Assembly (NCBI GenBank): GCA_949841465.1
Contig: CATKZW010000004.1
Coordinates: 1-64,000, forward strand
Reading direction: 5' to 3'
Origin: an uncultured Oscillospiraceae bacterium
Lineage (GTDB): Bacteria > Bacillota > Clostridia > Oscillospirales > Oscillospiraceae
Length of the DNA stretch: 64,000 nucleotides
Part shown: piece by piece, positions 1 to 64,000 of the stretch
Layout of the letters: each line of letters begins with the position of its first letter
Position numbering within the stretch: the first letter of the stretch is position 1
Notes under the pieces: generated by a model
The model's database searches: none
What the model saw: only the letters and a program-made list of their open reading frames with translations
Told to the model about the DNA's origin: nothing
Made by a program: the position numbers and the translations under genes

Positions 1-145
1 CGTGGGGGGTGACCGGCTTGTTCGTAATTTTGACACTCAAACTTCGATATTTCAATCCACGCCCCCGCGTGGGGGGTGACGGTATTCCCCGTTATTCAAG
101 CTTTGTGGGAGGGATTTCAATCCACGCCCCCGCGTGGGGGGTGAC
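1..145 (-). CRISPR. Type I-C CRISPR array, leader-proximal end (truncated by window edge)
   Basis: Two complete 32-bp repeats lie at 49-80 and 114-145, and a partial third at 1-13. Read on the minus strand each begins GTCACC and ends CGTGGATTGAAAT, the typical type I-C repeat end. Spacers are 35 bp (14-48) and 33 bp (81-113). Positions 5-9 and 15-19 of the repeat can form a CCCCC/GGGGG hairpin with loop CACGC, the expected Cas5c cleavage substrate. The array lies downstream of cas2 in the same direction, as is usual for I-C. Its distal part is outside the window. Neither spacer has an obvious match inside this window. Confidence 0.97.
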
Positions 146-314
146 AGCAAAAACAACCAAAAAATATGATTGAATTTGCAGAAAAACGATCAATTAATAC
201 AAAAACTTTTTGGCATTCATTTCTGATTGCGAAGCCGTTGTGCGTTTATCTGCCGATTGGCCAATAAATTTGGTGCGAAGGTTCTGTGCTTTTCTGTGTG
301 CTTAGACCTCGCAC
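146..314 (-). promoter_or_regulatory. CRISPR leader
   Basis: This AT-rich, non-coding stretch lies between the cas2 stop codon and the first repeat, the position of the leader that drives array transcription and marks the spacer-insertion end. I see no convincing separate -35/-10 pair, so the call rests on position and composition. Confidence 0.7.
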
Positions 315-608
315 CTAAAGCATTAAGACATCTTCCGGAGAATAGGTTGGCTTTGCACCAAAATGCTCAATTTTATTCTCATACCGGTTTCCCAAATAGT
401 AAAATCGTAGGCTGTCCTTCTCCGGGTCCATTATCTTGCATAGTTTTGCCTGCAGACTGCGGCACTGAGCTGCGTCCAGCAGACATTCAAAGACAGAGTT
501 CTGAACGCGCTGCCCATAGTTCACGCATTGCTTTGCAATCTGCCGCAGGCGTTTTCGGCCGGCAGCGTCCTCGGTATTCACGTCGTAAGTAATTAAAACC
601 AGCATCAT
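315..608 (-). CDS. cas2: CRISPR-associated endonuclease Cas2
   Basis: A 97-residue protein that dimerises and bridges Cas1 dimers in the spacer-integration complex. The start MMLVLITYDV followed by a ferredoxin-like fold pattern and the C-terminal region around YLGNRYENKIEHFG are typical of the I-C Cas2 family. The start at 608 is chosen because it lies one base after the cas1 stop codon, within an SD-like GGAAGTGAT context; 605 is an equally possible second ATG. It is the last gene of the cas5-cas8-cas7-cas4-cas1-cas2 operon, directly before the leader. Confidence 0.95.
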   Translation of the reverse strand: MMLVLITYDVNTEDAAGRKRLRQIAKQCVNYGQRVQNSVFECLLDAAQCRSLQAKLCKIMDPEKDSLRFYYLGNRYENKIEHFGAKPTYSPEDVLML

Positions 609-609
609 A

Positions 610-1641
610 TCACTTCCATAAAAAGGGTGGATAGGCATCCAAGTCACCCCGGAGATACCGTGCCAACAGTAGTGCTTGGACATAGGGAATCATCCCCCAC
701 GGAAGCTTTTCCCCCAGATAAGGGTGCGTCAGCATCTCCTTTTTCTTTTCCTGCCAGCTTTTTAGAAATGCTTTCCTGCCGTTATCAGTCAACAGCACTG
801 CGCCGCTCTCCATATATAAAAAGTCCGACGCTTTGACTTGCCGATTGTTAATCAGAGTCAGCACAAACCGGTCGGCCATGCAGGGACGCAGTTCCTCCAT
901 CAAATCCAAGGCCAAAGAGATTCGGCCCGGCCGGTCGCGGTGGAGAAACCCCACATAGGAATCCAGCCCTGCGCTCTCCAGTGCGGAAGCGCAGTCGTGG
1001 GCCAGAAGGCTGTATGAAAAAGAAAGCATGGCGTTGACCGCGTCCAGCGGGGGACGGCGGCTGCGCTGGTGAAAGGAGAAGGCGTCTTTATCCCCAAGGA
1101 TCATCTCATTGAAAACGCCAAAATAAGCGGAAGCACCAACCCCCTCCAGGCCGCGCAGTTCTTCCGGTGAATCCACCTCCTTGACTTGAGATAACAGCCC
1201 ATAGATCTGCTGGGAAGCAGCGGCAAGTCTGTCACTGTCCACCCGCAGCCCATGGTCCCGGCGGGTACGCTCCATGCTCCAGCGAGCATTGAACAATTTG
1301 CCAAAAATCATCGTTCGGCTGATTTGGCAGCACTGGCTTGGGTCGTCCGCAGCGCGATATTGACTCCGGCGAAGCAGGACGTTTCCCCCGCCCTCTCCAC
1401 ATACCCTTGCCAAAAATCTTCCCCGAGGCGTACAAAAGGCAAATCCGATCTGACGCTCCGCGCACGCGCCCATCAGGGCGGGGGAAGCGCCGGAATAAGA
1501 AAAGGTGATGATATTTTGCAGGGTATGCAGTGGGTAGCGTGCCACAGCCTGTTTTTCCCGATTTGCCACGACGTTTTCCCCGTCCAAAGACAGATAAATG
1601 TCCTCTGAGAGAATATAGAGGGTATTGAGCAGATGTTTCAT
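610..1641 (-). CDS. cas1: CRISPR-associated endonuclease Cas1
   Basis: Cas1 integrase, 343 residues, which inserts new spacers with Cas2 and, in type I-C, Cas4. The N-terminal beta domain begins MKHLLNTLYILSEDIYLS, and the helical catalytic domain holds the conserved glutamate region (around GVFNEMILG) and the histidine/aspartate region (LHRDRPGRISLALDLMEELRP). The open frame continues upstream to 1917, but the ATG at 1641 overlaps the cas4 stop by four bases (ATGA). This translational coupling, together with the usual Cas1 N-terminus, fixes the start. Confidence 0.96.
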   Translation of the reverse strand: MKHLLNTLYILSEDIYLSLDGENVVANREKQAVARYPLHTLQNIITFSYSGASPALMGACAERQIGFAFCTPRGRFLARVCGEGGGNVLLRRSQYRAADDPSQCCQISRTMIFGKLFNARWSMERTRRDHGLRVDSDRLAAASQQIYGLLSQVKEVDSPEELRGLEGVGASAYFGVFNEMILGDKDAFSFHQRSRRPPLDAVNAMLSFSYSLLAHDCASALESAGLDSYVGFLHRDRPGRISLALDLMEELRPCMADRFVLTLINNRQVKASDFLYMESGAVLLTDNGRKAFLKSWQEKKKEMLTHPYLGEKLPWGMIPYVQALLLARYLRGDLDAYPPFLWK

Positions 1642-2300
1642 TTCGGTTCCTCCATTGCCGCGGCCAGATAATCGGCGACTTGTTTCCGATTCATCAGCTT
1701 CGGGAGGCATAGTTCCTTCAGAGAACAGGCATTGCAGGCTTTGGATGGCTTGACCTTGGGGGTGCAGCGCCGCTGATACAGCTGGTGCATCTCCGTCAGG
1801 CTGCCCCGGACCTGCTGGCGCAGTTCGGATGTGAACGGGACCACAGTTCGGCGGCGGGGCTCTCCGTAGTAGAGCGCCCCCTCCGGGACAGCACAGCAGA
1901 GCATCTCCTCCAAACACATAGCCTGTGCACAGAGCTGCAGTTCGTCTGCGTTATGCTCTTTGGGCCGGCCCCGCTTGTACTCCACAGGGTACGGGACCCA
2001 ACAGCCTTCTCGGCCCCGCAGAGGGACCCCTGCGGGGTCTTTGCGAAATTCCACTGCGTCACATTGACCGGAGACGCCCAGCTGGGCCGAATGGACGGCC
2101 AGCCCCCGGACGACCAGCAAATCGCCCCGGCTCTCTCGAAAAGCCTGGTCGTGGACATTTTCGTGCATGAGATGACCGTCCACAGTCCGGAAATTCTCGG
2201 CCCACTGGTCTTCGATGTGGATCAACGCCCACTGCCGGCGGCAGAAGGCGAAGTGCTGCAACCCGGAAAGCTGAAGCCAGTTTTCCTCAGACCAGCTCAT
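1638..2300 (-). CDS. cas4: CRISPR-associated exonuclease Cas4
   Basis: A 220-residue Cas4 that trims prespacers and selects PAM-bearing ends for Cas1-Cas2. The iron-sulfur ligands are visible as one N-terminal cysteine (HFAFCRRQW) and a C-terminal cluster (CNACSLKELC). The PD-(D/E)XK nuclease core shows as VEYKRGRP. Its length is normal for the I-C type. It overlaps cas7 by four bases upstream and cas1 by four bases downstream, so it is translationally coupled in the operon. Confidence 0.95.
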   Translation of the reverse strand: MSWSEENWLQLSGLQHFAFCRRQWALIHIEDQWAENFRTVDGHLMHENVHDQAFRESRGDLLVVRGLAVHSAQLGVSGQCDAVEFRKDPAGVPLRGREGCWVPYPVEYKRGRPKEHNADELQLCAQAMCLEEMLCCAVPEGALYYGEPRRRTVVPFTSELRQQVRGSLTEMHQLYQRRCTPKVKPSKACNACSLKELCLPKLMNRKQVADYLAAAMEEPK

Positions 2301-3193
2301 CCCATGCGCCGGCAGGTCACGCCGGCAGGCAGGGAGGCCTCATCCACGGTGACCCGATAATCTCGATAGGAGCGGGCCGGGGCAGGGTCATCCTTGTCCG
2401 CCCGCTCCACCTGCACCAAATCGAAGAGCTTCCAGGCCGGGGCACAGCCGAGCTCAGAGTCATGCTTAAACACGATCAGCTCCCGCACCGCCATCTTGCC
2501 CCGGGCAGCGGAGCGGTCGTTTTCAAACATATTGAGGATTGCCTGCCACAGCAGCTCCAGGTCCTCCTGGTCGAAGCCGGTGGTCTTCCGGGCCAGGTTT
2601 GCGGAGATATAGCCTTCGCAGCGGTAGAGACCATAGGGGATGATGTATTTGCGCCCCATCTCTGTCCCCTTTTTCTCAGCGTCCGCTTCCGTGGTGATGG
2701 CCACGCGGGTGATGGTCACCTCCTGAGGCATCACCGGCTCCACGCTGCGGGCAAAGCCCAGCTGCACCGGGCCCCGGACCTGGCCGCAGTTCAGCGCCGC
2801 CTTGACGAAGGTGGTCATTACAGCGCCAAAGGTGCGGATATCGTAAAAATTGGCGCACATCCAGTCTCGGATCTTTTTGTCTAAATTGGGGTCCGCTTTT
2901 TTCTTTTCCTTCACGTTCTTTTCCGTGAGCTCCAGTTTCTTATAAGCCTCGGCGTCGCTGCAATTGAGGGGCACCCCGTCCTTGATGTAAATGCGGTAGC
3001 CGGTGGCGTTCTCCTTGAGCGTTTCCACATAATTGCGGATTTTCCGCTTCAGGCACACGTCGGTGACCAGGCCCAGACCGGTCTCCGGGTCTACCCGGGG
3101 CATATTGCCCGCGTCGGGGTCTCCGTTGGGATTCCCGTTCTCCACATCGAACAAAACAACAAATTCATAGCGGTTTTTGATGGGTTCAGACAT
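2297..3193 (-). CDS. cas7: Type I-C Cascade backbone subunit Cas7 (Csd2)
   Basis: A 298-residue backbone protein that polymerises along the crRNA spacer. The N-terminal signature YEFVVLFDVENGNPNGDPDAG is diagnostic of the Csd2/Csh2 family. It starts inside the end of cas8c (8-base overlap) and ends in a 4-base overlap with cas4. It is probably made in excess over its neighbours because Cascade needs several copies, but nothing in the sequence shows how. Confidence 0.96.
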   Translation of the reverse strand: MSEPIKNRYEFVVLFDVENGNPNGDPDAGNMPRVDPETGLGLVTDVCLKRKIRNYVETLKENATGYRIYIKDGVPLNCSDAEAYKKLELTEKNVKEKKKADPNLDKKIRDWMCANFYDIRTFGAVMTTFVKAALNCGQVRGPVQLGFARSVEPVMPQEVTITRVAITTEADAEKKGTEMGRKYIIPYGLYRCEGYISANLARKTTGFDQEDLELLWQAILNMFENDRSAARGKMAVRELIVFKHDSELGCAPAWKLFDLVQVERADKDDPAPARSYRDYRVTVDEASLPAGVTCRRMG

Positions 3194-3554
3194 TTTTGTT
3201 CTCCTCCTTTTTCTGATAGCGGACCTGTGTCTGGTGGTAGTAGCCCAGCTGGAATGCCCCCTGCTGGGGCAGATTCATGCGGTCAGGGAATGCTTCGCCT
3301 ATTTTCCCGGTCAGATCGGTCAGCTGTTTGCTGTAGGCAACGGCCAGACCCTTCTCCAACTTCCGCAGGTGCTTCTGGGCCAGATTGATCAGGGCGGGGA
3401 ACACCCGGCTGGGAGTGGATGAGGCTGAGTTGAAATATTTGTCTTTGATGGTGGCGTTGATGCCGGGGTTCGCGGAGGACTGGATGGCCTCCAGCACGGA
3501 GAACAGCCGGCCCAGGCTGTAGGGTACGCTGGTGCTGTCAGGATTCAGGGACAC
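3186..3554 (-). CDS. cas11c: Cas11c small subunit, internal translation product of cas8c
   Basis: Within cas8c, a perfect AAGGAGG (3563-3569) is followed after 8 bases by an in-frame GTG at 3554. This would give a 122-residue protein starting at Cas8c codon 459 (VSLNPDSTSVPYSLGRLF). In characterised type I-C systems the small subunit comes from just such an internal start near this point, and the all-helical C-terminal segment with SLGRLFSVLEAIQ fits. Size, frame, spacing and context agree; expression itself is inferred. Confidence 0.8.
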   Translation of the reverse strand: MSLNPDSTSVPYSLGRLFSVLEAIQSSANPGINATIKDKYFNSASSTPSRVFPALINLAQKHLRKLEKGLAVAYSKQLTDLTGKIGEAFPDRMNLPQQGAFQLGYYHQTQVRYQKKEENKNV

Positions 3555-4928
3555 AGTCAAAACCTCCTTTGGCATATCAGGATGGGGATTTTTCAAATAG
3601 TAGGCTTTTAAAATGGCGGCCCTGCCTCGAGTGACCTCACGCTCGGCCCGGACGCGCAGGCACACGCCGTTGAGAAGGGTGGCGGGATAGCGGGTATCGG
3701 TCAGAACAGCGCGGAGGGTCTCTCCGGCCATCCCAGGCGGTGGTGACTTATCGCGGGAATTTTGATTCACGGTCTCGTCCAGCAGCTTCCAGGGGGGCAG
3801 GGTCTCAAACTTGTCGAAGGCGGGCCTGACGATTTCCAGCCGCTCCTGGTGGGCTTGGACATTCCGCTCAAAACCTCCAAAAGAATTTCTGAGGAAGAAC
3901 CGCACCGACAGCCGGGCGGCGTTGGGCGACAGGCCCAGGATGTAAAAGGTTGTGTCTGGGTCCAGCCGGGTTTCGTCAAACAGGATGGGCTTGCCCTGAC
4001 ACAGGTCAAGGACCATTTTTTGCAGATCGGAGGTGGAGTAGGCGGTTGGTGTGCCAAACAGGCTTGCCACAAAAAAGCTTTGATAGGCGGGGGCTCCGCC
4101 CGACGCCCAGAATAAAACCGTGGTGTCTCCCATTCGCCCCACATACTCCCGGTCTGCCAGCAGGTGGTTCAACGCGCTGGTGTAGGCAAAGGCCGCGTAT
4201 TTGCTGGTGGGGGCGTTGAGGCTCTGCTCGCGGCCGTAGGAGCAGAACGCGTCGGCATTGAAGGAGACCAGCGCCGCGCCGCTGGACTGCGCCCCGGAGA
4301 CCCCCTTAATGGAGGGGTGGACCGTCTCCACCGGCCCTTTTTCCCCAGTGACCAGACACACCAGTTCCGGGCCGTCCCCTGCGGTGTCATAGTGGCGCTG
4401 CCATGCCTTGCGGATCTGGGGATCGTCCTGGGGGAAGCCCCCATCATACCGAAATACCAGGCTGACACCGGACAGGATGTCCTCCAGTTTGTCCGCTAAA
4501 GCGGGGTGCTGCTGGGCCTGGGATGGGTCCCAGTGGTCAAAAAAGGCCAGGACAGCCCGAGCAGCCGAACTGTCCACGCCATCTAAAAGCCGGTGGTGGA
4601 GCGCTTTGCAGTCAAGAAAGCAAGCCAAGCTCCGCTGGGGCTTTCCCTTTTCATCTACACCTAAGATGTAGCTGGAGTTGTCCCACAAAAAGTTGGAGGA
4701 AATACCGCTGGAGCGTTTGACCGGCGCGGGAAGAGACATGTGCCTGGGCACCAGCGCCTTCTTTTTCCCTCGCTCTTCTTCCCGCTTGAGGGATACCGCC
4801 TGCTCCAGCTCTCCGGCGTCGTTGATGTACAGCGCGTAGGAAATGCTGCTGGCGCTCCAGCCGGGGCGGTCCAGCTTACCCTGTGCCGCCAAATCCTCGT
4901 AGTGCTCCACAAGAGCCTGCAGGATCAC
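3186..4928 (-). CDS. cas8c: Type I-C Cascade large subunit Cas8c (Csd1)
   Basis: The 580-residue large subunit, which recognises the PAM and recruits Cas3. It begins MILQALVEHYEDLAAQGK, typical of Csd1, and its length fits the family. The start overlaps the cas5c stop (ATGA). The last 122 codons are preceded by a strong internal Shine-Dalgarno and GTG, indicating that the small subunit Cas11c is made from the same mRNA (listed separately). Confidence 0.95.
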   Translation of the reverse strand: MILQALVEHYEDLAAQGKLDRPGWSASSISYALYINDAGELEQAVSLKREEERGKKKALVPRHMSLPAPVKRSSGISSNFLWDNSSYILGVDEKGKPQRSLACFLDCKALHHRLLDGVDSSAARAVLAFFDHWDPSQAQQHPALADKLEDILSGVSLVFRYDGGFPQDDPQIRKAWQRHYDTAGDGPELVCLVTGEKGPVETVHPSIKGVSGAQSSGAALVSFNADAFCSYGREQSLNAPTSKYAAFAYTSALNHLLADREYVGRMGDTTVLFWASGGAPAYQSFFVASLFGTPTAYSTSDLQKMVLDLCQGKPILFDETRLDPDTTFYILGLSPNAARLSVRFFLRNSFGGFERNVQAHQERLEIVRPAFDKFETLPPWKLLDETVNQNSRDKSPPPGMAGETLRAVLTDTRYPATLLNGVCLRVRAEREVTRGRAAILKAYYLKNPHPDMPKEVLTVSLNPDSTSVPYSLGRLFSVLEAIQSSANPGINATIKDKYFNSASSTPSRVFPALINLAQKHLRKLEKGLAVAYSKQLTDLTGKIGEAFPDRMNLPQQGAFQLGYYHQTQVRYQKKEENKNV

Positions 4929-5587
4929 CCGATCACCTCCCCACTGTCACGTGCCGGAACGGCCAATACACCGTCTTGAAGCACCGCTCGGAAAAAGAGC
5001 GGGACAATATTCTCTGGATTGGAGTAGTCCAGGTCCCAGAGCATATAGCCCAAATCCCGCATCCCTTTCAGCTCCTCCGGGCAAGCGGGGAGGGCTTCGC
5101 AGGCCTTGAAGTGAGCCGGAAATTCCCGGCATCCGAAATAGGGCTGATGATAGAACTGTCCCCGCCTGATCCGGCGTTTGATGATGTCTTGGAATTTCCC
5201 GGCGTTGTCGCCGGCCGCTGCCTGCTCTGTGAGTTCAAAGTGGGCGTCGATGACATAATGCACGTCTCGCAGCAGCATGGCAGCCCGCTGCTGGATATCC
5301 TGAGAGGCGGCGATGTACAACTCGCCGGTTCCCCGTTCCATCACCGTCCGGGCCAAACGGGCGCTGGCGGTAGACTTCACCTCGTTGCGCCGCAGGTTGG
5401 TGAAGCAGATGGGTGCGCAGACGTGGATGCGATCAATGACCCAGCGCATACCGGGATGCCAGTATAGGCTCTCCAGCAGCCCCCGGGCGGCGGAGGGAGT
5501 CATAATATCATAGCTTACCCGTTCGGTTTTGAGCTCCGGTCGAGTAAAGCAGGCATAATCTCCCCACACTTCCAAAGAAACTGGCAC
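4925..5587 (-). CDS. cas5c: Type I-C Cas5c (Cas5d), crRNA-processing nuclease and Cascade subunit
   Basis: A 220-residue RAMP protein. In type I-C, which lacks Cas6, Cas5c cuts the repeat hairpin and stays on the 5' handle. The start is GTG at 5587, with AAGGAG eight bases upstream, giving (M)PVSLEVWGDYACFTRPELK, the usual family beginning. An ATG-initiated extension to 5662 is open, but it would begin inside the -35 box of the operon promoter, upstream of the predicted transcript start, so it is rejected. First gene of the six-gene operon; it overlaps cas8c by four bases. Confidence 0.94.
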   Translation of the reverse strand: MPVSLEVWGDYACFTRPELKTERVSYDIMTPSAARGLLESLYWHPGMRWVIDRIHVCAPICFTNLRRNEVKSTASARLARTVMERGTGELYIAASQDIQQRAAMLLRDVHYVIDAHFELTEQAAAGDNAGKFQDIIKRRIRRGQFYHQPYFGCREFPAHFKACEALPACPEELKGMRDLGYMLWDLDYSNPENIVPLFFRAVLQDGVLAVPARDSGEVIG

Positions 5588-5633
5588 GGCAATCACTCCT
5601 TTCTTTTTTTGTATAGTTCGTTTTACCGTTATT

Positions 5634-5662
5634 AGAATACCATTATTTCTCTGGGGTGTCAA
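5634..5662 (-). promoter_or_regulatory. Promoter of the cas5-cas8-cas7-cas4-cas1-cas2 operon
   Basis: On the minus strand a perfect -35 TTGACA (5662-5657), a 17-bp spacer and -10 TATTCT (5639-5634) predict a start near 5627, about 40 bases before the cas5c GTG. The stretch 5684-5667, directly upstream of the -35 box, is the sequence matched by the pseudo-spacer of the repeat-like RNA at 5743-5828. Confidence 0.85.
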
Positions 5663-5687
5663 TAATTAATATTTCTTTACTCATGAA
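5650..5687 (-). promoter_or_regulatory. Predicted Cascade target site (PAM TTC plus protospacer) at the cas5 promoter
   Basis: On the minus strand TTC at 5687-5685 is followed by ATGAGTAAAGAAATATTA (5684-5667). The pseudo-spacer at 5775 reads ATGAGAAAAGAAATATTA: 17 of 18 identical, with the mismatch at position 6. A full 33-35-bp protospacer footprint would extend to about 5650 and cover the -35 box at 5657-5662. TTC is the known type I-C PAM. Homology then breaks off, which should allow binding without full R-loop formation and cleavage. Confidence 0.85.
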
Positions 5688-5708
5688 GTTTTATATACAT
5701 TTCAAATG

Positions 5709-5736
5709 TTGAAATTAAAAAAACTTGTGATATAAT
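5709..5736 (+). promoter_or_regulatory. Promoter of the repeat-like guide RNA
   Basis: TTGAAA (5709-5714), a 16-bp spacer and a perfect TATAAT (5731-5736) point rightwards. The predicted start, about seven bases on, is 5743, exactly the first base of the degenerate CRISPR repeat. It diverges from the cas5 promoter, with the target site between the two. Confidence 0.85.
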
Positions 5737-5742
5737 AATATC

Positions 5743-5828
5743 GTCTTTGGCCATGTGCTATCGTGGATTGAAATATGAGAAAAGAAATATTACTGTGCTG
5801 TGGGGCGGCAGGATATCCTGCCGCCCCA
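5743..5828 (+). ncRNA. CreR-like Cas-regulating guide RNA (degenerate repeat plus pseudo-spacer)
   Basis: 5743-5774 is a 32-nt copy of the array repeat in crRNA orientation: 21 of 32 positions agree, including the first three (GTC) and the whole 3' CGTGGATTGAAAT that contains the 11-nt crRNA 5' handle. The array hairpin is conserved in register with changed bases: UGGC/GCUA pairs around loop CAUGU where the array has CCCCC/GGGGG around CACGC. A 26-nt pseudo-spacer follows (5775-5800), then a 28-bp palindrome that can end the transcript. The pseudo-spacer matches the cas5 promoter region beside a TTC PAM. I infer that Cascade loaded with this RNA represses the cas operon. No second repeat and no toxin-like ORF accompany it, so CreR fits better than a CreTA module. 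Confidence 0.85.
5801..5828. terminator. 28-bp perfect palindrome between cas3 and the guide RNA
   Basis: TGGGGCGGCAGGAT and its exact complement form a 14-bp stem. It ends 7 bp before the cas3 stop codon (minus strand) and directly follows the pseudo-spacer (plus strand). A bidirectional terminator is likely, although neither side has a long U-tract immediately after the stem. It also separates cas3 from the cas5 operon. Confidence 0.7.
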
Positions 5829-5835
5829 TCCATAC

Positions 5836-7968
5836 TCAAATAAATAATCCTTTTCCACCATCCGCCGTCAGCGACAGCCCTGTATCTTCGGCATACAGCG
5901 CGAGATTGGTCAAAATCGCAGACCCGTCCTCCAACACCTCCAGGTCCCCGGCCATGTCCAGCGCCTCGAAATGCTGCGGATAGATCGATACGCCATACTG
6001 GCCCAGCGCCCGGAAGAGCGCCCTGCTGCGCTCACCGGATCGGAGCCGCTGTATCAGCTCAGCCCCCGCCTCCAAGGGAATGTATACCGTTCTGGTCTCG
6101 CTGTCGATCAGACGGAACCGTTCCGCAATTTTCCGGAACGGCATCAGCTCCTTTTTCATCAGGGTGAGGATGTTCTTTTGATCCAAGGCCGCTGGACCTT
6201 TCAGACCCAGCAATTCCTGGAAATAACGCCGGATCGTATCCGGGCTGTCTGGCTGGGCACAGCGATTCAACGCCTCACGCCCAGCCGCTATGGGGATCTC
6301 AAGCAGAGACGGCGGGGCGGCCTCACTCTGGAATATGGTGACAACGCTCTCCTCAAGGGGGCGCTTTCCCTCCCGGTTGCACCGGCCCGCGGCCTGAAGA
6401 ATAGAATCCAGCCCTGCCTCTTCCCGAAAGACCGTTGGAAAATCCACATCCACTCCGGCCTCGATCAGTGAGGTGGATACCACCCGGCAGGGCAGGCCGT
6501 CCTTCAGCCGTGCCCGGATCTCTGCCAGCGCCGCCTTGCGGTGGGCAGGATACATCAGGGTGGATAGATGAAACGCCCCCTCTTCATCCAGAAGTGCATA
6601 GATTGCCTGAGCGCTTTTGCGGCTGTTTACAATACACAGCGTCTGTCTTTGCGCCCTAAGCTGCTGTGCCAGCGCCTCTTGAGACAGCTTCCCCTCCCGC
6701 CGAAAAGTGTTCCGCTGGAATACCTCTTGGCAGAATTCTGTTTTAGGGCAGATCTCAGGAATAGTTTGATCTGGCAGGAATTCCCTGAACATTCCATCCA
6801 GGGCGGGCTGGGTGGCGGTGCACAATATGGCGGAGGCCCCGTAACGCTTCACCAACTGCGAGATGGCAAACACACAGGGACGGAGATAGGGCACAGGCAG
6901 CATCTGCGCCTCGTCAAAAATGATTACGCTCTGGGCCAGGTTGTGCAGCTTGCGGCACTGTGAAGAACGATTTGCATAAAGAGATTCAAAAAACTGCACC
7001 GCTGTAGTTACCACAACGGGCATATCCCAGTTCTCTGTAGCCCGAGCCAGCCTGGCATTCTCCGGCCTGGCCTCGTCCTCAATGTCATACAGGGCTCCGG
7101 AGTGGTGCTCCAATACATTTTCATCACCCAAAATATCCCGAAAAACCTGGGCATTTTGTTCAATGATGGAGGTATAAGGGATCACATAGACCACCCGGCG
7201 CAGTCCGTGGGCACGGGCATGGCGCAGGGCAAAGGCCAAAGACGCCACGGTCTTGCCCCCGCCAGTGGGGATGGTCAGGGTAAACAACCCCGGAGCCTGG
7301 GTCTCGCCCTGCTCCAGACAGCGCTGCAGCACCGCGCACCGCTGCCGGTTCAGCTCAGTTTTGGGCGGGAACCAGCCGGAGATGTGGACCCGGAGCCGAT
7401 CCTCCAGCACTTCGAGTCCGTCTCTCCCGCCCCGCTCCTGGGCCGCCCCCGCCATAAAGGTTTCTGTATCCAGGAAGTCCGCGTCTACCAGGCAGGAGTA
7501 GAGCATCCGGGTAAAAAACATTTCTTCCATCGGATCAGCGAATGTGGGCAGGGGGGTCGGGGCCAGCTTGATTTCCTGCCGCCACGCCTCATAGGGCGCC
7601 AGTTTTCCTAAAACGGCTTTCTTCATGCGGCCGCAAAATGTGCTGTCTTCCCAGTGGTCTCCTTGTCCTCCTCCGTCAGGCAGGCCGCCATGGTGCCCTG
7701 CCACAGCAAAAGCGGTGCAGACCTGCCCCAGTTTGCCGCATTCTGCCGCCCCGGCGGTGGCATGATCCACCTGCTCCGTACTTCCTCGCAGCCGGCGTTG
7801 GAAAGCATCCGAGTACTTTCCTAAATCGTGTGCCAGACCGGCAAGCCTCCCTTGCCCCTCCGCGCCAAAAGACGCCGCGAATCCGGCACACAGATTTGCC
7901 GTTCCATTGAGGTGCTCTATGATTGATTGCTCCCGACCATCTTGGGCAGTATGGGCAAGATATGCCAT
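5836..7968 (-). CDS. cas3: Type I-C Cas3 nuclease-helicase
   Basis: A 710-residue effector nuclease recruited by Cascade to degrade target DNA. The N-terminal HD domain shows H19, the H47-D48 pair (LAHDLGKY), H69 and the HH at about 92-93. The SF2 helicase follows, with Walker A TIPTGGGKT near residue 232 and Walker B DEAQ near 351, then the helicase C domain and a Cas3 C-terminal domain. The start at 7968 follows AGAGGA. It has its own upstream region and is separated from cas5 by a palindrome and the opposite-strand guide RNA, so cas3 is not simply the first gene of the Cascade operon. Confidence 0.96.
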   Translation of the reverse strand: MAYLAHTAQDGREQSIIEHLNGTANLCAGFAASFGAEGQGRLAGLAHDLGKYSDAFQRRLRGSTEQVDHATAGAAECGKLGQVCTAFAVAGHHGGLPDGGGQGDHWEDSTFCGRMKKAVLGKLAPYEAWRQEIKLAPTPLPTFADPMEEMFFTRMLYSCLVDADFLDTETFMAGAAQERGGRDGLEVLEDRLRVHISGWFPPKTELNRQRCAVLQRCLEQGETQAPGLFTLTIPTGGGKTVASLAFALRHARAHGLRRVVYVIPYTSIIEQNAQVFRDILGDENVLEHHSGALYDIEDEARPENARLARATENWDMPVVVTTAVQFFESLYANRSSQCRKLHNLAQSVIIFDEAQMLPVPYLRPCVFAISQLVKRYGASAILCTATQPALDGMFREFLPDQTIPEICPKTEFCQEVFQRNTFRREGKLSQEALAQQLRAQRQTLCIVNSRKSAQAIYALLDEEGAFHLSTLMYPAHRKAALAEIRARLKDGLPCRVVSTSLIEAGVDVDFPTVFREEAGLDSILQAAGRCNREGKRPLEESVVTIFQSEAAPPSLLEIPIAAGREALNRCAQPDSPDTIRRYFQELLGLKGPAALDQKNILTLMKKELMPFRKIAERFRLIDSETRTVYIPLEAGAELIQRLRSGERSRALFRALGQYGVSIYPQHFEALDMAGDLEVLEDGSAILTNLALYAEDTGLSLTADGGKGLFI

Positions 7969-8326
7969 TTCCGTTCCTCTCTTTCTTTGACGAACAGTTT
8001 ATGTACAGATTAACACCAGTGGGGCCCCCTAAATATCTGAGAAGCATTTTCACCAAAGGGCAGCAGCCACTTATTTTGATTTTGCAAGATGTTCAATAAT
8101 CTGAAATGCAATTGTTTATAATCGAATTGTAAAATATGATTATTGCAGTCTTTCCTGAATCTATTTCAGTTCAGTATATCAAATAATCTCATCAAAGACA
8201 AGCCTCAACCATGCAGCGAAACAAATTAGGACTGCCATCCTGTAGAACGTCAGCTAATCCAGATATGGCGGATAAGGGCCTTAAGCGGCTTTCAAATTTT
8301 ACCATACCCACCGCGCCCGAAAAAGA
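7969..8326. other. AT-rich intergenic region upstream of cas3
   Basis: About 360 bp with no supported gene. It must hold the cas3 promoter (minus strand), but several AT-rich hexamers compete and none forms a clear pair. The pseudo-spacer of the guide RNA finds no good match here, so cas3 does not look like a target of the same repression. A 37-codon open frame (8305-8192, minus) lacks a ribosome site. Confidence 0.5.
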
Positions 8327-8354
8327 TGAGCGGCAGGTTTTGACCTGCCGCTCA
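8327..8354 (-). terminator. Rho-independent terminator downstream of clpE-like gene
   Basis: A 12-bp stem TGAGCGGCAGGT/ACCTGCCGCTCA with a 4-base loop is followed on the minus strand by TCTTTTTC. It lies about 110 bp beyond the stop of the clpE-like gene. Confidence 0.8.
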
Positions 8355-8466
8355 CGGTACAAATATTGGGAAATTGGCCGCTAGAATGCCCTTTATCGGC
8401 ACATCATAACCTGATGCGGTTCACCTTTTTCGGATGTGCCAAACTGACCAAACCGGTGACGTTGCC

Positions 8467-11025
8467 TTAGTCGGTGGTAATATTAAGCGTTTCCCCTTCG
8501 GCGGACAGGCTGACCACGGTAATGGGGTCGGCGTACCGCTGGATCAGCTTGGCGGCGATGGGGTCCTCCAGGTCCTTTTGGATCTGACGGCGCAGGTTCC
8601 GGGCCCCGTAGGCGGCGGAGTAGGACTTCTTCACCAGATAGTCCAGCACCGAGTCGTCATAGGAGAATGTGATGCCTTTGTCCTTCATGACCGCGTCCAG
8701 CTCAGACAGCATGATGCGGGCGATGGCCTTAAAGTTGTCCTCAGTGAGCTGGTTGAAGTAGACGATCTCGTCCACCCGGTTGATGAACTCGGGCCGCAGG
8801 AACGCCTCCAGCCCCTTCATGGCCTTCTCCTTCCCCAGCTGGTTGGCGGAGCGGTCAAAGCCCATGGCGCTGCCCTTGATGTCGCTGCCCGCGTTGGAGG
8901 TCATGACGATGACGGTATTCTCGAAGTTGACCACCTTGCCGTGGGCGTCGGAGATGTGGCCGTCGTCCAGGATCTGGAGCAGCACGTTGAGCACGTCGGG
9001 GTGGGCCTTCTCAATCTCGTCGAAAAGCACCACGGTGTAGGGCTTGCGGCGGATCTTCTCGGTGAGCTGCCCCGCGTCGTCGTACCCCACGTAGCCCGGG
9101 GGTGAGCCGATGATCCGGGACACGGAGTGCTTTTCCATGAACTCGCTCATGTCCAGCCGGATGAGGGACTCAGGGGAGGAGAACAGGTCGGCGGCCAGCT
9201 GCTTGACCAGCTCGGTCTTGCCCACGCCGGTGGAGCCCACGAAGATGAAGCTGACCGGCTTGTGCTTGGCGGATATGCCCACACGGCCCCGGCGGATGGC
9301 GTTGGACACCGCGTCCACCGCGTCGTCCTGACCCACGATGTGGGCCTTGAGCCGCTCGTCCAGCTTGGCCAGCCGCTCAAATTCCTGCTCCTGGATGGAG
9401 GAGGCGGGAATCTTGGTCCACAGCTCAATGACCCGGGCCAGATGCGCTACGGTCAGCGGGGGATCGCCCTTGGCGGCGATGGCGTCCCGCTCCCCGGTGA
9501 GCTGGGCCTGACGGCTTTTCAGCTCGGCCAGCCGCTGGTACGCCTTGTCGTTGGCGGCGGTCTGCACCGCCTGCTTCTCGGCGGTGACGGAGGCGATCTT
9601 CTCCTGGAGCTCGGCGATCTGCTTCCTGCGGCCGTCCTGACGCTCCTGGAAGGCGGGGTCGTCCCGGTTGGGGGCCTCGGCGTCGTCTCGACTCACCGCC
9701 ATCTCCAGGGTGTCCCGCTGGCGCTGGAGGCGCTGCTCCTGCTTTTGCAGCTCCTGGAGCTTGGGGTCGTTCTGCCCGCCGGTGGAGGCCAGCACCACCT
9801 CCATCTCCTTGGCGTAGTCGGCCAGCTCCTTGTCGATCTCGGCCAGCCGGGCCAAGTCCTTGTTGTGCAGGTTCACGTCGGAGGACGCCTCGTCGATCAG
9901 GTCAATGGCCTTGTCGGGGAGATAGCGGTCGGTGATGTACCGCTCGCTCATGGTGACGGCCTGACGGCAGATGTCCGGGCTGATGGAGACGTGGTGGAAG
10001 GACTCGTAATAGGGGGCGATGCCCTTCAAAATCTCCACGGAGTCATCAATGGAGGGCTCCTCCACGATGACGGGCTGGAACCGGCGCTCCAGGGCGGAGT
10101 CCTTCTCGATGTACTTGCGGTACTCGGTCAGGGTGGTGGCTCCGATGACCTGGATTTCCCCCCGGCTCAGGGCGGGCTTGAGGATGTTGGCGGCGTTCAT
10201 GGAGCCCTCCGCGTCCCCCGCGCCCACGATGGAGTGGACCTCGTCGATAACCAGAATGATGTTGCCCAGCTTTTTGACCTCGTCGATGAGGCCCTTCATG
10301 CGGCTTTCAAACTGGCCCCGGAACTGGGTGCCCGCCACCAGGGCGGTGAGGTCCAGCAGATAGACCTCCTTGTCCAGCAGCTTGTAGGGCACGTCGCGGT
10401 CGTAGATGCGCTGGGCCAGCCCCTCGGCGATGGCGGTCTTGCCCACGCCGGGGTCGCCGATGAGGCAGGGATTGTTCTTCTGCCGCCGGTTCAAAATCTG
10501 GATGGTGCGCTCGATCTCGTTGGAGCGGCCCACAATGCGGTCCAGCTTGCCTTCGTGGGCCTTGCGGGTGAGGGAGATGCAGTAGTTCTCCAAAAACTTC
10601 CGCTTCTGGCCTCGGTCGGCTTTGGCGGCGGTCTTGTCCTCCTTGGCGGCCCCGCCCCGCTGGATGGGGTCCCGGTCGGGGGCGCTGTCCGACTGGCCGC
10701 CGAACAGCTTGTTCAGGAAGGGGAAGGTGGCGGTGCGGCCCTCGTCCTCCTCGCTGTCGTCGCCCTCGCTCTCATCAGAGGCGGTGGAAGCCAGCCCGTC
10801 GGGCTCCTCCGCGCCGCCGAAGGCGGACATCATCTCGGTGGAGATGGACTCCAGGTCCTCGTCGGAGATGCCCATCTTTTTCATCATGTCGTCCACCGGC
10901 TTGATGCCGAGCTCCCGGGCGCATTTCAGGCACAGCCCCTCGTTTCTGGTCTCGCCGCCCTCAATCTTGGTTATAAAGATCACCGCCACATTTTTTTTAC
11001 AGCGGGTACATAGAGTGGGACGCAT
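8467..11025 (-). CDS. clpE: ClpE-like AAA+ unfoldase with N-terminal zinc finger
   Basis: An 852-residue Hsp100 protein, expected to feed substrates to ClpP. The N-terminus has two CxxC pairs (CTRC, CLKC) as in ClpE and McsA rather than the ClpC N-domain. A long acidic, low-complexity linker follows (about residues 72-145). The two ATPase modules have Walker A GDPGVGKT and GSTGVGKT, separated by an extended coiled-coil middle region of charged heptads. It is longer than the roughly 700 residues of Bacillus ClpE, mainly from the linker and coil. The tripeptide MGF in the second module could be the ClpP-docking loop. I see no CIRCE or CtsR heptad upstream, only a GGGCGAGG/CCTCGCCC hairpin (11043-11062) close to the ribosome site. 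Confidence 0.85.
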
Positions 11026-11185
11026 CGTGTCGCTCCTTTCAGGGGCGAGGTGGCCCTCGCCCTCATGTTTGCAGTTTGCAGTACCATATCAGATAAATAT
11101 GAACATGTCATGAATTTTAGTGTGGTAATTTTACGGCTTGCAGGGAAATCCCCGTCCTGCTGGAAGTTCCTTGGAAACTGGGGGC

Positions 11186-11869
11186 TCAGGAGGGCAGGTT
11201 GTCCAGCAGCTCACCCAGCTTGTCCACGGTGAACAGGGACAGCACCGGCGTTTCCGGCTGGGTGGGGACGACGCCCGCCAACTGCCCCAGCCAAACCAGC
11301 ACCACGGACAGCAGCGCCCCTTTGACCAGCCCAATTACCAGCCCTCCCGCCAGATTCACCTCGGCCAGGATGGGCAGCTTGAAGGCCAGGTCCAGCGCGT
11401 GGCTCAGCAGGAACCAGGCCAGCAGCCCGCCAAAAAAGACGATGGCGAACAGCAGCGCCCGGGCGATGCCCTTGGCCAGATAGGCCGCCAGCGCCTCCAG
11501 GGGGGTGAGCAGGCCGCCGGTATGGACCTCCCGGTCGGCCACGCCCTGCTCCAGGAATTGGCTGAAGCCCTCGAACAGACCCTCGTCCTGGATGGATTTC
11601 AGCAGCTGATCCACAGTGTAGGCGGCTTCAGGGTCCTCCGAGTTCACCACCGGCTCCGCGTCCGCACCCCGGACGGTTTGGATGATGATGGGCCGGATGA
11701 TGTTGGACACCGGCACACAGAACTGCTCGGAGACGAACTGGGCCGCGAGAAAGGCCACGAACACCGCCGCCAGTCCGCACAGGGAGAGGATCAGCCCCTT
11801 GGCCGCCCCCCGCCACGCAAACAGGATCAGTACCGCCACAATGATGATGTCAAACAGTAAACCGTCCAT
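11186..11869 (-). CDS. CvpA family membrane protein
   Basis: A 227-residue protein with several hydrophobic segments, starting MDGLLFDIIIVAVLILFAWRG, the usual CvpA (colicin V production) family beginning. The ATG at 11869 is chosen because AGGAGG lies just upstream, although the frame is open a little further. CvpA-type proteins are inner-membrane proteins of poorly defined role in envelope homeostasis. It is the last gene of a truA-DUF5711-cvpA string. Confidence 0.85.
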   Translation of the reverse strand: MDGLLFDIIIVAVLILFAWRGAAKGLILSLCGLAAVFVAFLAAQFVSEQFCVPVSNIIRPIIIQTVRGADAEPVVNSEDPEAAYTVDQLLKSIQDEGLFEGFSQFLEQGVADREVHTGGLLTPLEALAAYLAKGIARALLFAIVFFGGLLAWFLLSHALDLAFKLPILAEVNLAGGLVIGLVKGALLSVVLVWLGQLAGVVPTQPETPVLSLFTVDKLGELLDNLPS

Positions 11870-11918
11870 AAAAAGTACCTCCTGCCACAAACTCCCGTGG
11901 AAATCCGGTCAAGCCCCC

Positions 11919-13097
11919 TCAGGGGATATAGAATCCGGCGCTGTCCGCCGAGATGAGGATGGCCGAGCCGTCCTCCATGAGCAGCACCACCCGGGCCCCC
12001 TGGGTGCCCTCCAGGCTGTCGTACAGCTCCAGCTGGTCGGTGTAGATGTCCAGCCGGTCGCCGGTGAGCACCGCCAGATACCGTCCCGCGGCGGAAATGG
12101 ACATGACCTGCTCGTTGAGGTTCAGCGAACGCCGCTGACCCGCATCGTCCACCACCCAAAGCTCCGCCTGGCTGCCCGCCCGGTATTTGCCCAGCAGGGC
12201 GGCGGCAAAGCCGTCCCCCTCCAGGGTGTACCGCCGCAGGTACTTGTCCGCCCAGCTCACGCCGGAGGAGTGGCCGTTATGGTTGGTGACGGTGAGGCCC
12301 CGGTCCCCCAGGGTCCAGACGGCGGAGGCGGTGTGCCGGGTCTCCAGCACCACGCCGCCCCCCAGCTGGCAGGAGAAGTCAGGGGTGTATTCCCCGCCCA
12401 CGTAGTCCATGTCATACAGCGCCAGGCTGGTGGCAAAGGCGCCGCCGCTCTGCCCCACGGTGAGGGTGGCCAGGGTGTGGCCGTCGTCGGACAGGGCCGC
12501 GTCCATGACAAAGGCGGAGGCCAGGTGCAGGCTCATAACGGGGGAGTAGGCGGCGTCGTACACCGTCACCTTTCCCCGGTAGCCGCTGGACTGGGTGGCC
12601 ACGGTGAGCTGGCCGTTGCGGTTCAGCCGGGCGGACAAGATGGGCTCCAGATCCTCCGCCGACCACACCAGCGTCCGCTGGCCCAGTATGTACAGGGAGG
12701 AGCCCCCCGCGTCGTATACCACGGCCAGGGAGCCGTTGCTGCTGACCACCGGGTTTTCCATGCCCACCTGCTGGTTGATGTATTGGGTGCCGCTGCCGGA
12801 GTACAGGGAGATGGCGTTGTGGGAACACACCAGCAGGTCTCCGTCCAGCACGGCGAAGGTGTCGGTCAGGTCGCCGTCGTAGGGGAAGGACTCCGCCCGG
12901 CCGCTGTCATTGCGGGTAAGGGAGCGGTAGGTGAACCAGCGCTTGATGCTGTCCAGGTTCACGCTGTCCCGAAAGGCCACCGCCGCCACCAGAGCCAGGC
13001 CCACCGCCAGCACAACCAGGGTGGCGACGACCCGCAGAAGGAAGCGGGAGAGCCTGGGCGGTTTTTTTTCTTGTTGGGGCTGCTGTTGTTGATCCAT
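11919..13097 (-). CDS. DUF5711 family membrane-anchored beta-propeller-like protein
   Basis: A 392-residue protein with a short, Gln-rich cytoplasmic tail and one membrane segment at about residues 22-45. The rest is predicted extracellular and made of repeated short strands of the WD/PQQ-like kind (for example DGDLLVCSHNAISLYSG and LAVVYDAGGSSLYIL). It resembles the DUF5711 family of Clostridia. Function unknown. It starts 13 bases after truA, so the two are likely co-transcribed; the protein may sense or scaffold something at the cell surface, but nothing here shows it. Confidence 0.75.
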   Translation of the reverse strand: MDQQQQPQQEKKPPRLSRFLLRVVATLVVLAVGLALVAAVAFRDSVNLDSIKRWFTYRSLTRNDSGRAESFPYDGDLTDTFAVLDGDLLVCSHNAISLYSGSGTQYINQQVGMENPVVSSNGSLAVVYDAGGSSLYILGQRTLVWSAEDLEPILSARLNRNGQLTVATQSSGYRGKVTVYDAAYSPVMSLHLASAFVMDAALSDDGHTLATLTVGQSGGAFATSLALYDMDYVGGEYTPDFSCQLGGGVVLETRHTASAVWTLGDRGLTVTNHNGHSSGVSWADKYLRRYTLEGDGFAAALLGKYRAGSQAELWVVDDAGQRRSLNLNEQVMSISAAGRYLAVLTGDRLDIYTDQLELYDSLEGTQGARVVLLMEDGSAILISADSAGFYIP

Positions 13098-13110
13098 AGG
13101 AAACTCCGTA

Positions 13111-13866
13111 TCAGAGGACGTTTTCGTGGTACCACAGGTTGGTCATATACAGGCCGTCGGGAGGGGCGGTGGGTCCCGCCAGGGTGCGGTTTCTGGATTC
13201 CAGGATGGCGGGGATCTCCGCCGGGTCCAGCTTGCCCTCGGCGGCGTAGATGCAGGTGCCCACCATGGCCCGGACCATGTTGTAGAGGAAGCCGTCGGCG
13301 CACACGCGGCAGTCGATGATGTCCCCCTGCCGCTCAATGTCGAAGTAGTGGACGGTGCGCACGGTGGTGCGGGTCTCGGTGCCCACCGAGCGGACGGCGG
13401 CGAAGTCATGGGTGCCCACAAACTGCCTGGCCGCCTCTGCCATGATGGTTTCATCCAGCGGCCTGGGGTAGAACCACACCCGGTTTACGTAGAACGGGTC
13501 CCGGATGCGGGAGTTGTAGATGCGGTAGGTGTACTCCTTTTTCAGGCAGGAGCCGATGGCGTTGAACCTGTCCGGCACCACCGTGGCCTTGGACACCGAG
13601 ATATCGTCGGGCAGGCGGGTGTTCACCGCCAGGGGGAGCCGCTGGACGGGGATGCCGGAGGTGGTGCGGAAGTTGGCAATGTACACCTGGGCGTGGACCC
13701 CCGCGTCGGTGCGGCCCGCGCCGGTGACCTTTACCGGGTGGCACACCACCGAGGCCAGGGCCTTTTCCAGGGTTTCCGCCACGGACACGGCGTTTTTCTG
13801 CACCTGCCAGCCGTGGTAGGCGGTGCCGGTGTAGCTCAGCCGCAGGGCGATGTTGCGATTCTCCAA
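13111..13866 (-). CDS. truA: tRNA pseudouridine(38-40) synthase TruA
   Basis: A 251-residue enzyme converting uridines 38-40 of the tRNA anticodon arm to pseudouridine. The catalytic aspartate is in the family motif GAGRTDAGVHA near residue 52, and the C-terminal motif DGFLYNMVRAMVGT is present. Length is normal. It is the first gene of the truA-DUF5711-cvpA group; the AT-rich region to its right is the only place for its promoter. Confidence 0.95.
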   Translation of the reverse strand: MENRNIALRLSYTGTAYHGWQVQKNAVSVAETLEKALASVVCHPVKVTGAGRTDAGVHAQVYIANFRTTSGIPVQRLPLAVNTRLPDDISVSKATVVPDRFNAIGSCLKKEYTYRIYNSRIRDPFYVNRVWFYPRPLDETIMAEAARQFVGTHDFAAVRSVGTETRTTVRTVHYFDIERQGDIIDCRVCADGFLYNMVRAMVGTCIYAAEGKLDPAEIPAILESRNRTLAGPTAPPDGLYMTNLWYHENVL

Positions 13867-13901
13867 TGGCCGCGCCGCCTTTCGTATAGAGGGTCAAGGG
13901 C

Positions 13902-13934
13902 CTTCTTTTTCTTTCTGGAAGAAAGAAAAAGAAG
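13902..13934. repeat. A/T-rich hairpin element, copy 1
   Basis: CTTCTTTTTCTTTC and its perfect complement form a 14-bp stem with a 5-base loop just upstream of truA. It is related to the elements at 14113-14144 and about 20539-20578; together they share the pattern GTTCTTTTTGCTTCCTTTTT followed by a complementary purine tract. This copy is inverted relative to the next. Confidence 0.7.
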
Positions 13935-14112
13935 CAAAAAGAAAGACTTTAGACCGCTGACGATCAGATATCGACACTGTAAAGGATGCGCCCGGCAACC
14001 AACCATAATATTATATAATAATTTATAAATATATTTTTGCTGTCGTTCGTGGTCGACGAAGCACTTTCGTTTACCGTTACAATACGAAACGAATCAAAAG
14101 TTTCTTTTTTCG

Positions 14113-14144
14113 CTTCCTTTTTTCTTTTCAAAGAAAAAAGGAAG
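14113..14144. repeat. A/T-rich hairpin element, copy 2
   Basis: CTTCCTTTTTTCTTT and its complement form a 15-bp near-perfect palindrome directly after the ecfT stop codon. On the minus strand it could end the ecf transcript. It faces copy 1 across an AT-rich island (13937-14095) that may hold the truA promoter. Confidence 0.7.
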
Positions 14145-14152
14145 GTCCCCGG

Positions 14153-14959
14153 CTATAGTCCGAAGTGCCCCAGCACGCCGATGAATACCGCCAGCCCCAG
14201 CGCGCCCAGCATGAACAGGATATCGCCGGGCCGGTAGTGGAGCTGCTTCATCCGGGTGCGGCCCTCGCCGCCGTGGTAGCAGCGGCACTCCATGGCGGTG
14301 GCCAGCTCGTCCGCCCGCCGGAACGCCGAGATGAACAGCGGCACCAGCAGAGGGATCAGGGCCTTGGCCTTCTGGATGAGATTGCCGGAGTCGAAGTCCG
14401 CGCCCCTGGCCCGCTGGGCGGACATGATCTTGTCCGTCTCCTCGATCAGGGTGGGGATGAACCGCAGGGCGATGGACATCATCATAGACAGCTCATGGAC
14501 GGGGACATGGAGCTTTTTCAGCGGCCCCATCAGGCTCTCCAGCCCGTCGGTGAGGGACAGGGGAGAGGTGGTGTAGGTGAGCAGGAAGGTGCAGGTGATG
14601 AGCATGATGATGCGCACCACCATGAAAAAGGCGTGAAGGACGCCCTCCTTTGTGATGGTAAAAATCCAGAAGGTCACCAGCGGCTCGCCGGGGGTGTAGA
14701 AGATATTGAGCACCGCGGTGAACACCAGAATGAACACCACCGGCTTCAGCCCCCGCAGCAGGGCCTTTGGCTTGACGGTGGACGCCGCCACCACCGCGAT
14801 GAGCACCGCCAGCAAAATGGCGTAGGTGACGAACCACTGGCCCATAAACAGCGCCACAATGTAGCAGATCATAGCCACCAGCTTGGCACGGGGGTCCAGG
14901 CTGTGGATGGGGGAGGCGCCTGGGAAAAACTGCCCCAGGGTGATGTCGCGCAAAGCCAT
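14153..14959 (-). CDS. ecfT: Energy-coupling factor transporter transmembrane protein EcfT
   Basis: A 268-residue membrane scaffold of an ECF vitamin transporter. It begins MALRDITLGQFFPGASPIHSLDPRAK, typical of EcfT, has several hydrophobic segments, and carries the Ala-Arg-Gly signature (QRARGADF) that contacts the ATPases. It overlaps the ecfA2 end by one base, so the two are coupled. No substrate-specific S component is in this window, as expected for group II ECF systems, whose shared module is encoded apart. Confidence 0.94.
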   Translation of the reverse strand: MALRDITLGQFFPGASPIHSLDPRAKLVAMICYIVALFMGQWFVTYAILLAVLIAVVAASTVKPKALLRGLKPVVFILVFTAVLNIFYTPGEPLVTFWIFTITKEGVLHAFFMVVRIIMLITCTFLLTYTTSPLSLTDGLESLMGPLKKLHVPVHELSMMMSIALRFIPTLIEETDKIMSAQRARGADFDSGNLIQKAKALIPLLVPLFISAFRRADELATAMECRCYHGGEGRTRMKQLHYRPGDILFMLGALGLAVFIGVLGHFGL

Positions 14960-15825
14960 TATCGTTCCTCCCTTCGGTGGAGGGCGGCCAATATGGCCTC
15001 TCTGGCCTGGGGGATGGTGTACACTGAGGCGGGCAACTCCACCCCCATGGCCCGCAGCCGGGCGAACACCCGCGTCATGGCGGGCACGCCCAGGCCCATG
15101 GCCTCCAGCTCGTCCCCGTGGGCGAACACCTGGGCGGGGGGGCCGGAGAAGGGGATGGTCCCTTTATGGATGACCACCAGCCGCTCCGCCTCCCGGGCCA
15201 CCTCCTCCATGGAGTGGGACACCAGGATGATGCAGGCGTTTTTCTCCTGGTGATAGGTGCGGATATTGTCTAGGATGCGGGCGGAGCCGGCGGGGTCCAG
15301 GCCGGCGGTGGGCTCGTCCAGCACCAGCACCTGGGGCTCCATGGCGATCACGCCCGCGATGGCCACCCGCCGCTTCTGCCCGCCGGACAGGTCGAAGGGT
15401 GACTTCTCCAGCACACCGGGCTCCAGCCCCACGAACCGGGCGGACTGCTTCACCCGGCGGTCCACCTCGTCGGAATCCAGCCCCATGTTCTTGGGGCCGA
15501 AGGCGATATCCTGATACACCGTCTCCTCAAACAGCTGGTACTCCGGGTACTGGAACACCAGCCCCACCTGGCACCGTACCTGCCGGGTGCGCTCCTTGCT
15601 CTCCCAGATGTCCGTGCCGTCGAAGAGCACCTGCCCGGAGGTGGGCTTGAGCAGTCCGTTCAGGTGCTGGATGAGGGTGGACTTCCCCGAGCCGGTGCGG
15701 CCGATGACAGCCACGTACTCCCCAGGGTCGGCGGAGAAATCCACAGCGTGGAGGGCGGTGTGCTCGAAGGGGGTGCCCGCGCTGTAGAGGTGGGTCAATT
15801 CTTTTGTCTCGATGATAGCTGCCAT
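14959..15825 (-). CDS. ecfA2: Energy-coupling factor ATPase EcfA2
   Basis: A 288-residue ABC ATPase that pairs with EcfA1 on EcfT. Walker A is GRTGSGKST, the signature is LSGGQKRR and Walker B is VLVLDEP. Its position directly before ecfT marks it as the A2 (cbiO2) partner. In most relatives ecfA1 and ecfA2 are adjacent; here an AT-rich DUF3788 gene lies between them. Confidence 0.93.
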   Translation of the reverse strand: MAAIIETKELTHLYSAGTPFEHTALHAVDFSADPGEYVAVIGRTGSGKSTLIQHLNGLLKPTSGQVLFDGTDIWESKERTRQVRCQVGLVFQYPEYQLFEETVYQDIAFGPKNMGLDSDEVDRRVKQSARFVGLEPGVLEKSPFDLSGGQKRRVAIAGVIAMEPQVLVLDEPTAGLDPAGSARILDNIRTYHQEKNACIILVSHSMEEVAREAERLVVIHKGTIPFSGPPAQVFAHGDELEAMGLGVPAMTRVFARLRAMGVELPASVYTIPQAREAILAALHRREER

Positions 15826-15886
15826 GGATCAAACTCCTTGGAGTGGAGATAATATGTCAAAAAGCAAACTGAAAGTTATGAATGCT

Positions 15887-16300
15887 CTATTTTCTATTTG
15901 GTTTCCTTTTAATGCTCAATAGTCGGATAAAATCATCAAACAAAGAAGTGTCTGTTGGCTCAAACATCATCCATTTCCCATCATGATAAGTTTGGGTTTC
16001 ATCATAAATTTTTTGAACTTCCTTTGAGTAGCTTTCTCTGTCTTTTTCAAATTTTGAGCGTTCTTCTTTTCCCAGGATAACCATAAATCCTATGCAGTTT
16101 TCTTTTGCGTATAAGGCGCATAGGGTTTTGCCGCCTCGACGGTATTTATATTCATACGTCCATGCCTTACCGCCCTTATCCCACAAACAGTCCATATCAT
16201 ATTTTTCATCGATTAAGACACATAGGTTATTCCACACGTTATATAGGGATTTCCCAACTAAAGCTGTCATTTCTTCTTTGTTAGGTATCGTATCAAGCAT
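15887..16300 (-). CDS. DUF3788 family protein, inserted in the ecf operon
   Basis: A 137-residue protein rich in Lys, Tyr and Trp. Segments such as LWDKGGKAWTYEYKYRRGGKTLCALY and FMVILGKEER fit the DUF3788 family, whose function is unknown. A GGAGGG site right after the ecfA1 stop serves its ATG. Base composition is clearly AT-richer than the flanking ecfA1 and ecfA2, suggesting acquisition as a single cargo gene that uses the operon transcript. No repeats or recombinase flank it. Confidence 0.75.
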   Translation of the reverse strand: MLDTIPNKEEMTALVGKSLYNVWNNLCVLIDEKYDMDCLWDKGGKAWTYEYKYRRGGKTLCALYAKENCIGFMVILGKEERSKFEKDRESYSKEVQKIYDETQTYHDGKWMMFEPTDTSLFDDFIRLLSIKRKPNRK

Positions 16301-16310
16301 ATTTGCCCTC

Positions 16311-17180
16311 CTATATTTGCTCCTGGCTTATGACGCCGCGCAGCAGCTTCTTCAAAACCCCGGCGCACTCGTCCACCGTCAGCGCGGTGAGGGGCACATC
16401 CACCCCGTTCTGCCGCAGCTCGTACAGCAGGGCTACCGGCTCGGGCACCTCCAGCCCCAGGGTGCGCAGGCCGTCCACGTTCTGGAACACCAGCGCGGGC
16501 TTGTCGTCCGCCACGATGTGCCCGTCGTGCATGACCACCAGGCGGTCCGCCTGGGCGGCCTCGTCCATGTGGTGGGTGATGAGCACCACGGTGATGCCCT
16601 GTTCCCGGTTGAGCCGCTTTACGGTGTCCAGCACCTCTTTCCGGCCCACCGGATCCAGCATGGCAGTGGGCTCGTCCAGCACGATGCACCGGGGGCGCAT
16701 GGCCAGCACCCCGGCGATGGCCACCCGCTGCTTCTGCCCGCCGGACAGCAGGTGGGGGGCGTGGCGGGCGTACTCGGTCATGCCCACGGCGGCCAGGGCG
16801 GCGTCCACCCGCTCCCGGATTTCTTGGGAGGGCACCCCCAGGTTTTCGGGGCCGAAGGCCACGTCCTCCTCCACCACGCTGGCCACGATCTGGTTGTCCG
16901 GGTTCTGGAACACCATACCCACCTGGCGGCGGATGTCCAGCAGCCTGTCCTCGTCGCAGGTGTCTATGCCGTCCACGTATACCTTGCCCCCAGAGGGGAG
17001 GAGGATGGCGTTGAAATGCTTGGCCAGGGTGGATTTCCCGGAGCCGTTGTGGCCCAGCACCGCCACAAACTGGCCGGGGTGGATGGACAGGGACACCCCG
17101 TCCAGCACCGTGGGGGCCGCGCCCTCCTCGGCGGAGTAGCGGAAAATCAGCTTTTCAGTTTGGATGATGGACTGGGACAT
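16311..17180 (-). CDS. ecfA1: Energy-coupling factor ATPase EcfA1
   Basis: A 289-residue ABC ATPase with Walker A GHNGSGKST, Q-loop VGMVFQNPDNQ, signature LSGGQKQR and Walker B CIVLDEP. It drives vitamin uptake with EcfA2 and EcfT. It starts a few bases after the tfoX-like gene, so it probably belongs to the methyltransferase-tfoX-ecf transcript. Confidence 0.94.
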   Translation of the reverse strand: MSQSIIQTEKLIFRYSAEEGAAPTVLDGVSLSIHPGQFVAVLGHNGSGKSTLAKHFNAILLPSGGKVYVDGIDTCDEDRLLDIRRQVGMVFQNPDNQIVASVVEEDVAFGPENLGVPSQEIRERVDAALAAVGMTEYARHAPHLLSGGQKQRVAIAGVLAMRPRCIVLDEPTAMLDPVGRKEVLDTVKRLNREQGITVVLITHHMDEAAQADRLVVMHDGHIVADDKPALVFQNVDGLRTLGLEVPEPVALLYELRQNGVDVPLTALTVDECAGVLKKLLRGVISQEQI

Positions 17181-17184
17181 GGCG

Positions 17185-17442
17185 TTACCCCTTTAAAAAG
17201 TCGCTGAACGCTTTTAGCTCTTGTTTCGTATCCTCCGGCAGGCAGTTAAATTCAATATCCCGGATTGCGCCCTCCAGGGCGTACAGATGTACCAGGCAGA
17301 CCTGGGGATACACCTCTTTCAGCCGGAAAAAGGCGTGCTTGGAGCCCAGCTCCGTCAGCGCTTCCGGGGAGTCAACCCCCACCGCCGTCAGCTTCCGCTC
17401 CAGTTCCTTCCCGATATTTTTCATGGAAGTCAATCCAGCCAT
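17185..17442 (-). CDS. TfoX C-terminal domain protein
   Basis: A small protein of 85 residues with the TfoX/Sxy C-terminal helix-hairpin-helix-like domain (NIGKELERKLTAVGVDSPEALTELG). The ATG at 17442 has GGAGG upstream; a long extension to 17922 is open but out of keeping with the family. Stand-alone copies are common in Firmicutes. A DNA-related or competence role is only suggested by analogy with TfoX. Confidence 0.8.
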   Translation of the reverse strand: MAGLTSMKNIGKELERKLTAVGVDSPEALTELGSKHAFFRLKEVYPQVCLVHLYALEGAIRDIEFNCLPEDTKQELKAFSDFLKG

Positions 17443-17474
17443 ACCGGTTCCTCCGTGAAAATTCGGCCCTGCCG

Positions 17475-18353
17475 TCACCCGCGGCTCCACCGCCCCGTGG
17501 CCCCGCAGGGCAGGGCCAGCCCTGTGGCGGTGACGGGCAGCCCCAGCTCGTCGGACACGGTATGCCCGCCGAACTTCCCGCCGATAACGGTTTGCAAAAT
17601 ATAGGTGAGCACCGACGGAGCCAGCCCCGTGGTGTAGGAGTTCAAAATCACGAACAGCGGCTGGTCGGACAGAACGCCGGACACCAGCTCCACAAAGGGG
17701 TACAGGTTCTCCTCCAGCTTCCACACCTCGCCGGAGGGCCCCCTCCCATAGGACGGCGGGTCCATGATGATGGCGTCGTATTTCCGCCCCCGGCGGATCT
17801 CCCGCTCCACGAATTTGGCGCAGTCGTCCACAATCCAGCGGATGGGCCTGTCCTCCAGCCCGGAGGATTTGGCGTTGTCCCTGGCCCACTGCACCATGCC
17901 CTTTGCCGCGTCCACATGGCACACGCCCGCCCCCGCCGCCGCGCAGGCAATGGTGGCCCCGCCGGTGTAGGCGAACAGGTTGAGCACGCTGACGGGCCGT
18001 CCGGCGCGTTTGATCTGCTCCCGGGCGAAGTCCCAGTTGGCGGCCTGCTCGGGGAATACGCCGGTGTGCTTGAAGTTCATCAGCCCCACGTTAAATGTGA
18101 GGTCCCTGTAGTTCACCTGCCACCGCTGGGGGACGCTCTTGTCCGCCCACTGCCCCCCGCCGGTGCTGGACCGGGCGTACCGGGCGTCGGGCTTTTTCCA
18201 GCCCCGGTGGCTCCGGGGAGTGTTCCAGATGGCCTGGGGGTCGGGCCGCACCAGCAGCTTGTCCCCCCAGCGCTCCAGCTTTTCGCCCCGGCCGCAGTCC
18301 AGCAGCTCATAGTCCCTCCATTGATCCGCGATCCACACCCGGCGCACCCCCAT
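17475..18353 (-). CDS. Class I SAM-dependent methyltransferase (RlmI-like core)
   Basis: An RNA or protein methyltransferase of 292 residues. SAM-binding motif I is NLFAYTGGATIACAAAGAG and the catalytic-type motif is DPPSYGRG. Similarity is to the core of 23S rRNA cytosine methyltransferases (PF10672-like) without their PUA domain, so the substrate is uncertain. I chose ATG 18353; TTG 18359 is also possible. A TTGACT-17-TATAAT promoter places the transcript start only about 11 bases before the ATG and there is no Shine-Dalgarno, so initiation may be nearly leaderless. Confidence 0.85.
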   Translation of the reverse strand: MGVRRVWIADQWRDYELLDCGRGEKLERWGDKLLVRPDPQAIWNTPRSHRGWKKPDARYARSSTGGGQWADKSVPQRWQVNYRDLTFNVGLMNFKHTGVFPEQAANWDFAREQIKRAGRPVSVLNLFAYTGGATIACAAAGAGVCHVDAAKGMVQWARDNAKSSGLEDRPIRWIVDDCAKFVEREIRRGRKYDAIIMDPPSYGRGPSGEVWKLEENLYPFVELVSGVLSDQPLFVILNSYTTGLAPSVLTYILQTVIGGKFGGHTVSDELGLPVTATGLALPCGATGRWSRG

Positions 18354-18370
18354 GTACAAAGAATCAAGAT

Positions 18371-18399
18371 ATTATACAACATCGGCACAGAATAGTCAA
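18371..18399 (-). promoter_or_regulatory. Promoter of the methyltransferase-tfoX-ecf string
   Basis: TTGACT (18399-18394), a 17-bp spacer and a perfect TATAAT (18376-18371). The predicted start, near 18364, leaves about 11 bases to the ATG. Confidence 0.8.
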
Positions 18400-18424
18400 A
18401 TCTTTAGCAGAATGGAATAAAAAA

Positions 18425-18454
18425 CCGTTGGAGGGCCTTTCAGCCCTCCAACGG
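18425..18454 (-). terminator. Terminator of the pot operon
   Basis: A 12-bp stem CCGTTGGAGGGC/GCCCTCCAACGG with a 6-base loop is followed on the minus strand by TTTTTTATT, directly after potCD. Confidence 0.9.
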
Positions 18455-18463
18455 CTTGTAAAA

Positions 18464-20473
18464 TCAGGCTCCCAGCTCGATCCACAGATCGTTGTACAGC
18501 TTGCGGGTTGCCGCGGGGAGCACCGTGTACATCTCGCACCGCTCCAGCACGTGGCTGGGGGCGGCCATGATCTCGTACAGCTCGGGGTCCAGCTCCTCGC
18601 CGTACAGCTCCTCATAGTAGGCGGGGTACGCTTCCAGCGCCTGGGTGTTGGGGGAGGCGTAGCCGATATAGTCCATGTTGGCCAGATTGGCGTCGGTGGA
18701 GGCCATGAAGTTGATCCACTTCATGGCGTCGTCATAGTGGGGGGCGTCCTTGAGCACGCACATGGCGTCCACAAACCAGTTGGCCCCCTCCTTGGGGATG
18801 ACGTAGCGCAGGTCCACGCCGTCCGCCTGGTTTTCCAGCATGGACAGGTAGTCCCCGGCGTAGTAGGAGGCGACGGCGGCGTTGCCGCCCTCCATCTTTT
18901 GGAACACCTGGTCCATCACCTTGCCCTGGAATACGCCCCGGCGGCTGGCGTCGGCGATGAGGTCAAAGGCCGCCCGAATTTCCGCCTCGTCGGTGGTGTT
19001 CACCGAATAGCCCAGGTGGATCAGGGCCGCGCCCAGCGCGTCCCGGGAGTTGTTGATGAGCAGCACCTGCCCGGCGTATTCCTCGTCGTACAGCGCGCCC
19101 CAGCTGTCCAGCTCCCCGTCCACCATAGCGGCGTTGTAGATGAGCCCCAGGGTGCCCCAGGCGTAGGGGACGGTGTATTTGTTCGACTGGTCGTAGGGCA
19201 GGTTGCGGAAGCGCTGGTCAATGAGCTCGAAGTTGGGGATTTGGCTGTAGTCCAGCTCCTCCAGCATGCCCTCCTCGATGAGCTGGGAGATCATGTAGTC
19301 GGAGGGGACGATCACGTCATAGTCCGCGCCGCCGCTCTTCAGCAGGGAGTACAGCGCCTCGTTGCTCTCGGCGGTCTGGTAGTTCACCCGGATGCCGGTC
19401 ATGTCCTCGAACTGGGTGATGAGGCTCTCGTCGATATACTCGCCCCAGGAGCACACGTTGACCACCGGCTGGGAGGCGGTGGCTCCGGTGAGCAGGACAA
19501 CGACGACGATAAACGCGCAGGCCATAGCTCCGGTCAGGCCCCGGCGGACCCAGTTGAAGGAGGGCTGGGAAAAGCGCATGGACAGCTTTTCAAAGAAGGA
19601 AGGCTCCCGAATTTCCTGGCTGGCGGCCCGGCGCTCCTGGCGCACCTCCCGGACGTTGTTGGCCACCAGCAGCACCAGCACCGACAAAAACAGCAGGGTG
19701 GACACCGCGTTGACCTCCGGAGTGATGCGCTTTTTGGTCATGCTGTAGATGCGCATGGCCAGGGTGGAGGTGGACGACCCGGCGGTAAAGTAGGAGATGA
19801 CGAAATCGTCGATGGACATGGTGAAGGCGATGAGCGCCCCGGACACAATGCCCGGCTTGATCTCCGGCAGAATCACCTTCCAGAACGCCTGCATCCAGGT
19901 GCAGCCCAGGTCCTGGGCGGCGTCCACCAGGTTCTTGTCCATCTGCCGCAGTTTGGGGGCCACGTTGAGGATTACATAGGGGATATTGAAGGCGATGTGG
20001 GCCAGCAGCATGGTGCCAAAGCCCAGCACCAGCCGCTCGGGCAGCTCTATCGCGCTCTGCACGCCGTTGAACCATCTGGCAAAGCTCCCCCAGCCCTGGA
20101 AGAAGGCCACGAAGAACAGGCACAGGGACACGCCGGTGACGATGTCCGCGTTCATCATGGGGATGTCGTTGACCACCAGCAGGGCGTCCCGCTTGCGTTT
20201 GCCCAGGGAGTACAGGCCGATGGCGGCGAATGTGCCCGCCACGGTGGAGATGGCCGTGGCCAGCAGGGACACCAAAAGGGTGGTGTACAGGCTCTCCATA
20301 ATCAGACGGTTTTGGAACAGGGAGACGTACCAGTCCAGGGAGAAGCCCTGCCAGACCGCGCTGGATTCCCCAGCGTTAAAGGAAAAGATAATGAGCAGGA
20401 ATATGGGCAGGTACAGGAACAGGAAGGTCAGGCCGATAAATAGGCGGCTTCCGATGCGGTTCTTGCGTTTCAT
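18464..20473 (-). CDS. potCD: PotC-PotD fusion: polyamine ABC permease joined to substrate-binding protein
   Basis: One 669-residue protein. Residues 1-270 are a PotC-type permease with six hydrophobic segments and the EAA-like loop (DAAQDLGCTWMQAFWKVILP). A linker and a further membrane segment (about 310-330, GAMACAFIVVVVLL) lead to a PotD/PotF-type solute-binding domain (NVCSWGEYIDESLITQFEDMTGI to the end). The binding domain is thus tethered to the permease on the outside, replacing a lipoprotein. The open frame is continuous with no sign of a frameshift. The substrate is presumably spermidine or putrescine. Confidence 0.93.
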   Translation of the reverse strand: MKRKNRIGSRLFIGLTFLFLYLPIFLLIIFSFNAGESSAVWQGFSLDWYVSLFQNRLIMESLYTTLLVSLLATAISTVAGTFAAIGLYSLGKRKRDALLVVNDIPMMNADIVTGVSLCLFFVAFFQGWGSFARWFNGVQSAIELPERLVLGFGTMLLAHIAFNIPYVILNVAPKLRQMDKNLVDAAQDLGCTWMQAFWKVILPEIKPGIVSGALIAFTMSIDDFVISYFTAGSSTSTLAMRIYSMTKKRITPEVNAVSTLLFLSVLVLLVANNVREVRQERRAASQEIREPSFFEKLSMRFSQPSFNWVRRGLTGAMACAFIVVVVLLTGATASQPVVNVCSWGEYIDESLITQFEDMTGIRVNYQTAESNEALYSLLKSGGADYDVIVPSDYMISQLIEEGMLEELDYSQIPNFELIDQRFRNLPYDQSNKYTVPYAWGTLGLIYNAAMVDGELDSWGALYDEEYAGQVLLINNSRDALGAALIHLGYSVNTTDEAEIRAAFDLIADASRRGVFQGKVMDQVFQKMEGGNAAVASYYAGDYLSMLENQADGVDLRYVIPKEGANWFVDAMCVLKDAPHYDDAMKWINFMASTDANLANMDYIGYASPNTQALEAYPAYYEELYGEELDPELYEIMAAPSHVLERCEMYTVLPAATRKLYNDLWIELGA

Positions 20474-20538
20474 GTTTCCACCCCCTTATCGTGGCCGTGC
20501 GGTGACGTGGGATGATGGATACCTGCCGAAGCGGGCCA

Positions 20539-20578
20539 AAAGTTCTTTTTGCTTCCTTTTTCTTTTAAGAAAGAATAA
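20539..20578. repeat. A/T-rich hairpin element, copy 3
   Basis: AAAAGTTCTTTTTGCTTCC followed by TTTTTCTTTT and a partly complementary purine tract lies between potB and potCD. It shares its sequence core with the elements at 13902 and 14113. Confidence 0.6.
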
Positions 20579-20579
20579 G

Positions 20580-21524
20580 TCATAGCATCACCGCCTGTTC
20601 TTCACCCTCGCCGAAGTGGTTCATGACCACCATGCACACCACCACGATCACCATCATCACCATGGAGATGGCCGCCCCCAGGTGTGGGTCGTAGGCGCCG
20701 CCCAGGAACTGGGCCTCAATCAGGTCGCCCAGCATCATCTGGGTGCCGCCGCCCAGCAGCTGGGAGATGGCGAAGGTGGACACCGCGGGGACAAACACCA
20801 TGGTCACTCCGGACAGAATGCCCGGCAGGGACAGCGGGAAAATCACCTTGGAGAACACCCGCGCGCCGTCCGCCCCCAGGTCCCGGGCGGCCTCCACCAG
20901 GGAGCCGTCCAGCTTGACGATGACGGAGTAGATGGGCAGGATCATGAAGGGCAGGTAGTTGTATACCATGCCCAGCACCACCGCGCCGGGGGTGCCGATA
21001 AGCTGAAAGTATCGGATAGGGTGATATACGGTTGGGATGAACTTTTCAGGGTCCTCGGCGAAACGGATGGCAATGCTGTTGCATAGGTCGGTGAACCAAG
21101 CGCCGATGCTGTTATGAAGGTCGATCACCCCGATGTTCTGGAACAGCTGGTTGAGCAGGCCGTTGTTCTCCAGGATGGACATCCAGGAGTAGGTGCGCAG
21201 CAGGAAGTTCATCCACATGGGCAGCATGATCAGGGCCATGGCCACGCGCTGGAACCGGGGGCCCTCCTTGGCCATCCAGTAGGACACCGGGTAGCCGATG
21301 AGCAGGCACACCAGCGTGGCCAGCAGCGCCAGCCAGAAGGAGCGCAGGAACACGGACAGGTAGACGCCCATGCCCGTGAAGTTTTCCACCGTGGCGTAGG
21401 CAGCGTTTGTGATCGGGTCGGTGACGGTAAAGGCGTATACCGCCATAATCACGATGGGGATGACCACAAACAGGGCCATCCAGACCACATAGGGAAAGGC
21501 AAACCAGGCGCGCTTAGTCCTCAT
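20580..21524 (-). CDS. potB: Spermidine/putrescine ABC transporter permease PotB
   Basis: A 314-residue inner-membrane permease with six predicted membrane segments, beginning [24 protein letters not shown]. The EAA loop reads [25 protein letters not shown]. The ATG at 21524 overlaps the potA end by 11 bases and has AGGAGG upstream, so the longer open frame to 21575 is not used. It partners with the PotC half of PotCD. Confidence 0.94.
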
Positions 21525-22695
21525 AGCCGCCCTCCTGGGAGTCACGCTCCTCTCCATCCTCGGGCTCAGGCACATCCAGCTCCTCGTACTCCTCGGAATA
21601 GGAGGAGTAGTCCCCGAACATGCCGGAATACTGGCTCTTCTTCATGACGTGGATGCCGTCCGGGTCGATCTTGATGCCGATGCGGCTGTCCACCGGGCAG
21701 TAGTCGGTGGTCTGGATCAGCCACTTGAAGCCGTAGAAGTCCACGATGGTGTCGTAGTGCACCCCCTTGAAGGTGACGGAGGTGACGGTGCCCCGGAGCT
21801 GCCCTGCGGCCTCGTCCACGATGTCCACGTCCTCGGGGCGGATGACTACGTCCACCGGCTCGTCCTTGGCAAAGCCCTTGTCCAGGCACTGGAATTTCCG
21901 GTTGAAGATTTCCACCACCCCGTCGGCCCGCATGATGCCGTCGATGATGTTGGACTCGCCGATGAAGTCCGCCACAAAGGCGTTTTTCGGCTCATTGTAA
22001 ATGTCCTCGGGGGCGCCGATCTGCTGGATGCGCCCGCCGTCCATCACCACCACGGTGTCGGACATGGCCAGCGCCTCCTCCTGGTCGTGGGTCACATAGA
22101 TGAAGGTGATCTCCATCTCCTGCTGAATCCGCTTCAGCTCATTCTGCATATCCTTGCGCAGGCGCATGTCCAGCGCGCCCAGCGGCTCGTCCAGCAGCAG
22201 CACCCTGGGCCGGTTCACCAGGGCCCTGGCGATGGCCACCCGCTGCTGCTGCCCGCCGGACAGGGCGGACACCGGGCGCTTCTCAAAGCCCTTCAGGTTG
22301 ACGACCTCCAGCATCTCCATCACCCGCTCGTGGATCTCCCGCTCCGGGAGCTTCACCTTCCGGCCCGATCCATCCGCTTTGGGGATGCGCAGGCCGAAGG
22401 CCACGTTCTCAAACACGTTGAGGTGCGGGAACAGCGCGTACCGCTGGAACACCGTGTTTACCGTCCGCAGATGGGGCGGGACATCATTGATCCTCACGCC
22501 GTCAAACAAAACGTCCCCGGCGGTCGGCGACAGAAACCCGCCTATGATCCTAAGCGTGGTTGTCTTGCCGCACCCGCTGGGGCCCAGCAGCGTGAGGAAT
22601 TCCTTATCGTTGATATACAGATTGATGTGGTCGAGCACGACCTCGTCGCCGTAGGACATCACACAGTCCCGCAGGCGGATCAGCTCCTTGGACAT
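21514..22695 (-). CDS. potA: Spermidine/putrescine ABC transporter ATPase PotA
   Basis: A 393-residue ATPase with Walker [10 protein letters not shown], signature LSGGQQQR, Walker B VLLLDEP and a C-terminal TOBE regulatory domain (about 265-360). The acidic C-terminal tail, rich in Glu and Asp, is unusual. It is the first gene of potA-potB-potCD, after a leader of about 360 bases that contains two copies of a 134-bp repeat. Confidence 0.95.
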
Positions 22696-22762
22696 TTATC
22701 CTCCCCCATTTCTAATGATGAGTGTTTTGTCAGCTCCCTCTTTTTATTCCCTGAGATGCGCT

Positions 22763-23039
22763 CGCGCTTCTTGTCACGCTGCGCAAACGGCTGACCGCTC
22801 GGTCGTTTTCACTCCGACTCGGCCTGGTCTGCGGGGCGCTATGCGCCCCTATGCTCGGCCTCGCTTCGCTCCAAACTCCCTCGCAGCCGTCTGCTCCGCG
22901 CTTCTTGTCACGCTGCGCAAACGGCTGACCGCTCGGTCGTTTTCACTCCGACTCGGCCTGGTCTGCGGGGCGCTATGCGCCCCTGCGCCCGGCCTCGCTT
23001 CGCTCCAAACTCCCTCGCAGCCGTCTGCTCCGCGCTTCT
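22763..23039 (-). repeat. Tandem 134-bp structured repeat in the pot leader
   Basis: Two copies (22763-22896 and 22897-23030) differ at only three positions, and a third begins at 23031 and breaks off after nine bases. In the sense of the pot transcript each unit starts GAAGCGCGGAGCAG, has a closing helix ACGGCTG/CAGCCGT, a central hairpin GGGGCGC-ATA-GCGCCCC, the motif GAGTCGGAGTGAA, a GACCG/CGGTC hairpin and ends GCGTGACAA. A related unit of 135 bp lies upstream of lysC (50083-50217). Confidence 0.9.
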
Positions 23040-23064
23040 CAGGTTTTCACGGATAGCGAGATAC

Positions 23065-23093
23065 ACTATAGCGGGTTGCCCCCCTTTTGTCAA
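23065..23093 (-). promoter_or_regulatory. Promoter of the pot operon
   Basis: TTGACA (23093-23088), a 17-bp spacer and TATAGT (23070-23065) on the minus strand. The predicted transcript start near 23058 places the whole tandem repeat within the potA 5' leader. Confidence 0.85.
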
Positions 23094-23206
23094 TCATTTT
23101 GGGGGAAATTTATCAAAAAATGGGGTAGTTATTTTCTGGTAGCATTTGGGCGGGCGCTGTGTTAGAATCTGTAGAGTAACGATTTTGAAGAGGTGGAGAA
23201 GGACCT

Positions 23207-23992
23207 GTGAAAATTGCTTATTTGGGTATCGATCTGTTAAAACCGGCGCTGGACGCTCTGCTTCGGGAGGGGTGCGACGTGCTGAAGCTGTTCACCTGTC
23301 CCACGGACAATGTCACCGAGTTCAACATCGCTGTCATCCGCACGGCGGAGGAGCGGGGAATCCCGTATACGCTGAGCCGCGTGACAGCGGCTGATTTGGA
23401 GGAGCTTGCGGCGCGGGGCTGCGAGCTGCTGGTATGCGCGGGGTACTACTACCGCGCCCCTGTCGCCAGCGCCTTCCCCATGGTGAATTTCCACCCTACC
23501 CCCCTGCCCGTCGGCCGGGGGTCCTGGCCCATGCCCCGGCTCATTCTGGAGGGGGCGGCGTTCGGCGGGGTCACTGCCCACAAGATGGCGGCGGACTTTG
23601 ACACCGGGGAGATCCTGCTTCAGGAGCGTTTTCCCCTGGACGGGCGGGAGGATCACCAAACCTACATGGAGAAGGTGTACGAAAAAGTGCCCGGCATGGT
23701 CCGTGAGCTGGTGAACCGCCTGCCCCAGGTGCTGGCAGACGCCCGGCCCCAGGGGGCGGGGGAGTATTGGCCCCTGCCAACCGAGGCGGACTGGACGGTG
23801 ACGCCGGACATGGACGCCGCCCAGGTGGACCGGATTCTCCGGGCGTTTTACGGCTACGAGTGCGTGTACCGGGACGGGGAACAGAAAACAGAGCTGATCG
23901 GGGGCCGCGTCGTCCCCGGGGACCCGGCGGGGCGGCCCTTCCCCGTGCGGGGCGGGTATCTCACAGCGGATCGGATCAGAACGCTTTCATAG
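23207..23992 (+). CDS. Formyltransferase family protein (Fmt/PurN-like fold)
   Basis: A 261-residue protein. The formyl-transferase core shows NFHPTPLPVGRG (asparagine and histidine of the active site) and GGVTAHKMAADFDTGEIL with the conserved aspartate. This is the 10-formyl-THF-dependent fold of methionyl-tRNA and sugar formyltransferases. It lacks a full Fmt C-terminal domain, so fmt itself is unlikely, and the true acceptor is not evident. Monocistronic: a terminator follows at once. The AGGTGG-type ribosome site supports the ATG. Confidence 0.8.
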   Translation: MKIAYLGIDLLKPALDALLREGCDVLKLFTCPTDNVTEFNIAVIRTAEERGIPYTLSRVTAADLEELAARGCELLVCAGYYYRAPVASAFPMVNFHPTPLPVGRGSWPMPRLILEGAAFGGVTAHKMAADFDTGEILLQERFPLDGREDHQTYMEKVYEKVPGMVRELVNRLPQVLADARPQGAGEYWPLPTEADWTVTPDMDAAQVDRILRAFYGYECVYRDGEQKTELIGGRVVPGDPAGRPFPVRGGYLTADRIRTLS

Positions 23993-24003
23993 ACAGCATA
24001 AGA

Positions 24004-24027
24004 GCCCCGCGCCCTTCGGCGCGGGGC
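24004..24027. terminator. Terminator between convergent genes
   Basis: A 10-bp GCCCCGCGCC/GGCGCGGGGC stem with a CTTC tetraloop, followed by TTGGCTTATTTG on the plus strand. It sits between the formyltransferase and the convergent DUF2161 gene. Confidence 0.8.
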
Positions 24028-24064
24028 TTGGCTTATTTGACAGCGGGGCAGCCGGACGGCCCGG

Positions 24065-24760
24065 TCATGGGACATCGGAATACAAATCCAGGGCCTCCAG
24101 CCCCTTTTGATTCACCCGGTAGAGGTACTTCCGCCCGTCCGGGCCGGGTTCCCGGTCAAACCACCCCAGCACGTTGCGCCCCAGGATGGAGGCGGCGTTG
24201 TCCGGGCCGCCCAGCCGCCTCACGTCCTCCACCCGTGCGGGGCCGGTCTCGCGGAGGATCCGGGCGGTGCGCAGGGCCTGCTCCTTGTAAGCTGTCAGGA
24301 TCTTTTTCCGGGTCACGCCCCCTGTGTTGGCGCTTCCGGTGCGGCTCTCGTGCTCCCGAATCACGGCCAGGCGGCGCTTTTTGTCCCGCCGGGGGGCGGA
24401 CGCCTCCTTGGGATGGACCGCAACGTCGATCTGCGGCGTGCCGTTCTGAGTAAAGCCCACAAAGATCAGCCCCAGCTCCAGCCGCCGGCACAGGGACTGC
24501 ATCTCCCGCATGTGGGGGGCCATGTAGCCTCGCTTGGGCAGGGGCACCGCCACGTACACGCCGTCGGCCACCCGCTGGCGGTCCAGGGCCTGGTACAGCA
24601 GCTCCAGGGTGAAGCCCCGCTTCAGCTCCACCACGATGAGCTCACCGTCCCGCAGGGCGGTGACGTCGCAGTCCTTCACCTCGCCCTTCACCTCATAGCC
24701 CAGGCCCTCCAGATAGTCGCGCACCGGGCCGTACAGGTCCCGCTCCAGCAGCTTGTCCAT
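24065..24760 (-). CDS. DUF2161 family PD-(D/E)XK nuclease-like protein
   Basis: A 231-residue protein. The N-terminal part has the spacing of a PD-(D/E)XK fold, with DCDVTAL followed by ELIVVELKRG, as in DUF2161 (putative PD-(D/E)XK phosphodiesterase). The C-terminal half (residues about 140-231) resembles a winged-helix domain. Its biological role is unknown. It stands alone, convergent with the formyltransferase. Confidence 0.75.
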   Translation of the reverse strand: MDKLLERDLYGPVRDYLEGLGYEVKGEVKDCDVTALRDGELIVVELKRGFTLELLYQALDRQRVADGVYVAVPLPKRGYMAPHMREMQSLCRRLELGLIFVGFTQNGTPQIDVAVHPKEASAPRRDKKRRLAVIREHESRTGSANTGGVTRKKILTAYKEQALRTARILRETGPARVEDVRRLGGPDNAASILGRNVLGWFDREPGPDGRKYLYRVNQKGLEALDLYSDVP

Positions 24761-24818
24761 GATTTCGCCTCCCCATTTCCGTCATTATAATCCTTTTTTC
24801 GGAAATGGCAAGAGGGAA

Positions 24819-26216
24819 TCAGCCCGCCAGGGCGGGGACGAACACCGTGCTCCCCAGCTCCTTGAGGCCGAATACGTACACCGGCTGGCGGAAGCCCTTG
24901 CTGTCGATGCGGTATTGCAGCTCACAGGAGGTAACATGGATATCCTCCGGGGCGTAGTATTCAAACATATCCGCCGCGGAGAACCGACCCGCCCGCAGGC
25001 GCTCATAGGCCGCCCGCTCCGAGATGACGGCGGCCTCGCTGTGGAGGGTGCTGGCGGTCAGGGCATTGTCCACCTCGTAAAGGACACCGCCCTTCGCCAC
25101 CTCGCAGACCAGTTCGCCGTCGATGAGGATATCGCCTTCCACCACGCGTCCGGCGCGGAAAACATACCTGCCTCTGCCCTCGTCGATGAACTCCGCCGTG
25201 CCGGGCACGTCGATGCCCAGCTCTTCCAGGGCGGCACGGAGCTCTGGCTCTGTGGCCGTCCCCTTTTCCGACCCGTAGCGCAGGTCGGGGTGCACCCGGT
25301 AGTCGGAGTAGCGGTAGGAGCGGTCGTTGTAGTCCACGATGATGCAGAAGGTGCTGTGGTCGGAATAGTAGGCGGTGTTGTCGTAATATTCGGTGTCGAA
25401 ATACACGCCCTCAATATCTACACCCCGCCGTTTGGCGAAGGCCAGGGCAAACTCATCGCAGGACTCCTTGGTGAAGGGCTCCGCCCAGTAGACCCCGGAG
25501 GGTCCCGGCTGGTCGGACAGCTCACATTCCAGCACCCAGGCTGTGCCGCGGGTGTCGGCGGCAAAGGCGGAGGCGTCGGCCAGGTTGCCGTAGGGCTGGA
25601 GCTGGTAGGTGATGAACACCCCCGCCAGCACGGCGGCGGACAGCGCCGGCAGGGCTGCGCAGGCCCCGGCCCGCTTCCACCGCTTTTCCTTTAGGCAGAC
25701 CACCAGCATGCACAGGCAGTACCCCAGCATGGCGCCCAGGGTGTTGCAGAACAGGTCGTCCACGTCGGCGGAGCCCCGCTGGAGGATGTACTGGAGCGTC
25801 TCGATGGCAAGCGAGCCGCCCGCCCCCGCTGCCAGCGTCCAATACCACTTCCGGAAGGGCCGCACCGTCAGGGGGAGCAGCACGCCCAGCGGCACAAACA
25901 TGCCAATGTTCAGCAGGGGGTTCAGCCAAACCTGGAGGGTGAAGGCGTTCCACGCCTCCCCAAAAGCCCGGAACAGGTGGGTCTGGACCCAGGAAACCCC
26001 GGTGGTGCGGTGGAGCAGGGTGACGGCCGCCAGCCCGCCCAGATAGCAGAACAGCAAAACGATGGCCGTTCCCTGGAGGAGGGGAAAGGGCGCGCCCTCG
26101 CGGCGCCGCTTCCGCCACAGCGGGATGAGGACGATCTCCCCCATCAGCGCCCCCACCAGCGCGGGCGCGACGGCCTCCTTAAATATATAATAAAGCAGTG
26201 AAATAAAGCTGTGCAT
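24819..26216 (-). CDS. VanZ family membrane protein with extracellular C-terminal domain
   Basis: A 465-residue protein. Residues about 10-190 are a VanZ-like domain with several membrane segments (NPLLNIGMFVPLGVLLPL, ETLQYILQRGSADVDDLFCNTLGAMLGY). A further membrane segment near 200 precedes a roughly 260-residue domain, probably outside the cell, that I do not recognise. The ATG at 26216 has AGGAGG upstream. It lies just downstream of a VanRS-like pair in the same direction. VanZ proteins can lower glycopeptide susceptibility, but no vanHAX genes are present. Confidence 0.8.
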   Translation of the reverse strand: MHSFISLLYYIFKEAVAPALVGALMGEIVLIPLWRKRRREGAPFPLLQGTAIVLLFCYLGGLAAVTLLHRTTGVSWVQTHLFRAFGEAWNAFTLQVWLNPLLNIGMFVPLGVLLPLTVRPFRKWYWTLAAGAGGSLAIETLQYILQRGSADVDDLFCNTLGAMLGYCLCMLVVCLKEKRWKRAGACAALPALSAAVLAGVFITYQLQPYGNLADASAFAADTRGTAWVLECELSDQPGPSGVYWAEPFTKESCDEFALAFAKRRGVDIEGVYFDTEYYDNTAYYSDHSTFCIIVDYNDRSYRYSDYRVHPDLRYGSEKGTATEPELRAALEELGIDVPGTAEFIDEGRGRYVFRAGRVVEGDILIDGELVCEVAKGGVLYEVDNALTASTLHSEAAVISERAAYERLRAGRFSAADMFEYYAPEDIHVTSCELQYRIDSKGFRQPVYVFGLKELGSTVFVPALAG

Positions 26217-26309
26217 GGGTGGTTCCTCCTCTTTTGCGGCTGCCCCAATCATACCAAAAAGGGGCGCAGGATATCCTGGAGAATTCCTCACAAAGATCTT
26301 ACAATTTTC

Positions 26310-27398
26310 TTACGATTGCGGGAGGATCACAGTAAAGGAGGTCACCCCATCGGCGCTTTGGGCGGAGATGGCCCCGCCGTGGAGCTCCACGATCTCCTTG
26401 GCTATGGCCAAGCCAAGGCCCGCGCCGCCCGTCCGGGTGGCGCGGGAGGCGTCCAGCCGGAAGAACTGCTCAAAGATGCGCCCCAGCTTTTCCTCCGGTA
26501 TGGTGACGCCGGTATTGGTAAAGGTGAGGATGATGCCCGTTTCCTCCACAGCGGCGGAAATCCGCACCTGGGTGCCCGCTGTGCTGTAGTGGCAGGCGTT
26601 GCGGAGAAGGTTGTCGAACACCCTGGCCAGCTTGTCCGGGTCGCAGGCGTATTCCAGCGCCGGGGGCAGGTCCAGGGTACAGGTGAGGCCCTTTTCCGCC
26701 AGCTGGGGCCCGAACTCGCCGGCCACCTGCTGGAGCATCCGAACCAGGTCCACGGGCCGCTTTTCCAGCTCCAGGTGGGTAAGATTGAACCGGGTGATGT
26801 CGAAGAATTCGCAGATCAGCTCCTCCAGCCGCTCCGCCTTGTCCAGGGCTACGCCGGTGTACCGGGCCCGGGACTGGGGGGACAGGTCTGGCTCGTCCCG
26901 TAGCAGGGTGAGGTAGCCGATGACGCTGGTCAGCGGCGTTTTCAGGTCGTGGGCCAGGTAAACGATCAGGTCGTTTTTTCGCTGTTCCGCCTCCTTTGCC
27001 GTCACGGCGTCCCGGAGGGCTCGCTCCCGGATCAGGTTGAGCTGGCCCTCCACCTGGTCCATCTCGGCGGGCAGGACAATGGGCGCCTCGCCGGGATGGG
27101 CCAGCTCCGCGGCGGCGCTGACCAGTGCGTCCAGATACCGCAGGGGCCGGGAGATAAACCGGTAGCTGATGACGGTCCAGCCCAGCAGGGTCAGGATGGC
27201 GTCCAGCGCCACCACGTTCCGGTGGGCCCAGTGGACGAGGGGGTACAGCGGTTCCCCGCCGCCCCAGGACTTGAGCCCCACAAGATAGTACGACAGCACG
27301 GCCAGCCCCGCCACGCCCACCGCCCAGGCCAGCAGCGCCAGGATATACTGAAGCCACAATTGACGGGATATCCGCTGATTGAAGTTATTCAATGGCAT
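26310..27398 (-). CDS. VanS-like sensor histidine kinase
   Basis: A 362-residue membrane kinase with two membrane segments (about 16-40 and 62-80), a HAMP-like linker, the H-box [18 protein letters not shown]-box [10 protein letters not shown] and G-box [14 protein letters not shown]. The start at 27398 overlaps the response-regulator stop by 14 bases, showing coupling; the long upstream open frame is a shadow of the regulator. The sensor loop is short, as in VanS-type kinases. The signal is unknown. Confidence 0.88.
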
Positions 27399-28077
27399 AC
27401 CCCACCCCCCAGACGGTCTTGATGAACCGCGGCTTCCGGCTGGGCTCGTGGAGCTTTTCCCGCAGCCGGGCGATGTGGGTGGTGACCGTGTTGCCGCCGT
27501 CCATGTACCTCTCGCCCCACACCGCCTCAAACAGCTCCTCGCTGGGCACCACCTGCCCCTGCCGCCGGCACAGATACCACAGGATGGAGAACTCCAGCGG
27601 GGTGAGGGACAGCTCCTCCCCAAACAGGATGCACCGGTGGGAGGCCCTGGAGATCTGGAGACCCCGGATGTCGTATTCCTCCGGCTCCGCCGGGGGGCGC
27701 AGCCCCTGGTTGTAGCGGGTGTACCGCCGAAGCTGGGTCTTGACCCGGGCCACCAGCTCCAAGGGGTTGAAGGGCTTGGTGACGTAGTCGTCCGCGCCCA
27801 GGGTGAGGCCGGTGATCTTGTCCAGGTCCTCCACCCGGGCGGTGAGCATGAGAATGGGGAACAGGTGGCGCTCCCGGATGCGGCGGCACAGGGCGAAGCC
27901 GTCCATGTCGGGGAGCATCACGTCCAGGACGGCGAGATCCAGGGGGACGGCGTCCACGCAGGCCAGGGCATCCAAAGCGTTGTCAAATTTGTGGACGGTG
28001 AAGCCCTCGCCTTGCAGGTAGAGCTCCACCAGGTCGGCAATGGCGGCCTCGTCGTCCACCACCAGAATATGGGGCAT
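27385..28077 (-). CDS. VanR-like OmpR-family response regulator
   Basis: A 230-residue regulator with a receiver domain (acidic pocket VVDDE, phosphoacceptor in [13 protein letters not shown], conserved lysine in [10 protein letters not shown]) and an OmpR winged-helix domain ([31 protein letters not shown]). It forms an operon with the kinase and possibly the VanZ-like gene. Closest in character to VanR of Clostridia, but regulation of resistance is not shown here. Confidence 0.9.
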
Positions 28078-28132
28078 AGGAAACCCCTCCCTTCAGGCTC
28101 AGTCTATTGACGGCAGCGCATAAGCGAAAAGC

Positions 28133-28228
28133 CCCTGTCCCTCTGCGGAGACAGTTCATACCGGCGCGGCGCCGACCCTTCACCGTCTGCGCCTCCTGTT
28201 TGGAACCGTCCCCCGCAGAGGGGCAGGG
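28133..28228. repeat. Long inverted repeat between purD and the vanR-like gene
   Basis: Arms 28133-28148 and 28213-28228 pair over 16 bp with one G-U. On the minus strand the right arm follows the purD stop by about 25 bases and the left arm is followed by GCTTTTCGC, so it may end the pur transcript. The 64-bp interior is GC-rich and has a second small palindrome. Confidence 0.55.
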
Positions 28229-28252
28229 ACTTCCCGCCCCGTTTCCTGCGAT

Positions 28253-29509
28253 TTAAAATGCGTGCCCGATGTCGGTGCGGAAGTGCATATCGGGGAAGGA
28301 TATGGGCTTTGCGGCGGCGTAGGCGTTGGCGATGGCCTGCTCCAGGGTGTCCCCCAGGGCGGTGACCCCCAGCACCCGCCCGCCGTTGGTGACGATTTGC
28401 CCGTCCTTCTCGGTGGTGCCCGCATGGAACACCACGGCGGACCTGCCCGCCTCGTCCAGCCCGGAGATGGGATAGCCCTTCTTATACTCCAGAGGATAGC
28501 CGCCGGAGGCCAGCACCAGACAGCAGGCGGCCTGCTCCTTCCAACGGTAGTCCACCTGATCCAGCGTCCCCTCCCGGCAGGCGGTGAAGATGTCCAGCAG
28601 GTCGCCGTCCAGCAGGGACAGCACCGCCTGGCACTCCGGGTCGCCGAAGCGGGCGTTGTACTCCACCACCTTGGGGCCCTCCGGGGTGAGCATCAGGCCG
28701 AAGTAGATCACCCCGTGGAAGGGCCGTCCCTCCGCCTTCAGCGCAGCCACGGTGGGCTGGAAAATCTCCTCCATGCACCGCTTGGCCACCTCCGGCGTGT
28801 ACTGGGGCGGGGGCGCGATGGCCCCCATGCCGCCGGTGTTGGGGCCTTTGTTGCCGTCACAGGCCCGCTTGTGGTCCTGGCTGGGGACCATGGGCCGCAC
28901 GTGCTCCCCGTCGGCAAAGGCCAGCACGGTGATCTCCGGGCCGGTCATGCACTCCTCAATGACCACGGTGGAGCCGGATTCGCCGAACTTCTTGTCCTCC
29001 ATCATCTCCCGGGCGGCGGTTTTGGCCTCGTCCACGGTGGCGGCCACCACCACCCCCTTGCCCAGGGCCAGGCCGTCCGCCTTGACCACGATGGGCGCAC
29101 CCTGCGCCTCAATATAGGCCAGGGCCTTGTCCAGCTCAGTGAAGGTTTCATATTTTGCGGTGGGAATGCGGTGCTTTTTCATCAGCTCCTTGGAAAACGC
29201 CTTGCTGGCCTCGATGACGGCGGCGTTCTTCCGGGGGCCGAAGGCGGGTATGCCCGCCGCCTCCAGCGCGTCCACCATGCCCAGGGCCAGGGGATCGTCC
29301 GGGGCCACCACCACAAAGTCCATGGCGTTGTCCCTTGCCCAGTTCACCATGCCGTCCACGTCGGTGGCCTTCACGTCCACGCACCTGGCCGCCTGGGCGA
29401 TGCCCGCGTTGCCGGGGGCGCAGTACAGCTCCGTCACCTTGGGCGACTGGGCCAGCTTCCAGCAGATGGCGTGTTCCCGGCCGCCGGAGCCTACAACTAA
29501 TACTTTCAT
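28253..29509 (-). CDS. purD: Phosphoribosylamine-glycine ligase
   Basis: PurD, 418 residues, an ATP-grasp enzyme making GAR from phosphoribosylamine and glycine. It begins MKVLVVGSGGREHAICWKLAQSP, the diagnostic N-terminus, and contains VKADGLALGKGV and the metal-binding EYNARFGDPE. Its ATG overlaps the stop of the small upstream gene by four bases. Last gene of the pur operon. Confidence 0.96.
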   Translation of the reverse strand: MKVLVVGSGGREHAICWKLAQSPKVTELYCAPGNAGIAQAARCVDVKATDVDGMVNWARDNAMDFVVVAPDDPLALGMVDALEAAGIPAFGPRKNAAVIEASKAFSKELMKKHRIPTAKYETFTELDKALAYIEAQGAPIVVKADGLALGKGVVVAATVDEAKTAAREMMEDKKFGESGSTVVIEECMTGPEITVLAFADGEHVRPMVPSQDHKRACDGNKGPNTGGMGAIAPPPQYTPEVAKRCMEEIFQPTVAALKAEGRPFHGVIYFGLMLTPEGPKVVEYNARFGDPECQAVLSLLDGDLLDIFTACREGTLDQVDYRWKEQAACCLVLASGGYPLEYKKGYPISGLDEAGRSAVVFHAGTTEKDGQIVTNGGRVLGVTALGDTLEQAIANAYAAAKPISFPDMHFRTDIGHAF

Positions 29510-29739
29510 CGGTTTTTACCCCCGTTTTCCAAAACTGATCCGTCGATCAGCCCATAATCCTTGTACATGGACAGCATATACTGGCAGGTCATTTTGTTGC
29601 TCCAATACTGCCGGAAGGTGGCGGATTTCTCCTTTTTCTCCCCTTTCAGCTTGTCCATGCGGGCGCTGAACTCCTCATAATTCTTCTGGACGTCCGCCAG
29701 CATCCGCTCGAACGCCTCCAGCCGCTCTCTGTCGTCCAT
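29506..29739 (-). CDS. Small DUF4298-like protein between purH and purD
   Basis: A 77-residue, highly charged protein, mostly helical (LEAFERMLADVQKNYEEFSARMDKLKG), followed by a segment with several aromatic residues. It begins 2 bp from the end of purH and overlaps purD by four bases, so it is translated with them. It resembles DUF4298 proteins of Firmicutes, but the match is by eye. A role in purine synthesis is suggested only by position. Confidence 0.6.
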   Translation of the reverse strand: MDDRERLEAFERMLADVQKNYEEFSARMDKLKGEKKEKSATFRQYWSNKMTCQYMLSMYKDYGLIDGSVLENGGKNR

Positions 29740-29741
29740 GC

Positions 29742-30914
29742 TCAGTGGTGGAACAGCCGGCTGCCGGTGAACGCCATCACCATGTCGTGCTTGTCGGCGG
29801 TGGCGATTACCTGGTCGTCCCGGATGGAGCCGCCGGGCTGGACGATGTACTTCGCCCCGGACTTGAAGGCCCGCTCCACGTTGTCCCCGAAGGGGAAGAA
29901 GGCGTCGGAGCCCACTGTCACGCCGGACATCCGGGTAATCCAGTCCTTTTTCTCCTGCTCGGTGAGCACCTCCGGGCGGACCCGGAAGGTGTTCTGCCAC
30001 ACGCCGTCGGCCAGCACGTCGTCGTGCTCCTCGGAGATGTACAGGTCGATGGCGTTGTCCCGGTCGGGGCGGCGGATGCCGTCCACAAACTGGAGGCCCA
30101 GCACCTTCGGGTGCTGCCGCAGCCACCAGATATCTGCCTTGTTCCCCGCCAGGCGGGTGCAGTGGATGCGGCTCTGCTGGCCCGCGCCCACGCCAAGGGT
30201 TTGTCCGTCCTTCACGTAGCACACGGAGTTGGACTGGGTGTACTTCAGCGTGATGAGGGACAGCAGCATGTCGTGCTTGGCCTGCTGGGGCAGGTCCTTG
30301 TTTGTGGTGACAATGTTCTCCAGCATGGCCTCGTCGATGGCCAGGTCGTTGTAACCCTGCTCAAAGGTGACGCCGAAGATGTTCCGACGCTCGACGGGGG
30401 CGGGCTGGTAGTCCGGGTCGATCTTCACCACGTTATAGCCGCCCTTGCGCTTGGCCTTGAGGATGTTCAGGGCCTCGTCGGTGTAGCCGGGGGCGATCAC
30501 GCCGTCGGACACCTCCAGGGCCAGGAACCGGGCGGTGTCCCCGTCGCAGGTGTCGGACAGCGCCGCCCAGTCGCCGAAGGAGCACAGCCGGTCCGCGCCC
30601 CTGGCCCGGATGTAGGCGCAGGCGATAGGCGATAATTCCCCCTCGGGGGCGAAGTAGATGTGCCGCTCCACGTCGCTCAAGGGCAGGCCCAGGGCCGCCC
30701 CTGCGGGGGAGACGTGCTTGAAGGAGGCGGCGGCGGGCAGGCCGGTGGCCTTTTTCAGCGCTTTCACCAGCTGCCAGGAGTTCAGCGCGTCCATGAAGTT
30801 GATGTACCCCGGCTTGCCGTTGAGTACCTCCAGGGGCAGGTCGCCGTCCTCCATAAAAATGCGGGCGGGCTTTTGGTTGGGGTTGCAGCCGTATTTCAGC
30901 TCTAATTCAGTCAT
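29742..30914 (-). CDS. purH: Stand-alone AICAR formyltransferase (PurH C-terminal domain type)
   Basis: A 390-residue enzyme transferring a formyl group to AICAR. Only the AICARFT part of bifunctional PurH is present: it starts MTELELKYGCNPNQKPARIF, has the active-site Lys-His in ASFKHVSPAGAA, and ends with QPGGSIRDDQVIATADKH. The MGS-like IMP cyclohydrolase domain is missing; that step is supplied by the PurO-type gene two positions upstream. The ATG at 30914 has AGAGGAG upstream. Confidence 0.93.
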   Translation of the reverse strand: MTELELKYGCNPNQKPARIFMEDGDLPLEVLNGKPGYINFMDALNSWQLVKALKKATGLPAAASFKHVSPAGAALGLPLSDVERHIYFAPEGELSPIACAYIRARGADRLCSFGDWAALSDTCDGDTARFLALEVSDGVIAPGYTDEALNILKAKRKGGYNVVKIDPDYQPAPVERRNIFGVTFEQGYNDLAIDEAMLENIVTTNKDLPQQAKHDMLLSLITLKYTQSNSVCYVKDGQTLGVGAGQQSRIHCTRLAGNKADIWWLRQHPKVLGLQFVDGIRRPDRDNAIDLYISEEHDDVLADGVWQNTFRVRPEVLTEQEKKDWITRMSGVTVGSDAFFPFGDNVERAFKSGAKYIVQPGGSIRDDQVIATADKHDMVMAFTGSRLFHH

Positions 30915-30934
30915 TAATTGTACTCCTCTAACCA

Positions 30935-31222
30935 TTATTTGTGATTTGGTATACGGGCTAAATAGTCTTTTGCCTGAGGTGGGTCATGCCGAAAAATGAC
31001 CCATTGCTCTGAAAAACTGTAATCTTCTACTACATAATCGGCTAAAAGCCAACCTATAGTAAAAGACATTTGAGAGGCATTGCTCCAAGCAGGAGGATAT
31101 TTATATGCAGATTGAGGTAAACCACATAATTTATCAACTTCAGAAAAAGTCATCCGCACAGTATCCTGCCCACAGTGGAGAAGAAAACTTGTCAGAGATG
31201 CATACTTATCTCCTTTTGGCAT
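30935..31222 (-). CDS. AT-rich small protein (DUF7662-like) inserted in the pur operon
   Basis: A 95-residue protein, DKYASLTSFLLHCGQDTVRM then FSEVDKLCGLPQSAYKY, ending in VIFRHD. This pattern (YxxLTxFL, LTFxEIExxxG LPxSA, W at mid-length, VxFxR) fits the DUF7662 domain, function unknown. Composition is far AT-richer than purO and purH, which it separates with only about 20 bases on each side. It has its own ribosome site (GAAAGGGA). It looks like acquired cargo using the operon transcript. Confidence 0.65.
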   Translation of the reverse strand: MPKGDKYASLTSFLLHCGQDTVRMTFSEVDKLCGLPQSAYKYPPAWSNASQMSFTIGWLLADYVVEDYSFSEQWVIFRHDPPQAKDYLARIPNHK

Positions 31223-31239
31223 AAATGGTCCCTTTCAAA

Positions 31240-31944
31240 TCACCAGTGTTTGTTGATGATAGAGGTCTCGTCGTCCCCGGTCTCCAAGTCGATGTACCGC
31301 ACGAACAGGGACACCTTGTTGTCGTCGTTCAGGGCCAGCCACAGATCGTTGGCCAGGGTTTCCGCGTCGGGGGCGGTGAGGGACACCCGCCGGGGCTCCC
31401 CCTCGAAGGAGGGCAGGGGGTCGCCGTCCCGCTCGTAGGTGTGGATGAAGTGGCCTACCCCCGCCTTGGGGTCAGAGTACTCGTAGAAGTACCGGCAGGC
31501 GCAGGACGGGTCGCCGTCCAGGCTCTTGAGGATGGACAGGTCGTAGGAGCCGTTGGGCTTTACCACGCCGGAGATGCGGGGGGTGAAGTTGGGGCCGTCG
31601 GGCTCAAAGGTGCGGGTGTTCAGGGCGTGGCGGTAGCAGTGGCCCTGCAAAATATTGTCCCGGATGGTGTCGGTCTGGTCGCCATTGGTGACAATGGTGA
31701 TCCCGTTGTCCATCCGGCGCACAGGGTGGTAGATGATGAGGGAAGGGTCGGTCATCTTGGACTCGTCAAACGCCTTGGTGCGGATGCCGTCCTCCGTCTC
31801 CTCAAAGACCCGGTTGCGGCTGTTCTCGCTGCGGCCCATGATGAAATAGGCGATGACGGCGCACTTGTTATCGGCGGAGCGGCCCAGCAGGATGCCCCGG
31901 CCGGGATAGGGGTTATTCTGTAAATACTCGGTGATATCGATCAT
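31240..31944 (-). CDS. purO: IMP cyclohydrolase, PurO-like
   Basis: A 234-residue enzyme closing the purine ring (FAICAR to IMP). It begins MIDITEYLQNNPYPGRGILLGRS, with later SNRNR-like and YHPVRRM segments of the IMP cyclohydrolase family first known from archaea. It complements the AICARFT-only PurH downstream. The start overlaps the purN stop by four bases, which rules out the open frame to 32151. Confidence 0.9.
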   Translation of the reverse strand: MIDITEYLQNNPYPGRGILLGRSADNKCAVIAYFIMGRSENSRNRVFEETEDGIRTKAFDESKMTDPSLIIYHPVRRMDNGITIVTNGDQTDTIRDNILQGHCYRHALNTRTFEPDGPNFTPRISGVVKPNGSYDLSILKSLDGDPSCACRYFYEYSDPKAGVGHFIHTYERDGDPLPSFEGEPRRVSLTAPDAETLANDLWLALNDDNKVSLFVRYIDLETGDDETSIINKHW

Positions 31945-32603
31945 TGCAGACACTCCTTTGAAAGATTCAGCGGCTTCAAAATTTGGACGGTCCGGCCCTC
32001 CACCCGCAAGCGCCCCTGGCAGAACAGGGACACCGCCCGGGGCAGGATCACCCACTCCGCCTGCTCCATGATCCGGCGCTGGAGGGCCTCCGGGGTGTCG
32101 CCCTCCAAGACCTCCACCGCCTTTTGCAGCACGATGGGCCCGCCGTCGCACTCCTCGCTGACGAAGTGGACGGTGGCGCCGGACACCTTGACACCGTACT
32201 CCAGCGCCCTCTCATGGACGTGGAGGCCGTAGTACCCCTCCCCGCAGAAGGAGGGGATCAGGGCGGGGTGGACGTTCAAAATGGCGTTGGGGTAGGCCCG
32301 CACCATCTCCTGCGTGAGGATGACCATGAATCCCGCCAGCACCACCAGGTCAATATCCAGCGATTTCAGCTTGTCCGTCAGGGCGATGGTCATGGCCTGA
32401 TTGGAGGGGTAGTCCCTCCGGGCCACCACGTAGCCGGGGATGCCCGCCCTTGCGGCCCGCTCCAGGGCATAGGCCCCGGGCTTGGAGGCGATGACGGCGG
32501 CAATCTCCCCGTTGATGATCTCCCCCCGGCGCTGGGCGTCGATGAGGGCTTGTAAATTGGTGCCGCCGCCGGAGACCAGCACGGCGATGCGCTTGGCGCT
32601 CAT
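31941..32603 (-). CDS. purN: Phosphoribosylglycinamide formyltransferase
   Basis: A 220-residue PurN using 10-formyl-THF. It has VLVSGGGTNLQALIDA at the N-terminus and the active-site asparagine and histidine in NVHPALIPSF, with the conserved aspartate in ECDGGPIV. Overlaps purM and purO by four bases each. Confidence 0.95.
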   Translation of the reverse strand: MSAKRIAVLVSGGGTNLQALIDAQRRGEIINGEIAAVIASKPGAYALERAARAGIPGYVVARRDYPSNQAMTIALTDKLKSLDIDLVVLAGFMVILTQEMVRAYPNAILNVHPALIPSFCGEGYYGLHVHERALEYGVKVSGATVHFVSEECDGGPIVLQKAVEVLEGDTPEALQRRIMEQAEWVILPRAVSLFCQGRLRVEGRTVQILKPLNLSKECLQ

Positions 32604-33640
32604 AACAGCTCCACGCCGCCGTCGCCGGCGACCACCTCGCCGATGACGCGGGCGCTCTGGCCGGCCCCGTCCAGGGCGGCCGCGGCCTTGACCACGTCCT
32701 CCTTGTCCACGATGAGCACCATGCCGGTGCCCATATTGAAGGTGTTGAACATGTCCCGCTCAGGGATGCCGCCCCTCTCCTGGAGCAGGGAGAAGATGGG
32801 GGGGATCTGGAGGGCACTCTTGCCGATCCGGGCGGAGAGCCCTTGGGGCAGGCAGCGGGGGATATTCTCAAAGAATCCGCCGCCGGTGATGTGGCTGACG
32901 CCGTACACCCGGGCGACCCGGATGGCGGCCAGCACGGGCTTGACGTAGATTTTGGTGGGGGTGAGCAGCTCCTCCCCCAGGGACTTCCCGCCCAGCTCGT
33001 CCAGGGGCTTGCTGAGGTCGGCGTGCTCTATATCGAACACCTTGCGCACCAGGGAGAAGCCGTTGGAGTGCAGCCCGCTGGAGGCAAGGCCGATGATCAC
33101 GTCCCCTGCCTTCATTTGGCTGCTGTCGGTCATTTTTTCCCTGTCCACGACGCCCACGGAGAAGCCCGCCAGGTCGTAGTCCTCGGGGCTCATGACGCCG
33201 GGGTGCTCGGCGGTCTCGCCGCCGATGAGGGCGCAGCCCGCCTGGACGCAGCCCTCCGCCACGCCGGACACCATGGCCGCCACCTTCTCCGGCTCGTTTT
33301 TGCCGATGGCGATGTAGTCCAGGAAAAACAGGGGCTTTGCCCCGCAGCACACAATGTCGTTGACGCACATAGCCACGCAGTCGATGCCGATGGTATCGTG
33401 CTTGTCCAGCAGCTGGGCCACCCGGATCTTGGTGCCCACGCCGTCGGTGCCGGACACCAGGATGGGCTCCTTCATGCCGGCCAGGTCCGGCGCGAACAGC
33501 CCGCCGAAGCCGCCGATGCCGCTGACCACGCCGGGTATGCTGGTGCGGGCCACGTGCTCGCGCATGAGCTGTACGCCCTTGTACCCGGCCTCAATGTCCA
33601 CGCCGGCGGCGGCGTAGGACGCGGAATGGGATTCGTTCAT
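32600..33640 (-). CDS. purM: Phosphoribosylformylglycinamidine cyclo-ligase
   Basis: A 346-residue AIR synthetase. Family features: SYAAAGVDIEAGYKGVQLM at the N-terminus, GTDGVGTKIRVA for ATP, and GGETAEHPGVM. It lies 50 bases after purF and overlaps purN by four bases. Confidence 0.96.
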   Translation of the reverse strand: MNESHSASYAAAGVDIEAGYKGVQLMREHVARTSIPGVVSGIGGFGGLFAPDLAGMKEPILVSGTDGVGTKIRVAQLLDKHDTIGIDCVAMCVNDIVCCGAKPLFFLDYIAIGKNEPEKVAAMVSGVAEGCVQAGCALIGGETAEHPGVMSPEDYDLAGFSVGVVDREKMTDSSQMKAGDVIIGLASSGLHSNGFSLVRKVFDIEHADLSKPLDELGGKSLGEELLTPTKIYVKPVLAAIRVARVYGVSHITGGGFFENIPRCLPQGLSARIGKSALQIPPIFSLLQERGGIPERDMFNTFNMGTGMVLIVDKEDVVKAAAALDGAGQSARVIGEVVAGDGGVELL

Positions 33641-33690
33641 AAATGTGACCTCCTGTATTCACGCCTCGCCTGTTTACGACGGCTCGGACG

Positions 33691-35109
33691 CTATTCTTTT
33701 CCCGTCCAACAATAGGTGCAGATTTTGTCCCGGTCGATGCCGATGGCCTCCAGCAGTCCGTTCAGGGACTGGTAGCCCAGCGAGTGGAAGCCCAGCTTGT
33801 CGCAGATGGCCTTGAGCATGCACTGGCCCCGCTGGGTGTCGGCGTCGGCGTATTCCTCCAGATGCTGCTGTCCCTCGTCCCCCTCCAGCTCCTGGACGAT
33901 GGTCCGGGCCAGCAGCTCCATATCGGAATTGCCTCGGGAGAAGTTCAAATACTTGCAGCCGTACATGATGGGCGGGCAGGCGGAGCGCATGTGCACCTCC
34001 TCCGCTCCGGATTCGTACAGAAAGTCCACCGTCTCCCGCAGCTGGGTGCCCCGGACGATGGAGTCGTCCACAAAGAGCAGCTTTTTGCCCTGGATCAGCT
34101 CGGGAACGGGGATCTGCTTCATTTTGGCCACCTGGTTGCGCACCTCCTGGCTGGCGGGCATGAAGGACCGGGGCCAGGTGGGGGTGTACTTCACAAAGGG
34201 CCGGGCGAAGGGCTTGCCGCTGCGGTTGGCGTAGCCGATGGCGTGGGGCACGCCGGAGTCAGGCACCCCAGCCACGAAATCCACCTTGGGCAGCTGGCCC
34301 CGGGCCACCTCGTCCCGGGCCATGATCTCGCCGTTGCGGCAGCGCATGACCTCCACGTTCTGCCCCTCGTAGTTGGAGTTGGGGTAGCCGTAGTAAGTCC
34401 ACAGAAAAGCGCAGATGCGCATTTTGTCCCCGGCGGGGGCCAGGGTCTCCCACCCCTCGGGGGTGACGCGGACAATCTCGCCGGGGCCCAGCTCGTAGGC
34501 GTTGTCATAGCCCAGCTTGGTGCAGGCAAAGGACTCGAAGGACACGCAGCAGCCCTCCTCGTTCTTCCCAATGAGCACCGGCAGGCGGCCCACCTTGTCC
34601 CGGGCGGCCACGATGCCGTTTTCAGTGAGGATGAGGATGGTGGACGAGCCGTCGATGACCTCCTGAGCGTATCGGATGCCCTCCACCAGCGAATCCCTCT
34701 GGTTGATGAGGGCGGCGGTGAGCTCGGTGGAGTTGACCTTGCCGGAGCTCATGGCCATGAACTGGGTATGGCCGTGGAAATACTCGTCCACCAGCGCGTC
34801 GGCGTTGTTGATGATGCCAACGGTGGAGATGGCGTACAGCCCCAGATGGGAGCGCACCAGCAGGGGCTGAGGATCGGTGTCGCTGATGCAGCCGATGCCC
34901 GCGGTGCCGTGGAACTTCTCCAGGTCCTTCTCAAACTTGGTGCGGAAGGGGGTGTTCTCAATGGAGTGGATCTGCCGCTGGAAGCCGTCCTCTTTGTCGT
35001 AGATGATCATGCCGCCCCGGCGGGTGCCCAGGTGGGAGTGGTAGTCTACGCCGAAAAAGATGTCAAGGGTGACGTCGCGCTTGGAAATCGCGCCGAAAAA
35101 TCCTCCCAT
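33691..35109 (-). CDS. purF: Amidophosphoribosyltransferase (PurF) lacking the usual N-terminal Cys
   Basis: A 472-residue PurF, the first enzyme of purine synthesis. The PRPP loop is intact (KLLFVDDSIVRGTQLRE), and the C-terminal CTYC matches iron-sulfur ligand spacing in Bacillus PurF. The protein begins MGGFFGAISKRD, whereas typical PurF exposes Cys as the mature first residue (CGVFG). Here a glycine takes its place, with no other start giving a Cys. The glutaminase half (about 1-240) is otherwise present (LGTRRGGM, SHLGLYA). I recall similar MGGFFG forms in other Clostridia; it may rely on ammonia. Confidence 0.9.
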   Translation of the reverse strand: MGGFFGAISKRDVTLDIFFGVDYHSHLGTRRGGMIIYDKEDGFQRQIHSIENTPFRTKFEKDLEKFHGTAGIGCISDTDPQPLLVRSHLGLYAISTVGIINNADALVDEYFHGHTQFMAMSSGKVNSTELTAALINQRDSLVEGIRYAQEVIDGSSTILILTENGIVAARDKVGRLPVLIGKNEEGCCVSFESFACTKLGYDNAYELGPGEIVRVTPEGWETLAPAGDKMRICAFLWTYYGYPNSNYEGQNVEVMRCRNGEIMARDEVARGQLPKVDFVAGVPDSGVPHAIGYANRSGKPFARPFVKYTPTWPRSFMPASQEVRNQVAKMKQIPVPELIQGKKLLFVDDSIVRGTQLRETVDFLYESGAEEVHMRSACPPIMYGCKYLNFSRGNSDMELLARTIVQELEGDEGQQHLEEYADADTQRGQCMLKAICDKLGFHSLGYQSLNGLLEAIGIDRDKICTYCWTGKE

Positions 35110-35112
35110 CGC

Positions 35113-35823
<711 letters not shown>

Positions 35824-35945
35824 TTTTATCATCCCTTCTAATTGATAAGCGCCTGTTATGTTGTCGAACGGAAACGCTGCGGCATGAGGCGCGCTAGCAA
35901 CAAATTAAAGTTCTTTTTGGTTCCCTATAAACTGGAATTTAGCGG

Positions 35946-36527
35946 CTATATATTGCGTGCTAAAAAATCCAATATAACTTTGAATGTCTGCTCTCTGTTG
36001 TAAGATGTATCATAGTACGGTAAGTTATAAATTCTGCATTGTTCTTTCAGCTGTTTGCTTATAGTTACAATGTCAGCACAATCCCCTTTGTTTTCTTCTT
36101 CCGTTTTGTAATAAGTATAGTCCTTTGGGGTATCGTACCTTTTTAAAAGTTCATATCTTTCCTCAGGAGTTACTTCTGATGTACCAAAATAATAAATATC
36201 ACAAAGAGAAGAATTGATATATTGAATGTAGTGTTCAGGCAATAATTGAAATATATCAATTACCATTCCATAGTCACATTCATTGTATTCGCCGCTATCC
36301 ATCATCGCCCGTATGAATAAAGCAATCTTAGAACTGATATATTGGATATTCTCTTGTAAATCTGTATCTGCATCAGAATTTATGCCTGTTTCAGGAAAAG
36401 CTTTCTCAATCCCTGCAATAATTGAATCCATACTGATATGTTGGTATCCAAAATTTTTTGATATGATTTGAGAAATGGTGCTTTTTCCCGATCTCGGCAC
36501 ACCAGCAATTATAATATGTTTCTTCAA
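35946..36527 (-). CDS. AT-rich P-loop kinase/AAA-like protein inserted between purE and purC
   Basis: A 193-residue protein with Walker A GVPRSGKST at the N-terminus and a fold resembling small nucleoside or shikimate kinases; annotated homologues are usually called AAA-family ATPases. The start is TTG at 36527 with GGAAGG six bases upstream. It is markedly AT-rich (ATA and AAT codons) against GC-rich pur neighbours, with about 120-140 bp of non-coding DNA on each side, which marks it as acquired. Substrate unknown. Confidence 0.7.
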   Translation of the reverse strand: MKKHIIIAGVPRSGKSTISQIISKNFGYQHISMDSIIAGIEKAFPETGINSDADTDLQENIQYISSKIALFIRAMMDSGEYNECDYGMVIDIFQLLPEHYIQYINSSLCDIYYFGTSEVTPEERYELLKRYDTPKDYTYYKTEEENKGDCADIVTISKQLKEQCRIYNLPYYDTSYNREQTFKVILDFLARNI

Positions 36528-36665
36528 AATCTACCTTCCCCCAATGCTCAGGGGTAAATCCCGATTTGTCATTTTATGCCGAACCAGAGCACTTGTGTCA
36601 AGCGCCGCCTGAGCCCTTGAGACCACTGTGACGCAAGGGGTTCGTGTGGTTGATGCCTTTCACTT

Positions 36666-37163
36666 TCAAGAAAAAGGAACTTCGGCTTGCAGCTTGGCTT
36701 CCTTTTCCGCGATCTGGGCGGCCATTTCCTCCCGGGCCCTGTCCAGCCTGGCGGCCAGCGCATCGTCGGAGACCGCCAGAATCTGCGCGGCCAGCACGGC
36801 GGCGTTCTTGGCCCCGTTGATGGCCACGGTGGCTACGGGGATGCCGCTGGGCATCTGGACGGTGGCCAGCAGCGCGTCCAGCCCGTCCATGGCCCCCCCC
36901 TTCATGGGGATGCCGATGACCGGCAGGGTGGAGTTCCCCGCAAAGGCCCCGGCCAGGTGGGCGGCCATGCCCGCCGCGCAGATGAGCACGCCGAAGCCGC
37001 TGGCCCTCGCGTTTCTGGCGAAGTCCGCGGCGGCGGCGGGGGTGCGGTGGGCGCTGAGTATGTGAACCTCGCAGGGGATGCCGAAGTCCTTGAGCTGCTG
37101 GCAGGCCCCCTTGACCACCGGCCAGTCGGAGTCGGAACCCATGATAACGGCGACTTTTTTCAT
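36666..37163 (-). CDS. purE: N5-carboxyaminoimidazole ribonucleotide mutase
   Basis: PurE, 165 residues. Class I signature [10 protein letters not shown] and ILSAHRTP at the N-terminus, and [12 protein letters not shown] further on. The ATG at 37163 is served by AAGGAGG; the upstream extension to 37193 would start inside the leader hairpin U-tract. First gene of the pur operon. No purK lies in this window. Confidence 0.95.
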
Positions 37164-37189
37164 CGAAATCCTCCTTTTTGGAAATAAAG

Positions 37190-37330
37190 TCAAAAAGAAA
37201 CAGGCCGCCCGTGCGCGGGCAGCCTGCCTTGCTCAGTTGTGGGATTTGGACGCAATGAGGCTATGGAGACGGAAGCCCGGACGGACAGGAATGGGACGCA
37301 CCACAACAGCCACCTCATTTCCAAATGATA
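37190..37330 (-). promoter_or_regulatory. Structured pur leader with attenuator-like terminator
   Basis: The transcript from about 37329 to purE (37163) contains two perfect 7-bp complementarities that interleave: AATGAGG (37319-37313) with CCTCATT (37260-37254), and GTTGTGG (37307-37301) with CCACAAC (37242-37236). They could form a pseudoknot or alternate. Then an 11-bp CAGGCTGCCCG/CGGGCGGCCTG stem (37226-37201) is followed by TTTCTTTTT, an intrinsic terminator 37 bases before purE. This is the layout of a riboswitch or attenuator, but I do not recognise a known purine, PRPP or ZTP class. Confidence 0.6.
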
Positions 37331-37335
37331 CATCC

Positions 37336-37364
37336 ATTTTAGCGAAGAAAAAACCAGAAATCAA
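37336..37364 (-). promoter_or_regulatory. Promoter of the pur operon
   Basis: TTGATT (37364-37359), a 17-bp spacer and TAAAAT (37341-37336) on the minus strand. Confidence 0.75.
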
Positions 37365-37433
37365 GGGCCTTTCATATTTTCGTAGGCTTATACAATCCTT
37401 TGGAACTGGAGAACGCCGTCCATGGCAAAAACC

Positions 37434-38513
37434 TCAAAACAGCCCGGTGGCCTCCAGAATGTCGGAAACCTGAGCGGCCCGGCCGGCCCAGGAGGAGTCC
37501 CTTGCCAGCGCCCGCCGCCGCCGGGGCAGGGAGGGGTCCTCCCCAAAGGCCGCCTTGCACCGGCGCAGGAAGCCCGGACCGTCGTAGGCGGTGTCCACCA
37601 GTTCGGGGATCAGGTCGGGCACGTCCGGGTCCACCACGGCCACAATGGGCTTGCCCGCGGCCAGGTACTCGTATATGTGGATGGAGGCCACGTCGCTGCC
37701 CGCCCGGTCCCGGCGGAACAGGTCGAACAGCAGGTCGCAGCGGGCCAGGTAGTCGGGCACGTCCAGGGGGTTGATGGGGCCGATGAGCCGGATGTTGTCC
37801 TGCCCCCGGAGCTGGGCCGCCGCGGGCTTGGTCACCGGGCCCATGAGCACGAAGGTCCACTCCGGTCGGTGGCGGGCGGTGTAGAGCAGGGGCTCCAGAT
37901 CCACCTGGCTGTTGACGCCGCCCACGCGCCCCAGCAGCCGCTGGCCGGGGAGGTCCGCCAGCTCCGGGGGGACGGTGCGCTCCTTCTGCTGGAACAGCAC
38001 CGGGTTCACCCCGTTGGGCAGCAGGGCGATGTTGTCGTTGCAGGGGGACAGCCGCCGGATCAGCCCGAAGGAGGCGGCGAACACCACCTCGGCGTTGCGG
38101 GTCAGGTCGCTCTCCAGGTCCATGGCGGACTCGTCCCAGAAGCGGTCGCAGTCGTACACCACCCCCCGGTAGGCCAGCGCGTCCAGGAATTGGGCGTGAT
38201 CGGGACAGGTGCACCACAGCACCGGCTCCCGGAAGTGGTGCTTGTCCATCATCTGCTGGATGAAGTCCACGATCTTGTCCAGCCTGCGCCGGTGGATCAC
38301 CGACGTCTCAAAGGGGCCGGGGATGGGGACGGGAAGGGTGTACACCGTGATATGGGCCCGCACCCGGCGGCCCTGCTCGGGGATGGGGTCCCCCTTTTTG
38401 GGGGCGGGCTCGAAGAGCAGGATCTGGGTGTCGGTGAGCCGGGCCAGCAGCTGCTGGGTGCGGTCGGGCCGGGCGCGCCAGGGGGCGTGAGCCAGGCAGA
38501 TGATCTGTTTCAT
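37434..38513 (-). CDS. Glycosyltransferase, GT4-type (TuaH-like)
   Basis: A 359-residue GT-B fold enzyme. The C-terminal half holds the donor-site pattern (GSDVASIHIYEYLAAGKPIVAV, the EX7E-like region) and the N-terminal half starts MKQIICLAHAPWRARPDRTQQLLARL. It resembles TuaH-like transferases of cell-wall polysaccharide synthesis. It sits 30 bases after the GT4-CsaB gene and is probably co-transcribed, suggesting a role in the same wall polymer. Confidence 0.8.
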   Translation of the reverse strand: MKQIICLAHAPWRARPDRTQQLLARLTDTQILLFEPAPKKGDPIPEQGRRVRAHITVYTLPVPIPGPFETSVIHRRRLDKIVDFIQQMMDKHHFREPVLWCTCPDHAQFLDALAYRGVVYDCDRFWDESAMDLESDLTRNAEVVFAASFGLIRRLSPCNDNIALLPNGVNPVLFQQKERTVPPELADLPGQRLLGRVGGVNSQVDLEPLLYTARHRPEWTFVLMGPVTKPAAAQLRGQDNIRLIGPINPLDVPDYLARCDLLFDLFRRDRAGSDVASIHIYEYLAAGKPIVAVVDPDVPDLIPELVDTAYDGPGFLRRCKAAFGEDPSLPRRRRALARDSSWAGRAAQVSDILEATGLF

Positions 38514-38543
38514 GGGGCACCTCCCGGTTTGAGAAATTTTTGT

Positions 38544-40778
38544 CTAGTCAGCCAGCAGCCGGGCGGCGGCCTGGCTGTTCTCACGCTCCAGCCGGATGAG
38601 CCGGGCGGTCTTGTCCGCCAGGGCCTCGCCGTCCTGCCGGCGGGCGGCGGCTTTGTCCACCAGGGAGCACAGCAGCTCCGGTGTGACCCGATCCAGCCGG
38701 GTGTACAGGTCCTGGCCCGCGTCGTCCAGGAAGGCGCTGACCTTGGGGTCGTATACCACGCCCACCAGGGGCACCCCGTGGACGGCGGCGAATATGAGCG
38801 CGTGCAGCCGCATGGACAGCGCCGCGTCCATCCGGGCGGACAGGGCGATGGCCAGCTCCGTGCTGGGACAGGAGGTCAGCAGGTTGGCGGGGGCGTATTG
38901 GAGCAGGGCGGCCACCTTCTGGGCGGCGGCGGCGTCCGGTTTGCCCTCGATGGGGATGAACACGGGTATGAGGTCATAGCGCTGATAGGCGTAGTCCACC
39001 GCGGCGGCGAAGGCGGGGGCCTTGTCGTCGAACCCCGGCCAGGGCCGGACGGTGACCCCCAGATACCGCTCTCCCTTCCGGGGGTGGAGGCCGATCTCCT
39101 CCAGCAGCGCGTCCGCCGCCTGGGGCGGCGCGGCGGGGAGGGTGACGGCGGGGTCCGCCGCCAGGATTACCTGGGGGCGGCTCACCCCCAGGGCCTGGAG
39201 CTCCTCAATGGAGGCGCTGTCCCGGGTGGTGATGACGTCCACCGAGCGGTCGATGACCCGGCCCGTTTTCCGGCGGTTGGACGGGGTGCGGATGGGGCCG
39301 ATGCCGCAGCCGTACATCATCACCCTGCACCCCAGCCGCCTGGCGGCGGACAGGGTGAACAGGTAGAACCACAAAGAGCGGTGGCTGGTCACGTCCTGCA
39401 CCAGGGAGCCGCCGCCGTTGATATACAGCCTGCTTTTGGCCATCCTGCGGCAGAAGGCGGGGACGTTGAAGGTGTACACCGCCCCCACCCGGTGGCGCAG
39501 GCGGGTGGCCTTGGGCTTCCGGGTCATGATCCACAGGGGCAGGTCTGGGTCGATGGCGCGCATCTCGGTGACCAGGGCCTTTAATATGGCCTCGTCACCG
39601 GCGTTGCCCCGGCCGTAGGCCCCGCAGATCACCACGCCGTCCCGTTTGCGCTCCGCTTTGCGCTTCTGGCGGCGGAGGATGGTCTCATAGATGTCCAGCT
39701 GGCGGCGGATGGTGCTCTCGATGGAGAACTCGGCGCGGCCCTTTTCCAGGAGCTGCTCTCCCAGGCGGCGGCGCAGGTCCCCGTCCCCGGCCAGGGCGGC
39801 CAGATGGCGGCCCAGGGCCTGGTGGTCCCGGGGCTGGAACAGCAGGCCGGTGACGTGGCTCTGGATGAGAGAGGGTACGCCGCCCACCTCGCTGGCCACG
39901 GTGGGCAGGGCGAACCGGGCCCCCTCGGTGAGGGCATAGGGGAAGGTCTCAGACAGGGAGGTGAGGGTGTTGATGTCCAGGGCGTTGTAAAAGCTGTCGG
40001 TGTCGCTGAGCCACCCGGCGAAGCACACCTGGCCCGATACCCCCAGCTCGGCGGCCAGCTGCTTCAGCATGGCCTCGTCCTGGCCCTCCCCGGCGATGAT
40101 GAGGCGCAGCCGGGGCTGGCTCTCATGGGCGGCGGCGAAGCCCCGCAGCAGGGTGCCCATGTCCTTCACCGGGTTCAGGCGGGCGGCGATGCCCGCGATG
40201 ACCGCGTCGTCCGGCCAGTTCAGCCCCAGGCTGTCCAGGAACTCCCGGCGGTTCAGCCTGGGGGTGCGGGGGGTGAAGTCGATGCCGTTGTAGATGGCGA
40301 ACATCTGCTGGGGATCGAAGCCCCGGCTGATAAGCAGGCTGCCCATGGCGTCGGACACGCCGATGCGGTAGGGGATGCGCCGCAGGGCCCAGGCGTTGAG
40401 ACTGCCGTAGGTCAGGGCGGACAGGGGGCGGCCCATATAGTCCAGCTTGGGGTCGGAGTGGACGGTGGTGACCACGGGCAGGCCGATGGACCTGCGCAGC
40501 AGCGCGCCCATCAGGTTGCCCCGGGCCCCGTGGCAGTGGATGATATCGTAGCCCTCCTTGGCGATTTTCTCCCGCAGGGGCTTCAATGCGGACAGGGGGT
40601 TGCGGCCCGCCATCACGTCCACCCGGATGCCCAGCTCCCTGGCCTCCTGGGTGAAGGGACCGTCGGTGAAGCACACCATGTCGGCCTGGATATGCCGGTT
40701 CAGCCCCTGGAGCAGGGAGTGGACGTGGGTTTTCGCGCCGCCGGTGTCGCCGCCGCTGATGAGGTGGATGACTTTCAT
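38544..40778 (-). CDS. Fusion of GT4 glycosyltransferase and CsaB-type polysaccharide pyruvyl transferase
   Basis: One 744-residue protein. Residues 1-375 are a GT4 enzyme (MKVIHLISGGDTGGAKTHVHSLL, later SLSETFPYALTEGARFALPTVAS). Residues about 390-744 are a polysaccharide pyruvyl transferase (GVVICGAYGRGNAGDEAILKAL, INGGGSLVQDVTSHRSL, SMRLHALIFAAVHGVPLVG). CsaB puts pyruvate ketals on wall polymers, which bind SLH domains of S-layer proteins. The link between the halves is a short basic segment. The ATG at 40778 follows GGGAGG. Confidence 0.92.
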   Translation of the reverse strand: MKVIHLISGGDTGGAKTHVHSLLQGLNRHIQADMVCFTDGPFTQEARELGIRVDVMAGRNPLSALKPLREKIAKEGYDIIHCHGARGNLMGALLRRSIGLPVVTTVHSDPKLDYMGRPLSALTYGSLNAWALRRIPYRIGVSDAMGSLLISRGFDPQQMFAIYNGIDFTPRTPRLNRREFLDSLGLNWPDDAVIAGIAARLNPVKDMGTLLRGFAAAHESQPRLRLIIAGEGQDEAMLKQLAAELGVSGQVCFAGWLSDTDSFYNALDINTLTSLSETFPYALTEGARFALPTVASEVGGVPSLIQSHVTGLLFQPRDHQALGRHLAALAGDGDLRRRLGEQLLEKGRAEFSIESTIRRQLDIYETILRRQKRKAERKRDGVVICGAYGRGNAGDEAILKALVTEMRAIDPDLPLWIMTRKPKATRLRHRVGAVYTFNVPAFCRRMAKSRLYINGGGSLVQDVTSHRSLWFYLFTLSAARRLGCRVMMYGCGIGPIRTPSNRRKTGRVIDRSVDVITTRDSASIEELQALGVSRPQVILAADPAVTLPAAPPQAADALLEEIGLHPRKGERYLGVTVRPWPGFDDKAPAFAAAVDYAYQRYDLIPVFIPIEGKPDAAAAQKVAALLQYAPANLLTSCPSTELAIALSARMDAALSMRLHALIFAAVHGVPLVGVVYDPKVSAFLDDAGQDLYTRLDRVTPELLCSLVDKAAARRQDGEALADKTARLIRLERENSQAAARLLAD

Positions 40779-40928
40779 AGGGGACCTCCCACAAAAAACT
40801 TGCCACCTGGCAAGGAATGGGGTAAAATGGAACCGCATAAGGTAAAATCAGAAAACTCTGATTTTTTATTATACATGGGCTTGGGCTTTGGGTCAAGGCC
40901 GGAAGCCGGAAAAAGGGAGGCGCAGGCT

Positions 40929-41729
40929 ATGTGGCTGAAGGGTGTGAAGGGCATGACGCTGGAGGTGGACGGCGTGGGGATGGACTGCGCCCGCTTCGGC
41001 AGCGGAAGCAAAGCACTGGTGCTGATTCCGGGACTGAGCCTCCGGGATGTGAAGGGGGCGGAGCTGCCGCTGGCCTATCTATACCGGTGCTTTGCCAAGG
41101 AGTACACGGTGTACATCCTGGACAAGAAAGCCGTCATTCCGGAGGGGTATACCATCCGGGACATGGCAAATGACGCCGCCCGCGCCTTGGAGCAGCTGGG
41201 GCTTTCCGACGCGGACGTGTTCGGCGTGTCCCAGGGCGGGATGATCGCGCAGTATCTGGCCATCGATCATCCCCGGCTGGTACATAAGCTGGTGCTCAGC
41301 GTGACGGCTTCCAGGCCGAACCGGGTCATGGAGGAGACGGTGAGGGGCTGGGTCAGAATGGCGGAGGACGGCAGGTTTGAGACGTTGGTCATGGATATGT
41401 TTGAGCGGGCATACTCCGAGGCGTACCTTAAAAAATACGGGCGGCTGTTCCCAATCCTGTGCAGAATGGGGAAGCCGAAGAATCCGGACCGCTTCATCGC
41501 CCTGGCCAAAGCCTGCCTGACCTGCAATTCCTACCCGGAGCTTCACAAGATTGCCTGCCCCACGCTGGTGATCGGCGGGGAGCAGGACCATGTGCTGACC
41601 GGCGAGGCGTCGAAGGAGATCGCGGCGGCGCTCCAATGTGAGCTGTACATGTATGAGGAGCTGGGCCACTCCGCCTACGAGGAAGCGCCGGATCACAACC
41701 AACGGATCGTTCAATTCTTGGAAAGGTAA
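40929..41729 (+). CDS. Alpha/beta hydrolase
   Basis: A 266-residue hydrolase. The nucleophile elbow is GVSQGG, the acid is likely in IGGEQDHVL, and the histidine in LGHSAYEE. The ATG at 40929 follows GGGAGG; the very long open frame upstream is a shadow of the opposite-strand fusion gene. Substrate unknown. It is divergent from the glycosyltransferases and followed 20 bases later by the PAP2 gene. Confidence 0.85.
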   Translation: MWLKGVKGMTLEVDGVGMDCARFGSGSKALVLIPGLSLRDVKGAELPLAYLYRCFAKEYTVYILDKKAVIPEGYTIRDMANDAARALEQLGLSDADVFGVSQGGMIAQYLAIDHPRLVHKLVLSVTASRPNRVMEETVRGWVRMAEDGRFETLVMDMFERAYSEAYLKKYGRLFPILCRMGKPKNPDRFIALAKACLTCNSYPELHKIACPTLVIGGEQDHVLTGEASKEIAAALQCELYMYEELGHSAYEEAPDHNQRIVQFLER

Positions 41730-41749
41730 ACTGTGAGGGAGTGATAAAA

Positions 41750-42307
41750 ATGCCAAGTATCATCCAACAGCTGGACGAGCAGGCCCTGGTGTGGATCGCG
41801 GAGCACGTGCGCTGCGGGCTGCTGGACCCGTTCATGAAGCTGTATACCCAATTGGGCAACACAGGGATGCTGTTCATTGCGCTGGGGGTGCTGATGCTGT
41901 GCTTCAAGCCCACCCGGAAGGCGGGGGTCTCGGCGCTGTGCGCCATGCTCATCGGGCTGATCGTGGTGAACTTTACCATCAAGCCCCTGGTGTCTCGGCC
42001 GCGGCCCTGGCTGGTGATCGAAAGCTTTGTCAATCTGGTGCCGGAGCACGACCCCAACTCCTTCCCCTCGGGGCACACCAACGCGGCGTTCGCCTTTGCC
42101 CTGGCGGTGTGCATGGCCGCGCCCAAGCGGTGGATGAAGATCGCGGCGGTGTGCGCGGCGGCGGTGATGGGCCTGTCCCGGCTGTACGTGGGGGTCCACT
42201 TCCCCAGCGACGTGCTGGCCGGGGCGGTGATCGGCTCCCTGTGCGGCCTGCTGGGGGCGTGGGCGGCTGAGAAGGCGTGGGAGCGGATCCACGGCGCCCA
42301 TGAATAA
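41750..42307 (+). CDS. PAP2 family membrane phosphatase
   Basis: A 185-residue protein with membrane segments and all three lipid-phosphate phosphatase motifs: KPLVSRPRP, FPSGHT, and SRLYVGVHFPSD. Such enzymes dephosphorylate undecaprenyl pyrophosphate or other lipid phosphates at the membrane. ATG 41750 is chosen because GAGGGAG is eight bases upstream. Likely co-transcribed with the hydrolase. Confidence 0.9.
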   Translation: MPSIIQQLDEQALVWIAEHVRCGLLDPFMKLYTQLGNTGMLFIALGVLMLCFKPTRKAGVSALCAMLIGLIVVNFTIKPLVSRPRPWLVIESFVNLVPEHDPNSFPSGHTNAAFAFALAVCMAAPKRWMKIAAVCAAAVMGLSRLYVGVHFPSDVLAGAVIGSLCGLLGAWAAEKAWERIHGAHE

Positions 42308-42359
42308 ATCAGCCGCTTTCGTTGCCGGGCAGATACGGAAAAGTCAGCACACCGTTTCG

Positions 42360-43079
42360 TCAGCGGTCTAAATCGGCAAGCTCCAGAATGACCGCCTGTG
42401 CCAGCAGCAGCCCCGCCGCTGCCGGCACCCACATGGCGCTGGCGGGGATGGAGCGACGACCCGGCGGCGGGGCCTCGTCCCCGTCCTCGGCGGAGCGGGC
42501 CGGCTCCGGGGAGAACACCACCTTGTGATGGGAGATGCCCCGCCTGCGCAGCTCCTTGCGCACCACCCGGGCCAGGGGACAGCCCTCGGTCTGGGCGATG
42601 TCGGCGATGCGCAGCTGCTGGGCGTCCCGCTTGTTGCCGGTGCCCAGGGCGGAGATGATGGGGATGCCCCGGGCGTGGGCGGTCTCGATCAGGTCCAGTT
42701 TGCAGCTCACCAGATCAATGGCGTCCACGATGTAGTCGTAGTTCCCCGCAAAGAACTCCTCCCGCCGGTCCGCCTCATAGCGGATGGACAGGGGGTGAAG
42801 AACGCAGCCCGGCGCGATATCGGCCAGGCGGCGCGCGGTGGCCTGGGCCTTTTCCATGCCCACGGTGGACCACAGGGCCGCGTCCTGCCGGTTGAGGTTG
42901 CTCACCGACACCGTGTCCTGGTCGGCCAGGGTCAATTCCCCCACGCCGGAGCGGCACAGGGCCTCGGCGCACCAGCCGCCCACGCCGCCCAGGCCCAGCA
43001 CGGCCACGTGGCTGCTTTGCAGCCGCTCCATGGCGGAAGAGCCCAGCAGCATCCGGGTGCGTATGAATTGCTCATCCAT
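42360..43079 (-). CDS. tcdA: tRNA threonylcarbamoyladenosine dehydratase TcdA
   Basis: A 239-residue E1-like enzyme that cyclises t6A37 of tRNA. The adenylation site is VLGLGGVGGWCAEALCRSGVGELTLADQD, and the fold continues with YIVDAIDLVSCKLDLI. The ATG at 43079 has AGGAG upstream. It follows the prsA-like gene terminator, so it is separately expressed. Confidence 0.92.
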   Translation of the reverse strand: MDEQFIRTRMLLGSSAMERLQSSHVAVLGLGGVGGWCAEALCRSGVGELTLADQDTVSVSNLNRQDAALWSTVGMEKAQATARRLADIAPGCVLHPLSIRYEADRREEFFAGNYDYIVDAIDLVSCKLDLIETAHARGIPIISALGTGNKRDAQQLRIADIAQTEGCPLARVVRKELRRRGISHHKVVFSPEPARSAEDGDEAPPPGRRSIPASAMWVPAAAGLLLAQAVILELADLDR

Positions 43080-43098
43080 TTCAATCAACTCCTGAAAA

Positions 43099-43127
43099 CA
43101 AACGCCGGACATTTTGTCCGGCGTTTG
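43099..43127. terminator. Terminator downstream of the prsA-like gene
   Basis: A 13-bp CAAACGCCGGACA stem with a 3-base loop, followed by TTTTCAGG on the minus strand. Confidence 0.85.
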
Positions 43128-43136
43128 TCTGTGCTG

Positions 43137-44681
43137 TTATTTTCCAAAATAGTTCGCGCCGCTCAGCTGGGTGGTGGGGAAAGCCTCAGACAGTTCGTCG
43201 AACCAGCTCTCCTGGGCCTCGCCGGCCAGAGCGTCGCGGGCGGTGCCCATCCACACCGGCTCGTTCTCGCCCACGTAGAACATCAGGTGATAGCCCCAGT
43301 ATTTATTGTTGTCGCTGTCAGCCGCGCTGTGCTGGATGACCCCGGAGTCGCCCGGCTGGCGGTCGGCAAAGGTCCACTCCTTGAACTCGGGGGCCAGGGC
43401 GGTGTTGCTGCTGGACAGGCGCTCCGCCAGGCCGCCGCCCACGTTGTCGCCGGTGTGCTTCTCCAGCAGGGCGGCCATGGCGTCCTGAGTGTGTTCGCCG
43501 GCGTCCCACTCGGCCTGGATGGCATCCATCTTCTCCTTGGCGGCGGCCCAGGCATCGTCGGTGGGGGCCACGGCATTGCCCTGGTCGTCGGTGGCGTTCT
43601 CGGCCAGGGCGAGGATGTGGTACACGTCCCGGGTGGGCTCCTCCAGCAGGTAGCGGTCATGGAAGGAGATGACGTAATAGCCGTTTTCGGTCTCCACCAG
43701 CGTGCACTCGCCCTTGCCCAGCTGGAGCAGCGCATCACGGAAGGAGCTGTTGACGCTGCTGGTGCCCACGGCCTTGGCGTGGTTGCCGTGATTGGCGGCG
43801 GTGGTCAGCTCGTATTTCTCCGCCTGGGCGTCGAAGGAGGCTCCGCCCTCCACGGCCTTCAGGGCCTCCTCGGCCTTTGCCTTGGCCTCGGCCTGGGCCT
43901 CGTCCTTCAGCTTCTGCTGCTCCTCCTCGGACAGCTCGTTGCCGTCCGCGTCCTTGGTGTCCACAGTGGGGATGGCAAAGTAGAGGAAAGAGTATTCCAC
44001 GGTGTCCAGCTCGTCGGCGTGCTCCTGATAATAGGCGTCCAGCTCGGACTGGGTGCAGCCGTCGTACAGTTCGTCGTACTTGTCGCTGGCGGCCAGGGAG
44101 GCCATCAGATAACGGCTGTTGAGCTTTTCAAACACGGCGGGGGTCATATAATTGCCGTACGTGGCCTTCAAGTAGGCGCTGTAGCTGTAGCCGTAGTAGG
44201 CGGCGGCGGACTTGGCGCTGTCGATTTCGGCGTCCAGGCGCTCTTTAATCTCGTCCTCGGTGTGGCCGGTGTTCACCGCCTCCTGGGACAGGGCCAGGTG
44301 CCGCTGGGCGTTGGTCAGGGCGGTCTCCATGAAGAAGTCCCGATAGCTCTTGCCCTCGGCCTCGTCGTAAATCTGCTCGTCATCGGACTTGGACGAGTCG
44401 ATGAGACCGTATTGGACATAGAGGCTGCGCGCGTTGTTATAGTAGAAGCCCAGCTCGGCGGCGGTGAGGGTCTCGCTGCCCACGGTGACGGCGGCGGTCC
44501 GGGCCTGGAAGAAGCCGGTGCGCCACACCAGCAGCGCGATGACCAGCACGGCGATGACGCCACCGATGACGGAATAAATGATGGTTTGGCGCTTGCGGGC
44601 GGCCTGTTCCTGCTGGGCCTTGGAGGCCTTTTCGGAGGGACCGGCGCCCTGGCGCTGCTTTTTCTCTCTGGATGCGCTCAT
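43137..44681 (-). CDS. PrsA/SurA-like membrane-anchored foldase
   Basis: A 514-residue protein: a charged cytoplasmic tail, one membrane segment at about 34-55 and a large extracellular part. The extracellular region has a SurA_N-like helical domain (about 65-250) and a peptidyl-prolyl isomerase-like C-terminal half (VSFHDRY-type strand around YYVISFHDRYLLEEPTRDVYHIL). A second PPIase-like repeat ends the protein. It lacks a lipobox, unlike classic PrsA. It probably helps exported proteins fold. Confidence 0.8.
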   Translation of the reverse strand: MSASREKKQRQGAGPSEKASKAQQEQAARKRQTIIYSVIGGVIAVLVIALLVWRTGFFQARTAAVTVGSETLTAAELGFYYNNARSLYVQYGLIDSSKSDDEQIYDEAEGKSYRDFFMETALTNAQRHLALSQEAVNTGHTEDEIKERLDAEIDSAKSAAAYYGYSYSAYLKATYGNYMTPAVFEKLNSRYLMASLAASDKYDELYDGCTQSELDAYYQEHADELDTVEYSFLYFAIPTVDTKDADGNELSEEEQQKLKDEAQAEAKAKAEEALKAVEGGASFDAQAEKYELTTAANHGNHAKAVGTSSVNSSFRDALLQLGKGECTLVETENGYYVISFHDRYLLEEPTRDVYHILALAENATDDQGNAVAPTDDAWAAAKEKMDAIQAEWDAGEHTQDAMAALLEKHTGDNVGGGLAERLSSSNTALAPEFKEWTFADRQPGDSGVIQHSAADSDNNKYWGYHLMFYVGENEPVWMGTARDALAGEAQESWFDELSEAFPTTQLSGANYFGK

Positions 44682-44800
44682 GGTATAATCAATCCTCTCA
44701 AGTATTTCGTGTGTGGCGGCGGGCCGGGAGGCCCGTCCGCGGCTGCGGGTGAGGGCTCATTTTGCCCGAAAAAGCACAGGACCCCGCGGCGCTGCCCATC

Positions 44801-44829
44801 ATTATAGCATGGGAAAACAGCCGTTGCAA
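44801..44829 (-). promoter_or_regulatory. Promoter of the prsA-like gene
   Basis: TTGCAA (44829-44824), a 17-bp spacer and TATAAT (44806-44801) on the minus strand, giving a leader of about 115 bases. Confidence 0.8.
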
Positions 44830-44893
44830 GGCCAAATTCAAGTCGGAACGAAAATTCACAAATGGGAAACAGGTTTTTCGGGGAAAATAGAAA

Positions 44894-44919
44894 GGCGGAA
44901 GGACCAAGGCCCTTCCGCC
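44894..44919 (-). terminator. Second terminator after the structured RNA
   Basis: A GGCGGAAGG/CCTTCCGCC stem followed on the minus strand by TTTCTATTTT, 40-odd bases beyond the first terminator at 44964-44983. Confidence 0.75.
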
Positions 44920-44959
44920 TGGATGGACAGAACCCCCGCCATGGCCGTGCCGCCCCATT

Positions 44960-45135
44960 AAAAACCTGCACGTAAATGCAGGTGGGTCGCCTCCGCTTGG
45001 CTTTACCGCTTCCAACATCCAGACACCTCCGAAGAGGGCCGGGAGGCCTGCGAACCACCGCACGAGTGGAGCGTCCCGTTTTAGAAATGTGGGTTTTAAC
45101 AGGGCAGGTTCACGTAGTTAGAACCCGGCAGGGGA
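44960..45135 (-). ncRNA. Candidate structured non-coding RNA, possibly 6S RNA
   Basis: No gene fits this strand, yet the sequence is highly pairable: GGTTC/GAACC near the 5' end; GGGACGCTCC pairs with GGAGGCGACCC to close a rod; a CCTC-TTCG-GAGG apical hairpin; an unpaired A/C-rich stretch (GTTAAAACCCACATTTC). It ends in a clear terminator, ACCTGCA/TGCAGGT with TTTTAAT (44983-44961). The length of about 175 nt and rod shape suit 6S RNA, which sequesters sigma-70 RNA polymerase. I have not recognised an unmistakable 6S sequence motif, so another small RNA is possible. The 5' end is approximate. Confidence 0.45.
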
Positions 45136-45181
45136 AAATAAATGCGTCCGAGCCGCTGCGAACAGGTGCGTTCGAGCCGCG

Positions 45182-45460
45182 TTACTCCTCCTCGTCCTCG
45201 AACAGCTCCTCCATGAACTGTTCGTAGACCGCGTTGAGCTCCGCCTCGTCGTCAATGTCCGCCAGCAGCTGCTCACCGTCCTGCTCGATGACCTTCAGCA
45301 GGATCAGGCCGAAGTCCTCGTCGTCCTCATCCATGTCTGCCGGCACAAAGGCCATGTACTCGGCCCCGTTGTGCTCTAGTGTGCCCAGATGCTCCAGTTC
45401 AAATTCATTGCCCTCGTCGTCGGTGACCGACACGAAATCCGGGCCGTATTCCTCGCTCAT
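45182..45460 (-). CDS. DUF1292 family protein
   Basis: A 92-residue, very acidic protein (SVTDDEGNEFELEHLGTLEHN) of the DUF1292/UPF0473 family, with AGGAGG before its ATG at 45460. The family is conserved in Firmicutes but of unknown function. The extreme acidity of the C-terminus (EELFEDEEE) is usual for it. The structured RNA follows immediately downstream. Confidence 0.85.
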   Translation of the reverse strand: MSEEYGPDFVSVTDDEGNEFELEHLGTLEHNGAEYMAFVPADMDEDDEDFGLILLKVIEQDGEQLLADIDDEAELNAVYEQFMEELFEDEEE

Positions 45461-45511
45461 GAAGGCTGACCTCCTCGCCAGACGGCAGTCTCCGCGCCGC
45501 CTTGTGACCCT

Positions 45512-45540
45512 ATTGTAACGGCTATGCGGGAAAAAAGCAA
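45512..45540 (-). promoter_or_regulatory. Promoter of the DUF1292 gene
   Basis: TTGCTT (45540-45535), 17 bp, TACAAT (45517-45512) on the minus strand. Confidence 0.7.
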
Positions 45541-45608
45541 GAGGGAACATGAAATTTCCAATGGAAAACTGCGCCGCCCGCTGTCGGATCCTGTCATTTT
45601 GCCCAGGG

Positions 45609-45637
45609 TGGACAAATCTTTTTTCCCGTGGTATAAT
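45609..45637 (+). promoter_or_regulatory. Promoter of the class A PBP gene
   Basis: TGGACA (45609-45614), 17 bp, TATAAT (45632-45637). Confidence 0.8.
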
Positions 45638-45728
45638 ACTCCAGTATGGGCCGGAGGGCCCGGAGAGAGAGGACCCGGACGACCCGCCGCGCTGCGGGAC
45701 GGCTTGAATACATCGGAGGGATCTCAAC

Positions 45729-48587
45729 ATGCCAGACACCAACCAAAACCGCGCCCCCCAGCGCCGGGAGCCCCAGCCTCAGGACGGCGCCCCCCAGCGC
45801 CAGGCGCCCCGTGCCAAGGCGCACAAACGCCGACGCCGCCCTATTGTGCTGACCATCCTCATCCGCATCTTCCAGGTGATCGGCACCCTGCTGCTGATGG
45901 GGATCATCACCGGCTGCTTCATGGTGTGCTTCGCCGTGGTCTACGTCAAGACCTCGGTCATGCCCAAGACCTATCTGAGGCTGGAAGATTACACCATGAA
46001 CGAGAACTCCATCGTCTATTATGAGGATAAGACAACCCAGGAGCTGGTGGAGCTTCAGACCCTGTCGGGCAAGGAAAACCGGGAGATCGTGGAGTACAGC
46101 CAGATTCCCGAGGACCTGGTCAACGCCTTCATCGCCATTGAGGACAAGCGCTTCTGGCAGCATCAGGGCGTGGACTGGATCGGCACCGCCCGGGGCCTGT
46201 CGCGGCTGTTCACCGGCGGCAACATCCAGGGCGGCTCCACCATCGACCAGCAGCTCATCAAAAACGTGACCAAATATGACAACGTCACCGTCACCCGGAA
46301 GATCCAGGAGATATTCACCGCCCTGGAGCTGGAGAAAAATTACAAAAAAGAGGATATCCTCACCTTGTATCTCAACCGGATCTACCTGGGCGAAAGCTGT
46401 TACGGCGTCCAGGCGGCGGCCCAGTACTACTTCGGAAAGAACGTGTGGGAGCTGGACCTGGCCGAGTGTGCCAGCATCGCGGGCATCACCAACAACCCGT
46501 CCCTGTACGCCCCCAGGGGGCAGGTGGACGTGCTGGTCTACCAGTGCCAGGAGTGCAAAAAAACCTCGTCCACTAAGGACGATGTGTGCTGGAGCTGCGG
46601 GGCGGAGCACTCCTATGACAACGGCTCGATCTGGACCAACCGGGAGTTCAACAAGGCCCGGCAGGAGCTGATCCTGCGGGAGATGGCCAAGGAGGACGAC
46701 GCGCGGGAGCACCCGTATATCACCGTGGAGGAGCGGGACGCCGCCATCGCCGAGACCCTGGTGTTCACCTGGGACAAGCGGGGCGGCCAGGAGGATGATG
46801 AGGAGGACGAGGAGGAGAGCAAGCCGTCCGCTGTCTACTCCTGGTACACAGAGGCGGTCATCAACGAGGCCATCGAGCTGCTCGTAGAGCATACCCAGGC
46901 GGACCCGAAGGCCGCCAATGACCGTGTGTTCAGCGGCGGGCTGAGCATTGTGTGCGCCTACGACCCGGTGGCCCAGGCGGCGGTGGACACGGTGTTCAAT
47001 GACCGGTCCAACCTGGACCAGGTGTCCTCCCGCACCGGGCAGCGGCTCATGTCCGCCATCTCCCTGGTGGACAACTCTACCGGCTACGTGGTGGCCATGG
47101 GCAGCACGGCGGAAAAGACGTTGAACCGGGGCTCCATCTGGCCGGTGACCACCACCCGCCAGCCCGGCTCGTCCATCAAGCCCCTGTCCGTTTACGGCCC
47201 GGCCATTGAGATGGGGCTGATCACCCCCGCCTCCGTGATAGACGACAACCCCTATCTGCTCAACGGCAACGTCTGGCCCCTGAACGTGTCGGCCAGCTAC
47301 CGGGGGCTGACCACCGTGCAGCACGCGGTGACGGTGTCGCTGAACACCGTGGCCCTGCGGGTGGTGGAGCAGGTTACCCCCCAGGCGTCCTATGACTTCA
47401 TGGTGAACAAATTCGGCTTCACCTCCCTGGAGCCCTATTACGTGAACAGCAACGGGGAGGTCAAGTCGGATATCGACCGCAGCCCGCTGTCCATGGGCGG
47501 CCTGACCTGGGGCGTGTCCACCTTCGAGATGGCGGCGGCCTACGCCGCCTTCCCCCGCAACGGCTATTTCACCAAGGCCACCACCGTGCTGGAGATCCGG
47601 GATGCCAACGGCAACGTCATCGTGGACAACAGGCCCACCGGCGACTTCATCATGAAGGAGACCACCGCCTATTATATCAACTCCATGCTGACCAACGTGG
47701 TCAGCTCCGGCACCGGCACCGGGGCCCGCATCCCCGGCCAGACCGTGGCGGGCAAGACGGGCACCACCAACAACGTGTTCGACTACTGGTTCTGCGGCTA
47801 CACCAACTACTACACCGCCGCGGTGTGGGCGGGCTACCCCAACAGCGAGGTGGTCAACAGCAACCACCACAACCCGACGGTGTCCTTGTGGCAGAAGGTG
47901 ATGGCCATCCTCCATGAGGGGAAGGAGAACGTGCCCTTTAATGTGCCCGGCACGCTGAACTCCTACTCCATCTGCATCGACTGCGGCAAGCTTGCCACCG
48001 CCGACTGCGCCCTGGACATCCGGGGCAGCAGCCGGACCCAGTCCTTCCGCCTGTTTCCCGCCGACGCGCCCACCGAGCAGTGCACCTGCCACGTGCCGGT
48101 GCAGATCTGCGCGGACAGCCCTATTCTGGATGCCAACGGCGTGGCCACCGGACGCTACCACCTGGCCGGGGAGCTCTGCCCGGAGGAGAGCGTCAAAACC
48201 GTCACCATGGTGAACTACGAGCGTGAGCTGGCAAAGCCCGGCCTGCGCATTGGGGACGCGGACGGCCTGCTGAGCTGGTACGAGGCCATCCCGGAGGAAA
48301 ACCGCTACTGTTACGTGCACGTGGAGGGCTGGGAGCCTGATCCCCCGGAGCCCATCGAGTCGGACGATCCCTGGGCGTCGGATGAGCCCTGGCCGTCGGA
48401 TTGGATATTCCCGGGGCCGGACGTGTCGGACGAGCCCATCATCCCGCCCACCTACGACCCCGTCATCCCCACCGTGGAGCCGCCTCAGCAGAGCTTCGAG
48501 CCCATCTTCCCGGTGGAGCCCATCGACCCGGGCGGCGGCGATCAGCCCTATATTCCGGCGGATTGGGTGGACCCGACGGTTCAGTAG
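45729..48587 (+). CDS. Class A penicillin-binding protein with zinc-ribbon insertion
   Basis: A 952-residue bifunctional peptidoglycan synthase. Order: basic tail, membrane segment (about 40-75), GT51 transglycosylase (EDKRFWQHQGVDW, GGSTIDQQLIKN), then an insertion with C273, C276, C287 and C290 spaced CxxC-x10-CxxC. The transpeptidase follows (SSIK active serine motif, SLN, KTGTT). The C-terminal region has more cysteines (CIDCGK, CTCHVPVQIC) and a Pro/Asp-rich tail. The zinc-ribbon-like knuckle between the two catalytic domains is unusual; it may be a real metal site or a redox-sensitive structure. Confidence 0.93.
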   Translation: MPDTNQNRAPQRREPQPQDGAPQRQAPRAKAHKRRRRPIVLTILIRIFQVIGTLLLMGIITGCFMVCFAVVYVKTSVMPKTYLRLEDYTMNENSIVYYEDKTTQELVELQTLSGKENREIVEYSQIPEDLVNAFIAIEDKRFWQHQGVDWIGTARGLSRLFTGGNIQGGSTIDQQLIKNVTKYDNVTVTRKIQEIFTALELEKNYKKEDILTLYLNRIYLGESCYGVQAAAQYYFGKNVWELDLAECASIAGITNNPSLYAPRGQVDVLVYQCQECKKTSSTKDDVCWSCGAEHSYDNGSIWTNREFNKARQELILREMAKEDDAREHPYITVEERDAAIAETLVFTWDKRGGQEDDEEDEEESKPSAVYSWYTEAVINEAIELLVEHTQADPKAANDRVFSGGLSIVCAYDPVAQAAVDTVFNDRSNLDQVSSRTGQRLMSAISLVDNSTGYVVAMGSTAEKTLNRGSIWPVTTTRQPGSSIKPLSVYGPAIEMGLITPASVIDDNPYLLNGNVWPLNVSASYRGLTTVQHAVTVSLNTVALRVVEQVTPQASYDFMVNKFGFTSLEPYYVNSNGEVKSDIDRSPLSMGGLTWGVSTFEMAAAYAAFPRNGYFTKATTVLEIRDANGNVIVDNRPTGDFIMKETTAYYINSMLTNVVSSGTGTGARIPGQTVAGKTGTTNNVFDYWFCGYTNYYTAAVWAGYPNSEVVNSNHHNPTVSLWQKVMAILHEGKENVPFNVPGTLNSYSICIDCGKLATADCALDIRGSSRTQSFRLFPADAPTEQCTCHVPVQICADSPILDANGVATGRYHLAGELCPEESVKTVTMVNYERELAKPGLRIGDADGLLSWYEAIPEENRYCYVHVEGWEPDPPEPIESDDPWASDEPWPSDWIFPGPDVSDEPIIPPTYDPVIPTVEPPQQSFEPIFPVEPIDPGGGDQPYIPADWVDPTVQ

Positions 48588-48619
48588 CAGCCGTCAACCG
48601 CGCCTGTCAAACGTGTTTA

Positions 48620-48652
48620 AACCGCCCCGGCGGCTGTGCCGCCGGGCGGTTT
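48620..48652 (+). terminator. Terminator of the PBP gene
   Basis: A GC-rich stem of CCGCCCCGGCGGC and its near complement, followed by TTTTGCGC. Confidence 0.75.
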
Positions 48653-48742
48653 TGCGCATATTTAGGGCTGTGTTGCTTCAATCCGCTAAAGAATCGGGCG
48701 CGGGGCAGATAAGGTTTGGTGAAAAAGCAGTGAGGATGACGA

Positions 48743-48771
48743 TTGCCAACGGCCTAAAGATGTGATATAGT
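48743..48771 (+). promoter_or_regulatory. Promoter of hom
   Basis: TTGCCA (48743-48748), 17 bp, TATAGT (48766-48771). Confidence 0.75.
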
Positions 48772-48863
48772 CATAAGAAGTTTGAAATGAGTGACTTTTT
48801 TCAGGGAGAGGGCCAAAATGACCCGGCGGCGGGCGTGGTCCCCAAGGAAGGAATGACGGCACA

Positions 48864-50078
48864 ATGGTAAACGTGGCAATATTGGGCTTCGGCACCGTGG
48901 GCTCCGGCGTGGCGGAGGTGCTCACCGGCCATGAGAGCAGCATTGAGCGCAAGGCGGACGGGCTGATCCGGCTGAAATATATCCTGGACGTGCGGGATTT
49001 CCCCGACAGCCCCTTCGCCGACCGGTTTGTGAAGGACTTCGGGGTGATTGAGAACGACCCCGAGGTGGACATCGTGGTGGAGACCATCGGCGGGGCCGGC
49101 GTGGCCCAGGACTTCACCCGCCGCGCCCTGGGGGCGGGCAAGAGCGTGGTCACCTCCAACAAGGAGCTGGTGGCCACCTGCGGGTATGAGCTGACCCAGC
49201 TGGCGAAGGAAAAGGGCGTGTGCTATCTTTTTGAGGCCAGCGTGGGCGGCGGCATCCCCATCATCCGGCCCCTGTCCCAGTGCCTGGCGGCCAATGAGAT
49301 TTTGGAGATTTACGGCATTCTCAACGGCACCACCAACTATATCCTCACCCGGATGATCCGGGCGGGACTCACCTTCGACGCGGCGCTGAAGGAGGCCCAG
49401 GACAACGGCTATGCCGAGCGCGACCCCTCCGCCGACGTGGAGGGCCACGACGCCTGCCGGAAGATCTGCATCCTGGCGGACATCGCCTTCGGGCGGCACA
49501 TCAGCCCCGAGCAGGTGCCCACCCAAGGCATCACCGGGGTGACCCTGGCGGATGTGGACTACGCCGAGAGCGCGGGCAAGAAGATCAAGCTGCTGGGCAG
49601 GGCGATCCGCAGGGCGGACGGCCAGGTGTGTGCCTATGTGGCCCCCCACCTGGTGGACCAGTCCGACCCGCTGGCCGGGGTGGAGGACGTGTTCAACGCC
49701 ATCTCCGTTCGGGGCGACGCCATCGGCGACGTGATGTTCTACGGCCGGGGGGCGGGCAAGCTGCCCACCGCCTCCGCGGTGGTGGCGGACGTCATCGATG
49801 TGGCCCGGAACATGGGCCACCGCAAGGCCTTGAGCTGGGAGCCCGGCGGCGAGGACGCCGCCTGCGGCACCGTGGAGCTGAAAAGCCGCTGGTACGTGCG
49901 GGCCTCCGCGTCCGCCGACACGCTGCGCTCCGCCCTGCCGGGGTGCAAGCTGCTGGCTCGCCGGGAGAGCGGCGGCAGTGAGTCCGCCTGCCTCACCGAG
50001 GGTGAGCTGACCCAGGGCCAGCTTGCGGAGAGGCTGGCGGGGCTGGAGGTCTCCAACACCCTGCGGGTGCTGGACTGA
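48864..50078 (+). CDS. hom: Homoserine dehydrogenase
   Basis: A 404-residue enzyme reducing aspartate semialdehyde to homoserine. The NAD(P) site is VAILGFGTVGSGVAEVL, and the catalytic region holds NGTTNYILTRM and the conserved SAGKKIKLLG lysines. A C-terminal ACT domain seems short or divergent. With lysC downstream it forms a threonine/methionine/lysine supply unit, separated by a 295-bp repeat-bearing gap. Confidence 0.94.
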   Translation: MVNVAILGFGTVGSGVAEVLTGHESSIERKADGLIRLKYILDVRDFPDSPFADRFVKDFGVIENDPEVDIVVETIGGAGVAQDFTRRALGAGKSVVTSNKELVATCGYELTQLAKEKGVCYLFEASVGGGIPIIRPLSQCLAANEILEIYGILNGTTNYILTRMIRAGLTFDAALKEAQDNGYAERDPSADVEGHDACRKICILADIAFGRHISPEQVPTQGITGVTLADVDYAESAGKKIKLLGRAIRRADGQVCAYVAPHLVDQSDPLAGVEDVFNAISVRGDAIGDVMFYGRGAGKLPTASAVVADVIDVARNMGHRKALSWEPGGEDAACGTVELKSRWYVRASASADTLRSALPGCKLLARRESGGSESACLTEGELTQGQLAERLAGLEVSNTLRVLD

Positions 50079-50082
50079 TTAA

Positions 50083-50241
50083 GAAGCGCTGAGCCGTCGT
50101 GAGCAGTGCGGATGGAACGGAGCGAAAGCAAAAGCCCAAGACCCACGGAGTGGGGCTGGGTTTTGCTTGAGTCGGAGTGAAGCCGCACGTCGCGAACAGG
50201 CGAAGCGTGACAACTGGGAAGCGCTGAGCCGTCGTGAGCAG
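50083..50241 (+). repeat. 135-bp structured repeat between hom and lysC
   Basis: GAAGCGCTGAGCCGTCGTGAGCAG starts at 50083 and again at 50218, a period of 135. The unit has a GTGCGG/CCGCAC closing helix, GGAGCGAA, a long central hairpin (AAGCAAAA... paired with TTTTGCTT), GAGTCGGAGTGAA and GCGTGACAA. Order and motifs are those of the 134-bp repeat in the pot leader, with different but compensating helix sequences. The second copy breaks off after about 24 bases. Confidence 0.8.
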
Positions 50242-50373
50242 CCGTTAGGCCGCAAGGCGCGGCAGATAATTTTAATCAGTCCATCCGCCGTCTGCCGGCA
50301 TAAAATAAAGAGCCGGGGCTTCCGGCGCGCCCTATCAGCGATATGAAATGATCCGTGGAAGGATGAAGGAACA

Positions 50374-51600
50374 ATGTCATTGATTGTACAGAAATTCGGC
50401 GGGTCCTCCGTGGCGGACGCGGAGAAGATCCGCAATGTGGCCCGCATCATTACCGATACTTACAAAAAAGGCAACCAGGTGGTGGCGGTGTTGTCCGCCC
50501 AGGGGGACACCACCGACGACCTGATCGACAAGGCCGCCGAGATCAACCCCTCCGCCTCCAAGCGGGAGCTGGATATGCTGCTGTCCACCGGTGAGCAGAT
50601 CTCCTGCGCCCTGTGCGCCATGGCCATTGAGGGCATGGGCTTCCCGGTGGTGTCCCTGACGGGGTGGCAGGCGGGCTTCCGCACCAACTCCGGCTACGGC
50701 AACGCCCGCATCAAGCGGGTGCAGGGGGAGCGCATCCGGGCGGAGCTGGATAAGCGGCGCATCGTCATCGTCACCGGCTTCCAGGGGCTGAACAAGTTCG
50801 ACGACATCACCACCCTGGGCCGGGGCGGGTCGGACACGTCGGCGGTGGCCATCGCCGCGGCGCTGAACGCCGACCTGTGTCAGATCTTCACCGACGTGGA
50901 CGGCGTGTACACCGCCGACCCCCGCCTGGTGCCCACCGCCCGCAAGCTGGACGAAATTACCTACGATGAGATGCTGGAGCTGGCGACGCTGGGCGCCCAG
51001 GTGCTCCATAACCGCTCGGTGGAGATGGCCAAGCGGTACGGCGTGAACCTGGAGGTGCTGTCCAGCTTCTCCGGCAAGCCGGGTACGAAAGTTAAGGAGG
51101 TCGTCAAGACTATGGAAAAATCCCACATCAGCGGCGTCGCCAAGGACAAGAACATCGCCCGCCTGGCCCTGGTAGGCCTGGAGGATACCCCGGGCATCGC
51201 CTATAAGATCTTCTCCCTGCTGGCCAAGAACAACGTCAACGTGGACATCATCCTCCAGTCCATCGGCCGCAGCGAGACTAAGGATATCAGCTTCACCGTG
51301 GCCAAAGGGGACATGGAGCTGGCCCAAAAGCTGCTGGAGGACAACCGGGACCGCATCCACTTCGACCGCATCGACGTGTCGGACAACATCGCCAAGGTGT
51401 CCATCGTGGGCGCGGGCATGGTCAACAACCCCGGCGTGGCCGCCGCCATGTTCGAGGCGCTGTTCAGCGCGGGCATCAACATCAACATGATTTCCACCAG
51501 CGAGATCAAGGTCTCCGTACTGGTGCACATCAGCGACGCCGACCGGGCGGTGCAGGTAATCCACAACCGCTTCTACGACGAGTTCAACGGCGCACGTTGA
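50374..51600 (+). CDS. lysC: Aspartokinase (LysC-type, ACT domains)
   Basis: A 408-residue aspartate kinase. It begins MSLIVQKFGGSSVADAEKI, has the substrate loop TLGRGGSDTSAVAIAAAL, and two ACT domains after residue 260. The length equals Bacillus aspartokinase II. Like that enzyme it carries an internal start for a small subunit (next entry). Confidence 0.95.
   Translation: MSLIVQKFGGSSVADAEKIRNVARIITDTYKKGNQVVAVLSAQGDTTDDLIDKAAEINPSASKRELDMLLSTGEQISCALCAMAIEGMGFPVVSLTGWQAGFRTNSGYGNARIKRVQGERIRAELDKRRIVIVTGFQGLNKFDDITTLGRGGSDTSAVAIAAALNADLCQIFTDVDGVYTADPRLVPTARKLDEITYDEMLELATLGAQVLHNRSVEMAKRYGVNLEVLSSFSGKPGTKVKEVVKTMEKSHISGVAKDKNIARLALVGLEDTPGIAYKIFSLLAKNNVNVDIILQSIGRSETKDISFTVAKGDMELAQKLLEDNRDRIHFDRIDVSDNIAKVSIVGAGMVNNPGVAAAMFEALFSAGININMISTSEIKVSVLVHISDADRAVQVIHNRFYDEFNGAR
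51112..51600 (+). CDS. lysC: Aspartokinase beta subunit, internal in-frame start
   Basis: AAGGAGG (51094-51100) is followed after 11 bases by an in-frame ATG at codon 247, giving a 162-residue ACT-domain protein (MEKSHISGVAKDKNIARLAL). Bacillus aspartokinase II makes its beta subunit from the same position of a 408-codon gene, so an alpha2-beta2 enzyme is likely here. Confidence 0.75.
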   Translation: MEKSHISGVAKDKNIARLALVGLEDTPGIAYKIFSLLAKNNVNVDIILQSIGRSETKDISFTVAKGDMELAQKLLEDNRDRIHFDRIDVSDNIAKVSIVGAGMVNNPGVAAAMFEALFSAGININMISTSEIKVSVLVHISDADRAVQVIHNRFYDEFNGAR

Positions 51601-51606
51601 GCCGAA

Positions 51607-51640
51607 AAAAAGATCGGGCCAATGCTGGCCCGGTCTTTTT
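51607..51640. terminator. Bidirectional terminator between lysC and mogA
   Basis: AGATCGGGCC/GGCCCGGTCT stem with A-tract on the left and T-tract (TTTTTTC) on the right, serving both convergent genes. Confidence 0.9.
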
Positions 51641-51657
51641 TCTTTCGCTGGGTGAGG

Positions 51658-52134
51658 TCAGTTGGCCTCGTTCATCACCTGGAGGCCCAGGCGCAGGAAG
51701 GGCAGGACATAGGTCAGCATCTTCTGGGCAACCTCGGGTGTGCCGGGCAAGTTGATGATGAGGGTTTTCTTGCGGATGCCCGCCACGGCCCGGGTGAGCA
51801 CGCCCAGGGGGGAGCTCTGCATGGCGTGGGCCCGCATGGCCTCGGGAATACCCGGGGTGACGCGCTCCAAAATGTCCATGGTGGCCTCGGGGGCGCAGTC
51901 CTCCGGGTTGAAGCCGGTGCCGCCGGTGGTGACGATAATGTCCGCGGCGTTCTGGTCGCAGATGCTCTTCATGCTGTCGGCCAGCACCCGGCGCTCGTCG
52001 GGCAGAATCTGGTGGCCCGCGATGGTGTAGCCCGCCTGCTCCAGCGTCTTGACCACGGCGGGGCCGGACAGGTCCTTCTCGGTCCCGTTGTAGCGGGCGG
52101 TGTTTGCTGTGATGACGTAAATGCGGTATGCCAT
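51658..52134 (-). CDS. mogA: MogA/MoaB family molybdopterin adenylyltransferase-like protein
   Basis: A 158-residue protein with the family signature IIVTTGGTGFNPEDCAPEAT and LIINLPGTPE. It activates molybdopterin with ATP before metal insertion. No other moa/moe genes are near. The 340-bp region upstream may be a structured leader. Confidence 0.9.
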   Translation of the reverse strand: MAYRIYVITANTARYNGTEKDLSGPAVVKTLEQAGYTIAGHQILPDERRVLADSMKSICDQNAADIIVTTGGTGFNPEDCAPEATMDILERVTPGIPEAMRAHAMQSSPLGVLTRAVAGIRKKTLIINLPGTPEVAQKMLTYVLPFLRLGLQVMNEAN

Positions 52135-52472
52135 ATGTTCTCCCTCTTTTCATTAGGTTTAGTGTTGTGTATTATAACAAAAAATGATTCGTTTGTAAAG
52201 GATGCATTTGTAAAAATTTTCTCAATAATTGAACAAAACAAAAGCCGGGCCCGCGTCTTGACAAAAGACTCAAAACGCGGGGCCGATCGGAGAAAGGCAG
52301 CGCCTCAATCCCGGCGGCCGGTGTCCACCAGGCTGGAAGGGCCTGCGGACGGGCCCTCATCCGTGGAGGGAAGCTGACCGGATACGCTTGAGCTGCGGAG
52401 CAGGCAGAAGGCTTTGAGCGCCGACGACCCGGATTCAAATCCCTCGCGGAGAAATGCCTATCGACGAACAGC
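52135..52472. other. Non-coding, highly structured region upstream of mogA
   Basis: About 340 bp without a supportable gene. Seen on the minus strand (mogA sense), a GGCCCCGCGT...ACGCGGGCC hairpin (about 52244-52284) is followed by CTTTTGTTTTG. On the plus strand there are AGGGCC/GGCCCT, CCCTC/GAGGG and CCAG/CTGG hairpins. It could be a mogA leader RNA or an independent small RNA. A tRNA-like GGATTCAAATCC near 52430 does not extend to a cloverleaf. No known riboswitch recognised. Confidence 0.4.
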
Positions 52473-52483
52473 TTGTCCTGTGC

Positions 52484-52489
52484 TATAAT
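52484..52489 (+). promoter_or_regulatory. Probable -10 element of the GTPase-NYN gene
   Basis: A perfect TATAAT; the best -35 seventeen bases upstream is TCGACG, four of six consensus bases. It places the transcript start just before the GGGAGG ribosome site. Confidence 0.6.
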
Positions 52490-52523
52490 CTTCTGCTGTA
52501 TACCTGTCCGGGAGGTGAAGCGA

Positions 52524-55115
52524 GTGGGCACAGGCTCTGAAAATAAACACGTCAAGCGGCTTTGCATGGGGCTGCTGGCCCATGTGGACGCGGGGAAGAC
52601 AACTCTGTCCGAGGCTGTGCTGTACCTGTCCGGCGAGCTTCGGAAGCTGGGACGGGTGGACCACAAGGACGCCTTCCTGGACACCGACCGGCAGGAGCGG
52701 GAGCGGGGCATCACCATCTTCTCCAAGCAGGCGCGGCTGAGCTGGAAGGGCTGCGAAATCACCCTTCTGGACACCCCCGGCCACGTGGACTTCTCTGCCG
52801 AGATGGAGCGGGCGGTGCAGGTGATGGACTACGCCGTGCTGCTCATCAGCGGCGCGGACGGGGTGCAGGGCCACACCGAGACGCTGTGGAAGCTGCTGGA
52901 GCGGCACCGGGTGCCCACCTTTCTGTTCATCAACAAGATGGACCAGCCGGACACGGACCGGGACAGGCTGCTGGCCCAGCTGCGGGCGCGGCTGGGGGAC
53001 GGCTGCGCCGACTTCTCCGGGCCCTGGGAGGAGGTGCTGGAGCACGCCGCCCTGTGTGATGAGGAGCTGATGGAGCGCTACCTGGAGACGGGGGCGCTGG
53101 ACGACGGGGACCTGTCCTCCCTCATCGTGGAGCGGAAGCTGTTTCCCTGCTTCTTTGGTTCGGCGCTGAAGGTGGAGGGGGTGGAGGAGCTGCTGGACGG
53201 CCTGGACCGCTTCACCCTGGAGCCGGACTGGCCGCCGGAATTCGCCGCCCGTGTGTTTAAAATTTCCCGGGACGACAAGGGGGAGCGGCTCACCTGGCTG
53301 AAGGTCACCGGGGGCGCTTTGAAGGTCCGGGACACAGTGAAGGGCCCGGACTGGGAGGAGAAGGCCACCCAGCTGCGGCTGTACTCCGGCGCGAAGTTCA
53401 CCCCGGCGGAGGAGGCCCCGGCGGGGACGGTGTGCGCCGTCGCCGGGTTGAGCCGCACCCGGGCGGGTCAGGGCCTGGGAGGGTCGGAGGACTGGGCGGG
53501 CCCGGAGCTGGAGCCCGTGCTGGCCTATCAGGTGCTGCCCCCGCCGGGGGGCGATATCCACACCCTGCTGGGGCGGCTGCGGACGCTGGAGGAGGAGGAC
53601 CCCCAGCTCCAGGTGGAGTGGAACGAGCTGCTGGGGGAGATCCGGGTGCACCTGATGGGGGAGGTGCAGCTGGAGGTGCTGGCCCGGCTGATGGAGGAGC
53701 GGTTCGGGGCGGAGGTGTCCTTCGGCCCTGGGCGCATCGTCTATCTGGAGACCATTGCCGCCCCGGCGGAGGGGGTGGGCCATTTCGAGCCCCTGCGGCA
53801 CTACGCCGAGGTTCACCTGCTGCTGGAGCCCCTGGAGCGGGGGGCGGGGCTGGTGCTGGACACCGCCTGCTCGGAGAACGTGCTGGATCGGAACTGGCAG
53901 CGGCTGGTGCTCACCCACCTGATGGAGAAAACCCACCTGGGCGTGCTCACCGGCTCGCCCATCACCGATATGAAGATCACCCTGCTGACAGGCCGGGCCC
54001 ATCTCAAGCACACCGAGGGGGGCGACTTCCGTCAGGCCACCTACCGGGCGGTGCGCCAGGGGCTGATGTGCGCCCAAAGCGTGCTGCTGGAGCCTTGGTA
54101 CGCCTTCCGGCTGGAGGTGCCCACGCAGAGCGTGGGCCGGGCCATGACCGACCTGCAGCGGATGGGGGCGGAGCTCCAGCCGCCGGAGGCCGTGGGGGAG
54201 GCGTCCGTCCTCACGGGGAGCGTCCCTGTGTCCGAGGCGGGGGGCTACTGGACCCAGGTGGCCGCCTATACCGGGGGGCGGGGCCGCTTTTCCTGCGCGG
54301 TGGAGGGCTACCGGCCCTGCCACAACGCGGACGCGGTCATAGAGGCCGCCGGCTACGACCCGGAGCGGGACGCGGACAACCCCGCCGGGTCGGTGTTCTG
54401 CGCCCACGGAGCGGGGTTCAACGTGCCCTGGGATGAGGTCCGGGAGCACATGCACCTGGACAGCGGCTGGCGGCCCGCCGGGGAGCGCTCCGCCCCCCAG
54501 GAGACGGCCCCCGTCCGCCGGGAGGCCGTGAGCTACGAATCCAGGGCGGCGCTGGACAAGGAGCTGGAGGCCATCTTCGAGCGGGCCTACGGCCCGGTGA
54601 AGCCCCACGCCTTCCGCCCGGCCCCCAAAGCCGCCGCACCCAAGCCCAAGCCCTGGAAGGGGCTCAAGGTCCGGGACGGGGAGGACTACCTGCTGGTGGA
54701 TGGCTACAATATCATCCACGCCTGGGACGACTTGCGCAGGCTGGCCCGGGAAGATTTGGACGGGGCGCGGGCGCGGCTCATCGACCGGCTGCGCAACTAC
54801 CAGGGGTGGAAGAAGTGCAGGGTCATCGTGGTGTTCGACGCCTACAGGGTGAAGGGGAACCCCGGCTCGGTGGAGAAGGCGGGGGAGGTCTTCGTGGTCT
54901 ACACCAAGGAGGCGGAGACGGCGGACATGTATATCGAAAAGACCACCTACGCCCTGGCAAAGGAGCGCCGGGAGCACCGGGTGCGGGTGGCCACCTCCGA
55001 CGGCCTGGAGCAGCTCATCATCCTGGGCCACGGGGCGGTGCGCATGCCCGCCGCCGAGCTGGAGTTCGAGCTGAAGCAGGTGGAGGCGGAGATTCGCCGG
55101 ACCATTGGCGGCTGA
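52524..55115 (+). CDS. TetM-like ribosomal GTPase fused to Rae1/YacP-like NYN endoribonuclease
   Basis: An 863-residue protein. Residues 1-640 are an EF-G-like factor of the TetM/TetO group: G1 AHVDAGKTT, G3 DTPGH, G4 NKMD, and domains II-V with reduced similarity. A roughly 60-residue Ala/Pro/Lys linker leads to a NYN/PIN domain (about 715-863): DGYNIIHAWDDL, VVFDAYRVKG, TKEAETADMYIEK, VATSDGLEQ. The latter matches B. subtilis YacP (Rae1), which cuts mRNA in the ribosomal A site. GTG at 52524 is the start (GGGAGG eight bases upstream); a longer frame would begin in the promoter. Role inferred: ribosome rescue or mRNA cleavage, not necessarily tetracycline resistance. Confidence 0.88.
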   Translation: MGTGSENKHVKRLCMGLLAHVDAGKTTLSEAVLYLSGELRKLGRVDHKDAFLDTDRQERERGITIFSKQARLSWKGCEITLLDTPGHVDFSAEMERAVQVMDYAVLLISGADGVQGHTETLWKLLERHRVPTFLFINKMDQPDTDRDRLLAQLRARLGDGCADFSGPWEEVLEHAALCDEELMERYLETGALDDGDLSSLIVERKLFPCFFGSALKVEGVEELLDGLDRFTLEPDWPPEFAARVFKISRDDKGERLTWLKVTGGALKVRDTVKGPDWEEKATQLRLYSGAKFTPAEEAPAGTVCAVAGLSRTRAGQGLGGSEDWAGPELEPVLAYQVLPPPGGDIHTLLGRLRTLEEEDPQLQVEWNELLGEIRVHLMGEVQLEVLARLMEERFGAEVSFGPGRIVYLETIAAPAEGVGHFEPLRHYAEVHLLLEPLERGAGLVLDTACSENVLDRNWQRLVLTHLMEKTHLGVLTGSPITDMKITLLTGRAHLKHTEGGDFRQATYRAVRQGLMCAQSVLLEPWYAFRLEVPTQSVGRAMTDLQRMGAELQPPEAVGEASVLTGSVPVSEAGGYWTQVAAYTGGRGRFSCAVEGYRPCHNADAVIEAAGYDPERDADNPAGSVFCAHGAGFNVPWDEVREHMHLDSGWRPAGERSAPQETAPVRREAVSYESRAALDKELEAIFERAYGPVKPHAFRPAPKAAAPKPKPWKGLKVRDGEDYLLVDGYNIIHAWDDLRRLAREDLDGARARLIDRLRNYQGWKKCRVIVVFDAYRVKGNPGSVEKAGEVFVVYTKEAETADMYIEKTTYALAKERREHRVRVATSDGLEQLIILGHGAVRMPAAELEFELKQVEAEIRRTIGG

Positions 55116-55120
55116 ACCGC

Positions 55121-55157
55121 ATGGGAGGGGCCCTGCCGCGGCGGGGCCCCTCTTTTT
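55121..55157 (+). terminator. Terminator of the GTPase-NYN gene
   Basis: GAGGGGCCC/GGGCCCCTC stem with a GC-rich loop, then TTTTTT. Confidence 0.85.
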
Positions 55158-55292
55158 TCCTGCTTGAGGAAGGTTCTTCCAGAAATGGGAAAGCAGGAAC
55201 AAAGTTTCACAGTTCTTGTATGCTCTTACAACTTTAACCAATGCTTTTTGGTGGAATTTTCCTGAAACCATCGGAGAAATTTGTGAAAGAAG

Positions 55293-55344
55293 TGAAAATT
55301 TGTTTCGTTCTCTCTTGACAAAAACCCCAGGGACAAAATATGAT
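55293..55344 (+). promoter_or_regulatory. rpiR promoter with candidate operator
   Basis: TTGACA (55315-55320), 18 bp, TATGAT (55339-55344). Just upstream lies TGAAAATTTG (55293-55302) within GAAAATTTGTTTC; the same ten bases lie upstream of the nagB promoter. Confidence 0.65.
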
Positions 55345-55407
55345 ATAAGCGGTCACAAAAACTGCGCGCCCGACCCGCAGCCAGGGCCGGGCGGGAGGGA
55401 GGAGCTT

Positions 55408-56262
55408 ATGTCATACGGCGACGTGTTCACAAGGATCAACCGAGAGTATTACCAGTTGACCGGCGCGGAGCGGAAAATCGCGGATCACATCATGCTCCAA
55501 CGGCAGAACTGCCAGTACATGTCCATCTCCGAGCTGGCTGAGGCGGCGGAGGTGGCGGAGGCCACCGTGTCCCGGTTCTGCCGGCGGCTGGGCTACAAGG
55601 GCTACAGCGCTTTCAAGCTGGCGGTAGCCAGCGCCGGGGCCGCGAACTGCATGGTCAGCCCTCTTTACAGCGAGGTGCTGGCCGAGGACGGGGTGGGCGA
55701 GATGTGCCGCAAGATCTATGAGGCGGATGTGGGCGCAGTCAGCCGGACCATGTCCATGCTGGACCTATCCGCCATCTCCGCCGCGGCGGACCTGATTCTG
55801 GCGGCGGAACGGGTGCTGTGCATGGGCCTGGGGAGCTCCATGATTCTGGCCCAGGAGACGGTCCATCTGTTCTCCACGGCCATGCCGAATTTTTATGAGG
55901 TGGACGACCCCCACCTCCAGGCCATCCGGTGTGCGATGCTGGGCGCCAGGGACCTGGTGATCTATTTTTCCTATTCCGGCTCCACCAGGGATTTGATAGA
56001 CGTGATGAAGCTGGCCCAGGACCGGAGGGCCAAGACCATCCTCATCACCCGGTTTCCCAAGTCCCCTGGGGCCGCCATGGCCGACATTGTGCTGGAGTGC
56101 GGGATCCAGGAGGGACCGCTCCAGATAGGCTCCGTGGCCGCGCGGATGAGCCAGCTGTTCCTCACCGACGTGCTGTTTCACGAGGTGTGCCGCCGGGACA
56201 TGGAGGGCTGCCGGGAGCGGCGCAGGCAGGTAGCGGACGCTTTGACGGATAAACACATATGA
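55408..56262 (+). CDS. MurR/RpiR family transcriptional regulator
   Basis: A 284-residue repressor or activator. The N-terminal helix-turn-helix (SISELAEAAEVAEATVSRFCRRLGY) is followed by a SIS sugar-phosphate domain (VLCMGLGSS, FSYSGSTRDLIDVMK). Directly upstream of nagB-nagA, so its likely ligand is an amino-sugar phosphate. ATG 55408 has GGAGG before it; the open frame begins earlier but covers the promoter. Confidence 0.9.
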   Translation: MSYGDVFTRINREYYQLTGAERKIADHIMLQRQNCQYMSISELAEAAEVAEATVSRFCRRLGYKGYSAFKLAVASAGAANCMVSPLYSEVLAEDGVGEMCRKIYEADVGAVSRTMSMLDLSAISAAADLILAAERVLCMGLGSSMILAQETVHLFSTAMPNFYEVDDPHLQAIRCAMLGARDLVIYFSYSGSTRDLIDVMKLAQDRRAKTILITRFPKSPGAAMADIVLECGIQEGPLQIGSVAARMSQLFLTDVLFHEVCRRDMEGCRERRRQVADALTDKHI

Positions 56263-56276
56263 GCCGTGCCGTTCTC

Positions 56277-56340
56277 TGAAAATTTGCGCCCCCAGCGGAT
56301 CGCGGGTTGACAAATATAGGAATTGATTATACAATTCCAT
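56277..56340 (+). promoter_or_regulatory. nagBA promoter with palindromic operator
   Basis: TTGACA (56307-56312), 17 bp, TACAAT (56330-56335). GGAATTG (56319-56325) and CAATTCC (56332-56338) form an inverted repeat over the spacer and -10. TGAAAATTTG occurs at 56277-56286. Both are candidates for the adjacent RpiR-type regulator. Confidence 0.75.
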
Positions 56341-56461
56341 GGTATCAGCCCTGCAAGGCAGAAAAATTTGCTGCATAGCCGAAACAAAGGGGCGTGCATG
56401 CGTCCTGACCTTTCCCGCCGGCGGAGCGCCGCCGGACATCAATTATCAGAGGTGTATCGAT

Positions 56462-57202
56462 ATGCGGATCTATTGTGAAAAGGATTACGACGCCATGAGC
56501 CGCCGGGCGGCCTCCGTCATCGCCGCCCAGGTGGTGTCCAAGCCGGACTGCGTGCTGGGCCTGGCCACCGGCTCCTCCCCCGTGGGGACCTATCAGCAGC
56601 TGATTAAATGGTACGAGCAGGGTGACCTGAGCTTCCGCGAGGTCCGCTCGGTGAACCTGGACGAATATTACGGGCTGGCCCCCGACCACGACCAGAGCTA
56701 CCGCTATTTCATGCAGACCAACCTGTTTGACCACGTGGACATCCTGCCGGAGAACACCAGCGTGCCCGACGGCCTGGCCAAGGACCCGGCGGCGGAGGGC
56801 GCGCGGTACGAGCAGGTGGCGGCGGGCCTGGGCTACGCCGACCTGCAGCTGCTGGGCATGGGCCGCAACGGCCACATCGGCTTTAACGAGCCCTGCGACC
56901 ACTTCCCCCTGGCCACCCATCTGGTGGACCTGACCGAGAGCACCATTGAGGCCAACGCCCGGTTCTTTGCCAGCGCGGACGACGTGCCCCGTCAGGCGCT
57001 GACCATGGGCATCGGCACCATTATGCGGGCCCGGAAGATCCTGGTGGTGGTCAGCGGCGCGGACAAGGCGGACGCGGTTTGGAAGGCCTTCCGCGGGCCC
57101 ATCACGCCGGATGTGCCCGCCTCCATCCTCCAGCTCCACCCCGACGTCACCCTGGTGGGGGATGAGAGCGCCCTGGCCAAGCTCACGGAGGATAAGGGAT
57201 GA
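56462..57202 (+). CDS. nagB: Glucosamine-6-phosphate deaminase
   Basis: NagB, 246 residues, converting GlcN6P to fructose-6-phosphate and ammonia. GLATGSSPVGTY binds phosphate, NLDEYYGL carries the catalytic aspartate and GRNGHIGFNEP the histidine. ATG 56462 follows AGAGGTG; its stop overlaps the nagA start (ATGA). Confidence 0.95.
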   Translation: MRIYCEKDYDAMSRRAASVIAAQVVSKPDCVLGLATGSSPVGTYQQLIKWYEQGDLSFREVRSVNLDEYYGLAPDHDQSYRYFMQTNLFDHVDILPENTSVPDGLAKDPAAEGARYEQVAAGLGYADLQLLGMGRNGHIGFNEPCDHFPLATHLVDLTESTIEANARFFASADDVPRQALTMGIGTIMRARKILVVVSGADKADAVWKAFRGPITPDVPASILQLHPDVTLVGDESALAKLTEDKG

Positions 57203-58314
57203 AGATTTCCGGCGGGAGGGTATTTGACCTCCAACGGGGTTTTGTGGAGCGGGAGCTGTGTTTCGACGGCCCCCTGCTCACCCCGGACAGCCGGGACGGG
57301 CAGGTGTTCGACGCCTCGGGCTGCTGGGTGATCCCCGGCCTCACCGATGTGCACTTCCACGGCTGCCGGGGGGCGGACCTGTCCGACGGGGACGCTGACG
57401 GGCTTCAGGCCATGGCGGAGTACCAGCTGAGCCGGGGGGTGACCCAGATCTGTCCGGCGGGGATGACCCTGCCGGAGGACCGGCTGATGAAGGTGTGCCA
57501 AACCGCCGCCGCCCACCGCAGGGAGCGCCGCCCCGGCGCGGACCTGGTGGGGATCAATCTGGAGGGGCCCTTCCTGTCCCGCGCGAAGAAGGGGGCCCAG
57601 AACGGCGAGTGGCTTCACGCCCCGGACGCGGCCATGCTGCGCCGCCTGACGGACGCGGCGGAGGGGCTGGTAAAGCTGGTGTCCGCGGCCCCGGAGGAGC
57701 CGGGGGCCATGGACTTTATCCGGGAGGCCTCTGAAGAAGTGAACGTGTCGGTGGCCCACACCACCGCCGATTACGGCACGGCGCTGGATGCGTTTCGGGC
57801 CGGAGCCCGGCAGGTCACCCACCTGTTTAACGCCATGCCCGGCTTCACCCACCGCTCCCCCGGCGTGGTGGGGGCGGCGCTGGACTGTCCCTGGGTCCGG
57901 GTGGAGCTGATCTGCGACGGGGTGCACATTCACCCCAGCGTGGTGCGGGCGGTTTTCAAGATGTTCGGCCCGGAGCGGGTGGTGCTCATCTCGGACACCA
58001 TGCGCGCCGCCGGCATGACCGACGGGAAGTACGACCTGGGCGGGCAGGAGGTCACCGTGAAGGGGCCGCTGGCCACCCTGGCGGACGGCACCATCGCCGG
58101 GTCGGTCACTGACCTGACGGCCTGCATGAAAGCCGCCGTTTCCTTCGGCGTCCCCCTGGCGGACGCGGTGCGCTCGGCGGCGGTGACGCCCGCCCAGGCC
58201 ATCGGTATCTTTGACCGGGTGGGAAGCCTGGAGCCGGGCAAGCGGGCAAACGCCGTGGTGCTGGACGCGGACTTGGCCGTGAAGGCCGTGTTCTTCCACG
58301 GGAAGAGGGTTTAA
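57199..58314 (+). CDS. nagA: N-acetylglucosamine-6-phosphate deacetylase
   Basis: A 371-residue amidohydrolase. Metal-site histidines appear in DVHFHGCRG and later HLFNAMPGFTHR; the catalytic aspartate is in LISDTMRAAG. It feeds NagB. Translationally coupled to nagB. Confidence 0.94.
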   Translation: MKISGGRVFDLQRGFVERELCFDGPLLTPDSRDGQVFDASGCWVIPGLTDVHFHGCRGADLSDGDADGLQAMAEYQLSRGVTQICPAGMTLPEDRLMKVCQTAAAHRRERRPGADLVGINLEGPFLSRAKKGAQNGEWLHAPDAAMLRRLTDAAEGLVKLVSAAPEEPGAMDFIREASEEVNVSVAHTTADYGTALDAFRAGARQVTHLFNAMPGFTHRSPGVVGAALDCPWVRVELICDGVHIHPSVVRAVFKMFGPERVVLISDTMRAAGMTDGKYDLGGQEVTVKGPLATLADGTIAGSVTDLTACMKAAVSFGVPLADAVRSAAVTPAQAIGIFDRVGSLEPGKRANAVVLDADLAVKAVFFHGKRV

Positions 58315-58323
58315 GACAAGCAG

Positions 58324-58353
58324 AGCAAGGGAGACGCCGCAGCGCCTCCCTTG
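58324..58353. terminator. Terminator between nagA and convergent DUF4830 gene
   Basis: GCAAGGGAG...CTCCCTTGC with an inner CGC/GCG stem, followed by TTTGCC. Confidence 0.75.
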
Positions 58354-58401
58354 CTTTGCCTGAGCGTGACTGTGGGGTCCCGCGGCGCCTGCCTTGCTTT
58401 G

Positions 58402-58932
58402 TCAGATGACCTGCATGGCACCCGCCGCGGACGGGCCGGGGGACGGCTGGCCGCTTTCCGGGGCCGCCTCAGGCAGCGTCAGCCCGTGGAGGAAGCTGCC
58501 GGAAGAGGACTGGATCTGTCCCCCCACCACCCGGTTTTTGTAGATGAGCAGGGCGATCTGCACCGGTTCATCCTGGGCGGGGTAGTTGGTGAGCTGGTAG
58601 GTGTACCGCTTCACCCGTTTGCCCCTGTACTGGGTCAGGTCAAACCCCTGGTCCGCCTGGAGCTTCAGATAGCCCTGGTAGCTGTCGTCAAATTCCTCGG
58701 GAATGAGCAGCTCCTCGGTGGCGATGGGCTGTTCGGACACCTGCCAGCCCAGGCCGCTGAGGTAGCTGAGCCGGTCGTTGTTGTCCTTCACGTTTTTTAC
58801 CTCCGCCGAGACGGTCACCGCCCGGCCCGACAGGGTGAGCGTCAGGGCGATGACCGCCAGGACGCAGCAGCACAGGGCTGCCGCCCCGGCCAGCAGCCGT
58901 TTCTTTGGTAGGCGCGCCGTGACGATAAACAT
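58402..58932 (-). CDS. DUF4830 domain membrane-anchored protein
   Basis: A 176-residue protein with a membrane segment at about 12-36 and an extracellular domain containing NNDRLSYLSGLGWQVSEQP and GYDLTQY-like RGKRVKRYTYQLTNYP, as in DUF4830. Function unknown. The ATG at 58932 follows AAGG. Divergent from the pseudouridine synthase gene. Confidence 0.75.
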   Translation of the reverse strand: MFIVTARLPKKRLLAGAAALCCCVLAVIALTLTLSGRAVTVSAEVKNVKDNNDRLSYLSGLGWQVSEQPIATEELLIPEEFDDSYQGYLKLQADQGFDLTQYRGKRVKRYTYQLTNYPAQDEPVQIALLIYKNRVVGGQIQSSSGSFLHGLTLPEAAPESGQPSPGPSAAGAMQVI

Positions 58933-59066
58933 GGTAACACGACCTTTCAAAAAATGAGTTCTCCTGTCCGGGGCAGCCCGGAGCGCTCCTTTGGTGACAG
59001 GATAGAATATGTCCCAGATCTCCGCAATATGATAGGAGAGAAGAGGGCAGGGGAAGAGGCGAGAGG

Positions 59067-59819
59067 ATGGAACGGCTGGACAAACGGCTGGCCGCCACGG
59101 GGCGGTGGAGCCGGAAGGAGGCCCGGGAGCTGATCCGGGTGGGCCGCGTGGCCGTGGACGGCGCACCCTGCCGTGCCCCGGAGGCAAAGGTGGGGGAGAC
59201 GGCCCCCGTGACAGTGGACGGTGCGCCCGTGGGGGCGGACCGTCCGGTGTACCTGATGCTGAACAAGCCGGCGGGGGTGGTGTCCTCCACCGACGAGCCG
59301 GGGGAGCGGACGGTGCTGGACCTGCTGGGGGAGGAGTACCGAAACCTGGGCCTGTTTCCTGCCGGACGGCTGGACAAGGACACGGAGGGGCTGCTTCTGA
59401 TCACCAACGACGGCCCCCTGGCCCACCGGCTGCTGTCTCCCAGGCGGCATGTGGACAAGGTGTACTACGTGGAGGTGGACGGCGTGCTGGACGGGGGCGA
59501 CGTGGAGGCGGTGCGCCGGGGCGTGACCCTGGGGGACGGCTATGAATGTCTGCCCGGGGAGCTGGAGCTTCTGCCCGGCGGACGGTCGGCGCACATCACC
59601 CTCCGGGAGGGGAAGTACCACCAGGTGAAGCGGATGCTGGCCTCCCGGGGCAAGCCGGTGACCTACCTGAAACGGGTGCGCTTCGGCCCGCTGGAGCTGG
59701 ACGAGGGCCTGCCCAAAGGGGCCTGGAGGCCGCTGAGCGACAGGGAGCTGAAAGGTATTTTCAGTCAACAATACGAAAATTTTGGCAGTTTCAACAAAAA
59801 AATTTCAAAAAACTATTGA
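59067..59819 (+). CDS. RsuA-family 16S rRNA pseudouridine synthase
   Basis: A 250-residue enzyme: N-terminal S4 domain (MERLDKRLAATGRWSRKEAREL) and catalytic domain with GRLDKDTEGLLLITNDG holding the catalytic aspartate. It could be RsuA (U516) or RluB-like; length and motif favour RsuA. The last 20 residues are AT-coded and rich in Asn and Phe, unlike the rest, possibly a shifted stop codon. Confidence 0.88.
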   Translation: MERLDKRLAATGRWSRKEARELIRVGRVAVDGAPCRAPEAKVGETAPVTVDGAPVGADRPVYLMLNKPAGVVSSTDEPGERTVLDLLGEEYRNLGLFPAGRLDKDTEGLLLITNDGPLAHRLLSPRRHVDKVYYVEVDGVLDGGDVEAVRRGVTLGDGYECLPGELELLPGGRSAHITLREGKYHQVKRMLASRGKPVTYLKRVRFGPLELDEGLPKGAWRPLSDRELKGIFSQQYENFGSFNKKISKNY

Positions 59820-59920
59820 AATCCCCTAAGGAAATCGGTATAATAGGAAAGCAACTGTATGAAAAATCAACAAAGTGGCGGAACGCTTGCTTCCCAGCCG
59901 CATAGAAAGGAGAAAACGCA

Positions 59921-61012
59921 ATGTCCAGCAGGATTTTTCAAAGCGTCGTTCTTCAGATGAAGGACTGTTCCGACCGAGCCATCGGGGTCATTGACGAGCA
60001 GGGAACCGTAGTGGCCTGCAATGAGCTGGCTTGCATTGGCGAGAAGTGGGGGAACGCGGCGGCGCTGCTTTCTGCGGAGCAGGAGGCTCAGGTGGTCAGC
60101 GGCGGTTTCACCTTCAAGGCTCTGCCCGGCTGGAGCGGCCAATACGACTACGCCGCCTTTGTCAGGGGGGAGGACGAGCGGGCCGCCCTCATCTGCTCCA
60201 TGGCGGTCATTGCCCTCAACGGGGCCAAAACCTACTATGAGGAGAAGAACGACAAGGCCGCCTTTGTGAAAAATATCCTGTGCGACAACATCCTGCTGGG
60301 CGACATCTACGTCCGGGCCAAGGAGCTGCACTTTGTGTCGGAAGCGCCCCGGGCGGTGATTCTGGTGCGCCAGCTGGGTGCGCCGGACGTGTCCGCCGTG
60401 GATGTGATTACGGGGCTGTACCCCGATAAGCAGACTGACTTTGTGCTGTCCGTCAGCGAGACGGACGTGGCCCTGGTGAAGCAGGTGAGTGACAACGCCG
60501 ACGCCCGGGAGCTGTACAAGATTGCCCAAAACGTCCAGGAGGCCCTCACCCGGGATCTGGGGATCAAGACTGTGGTGGGCATCGGCACCATCGTGGGCCA
60601 CATCCGGGACCTGGCCCGCACCTACAAGGAGGCCCAGGTGGCCATCGACGTGGGCCGGGTGTTCGAGACGGAGCGGTCCATCATCAACTACGAGAACCTG
60701 GGCATCGGGCGGCTCATCTACCAGCTGCCCACCACCCTGTGCGAGATGTTCCTGCGGGAGGTATTTAAGAAGAACCCCATCGATGCGCTGGACCAGGAGA
60801 CCCTGTTCACCATCAACAAGTTCTTTGAGAACAACCTGAACGTGTCCGAGACCGCCCGGAAGCTGTTCGTCCACCGCAACACCCTGGTGTACCGGCTGGA
60901 GAAAATCAAAAAACTCACCGGCCTGGACCTGCGGGAGTTCGACGATGCCATCACCTTCAAGGTGGCCCTGATGGTGAAGAAATATCTGGTCTCCCGGGGC
61001 ATCGAATCCTGA
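59921..61012 (+). CDS. CdaR/PucR-type transcriptional regulator
   Basis: A 363-residue regulator. The C-terminal HTH_30 domain is clear (NVSETARKLFVHRNTLVYRLEKIKKLTGLDLREFDDA). The N-terminal half includes a PAS-like or sugar-diacid-like sensing domain (AIGVIDEQGTVVACNE). AAGGAG lies before the ATG. Target genes are not evident; ftsE follows with its own promoter. Confidence 0.85.
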   Translation: MSSRIFQSVVLQMKDCSDRAIGVIDEQGTVVACNELACIGEKWGNAAALLSAEQEAQVVSGGFTFKALPGWSGQYDYAAFVRGEDERAALICSMAVIALNGAKTYYEEKNDKAAFVKNILCDNILLGDIYVRAKELHFVSEAPRAVILVRQLGAPDVSAVDVITGLYPDKQTDFVLSVSETDVALVKQVSDNADARELYKIAQNVQEALTRDLGIKTVVGIGTIVGHIRDLARTYKEAQVAIDVGRVFETERSIINYENLGIGRLIYQLPTTLCEMFLREVFKKNPIDALDQETLFTINKFFENNLNVSETARKLFVHRNTLVYRLEKIKKLTGLDLREFDDAITFKVALMVKKYLVSRGIES

Positions 61013-61119
61013 TCTGTGAAAGCCGCCTGGTGGGGCGGCTTTCTTGATGATTGTAACTTTTATTTCCAAAAAGTTTACATAATCAGGGCAGGGGATTGCT
61101 GGGAATGGCCCTGAACTGG

Positions 61120-61161
61120 TTGACAGGGCACGGTTCAGCGTCTATAATAGGAATTAATTCC
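61120..61161 (+). promoter_or_regulatory. ftsEX promoter with palindrome at the start site
   Basis: TTGACA (61120-61125), 17 bp, TATAAT (61143-61148). A perfect 12-bp palindrome GGAATTAATTCC (61150-61161) spans the expected transcript start. Its half-site GGAATT also occurs in the nagB operator. The leader to ftsE is about 115 bases. Confidence 0.8.
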
Positions 61162-61270
61162 GTCTTTTGAAAAGATTACAAAACGGTAACAATGTGGTAA
61201 CAGCGGAGAGCTGTGTCCGGCACGGCTGCTGAAATGAGCCTTTTGAATAGAACAATGGAGATGCGGGCCC

Positions 61271-61951
61271 ATGATTCGATTGATCGACGTACATAAAGAA
61301 TACGACAACGGCACCAAGGCCCTGAAGGGGATCAACCTGCGCATTGAGGACGGGGAGTTTGTGTTCCTGGTGGGGCCCTCCGGCTCGGGCAAGTCCACCA
61401 TCATCAAGCTGCTGACGGCGGAGATCACCGCCAGCAAGGGCAGGGTCATCGTCAACGGCTACAACCTGGGAAATATCCGCCGCTGGCAGATTCCCCACAT
61501 GCGCCGCACACTGGGCATTATCTTCCAGGACTTCCGGCTCATTGAGAAAAAGACGGTGCAGGGCAACCTGGAGTTTGCCATGCGCACGGTGGGGGCCAGC
61601 GGCCGGGAGATGCGCAAGCGCATCCCCTACGTGCTGGACCTGGTGGGGCTGGAGGACAAGGCGGACGTGTACCCCAACGAGATGAGCGGCGGCGAGCAGC
61701 AGCGGGTGGCCATCGCGCGGGCGCTGGTGAACAACCCCAAGATGATCATCGCCGACGAGCCCACCGGCAACCTGGACCCCCGGCGGTCCCTGGAGATTAT
61801 GACGCTGCTGGAGCGCATCAACGCCATGGGCACCACCATGCTGGTGGTCACCCATGAGCGGGACCTGGTCAACCGTTTCTCCAAGCGGGTGGTGGCCATC
61901 AAGGACGGAGAAATGATACGGGACGGTCAGGGAGGCTACTACAGAGCATGA
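61271..61951 (+). CDS. ftsE: Cell-division ABC ATPase FtsE
   Basis: A 226-residue ATPase. Walker A GPSGSGKST, signature MSGGEQQR, Walker B MIIADEP. With FtsX it turns ATP use into activation of a septal peptidoglycan hydrolase. Overlaps ftsX by four bases. Confidence 0.95.
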   Translation: MIRLIDVHKEYDNGTKALKGINLRIEDGEFVFLVGPSGSGKSTIIKLLTAEITASKGRVIVNGYNLGNIRRWQIPHMRRTLGIIFQDFRLIEKKTVQGNLEFAMRTVGASGREMRKRIPYVLDLVGLEDKADVYPNEMSGGEQQRVAIARALVNNPKMIIADEPTGNLDPRRSLEIMTLLERINAMGTTMLVVTHERDLVNRFSKRVVAIKDGEMIRDGQGGYYRA

Positions 61952-62835
61952 GACGATTAAACTTGGGTTATTTCATCAAAGAGGGGTTCTCCAGCATATT
62001 CTCCCATGGGCTGATGTCCTTTGCGGCGGTGTGCATGATCGTGGCGTGCCTCATCATCATGGGGTCCTTCTCCCTGCTGGCCATCAACGTGGACGATATG
62101 CTCAAGCAGCTGGAGGAGGAGAACGAGTTTCTGGCCTTCATTGACGAGGATTACACCGAGAATCAGATTCGGGAGCTGATGGCTCAGGTACGGCAGCTGG
62201 ACAACGTGGGCCAGGTGGAGTACATCACCCGGGAGCAGGCCAAGGCCGATTACCTGAAGGGCCACGAATCCGAGGGGCTGTATGTCAACCTGCCCGACGA
62301 GGTGCTGCGGGACCGGCTGTCCATCCACGTGATTGATTTGGAGCGGTTCAGCGAGACGGTGGAGGCGGTGAAGGCCCTGCCCGGCGTGGCCAACCACCGG
62401 GCGGCCAGCGAGGTGGCGGAGGGCTTTGTGGCGGTGCGCAACGCCGTCACCGCCCTGGCCATGGTGCTGGTGGCTATTCTGGCGGTGGTGTCCCTGTTCA
62501 TCATCGCCAACACCATCCGGCTGGCCACCTTCGCCCGCCGGGAGGAGATCGCCATCATGAAGATGTGCGGCGCCACCGACGGCTTCGTCCGCTGGCCCTT
62601 CATTGTGGAAGGGCTGATTTTGGGCCTCATGGGGGCGCTGGTGGCCTTCTTCCTCCAGTGGGGCGTGTACGTCGCCGTGGGCAGCGCACTGGTGGAAAAC
62701 GGGGCCAACGCCCTGTTCTCCCTGATGGACTTCGGCCTGATTTGGAAGCGGGTGCTGGGCATCTTCATGCTGTCCGGCGCGGCCATCGGCGCGGTGGGCT
62801 CCGGGTTCGCCATCCGCAAGTTTTTACAGGTGTGA
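61948..62835 (+). CDS. ftsX: Cell-division permease FtsX
   Basis: A 295-residue protein with four membrane segments and a large extracellular loop after the first (residues about 50-165). MRRLNLGYFIKEGFSSIFSHG is a typical start, and the AIMKMCGATDGFVRWPF segment is conserved. It likely contacts the coiled-coil protein encoded next. Confidence 0.95.
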   Translation: MRRLNLGYFIKEGFSSIFSHGLMSFAAVCMIVACLIIMGSFSLLAINVDDMLKQLEEENEFLAFIDEDYTENQIRELMAQVRQLDNVGQVEYITREQAKADYLKGHESEGLYVNLPDEVLRDRLSIHVIDLERFSETVEAVKALPGVANHRAASEVAEGFVAVRNAVTALAMVLVAILAVVSLFIIANTIRLATFARREEIAIMKMCGATDGFVRWPFIVEGLILGLMGALVAFFLQWGVYVAVGSALVENGANALFSLMDFGLIWKRVLGIFMLSGAAIGAVGSGFAIRKFLQV

Positions 62836-62861
62836 CCACCGCGTGGATAAGGAGGATCGCC

Positions 62862-64000
62862 ATGAATAAAAAAGTCCAGCGGATCGTCGTTATCGTTGTG
62901 GCGGCGGCGCTGCTGCTGTCGGTGATGATCCCTGTGCTGAGCGTGTTTGCCGGGGCCAGCGTCACCGAGCGCGACATTCAGAACATCAAAAACGAGCTCA
63001 GCGACATCCAGGCCCAGAAAAAGGAGGCGGAGGAGCGGCTGAACGCCATCCGCAACGACCTGTCCAAGGCCGAGGAGCAGGTGGAGCTGATCCAGAACCA
63101 GGTGCTTTTGTGCGAACAGGAGATCAACACCAGCCAGGCTATCCTGGACGAGTACGATGTGGAGATCGCCAACAAGGAGGCTGAGATCGCCGGCCTGGAG
63201 CAGCAGGAGGCGGAGCAGTACCAGGAGTTCTACCGGCAGGTGCGCTGGATGGAGGAGACGGGGGGCGTGTCCTACCTGTCCATCCTGTTTGAGGCCAACA
63301 GCTTTGCTGATATGCTGGACTATACCATGCTCATCACCGATATCATGGACTACTCCAACCGCATTATCGAGCGCCTGGAGGCCACCCAGAGGGAGCTGGA
63401 CATGGCCCGGGAGGCCCTCCAGGCGGACCGGGACGCCCAGGCGGTGGTCCAGCAGGACCTGGAGGACCGTAAGGCAGAGCTGGAGCAGAAGCGGGCCGAC
63501 GCACAGACCCTGCTGAACCAGATCGCCGCCTCCGAGAGCGAGTACGCCGAGAAGGCCAAGGAACTGGCCGACAGCGAGGCGCAGGTCGACAAGCAGCTGA
63601 AGGACGCCGAGAAAAAGTACGCCGCCCAGCTGGCGGAGCTGGAGCGTCAGCGTCAGCTGGCCGCCGCCCAGAACGGGGGCAGCTCCACCATCAACATGAC
63701 CACCGGCACCTGGTACTGGCCCCTGCCGGGGCGGTATAAGATATCCTCCCTGTTCGGCGGGCGCATCGACCCCATCAACGGCAAGCGGGACAATCACACC
63801 GGCACCGACATACCCGCTCCCAGGGGCACCCCCATCTACGCCGCGGAGAGCGGCATCGTCACCACGGTGAACAGCAACCCCTACGCCTCTACCTACGGCA
63901 ACTACTGCATCATCAGCCATGGCAACGGCTACGCCACCCTGTACGCCCACCAGTGCCAGGCTCCCGCCGTCAGCGAGGGCCAGACGGTGCAGAAGGGCCA
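62862..64000 (+). CDS. PcsB/EnvC-like M23 family murein hydrolase (activator), truncated by window end
   Basis: The first 379 codons are present. A signal or anchor segment (residues 8-30) is followed by a long coiled coil (about 35-265, heptads rich in Glu, Gln and Lys) and a LytM/M23 domain starting near 285 with H312 and D316 in HTGTD. The ATG follows AAGGAGG and lies 26 bp after ftsX. Position and architecture make it the FtsEX-controlled septal hydrolase or activator. The final HxH motif lies at or beyond the edge. Confidence 0.88.
   Translation, partial: MNKKVQRIVVIVVAAALLLSVMIPVLSVFAGASVTERDIQNIKNELSDIQAQKKEAEERLNAIRNDLSKAEEQVELIQNQVLLCEQEINTSQAILDEYDVEIANKEAEIAGLEQQEAEQYQEFYRQVRWMEETGGVSYLSILFEANSFADMLDYTMLITDIMDYSNRIIERLEATQRELDMAREALQADRDAQAVVQQDLEDRKAELEQKRADAQTLLNQIAASESEYAEKAKELADSEAQVDKQLKDAEKKYAAQLAELERQRQLAAAQNGGSSTINMTTGTWYWPLPGRYKISSLFGGRIDPINGKRDNHTGTDIPAPRGTPIYAAESGIVTTVNSNPYASTYGNYCIISHGNGYATLYAHQCQAPAVSEGQTVQKG

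Follow-up and report, generated by a model that had tools for sequence, protein, structure and literature searches.

The stretch analysed here, referred to as the window, comprises 64,000 nt from an uncultured Oscillospiraceae bacterium and carries a complete type I-C CRISPR-Cas operon on its minus strand, in the order cas3, a 248-nt gap, cas5c, cas8c, cas7, cas4, cas1, cas2 and the CRISPR array (Table 1). The gap behind cas3 contains a compact unit on the opposite strand, composed of a degenerate CRISPR repeat, a spacer-like stretch and a hairpin, and also the site that the spacer-like stretch matches. A further array stretch, located at the end of a contig (G000:C34:34200-34704, L193), holds six repeats and reads G at repeat position 4, in contrast to A in the window array; it could represent a separate array or the distal end of the window's own.

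Table 1. Features of the type I-C operon and of the cas3-cas5 gap in the window.
Feature	Position	Strand	Remarks
CRISPR array	1..145	-	cut by the contig end
cas2	315..605	-	TIGR01573
cas1	610..1641	-	TIGR03640
cas4	1638..2300	-	TIGR00372
cas7	2297..3193	-	TIGR02589
cas8c	3186..4928	-	TIGR01863
cas5c	4925..5587	-	TIGR01876; GTG start at 5587; first gene of the presumably repressed unit
cas5 promoter, TTGACA-17-TATTCT	5634..5662	-	its -35 TTGACA (5662-5657) lies inside the protospacer
Protospacer, 34-nt footprint	5684-5651	-	guide matches 17 of the first 18 bases (5684-5667)
Target PAM, TTC	5687-5685	-	adjoins the 18-nt match
Candidate guide RNA promoter, TTGAAA-16-TATAAT	5709..5736	+	11/12 consensus bases
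Degenerate CRISPR repeat	5743..5774	+	antisense to the cas operon; 21/32 bases as in the array repeat, including all of the last 13
11-nt handle	5764-5774	+	within the degenerate repeat
Pseudo-spacer	5775..5800	+	positions 1-18 (5775-5792) hold the match
Strong hairpin closing the guide unit	5801..5828	+	between the guide and the cas3 3' end
cas3	5836..7968	-	TIGR01587 and TIGR01596; lies upstream of both guide and targeted promoter

A first-pass annotation of this DNA had proposed that the gap encodes a guide RNA acting like CreR, the cas-regulating RNAs reportedly described by Liu et al. (2023, Cell Host Microbe). The anatomy on which it relied was largely reproduced, namely a TTGAAA-16-TATAAT promoter upstream of the repeat and, by script, a degenerate 32-nt repeat at 5743 whose last 13 nt equal the array repeat. 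Its claim that the repeat hairpin keeps the register did not hold, the minimum-energy fold of the window copy being a different and weak stem (-6 kcal/mol, z = -1.0). The candidate promoter would place the transcript start at 5743; since shuffles of the AT-rich gap average 1.3 promoter-like sites and two were found, the promoter match taken alone says little, and relatives have promoter-like sites at a similar distance from the guide. The closing hairpin, possibly a two-way terminator, has no U-tract, and a terminator scan found none there. One repeat, together with the hairpin, was recognised in the window unit. As in CreR, the degenerate repeat stands outside the array and is linked to cas genes. 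An Rfam search at E values up to 1 returned three matches, all far under the gathering scores, and among 42 genomes of the window's genus the wording of the window guide (two mismatches allowed) was present in the window's genome alone.

The target, too, was confirmed. A match of 17 of 18 bases with its only mismatch at position 6, and the end of homology after position 18, were recovered by script, and both the TTC directly upstream and the coverage of the cas5 -35 TTGACA by a full footprint were found as the annotation had described them. Two further traits of CreR are present, a spacer-like part that partly matches the promoter of its own cas genes and a PAM beside the target, where TTC is taken as the I-C PAM by analogy with the Xanthomonas system. 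Within the gap the target scores 15 and the next-best site 4, and the pattern of PAM plus seed occurs once in the 3.09-Mb assembly (about 93% complete).

Relatives were gathered through Cas5. GTDB contigs contributed the best 80 of 578 confirmed stretches; further loci came from 99 relatives and from 394 genomes within the order (loci from 30 of 40 matching genomes), and from phylum and family searches (loci from 30 of 103 and 30 of 56 matching genomes). Seven duplicate loci were left out (L001, L002, L024, L025, L106, L122, L133), and L108, L109, L110, L114, L120, L126 and L184 are copies of counted elements. The core survey covered 59 I-C loci with a cas3-cas5 gap of 110-700 nt, searched for a handle-like motif with no target required. 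Among these collected loci the motif lay antisense in 36, corresponding to 31 distinct elements (including the near-copy pair L053/L056 and other related ones), and on the sense strand in 4. An enlarged set, built with a laxer handle and a PAM- and period-aware score, added 10 elements, plus 6 among 53 phylum and family loci (52 oriented; L156 was not orientable); two of these 6 belong to I-C systems whose Cas5 is only about 27-28% identical to that of the window (L143, L152). With near-copy L056 dropped and L059 kept, the enlarged set holds 46 elements, 16 of them found by the PAM- and period-aware score, and only the set of 31 is free of that bias. Gap lengths were called by an ORF rule that probably errs in some loci; the elements of L049 (short-gap, 100 nt) and L055 (124 nt) lie 176 and 216 nt upstream of cas5. 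Several matches in or near arrays (the second rows of L026 and L063, and L057, L064 and L066), and one inside the coding part of an operon (L033), were set aside by position only.

The annotation had suggested checking whether guide and target co-vary in related loci, and this check came out in its favour: a target was present in the element's own gap in 30 of the 31 distinct elements, at scores of 9-16 (28 at 12 or above), even though the wording differs among elements. When pseudo-spacers were compared with the gaps of other loci (930 pairs), 737 pairs scored 4-6, 28 scored at least 9 and 7 at least 12, the last being taken as related pairs. A plain count over 17 positions gave 10-17 matches in own gaps, with 28 of 31 at 14 or more, versus 9-14 for shuffled pseudo-spacers, of which 7 of 620 reached 14. 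The situation that the annotation had named as refuting it, a degenerate repeat that persists after the match is lost, was absent from 30 of the 31 elements and was seen in the remaining one, L059 (copy L114). These two loci carry an antisense repeat-like element and no target in their own gap, and the element is perhaps in decay.

The positions at which the match is kept follow a regular pattern. Counting matches in the 31 elements with one position left out at a time gives 28, 30, 30, 30 and 30 for positions 1-5 and 10 for position 6; 28, 27, 29, 28 and 30 for positions 7-11 and 7 for position 12; 30, 30, 29, 26 and 22 for positions 13-17 and 13 for position 18; and 6, 6, 6, 8, 8 and 10 for positions 19-24. 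The difference between positions 6 and 12 and the other 15 of the first 17 has a Fisher p of 3e-28, a value that treats the elements as independent when some are related. In type I Cascade one base in every six stays unpaired, and the dips at 6, 12 and 18 are what Cascade pairing predicts. With no PAM required in the scoring, the best site lay directly after TTC in 23 of 31 elements and after TTT in 7, trinucleotides that jointly account for about 5% of the DNA searched (enlarged set). For the I-B CreA, pairing is reported as necessary at positions 1-5 and 7-11, with no harm from changes at positions 6 and 12 (PMC8501985). The Xanthomonas I-C system is reported to use a TTC PAM and to require at least 27 matching bases for self-target killing (PMC8406640), and a match of 17-18 nt should therefore bind without being cut. 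The PAM, the 6-nt periodicity, the place by the cas5 promoter and the match length all fit Cascade binding without cleavage, with the no-cutting step as the part that we infer.

A stem of at least 4 pairs ends exactly at the 11-nt handle in 34 of the 46 enlarged-set elements, versus 7-22 when the position is slid by 1-3 nt; in a set of 40 elements such a stem was found in 31, versus 21% of shuffles, and the pair types vary, which is not an independent test of covariation because the stems were chosen for pairing. The window copy is among the elements without a good handle stem. A side observation concerns the wording of the handle, where TAGAAA replaces TTGAAA in L131, L132, L134, L125 and L087. 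Behind the handle, all 46 elements show a hairpin more stable than -12 kcal/mol, at a median distance of 23 nt, with a T-rich tail in 26 (counts without a shuffle control). The type I-C Cascade structure shows Cas5c and one Cas7 subunit clamping the 5' handle (PMC7684278).

How widespread is the arrangement? After merging 117 loci to 107 distinct ones, with loci whose Cas5 is less than 45% identical to that of the window left out, an element with target was found in 40 of 107 I-C loci: 36 of 53 with a gap over 110 nt, 2 of 46 with a short gap and 2 of 8 whose gap length is not known. The other 17 long-gap and 44 short-gap loci had no detected element with target, and none was detected in the near neighbours of the window, L004, L030 and L082. 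One of the two short-gap positives, L049, is probably a wrong gap call. In the other, L063, the element sits at the end of cas3 remote from cas5, about 2.4 kb upstream of the latter, a placement that could put the entire operon under its control; the stretch before cas3 was scanned in the 31 short-gap loci (unmerged) with at least 2.7 kb upstream of cas5. A much looser handle applied to 23 element-less loci (17 long-gap, 6 of unknown gap) gave nothing at a score of 12 or above. Among 18 element-less gaps read by eye, that of L112 showed a promoter-like site and a handle-like stretch, and no clear target was found in it. In L100 the ORF rule leaves 1.6 kb between cas3 and cas5, perhaps an insertion, and no element was found there. 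On a tree of 120 Cas5 proteins, made by a quick method with 56 of 117 inner branches open, the element is patchy: its label changes 31 times, versus a shuffle mean of 35, and 40-48 of 500 shuffles go as low. Because the number of changes is near the shuffle mean, the tree cannot separate gain from loss. Two pattern scans of IMG/VR for phage-borne copies gave 0 and 1 matches; the single match (L196) coincides with the beginning of a coding sequence and lacks a repeat hairpin, and because its BLAST similarity to the window is confined to the 25-base stretch itself, it was rejected.

Considering the anatomy of the unit, a match kept across divergent genomes, the PAM, the 6-nt periodicity and the near-promoter position, we regard it as very probable that the cas3-cas5 gap of this type I-C operon houses a self-contained guide RNA gene of CreR type that represses the Cascade and adaptation genes; the CreR-like autorepression proposed at the outset is thereby supported, with the match kept in 30 of 31 elements as a principal argument. 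From sequence we further infer transcription, processing, binding, repression, a separate cas3 transcript and sensing, in the following scheme. The guide RNA would start at the degenerate repeat and end at the hairpin, and Cas5c would trim it to the usual 11-nt handle. About 15 effective pairs (positions 1-5, 7-11 and 13-17) would then hold guide-loaded Cascade on its target beside the PAM at the cas5 promoter; the match being too short for interference, Cascade would stay there and block RNA polymerase, such that expression of cas5-cas8c-cas7-cas4-cas1-cas2 would be lowered. The upstream cas3 gene would probably be spared: given the hairpin immediately after its stop, cas3 is probably transcribed separately and escapes. 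When crRNAs or anti-CRISPR proteins occupy Cascade, repression would ease.

The guide might instead act mainly on its own promoter, or on both divergent promoters at once, with the guide level held constant and the cas promoter a secondary matter. We consider this unlikely, but several observations speak for it. Placement was analysed in 29 elements (near-copy L056 and the target-less L059 left out), and in 21 of them the protospacer is on the antisense strand, the guide's own, as a rule between the divergent promoters, with the operon sense strand used in the window and 7 others. The guide's own -35 is overlapped by the protospacer in 8 of 29, and the I-B CreA RNA of H. hubeiense is reported to autoregulate the promoter of its own operon. 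The distances, however, favour the cas side: the distance from the target to the best cas-side promoter is at most 18 nt in all 29 elements, versus 58% of random placements, and that to the guide promoter is at most 18 nt in 55%, versus 41%. Overlap with the guide promoter block (24%) is under the random value of 30%, and in the window itself the cas5 -35 falls within the protospacer, with 24 nt separating the protospacer from the guide promoter. Overlap with the cas promoter block is not enriched either (41% versus 40%), so the common factor is proximity to the cas promoter rather than overlap with it; the target is 1-18 nt upstream of the cas -35 in 17 of 29 elements, where the way of blocking is less obvious. 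Perhaps, and this is offered tentatively, a widespread I-C lineage of single-repeat guides controls the Cascade and adaptation genes and not Cas3, and in the many members whose site lies between divergent promoters, one bound Cascade may tune both operon and guide, a feedback in both directions that would sense unoccupied Cascade.

A guide that represses a toxin instead of cas genes, in the manner of the CreTA or CrePA addiction modules, is highly improbable here. CreA does have a like degenerate repeat and partial promoter match, according to PMC8501985, and the distant I-C locus L195 (4411-4650) has a 79-aa ORF between guide and cas5, such that its target promoter might serve another gene. 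In CreTA the target promoter drives a toxin; that of the window reads directly into cas5, its -10 lying about 46 nt before the start with no gene between. It is scarcely credible that the unit is a functionless relic, be it a decayed mini-array or a spacer that came to target its own genome by chance, as its degenerate repeat and patchy occurrence might suggest, because decay would not preserve a match in 30 of 31 differently worded elements with variation mainly at the flipped positions. Antisense pairing of the RNA with the cas5 leader, for which the guide's direction opposite to the operon might be cited, is extremely improbable, since the PAM and the 6-nt pattern are traits of Cascade on DNA and the window guide cannot pair with cas5 mRNA, its matching stretch being cas5 sense-strand sequence upstream of the -35.

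If autorepression of the operon by a Cascade guide is the correct reading, the Cascade level of many Clostridia would be set by a built-in guide that works like a thermostat, and anti-CRISPR proteins or a surge of crRNA would be predicted to switch the operon on. The guide/target pairs would also constitute a natural experiment on Cascade binding without cutting, with pairing at 1-5, 7-11 and 13-16/17 and freedom at 6, 12 and 18, and short I-C guides of like form could become tools for repression. Type I-C ranks among the most common CRISPR subtypes, according to PMC7684278.

Among the matches listed in the open literature there was no report of a type I-C CreR, and the original CreR survey may include I-C. 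A survey of structured RNAs in CRISPR operons lists 34 I-C candidates, one of them upstream of cas3, and the available part of its text does not describe an element of the window type (PMC9067536). According to the parts of two reviews that were available, CreRs act in I-B, I-E and V-A (PMC13131331) or, more loosely placed, in type I and V-A (PMC12737573). The window guide resembles them as a crRNA-like RNA partly complementary to a cas promoter, the reported CreRs autorepressing their own cas genes, and differs in belonging to type I-C. A review calls CreR a mini-CRISPR RNA, and in the window one repeat and a hairpin were seen. The guide is further set apart by its position antisense to the operon and between cas3 and cas5, from which cas3 probably escapes. 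In the CreR scheme of both reviews, abundant crRNAs compete for Cascade and thereby relieve repression, and inhibition by Acr proteins does likewise (PMC13131331, PMC12737573); the first-pass annotation had the opposite direction for crRNAs, with relief when they are few.

The likeness to I-B CreA, in the accessible text of PMC8501985 and PMC9458426, extends to the degenerate repeat, the TTC PAM, pairing at 1-5 and 7-11 and freedom at 6 and 12. A one-repeat CreA is described as well, whose second repeat, its authors suggest, may have disappeared when a terminator arose. CreA differs in repressing a toxin gene, while the targeted promoter of the window has only cas5 behind it, and matching of the I-C guides commonly reaches position 16-17, unlike that of CreA. 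As with the long-form tracrRNA of type II-A, a guide RNA would turn the effector on its own cas operon; there it is Cas9 and a tracrRNA with a 9-bp match that do so, and here it would be Cascade (PMC8730458, from the text available). Finally, Racr RNAs are also solitary repeat units, often located just behind a predicted promoter, with one I-C example (PMC10651486, likewise in part). Racr is phage-borne and inhibits CRISPR immunity, whereas the element described here, rather than being encoded by a phage or mobile element, sits inside a host cas operon with a conserved target.
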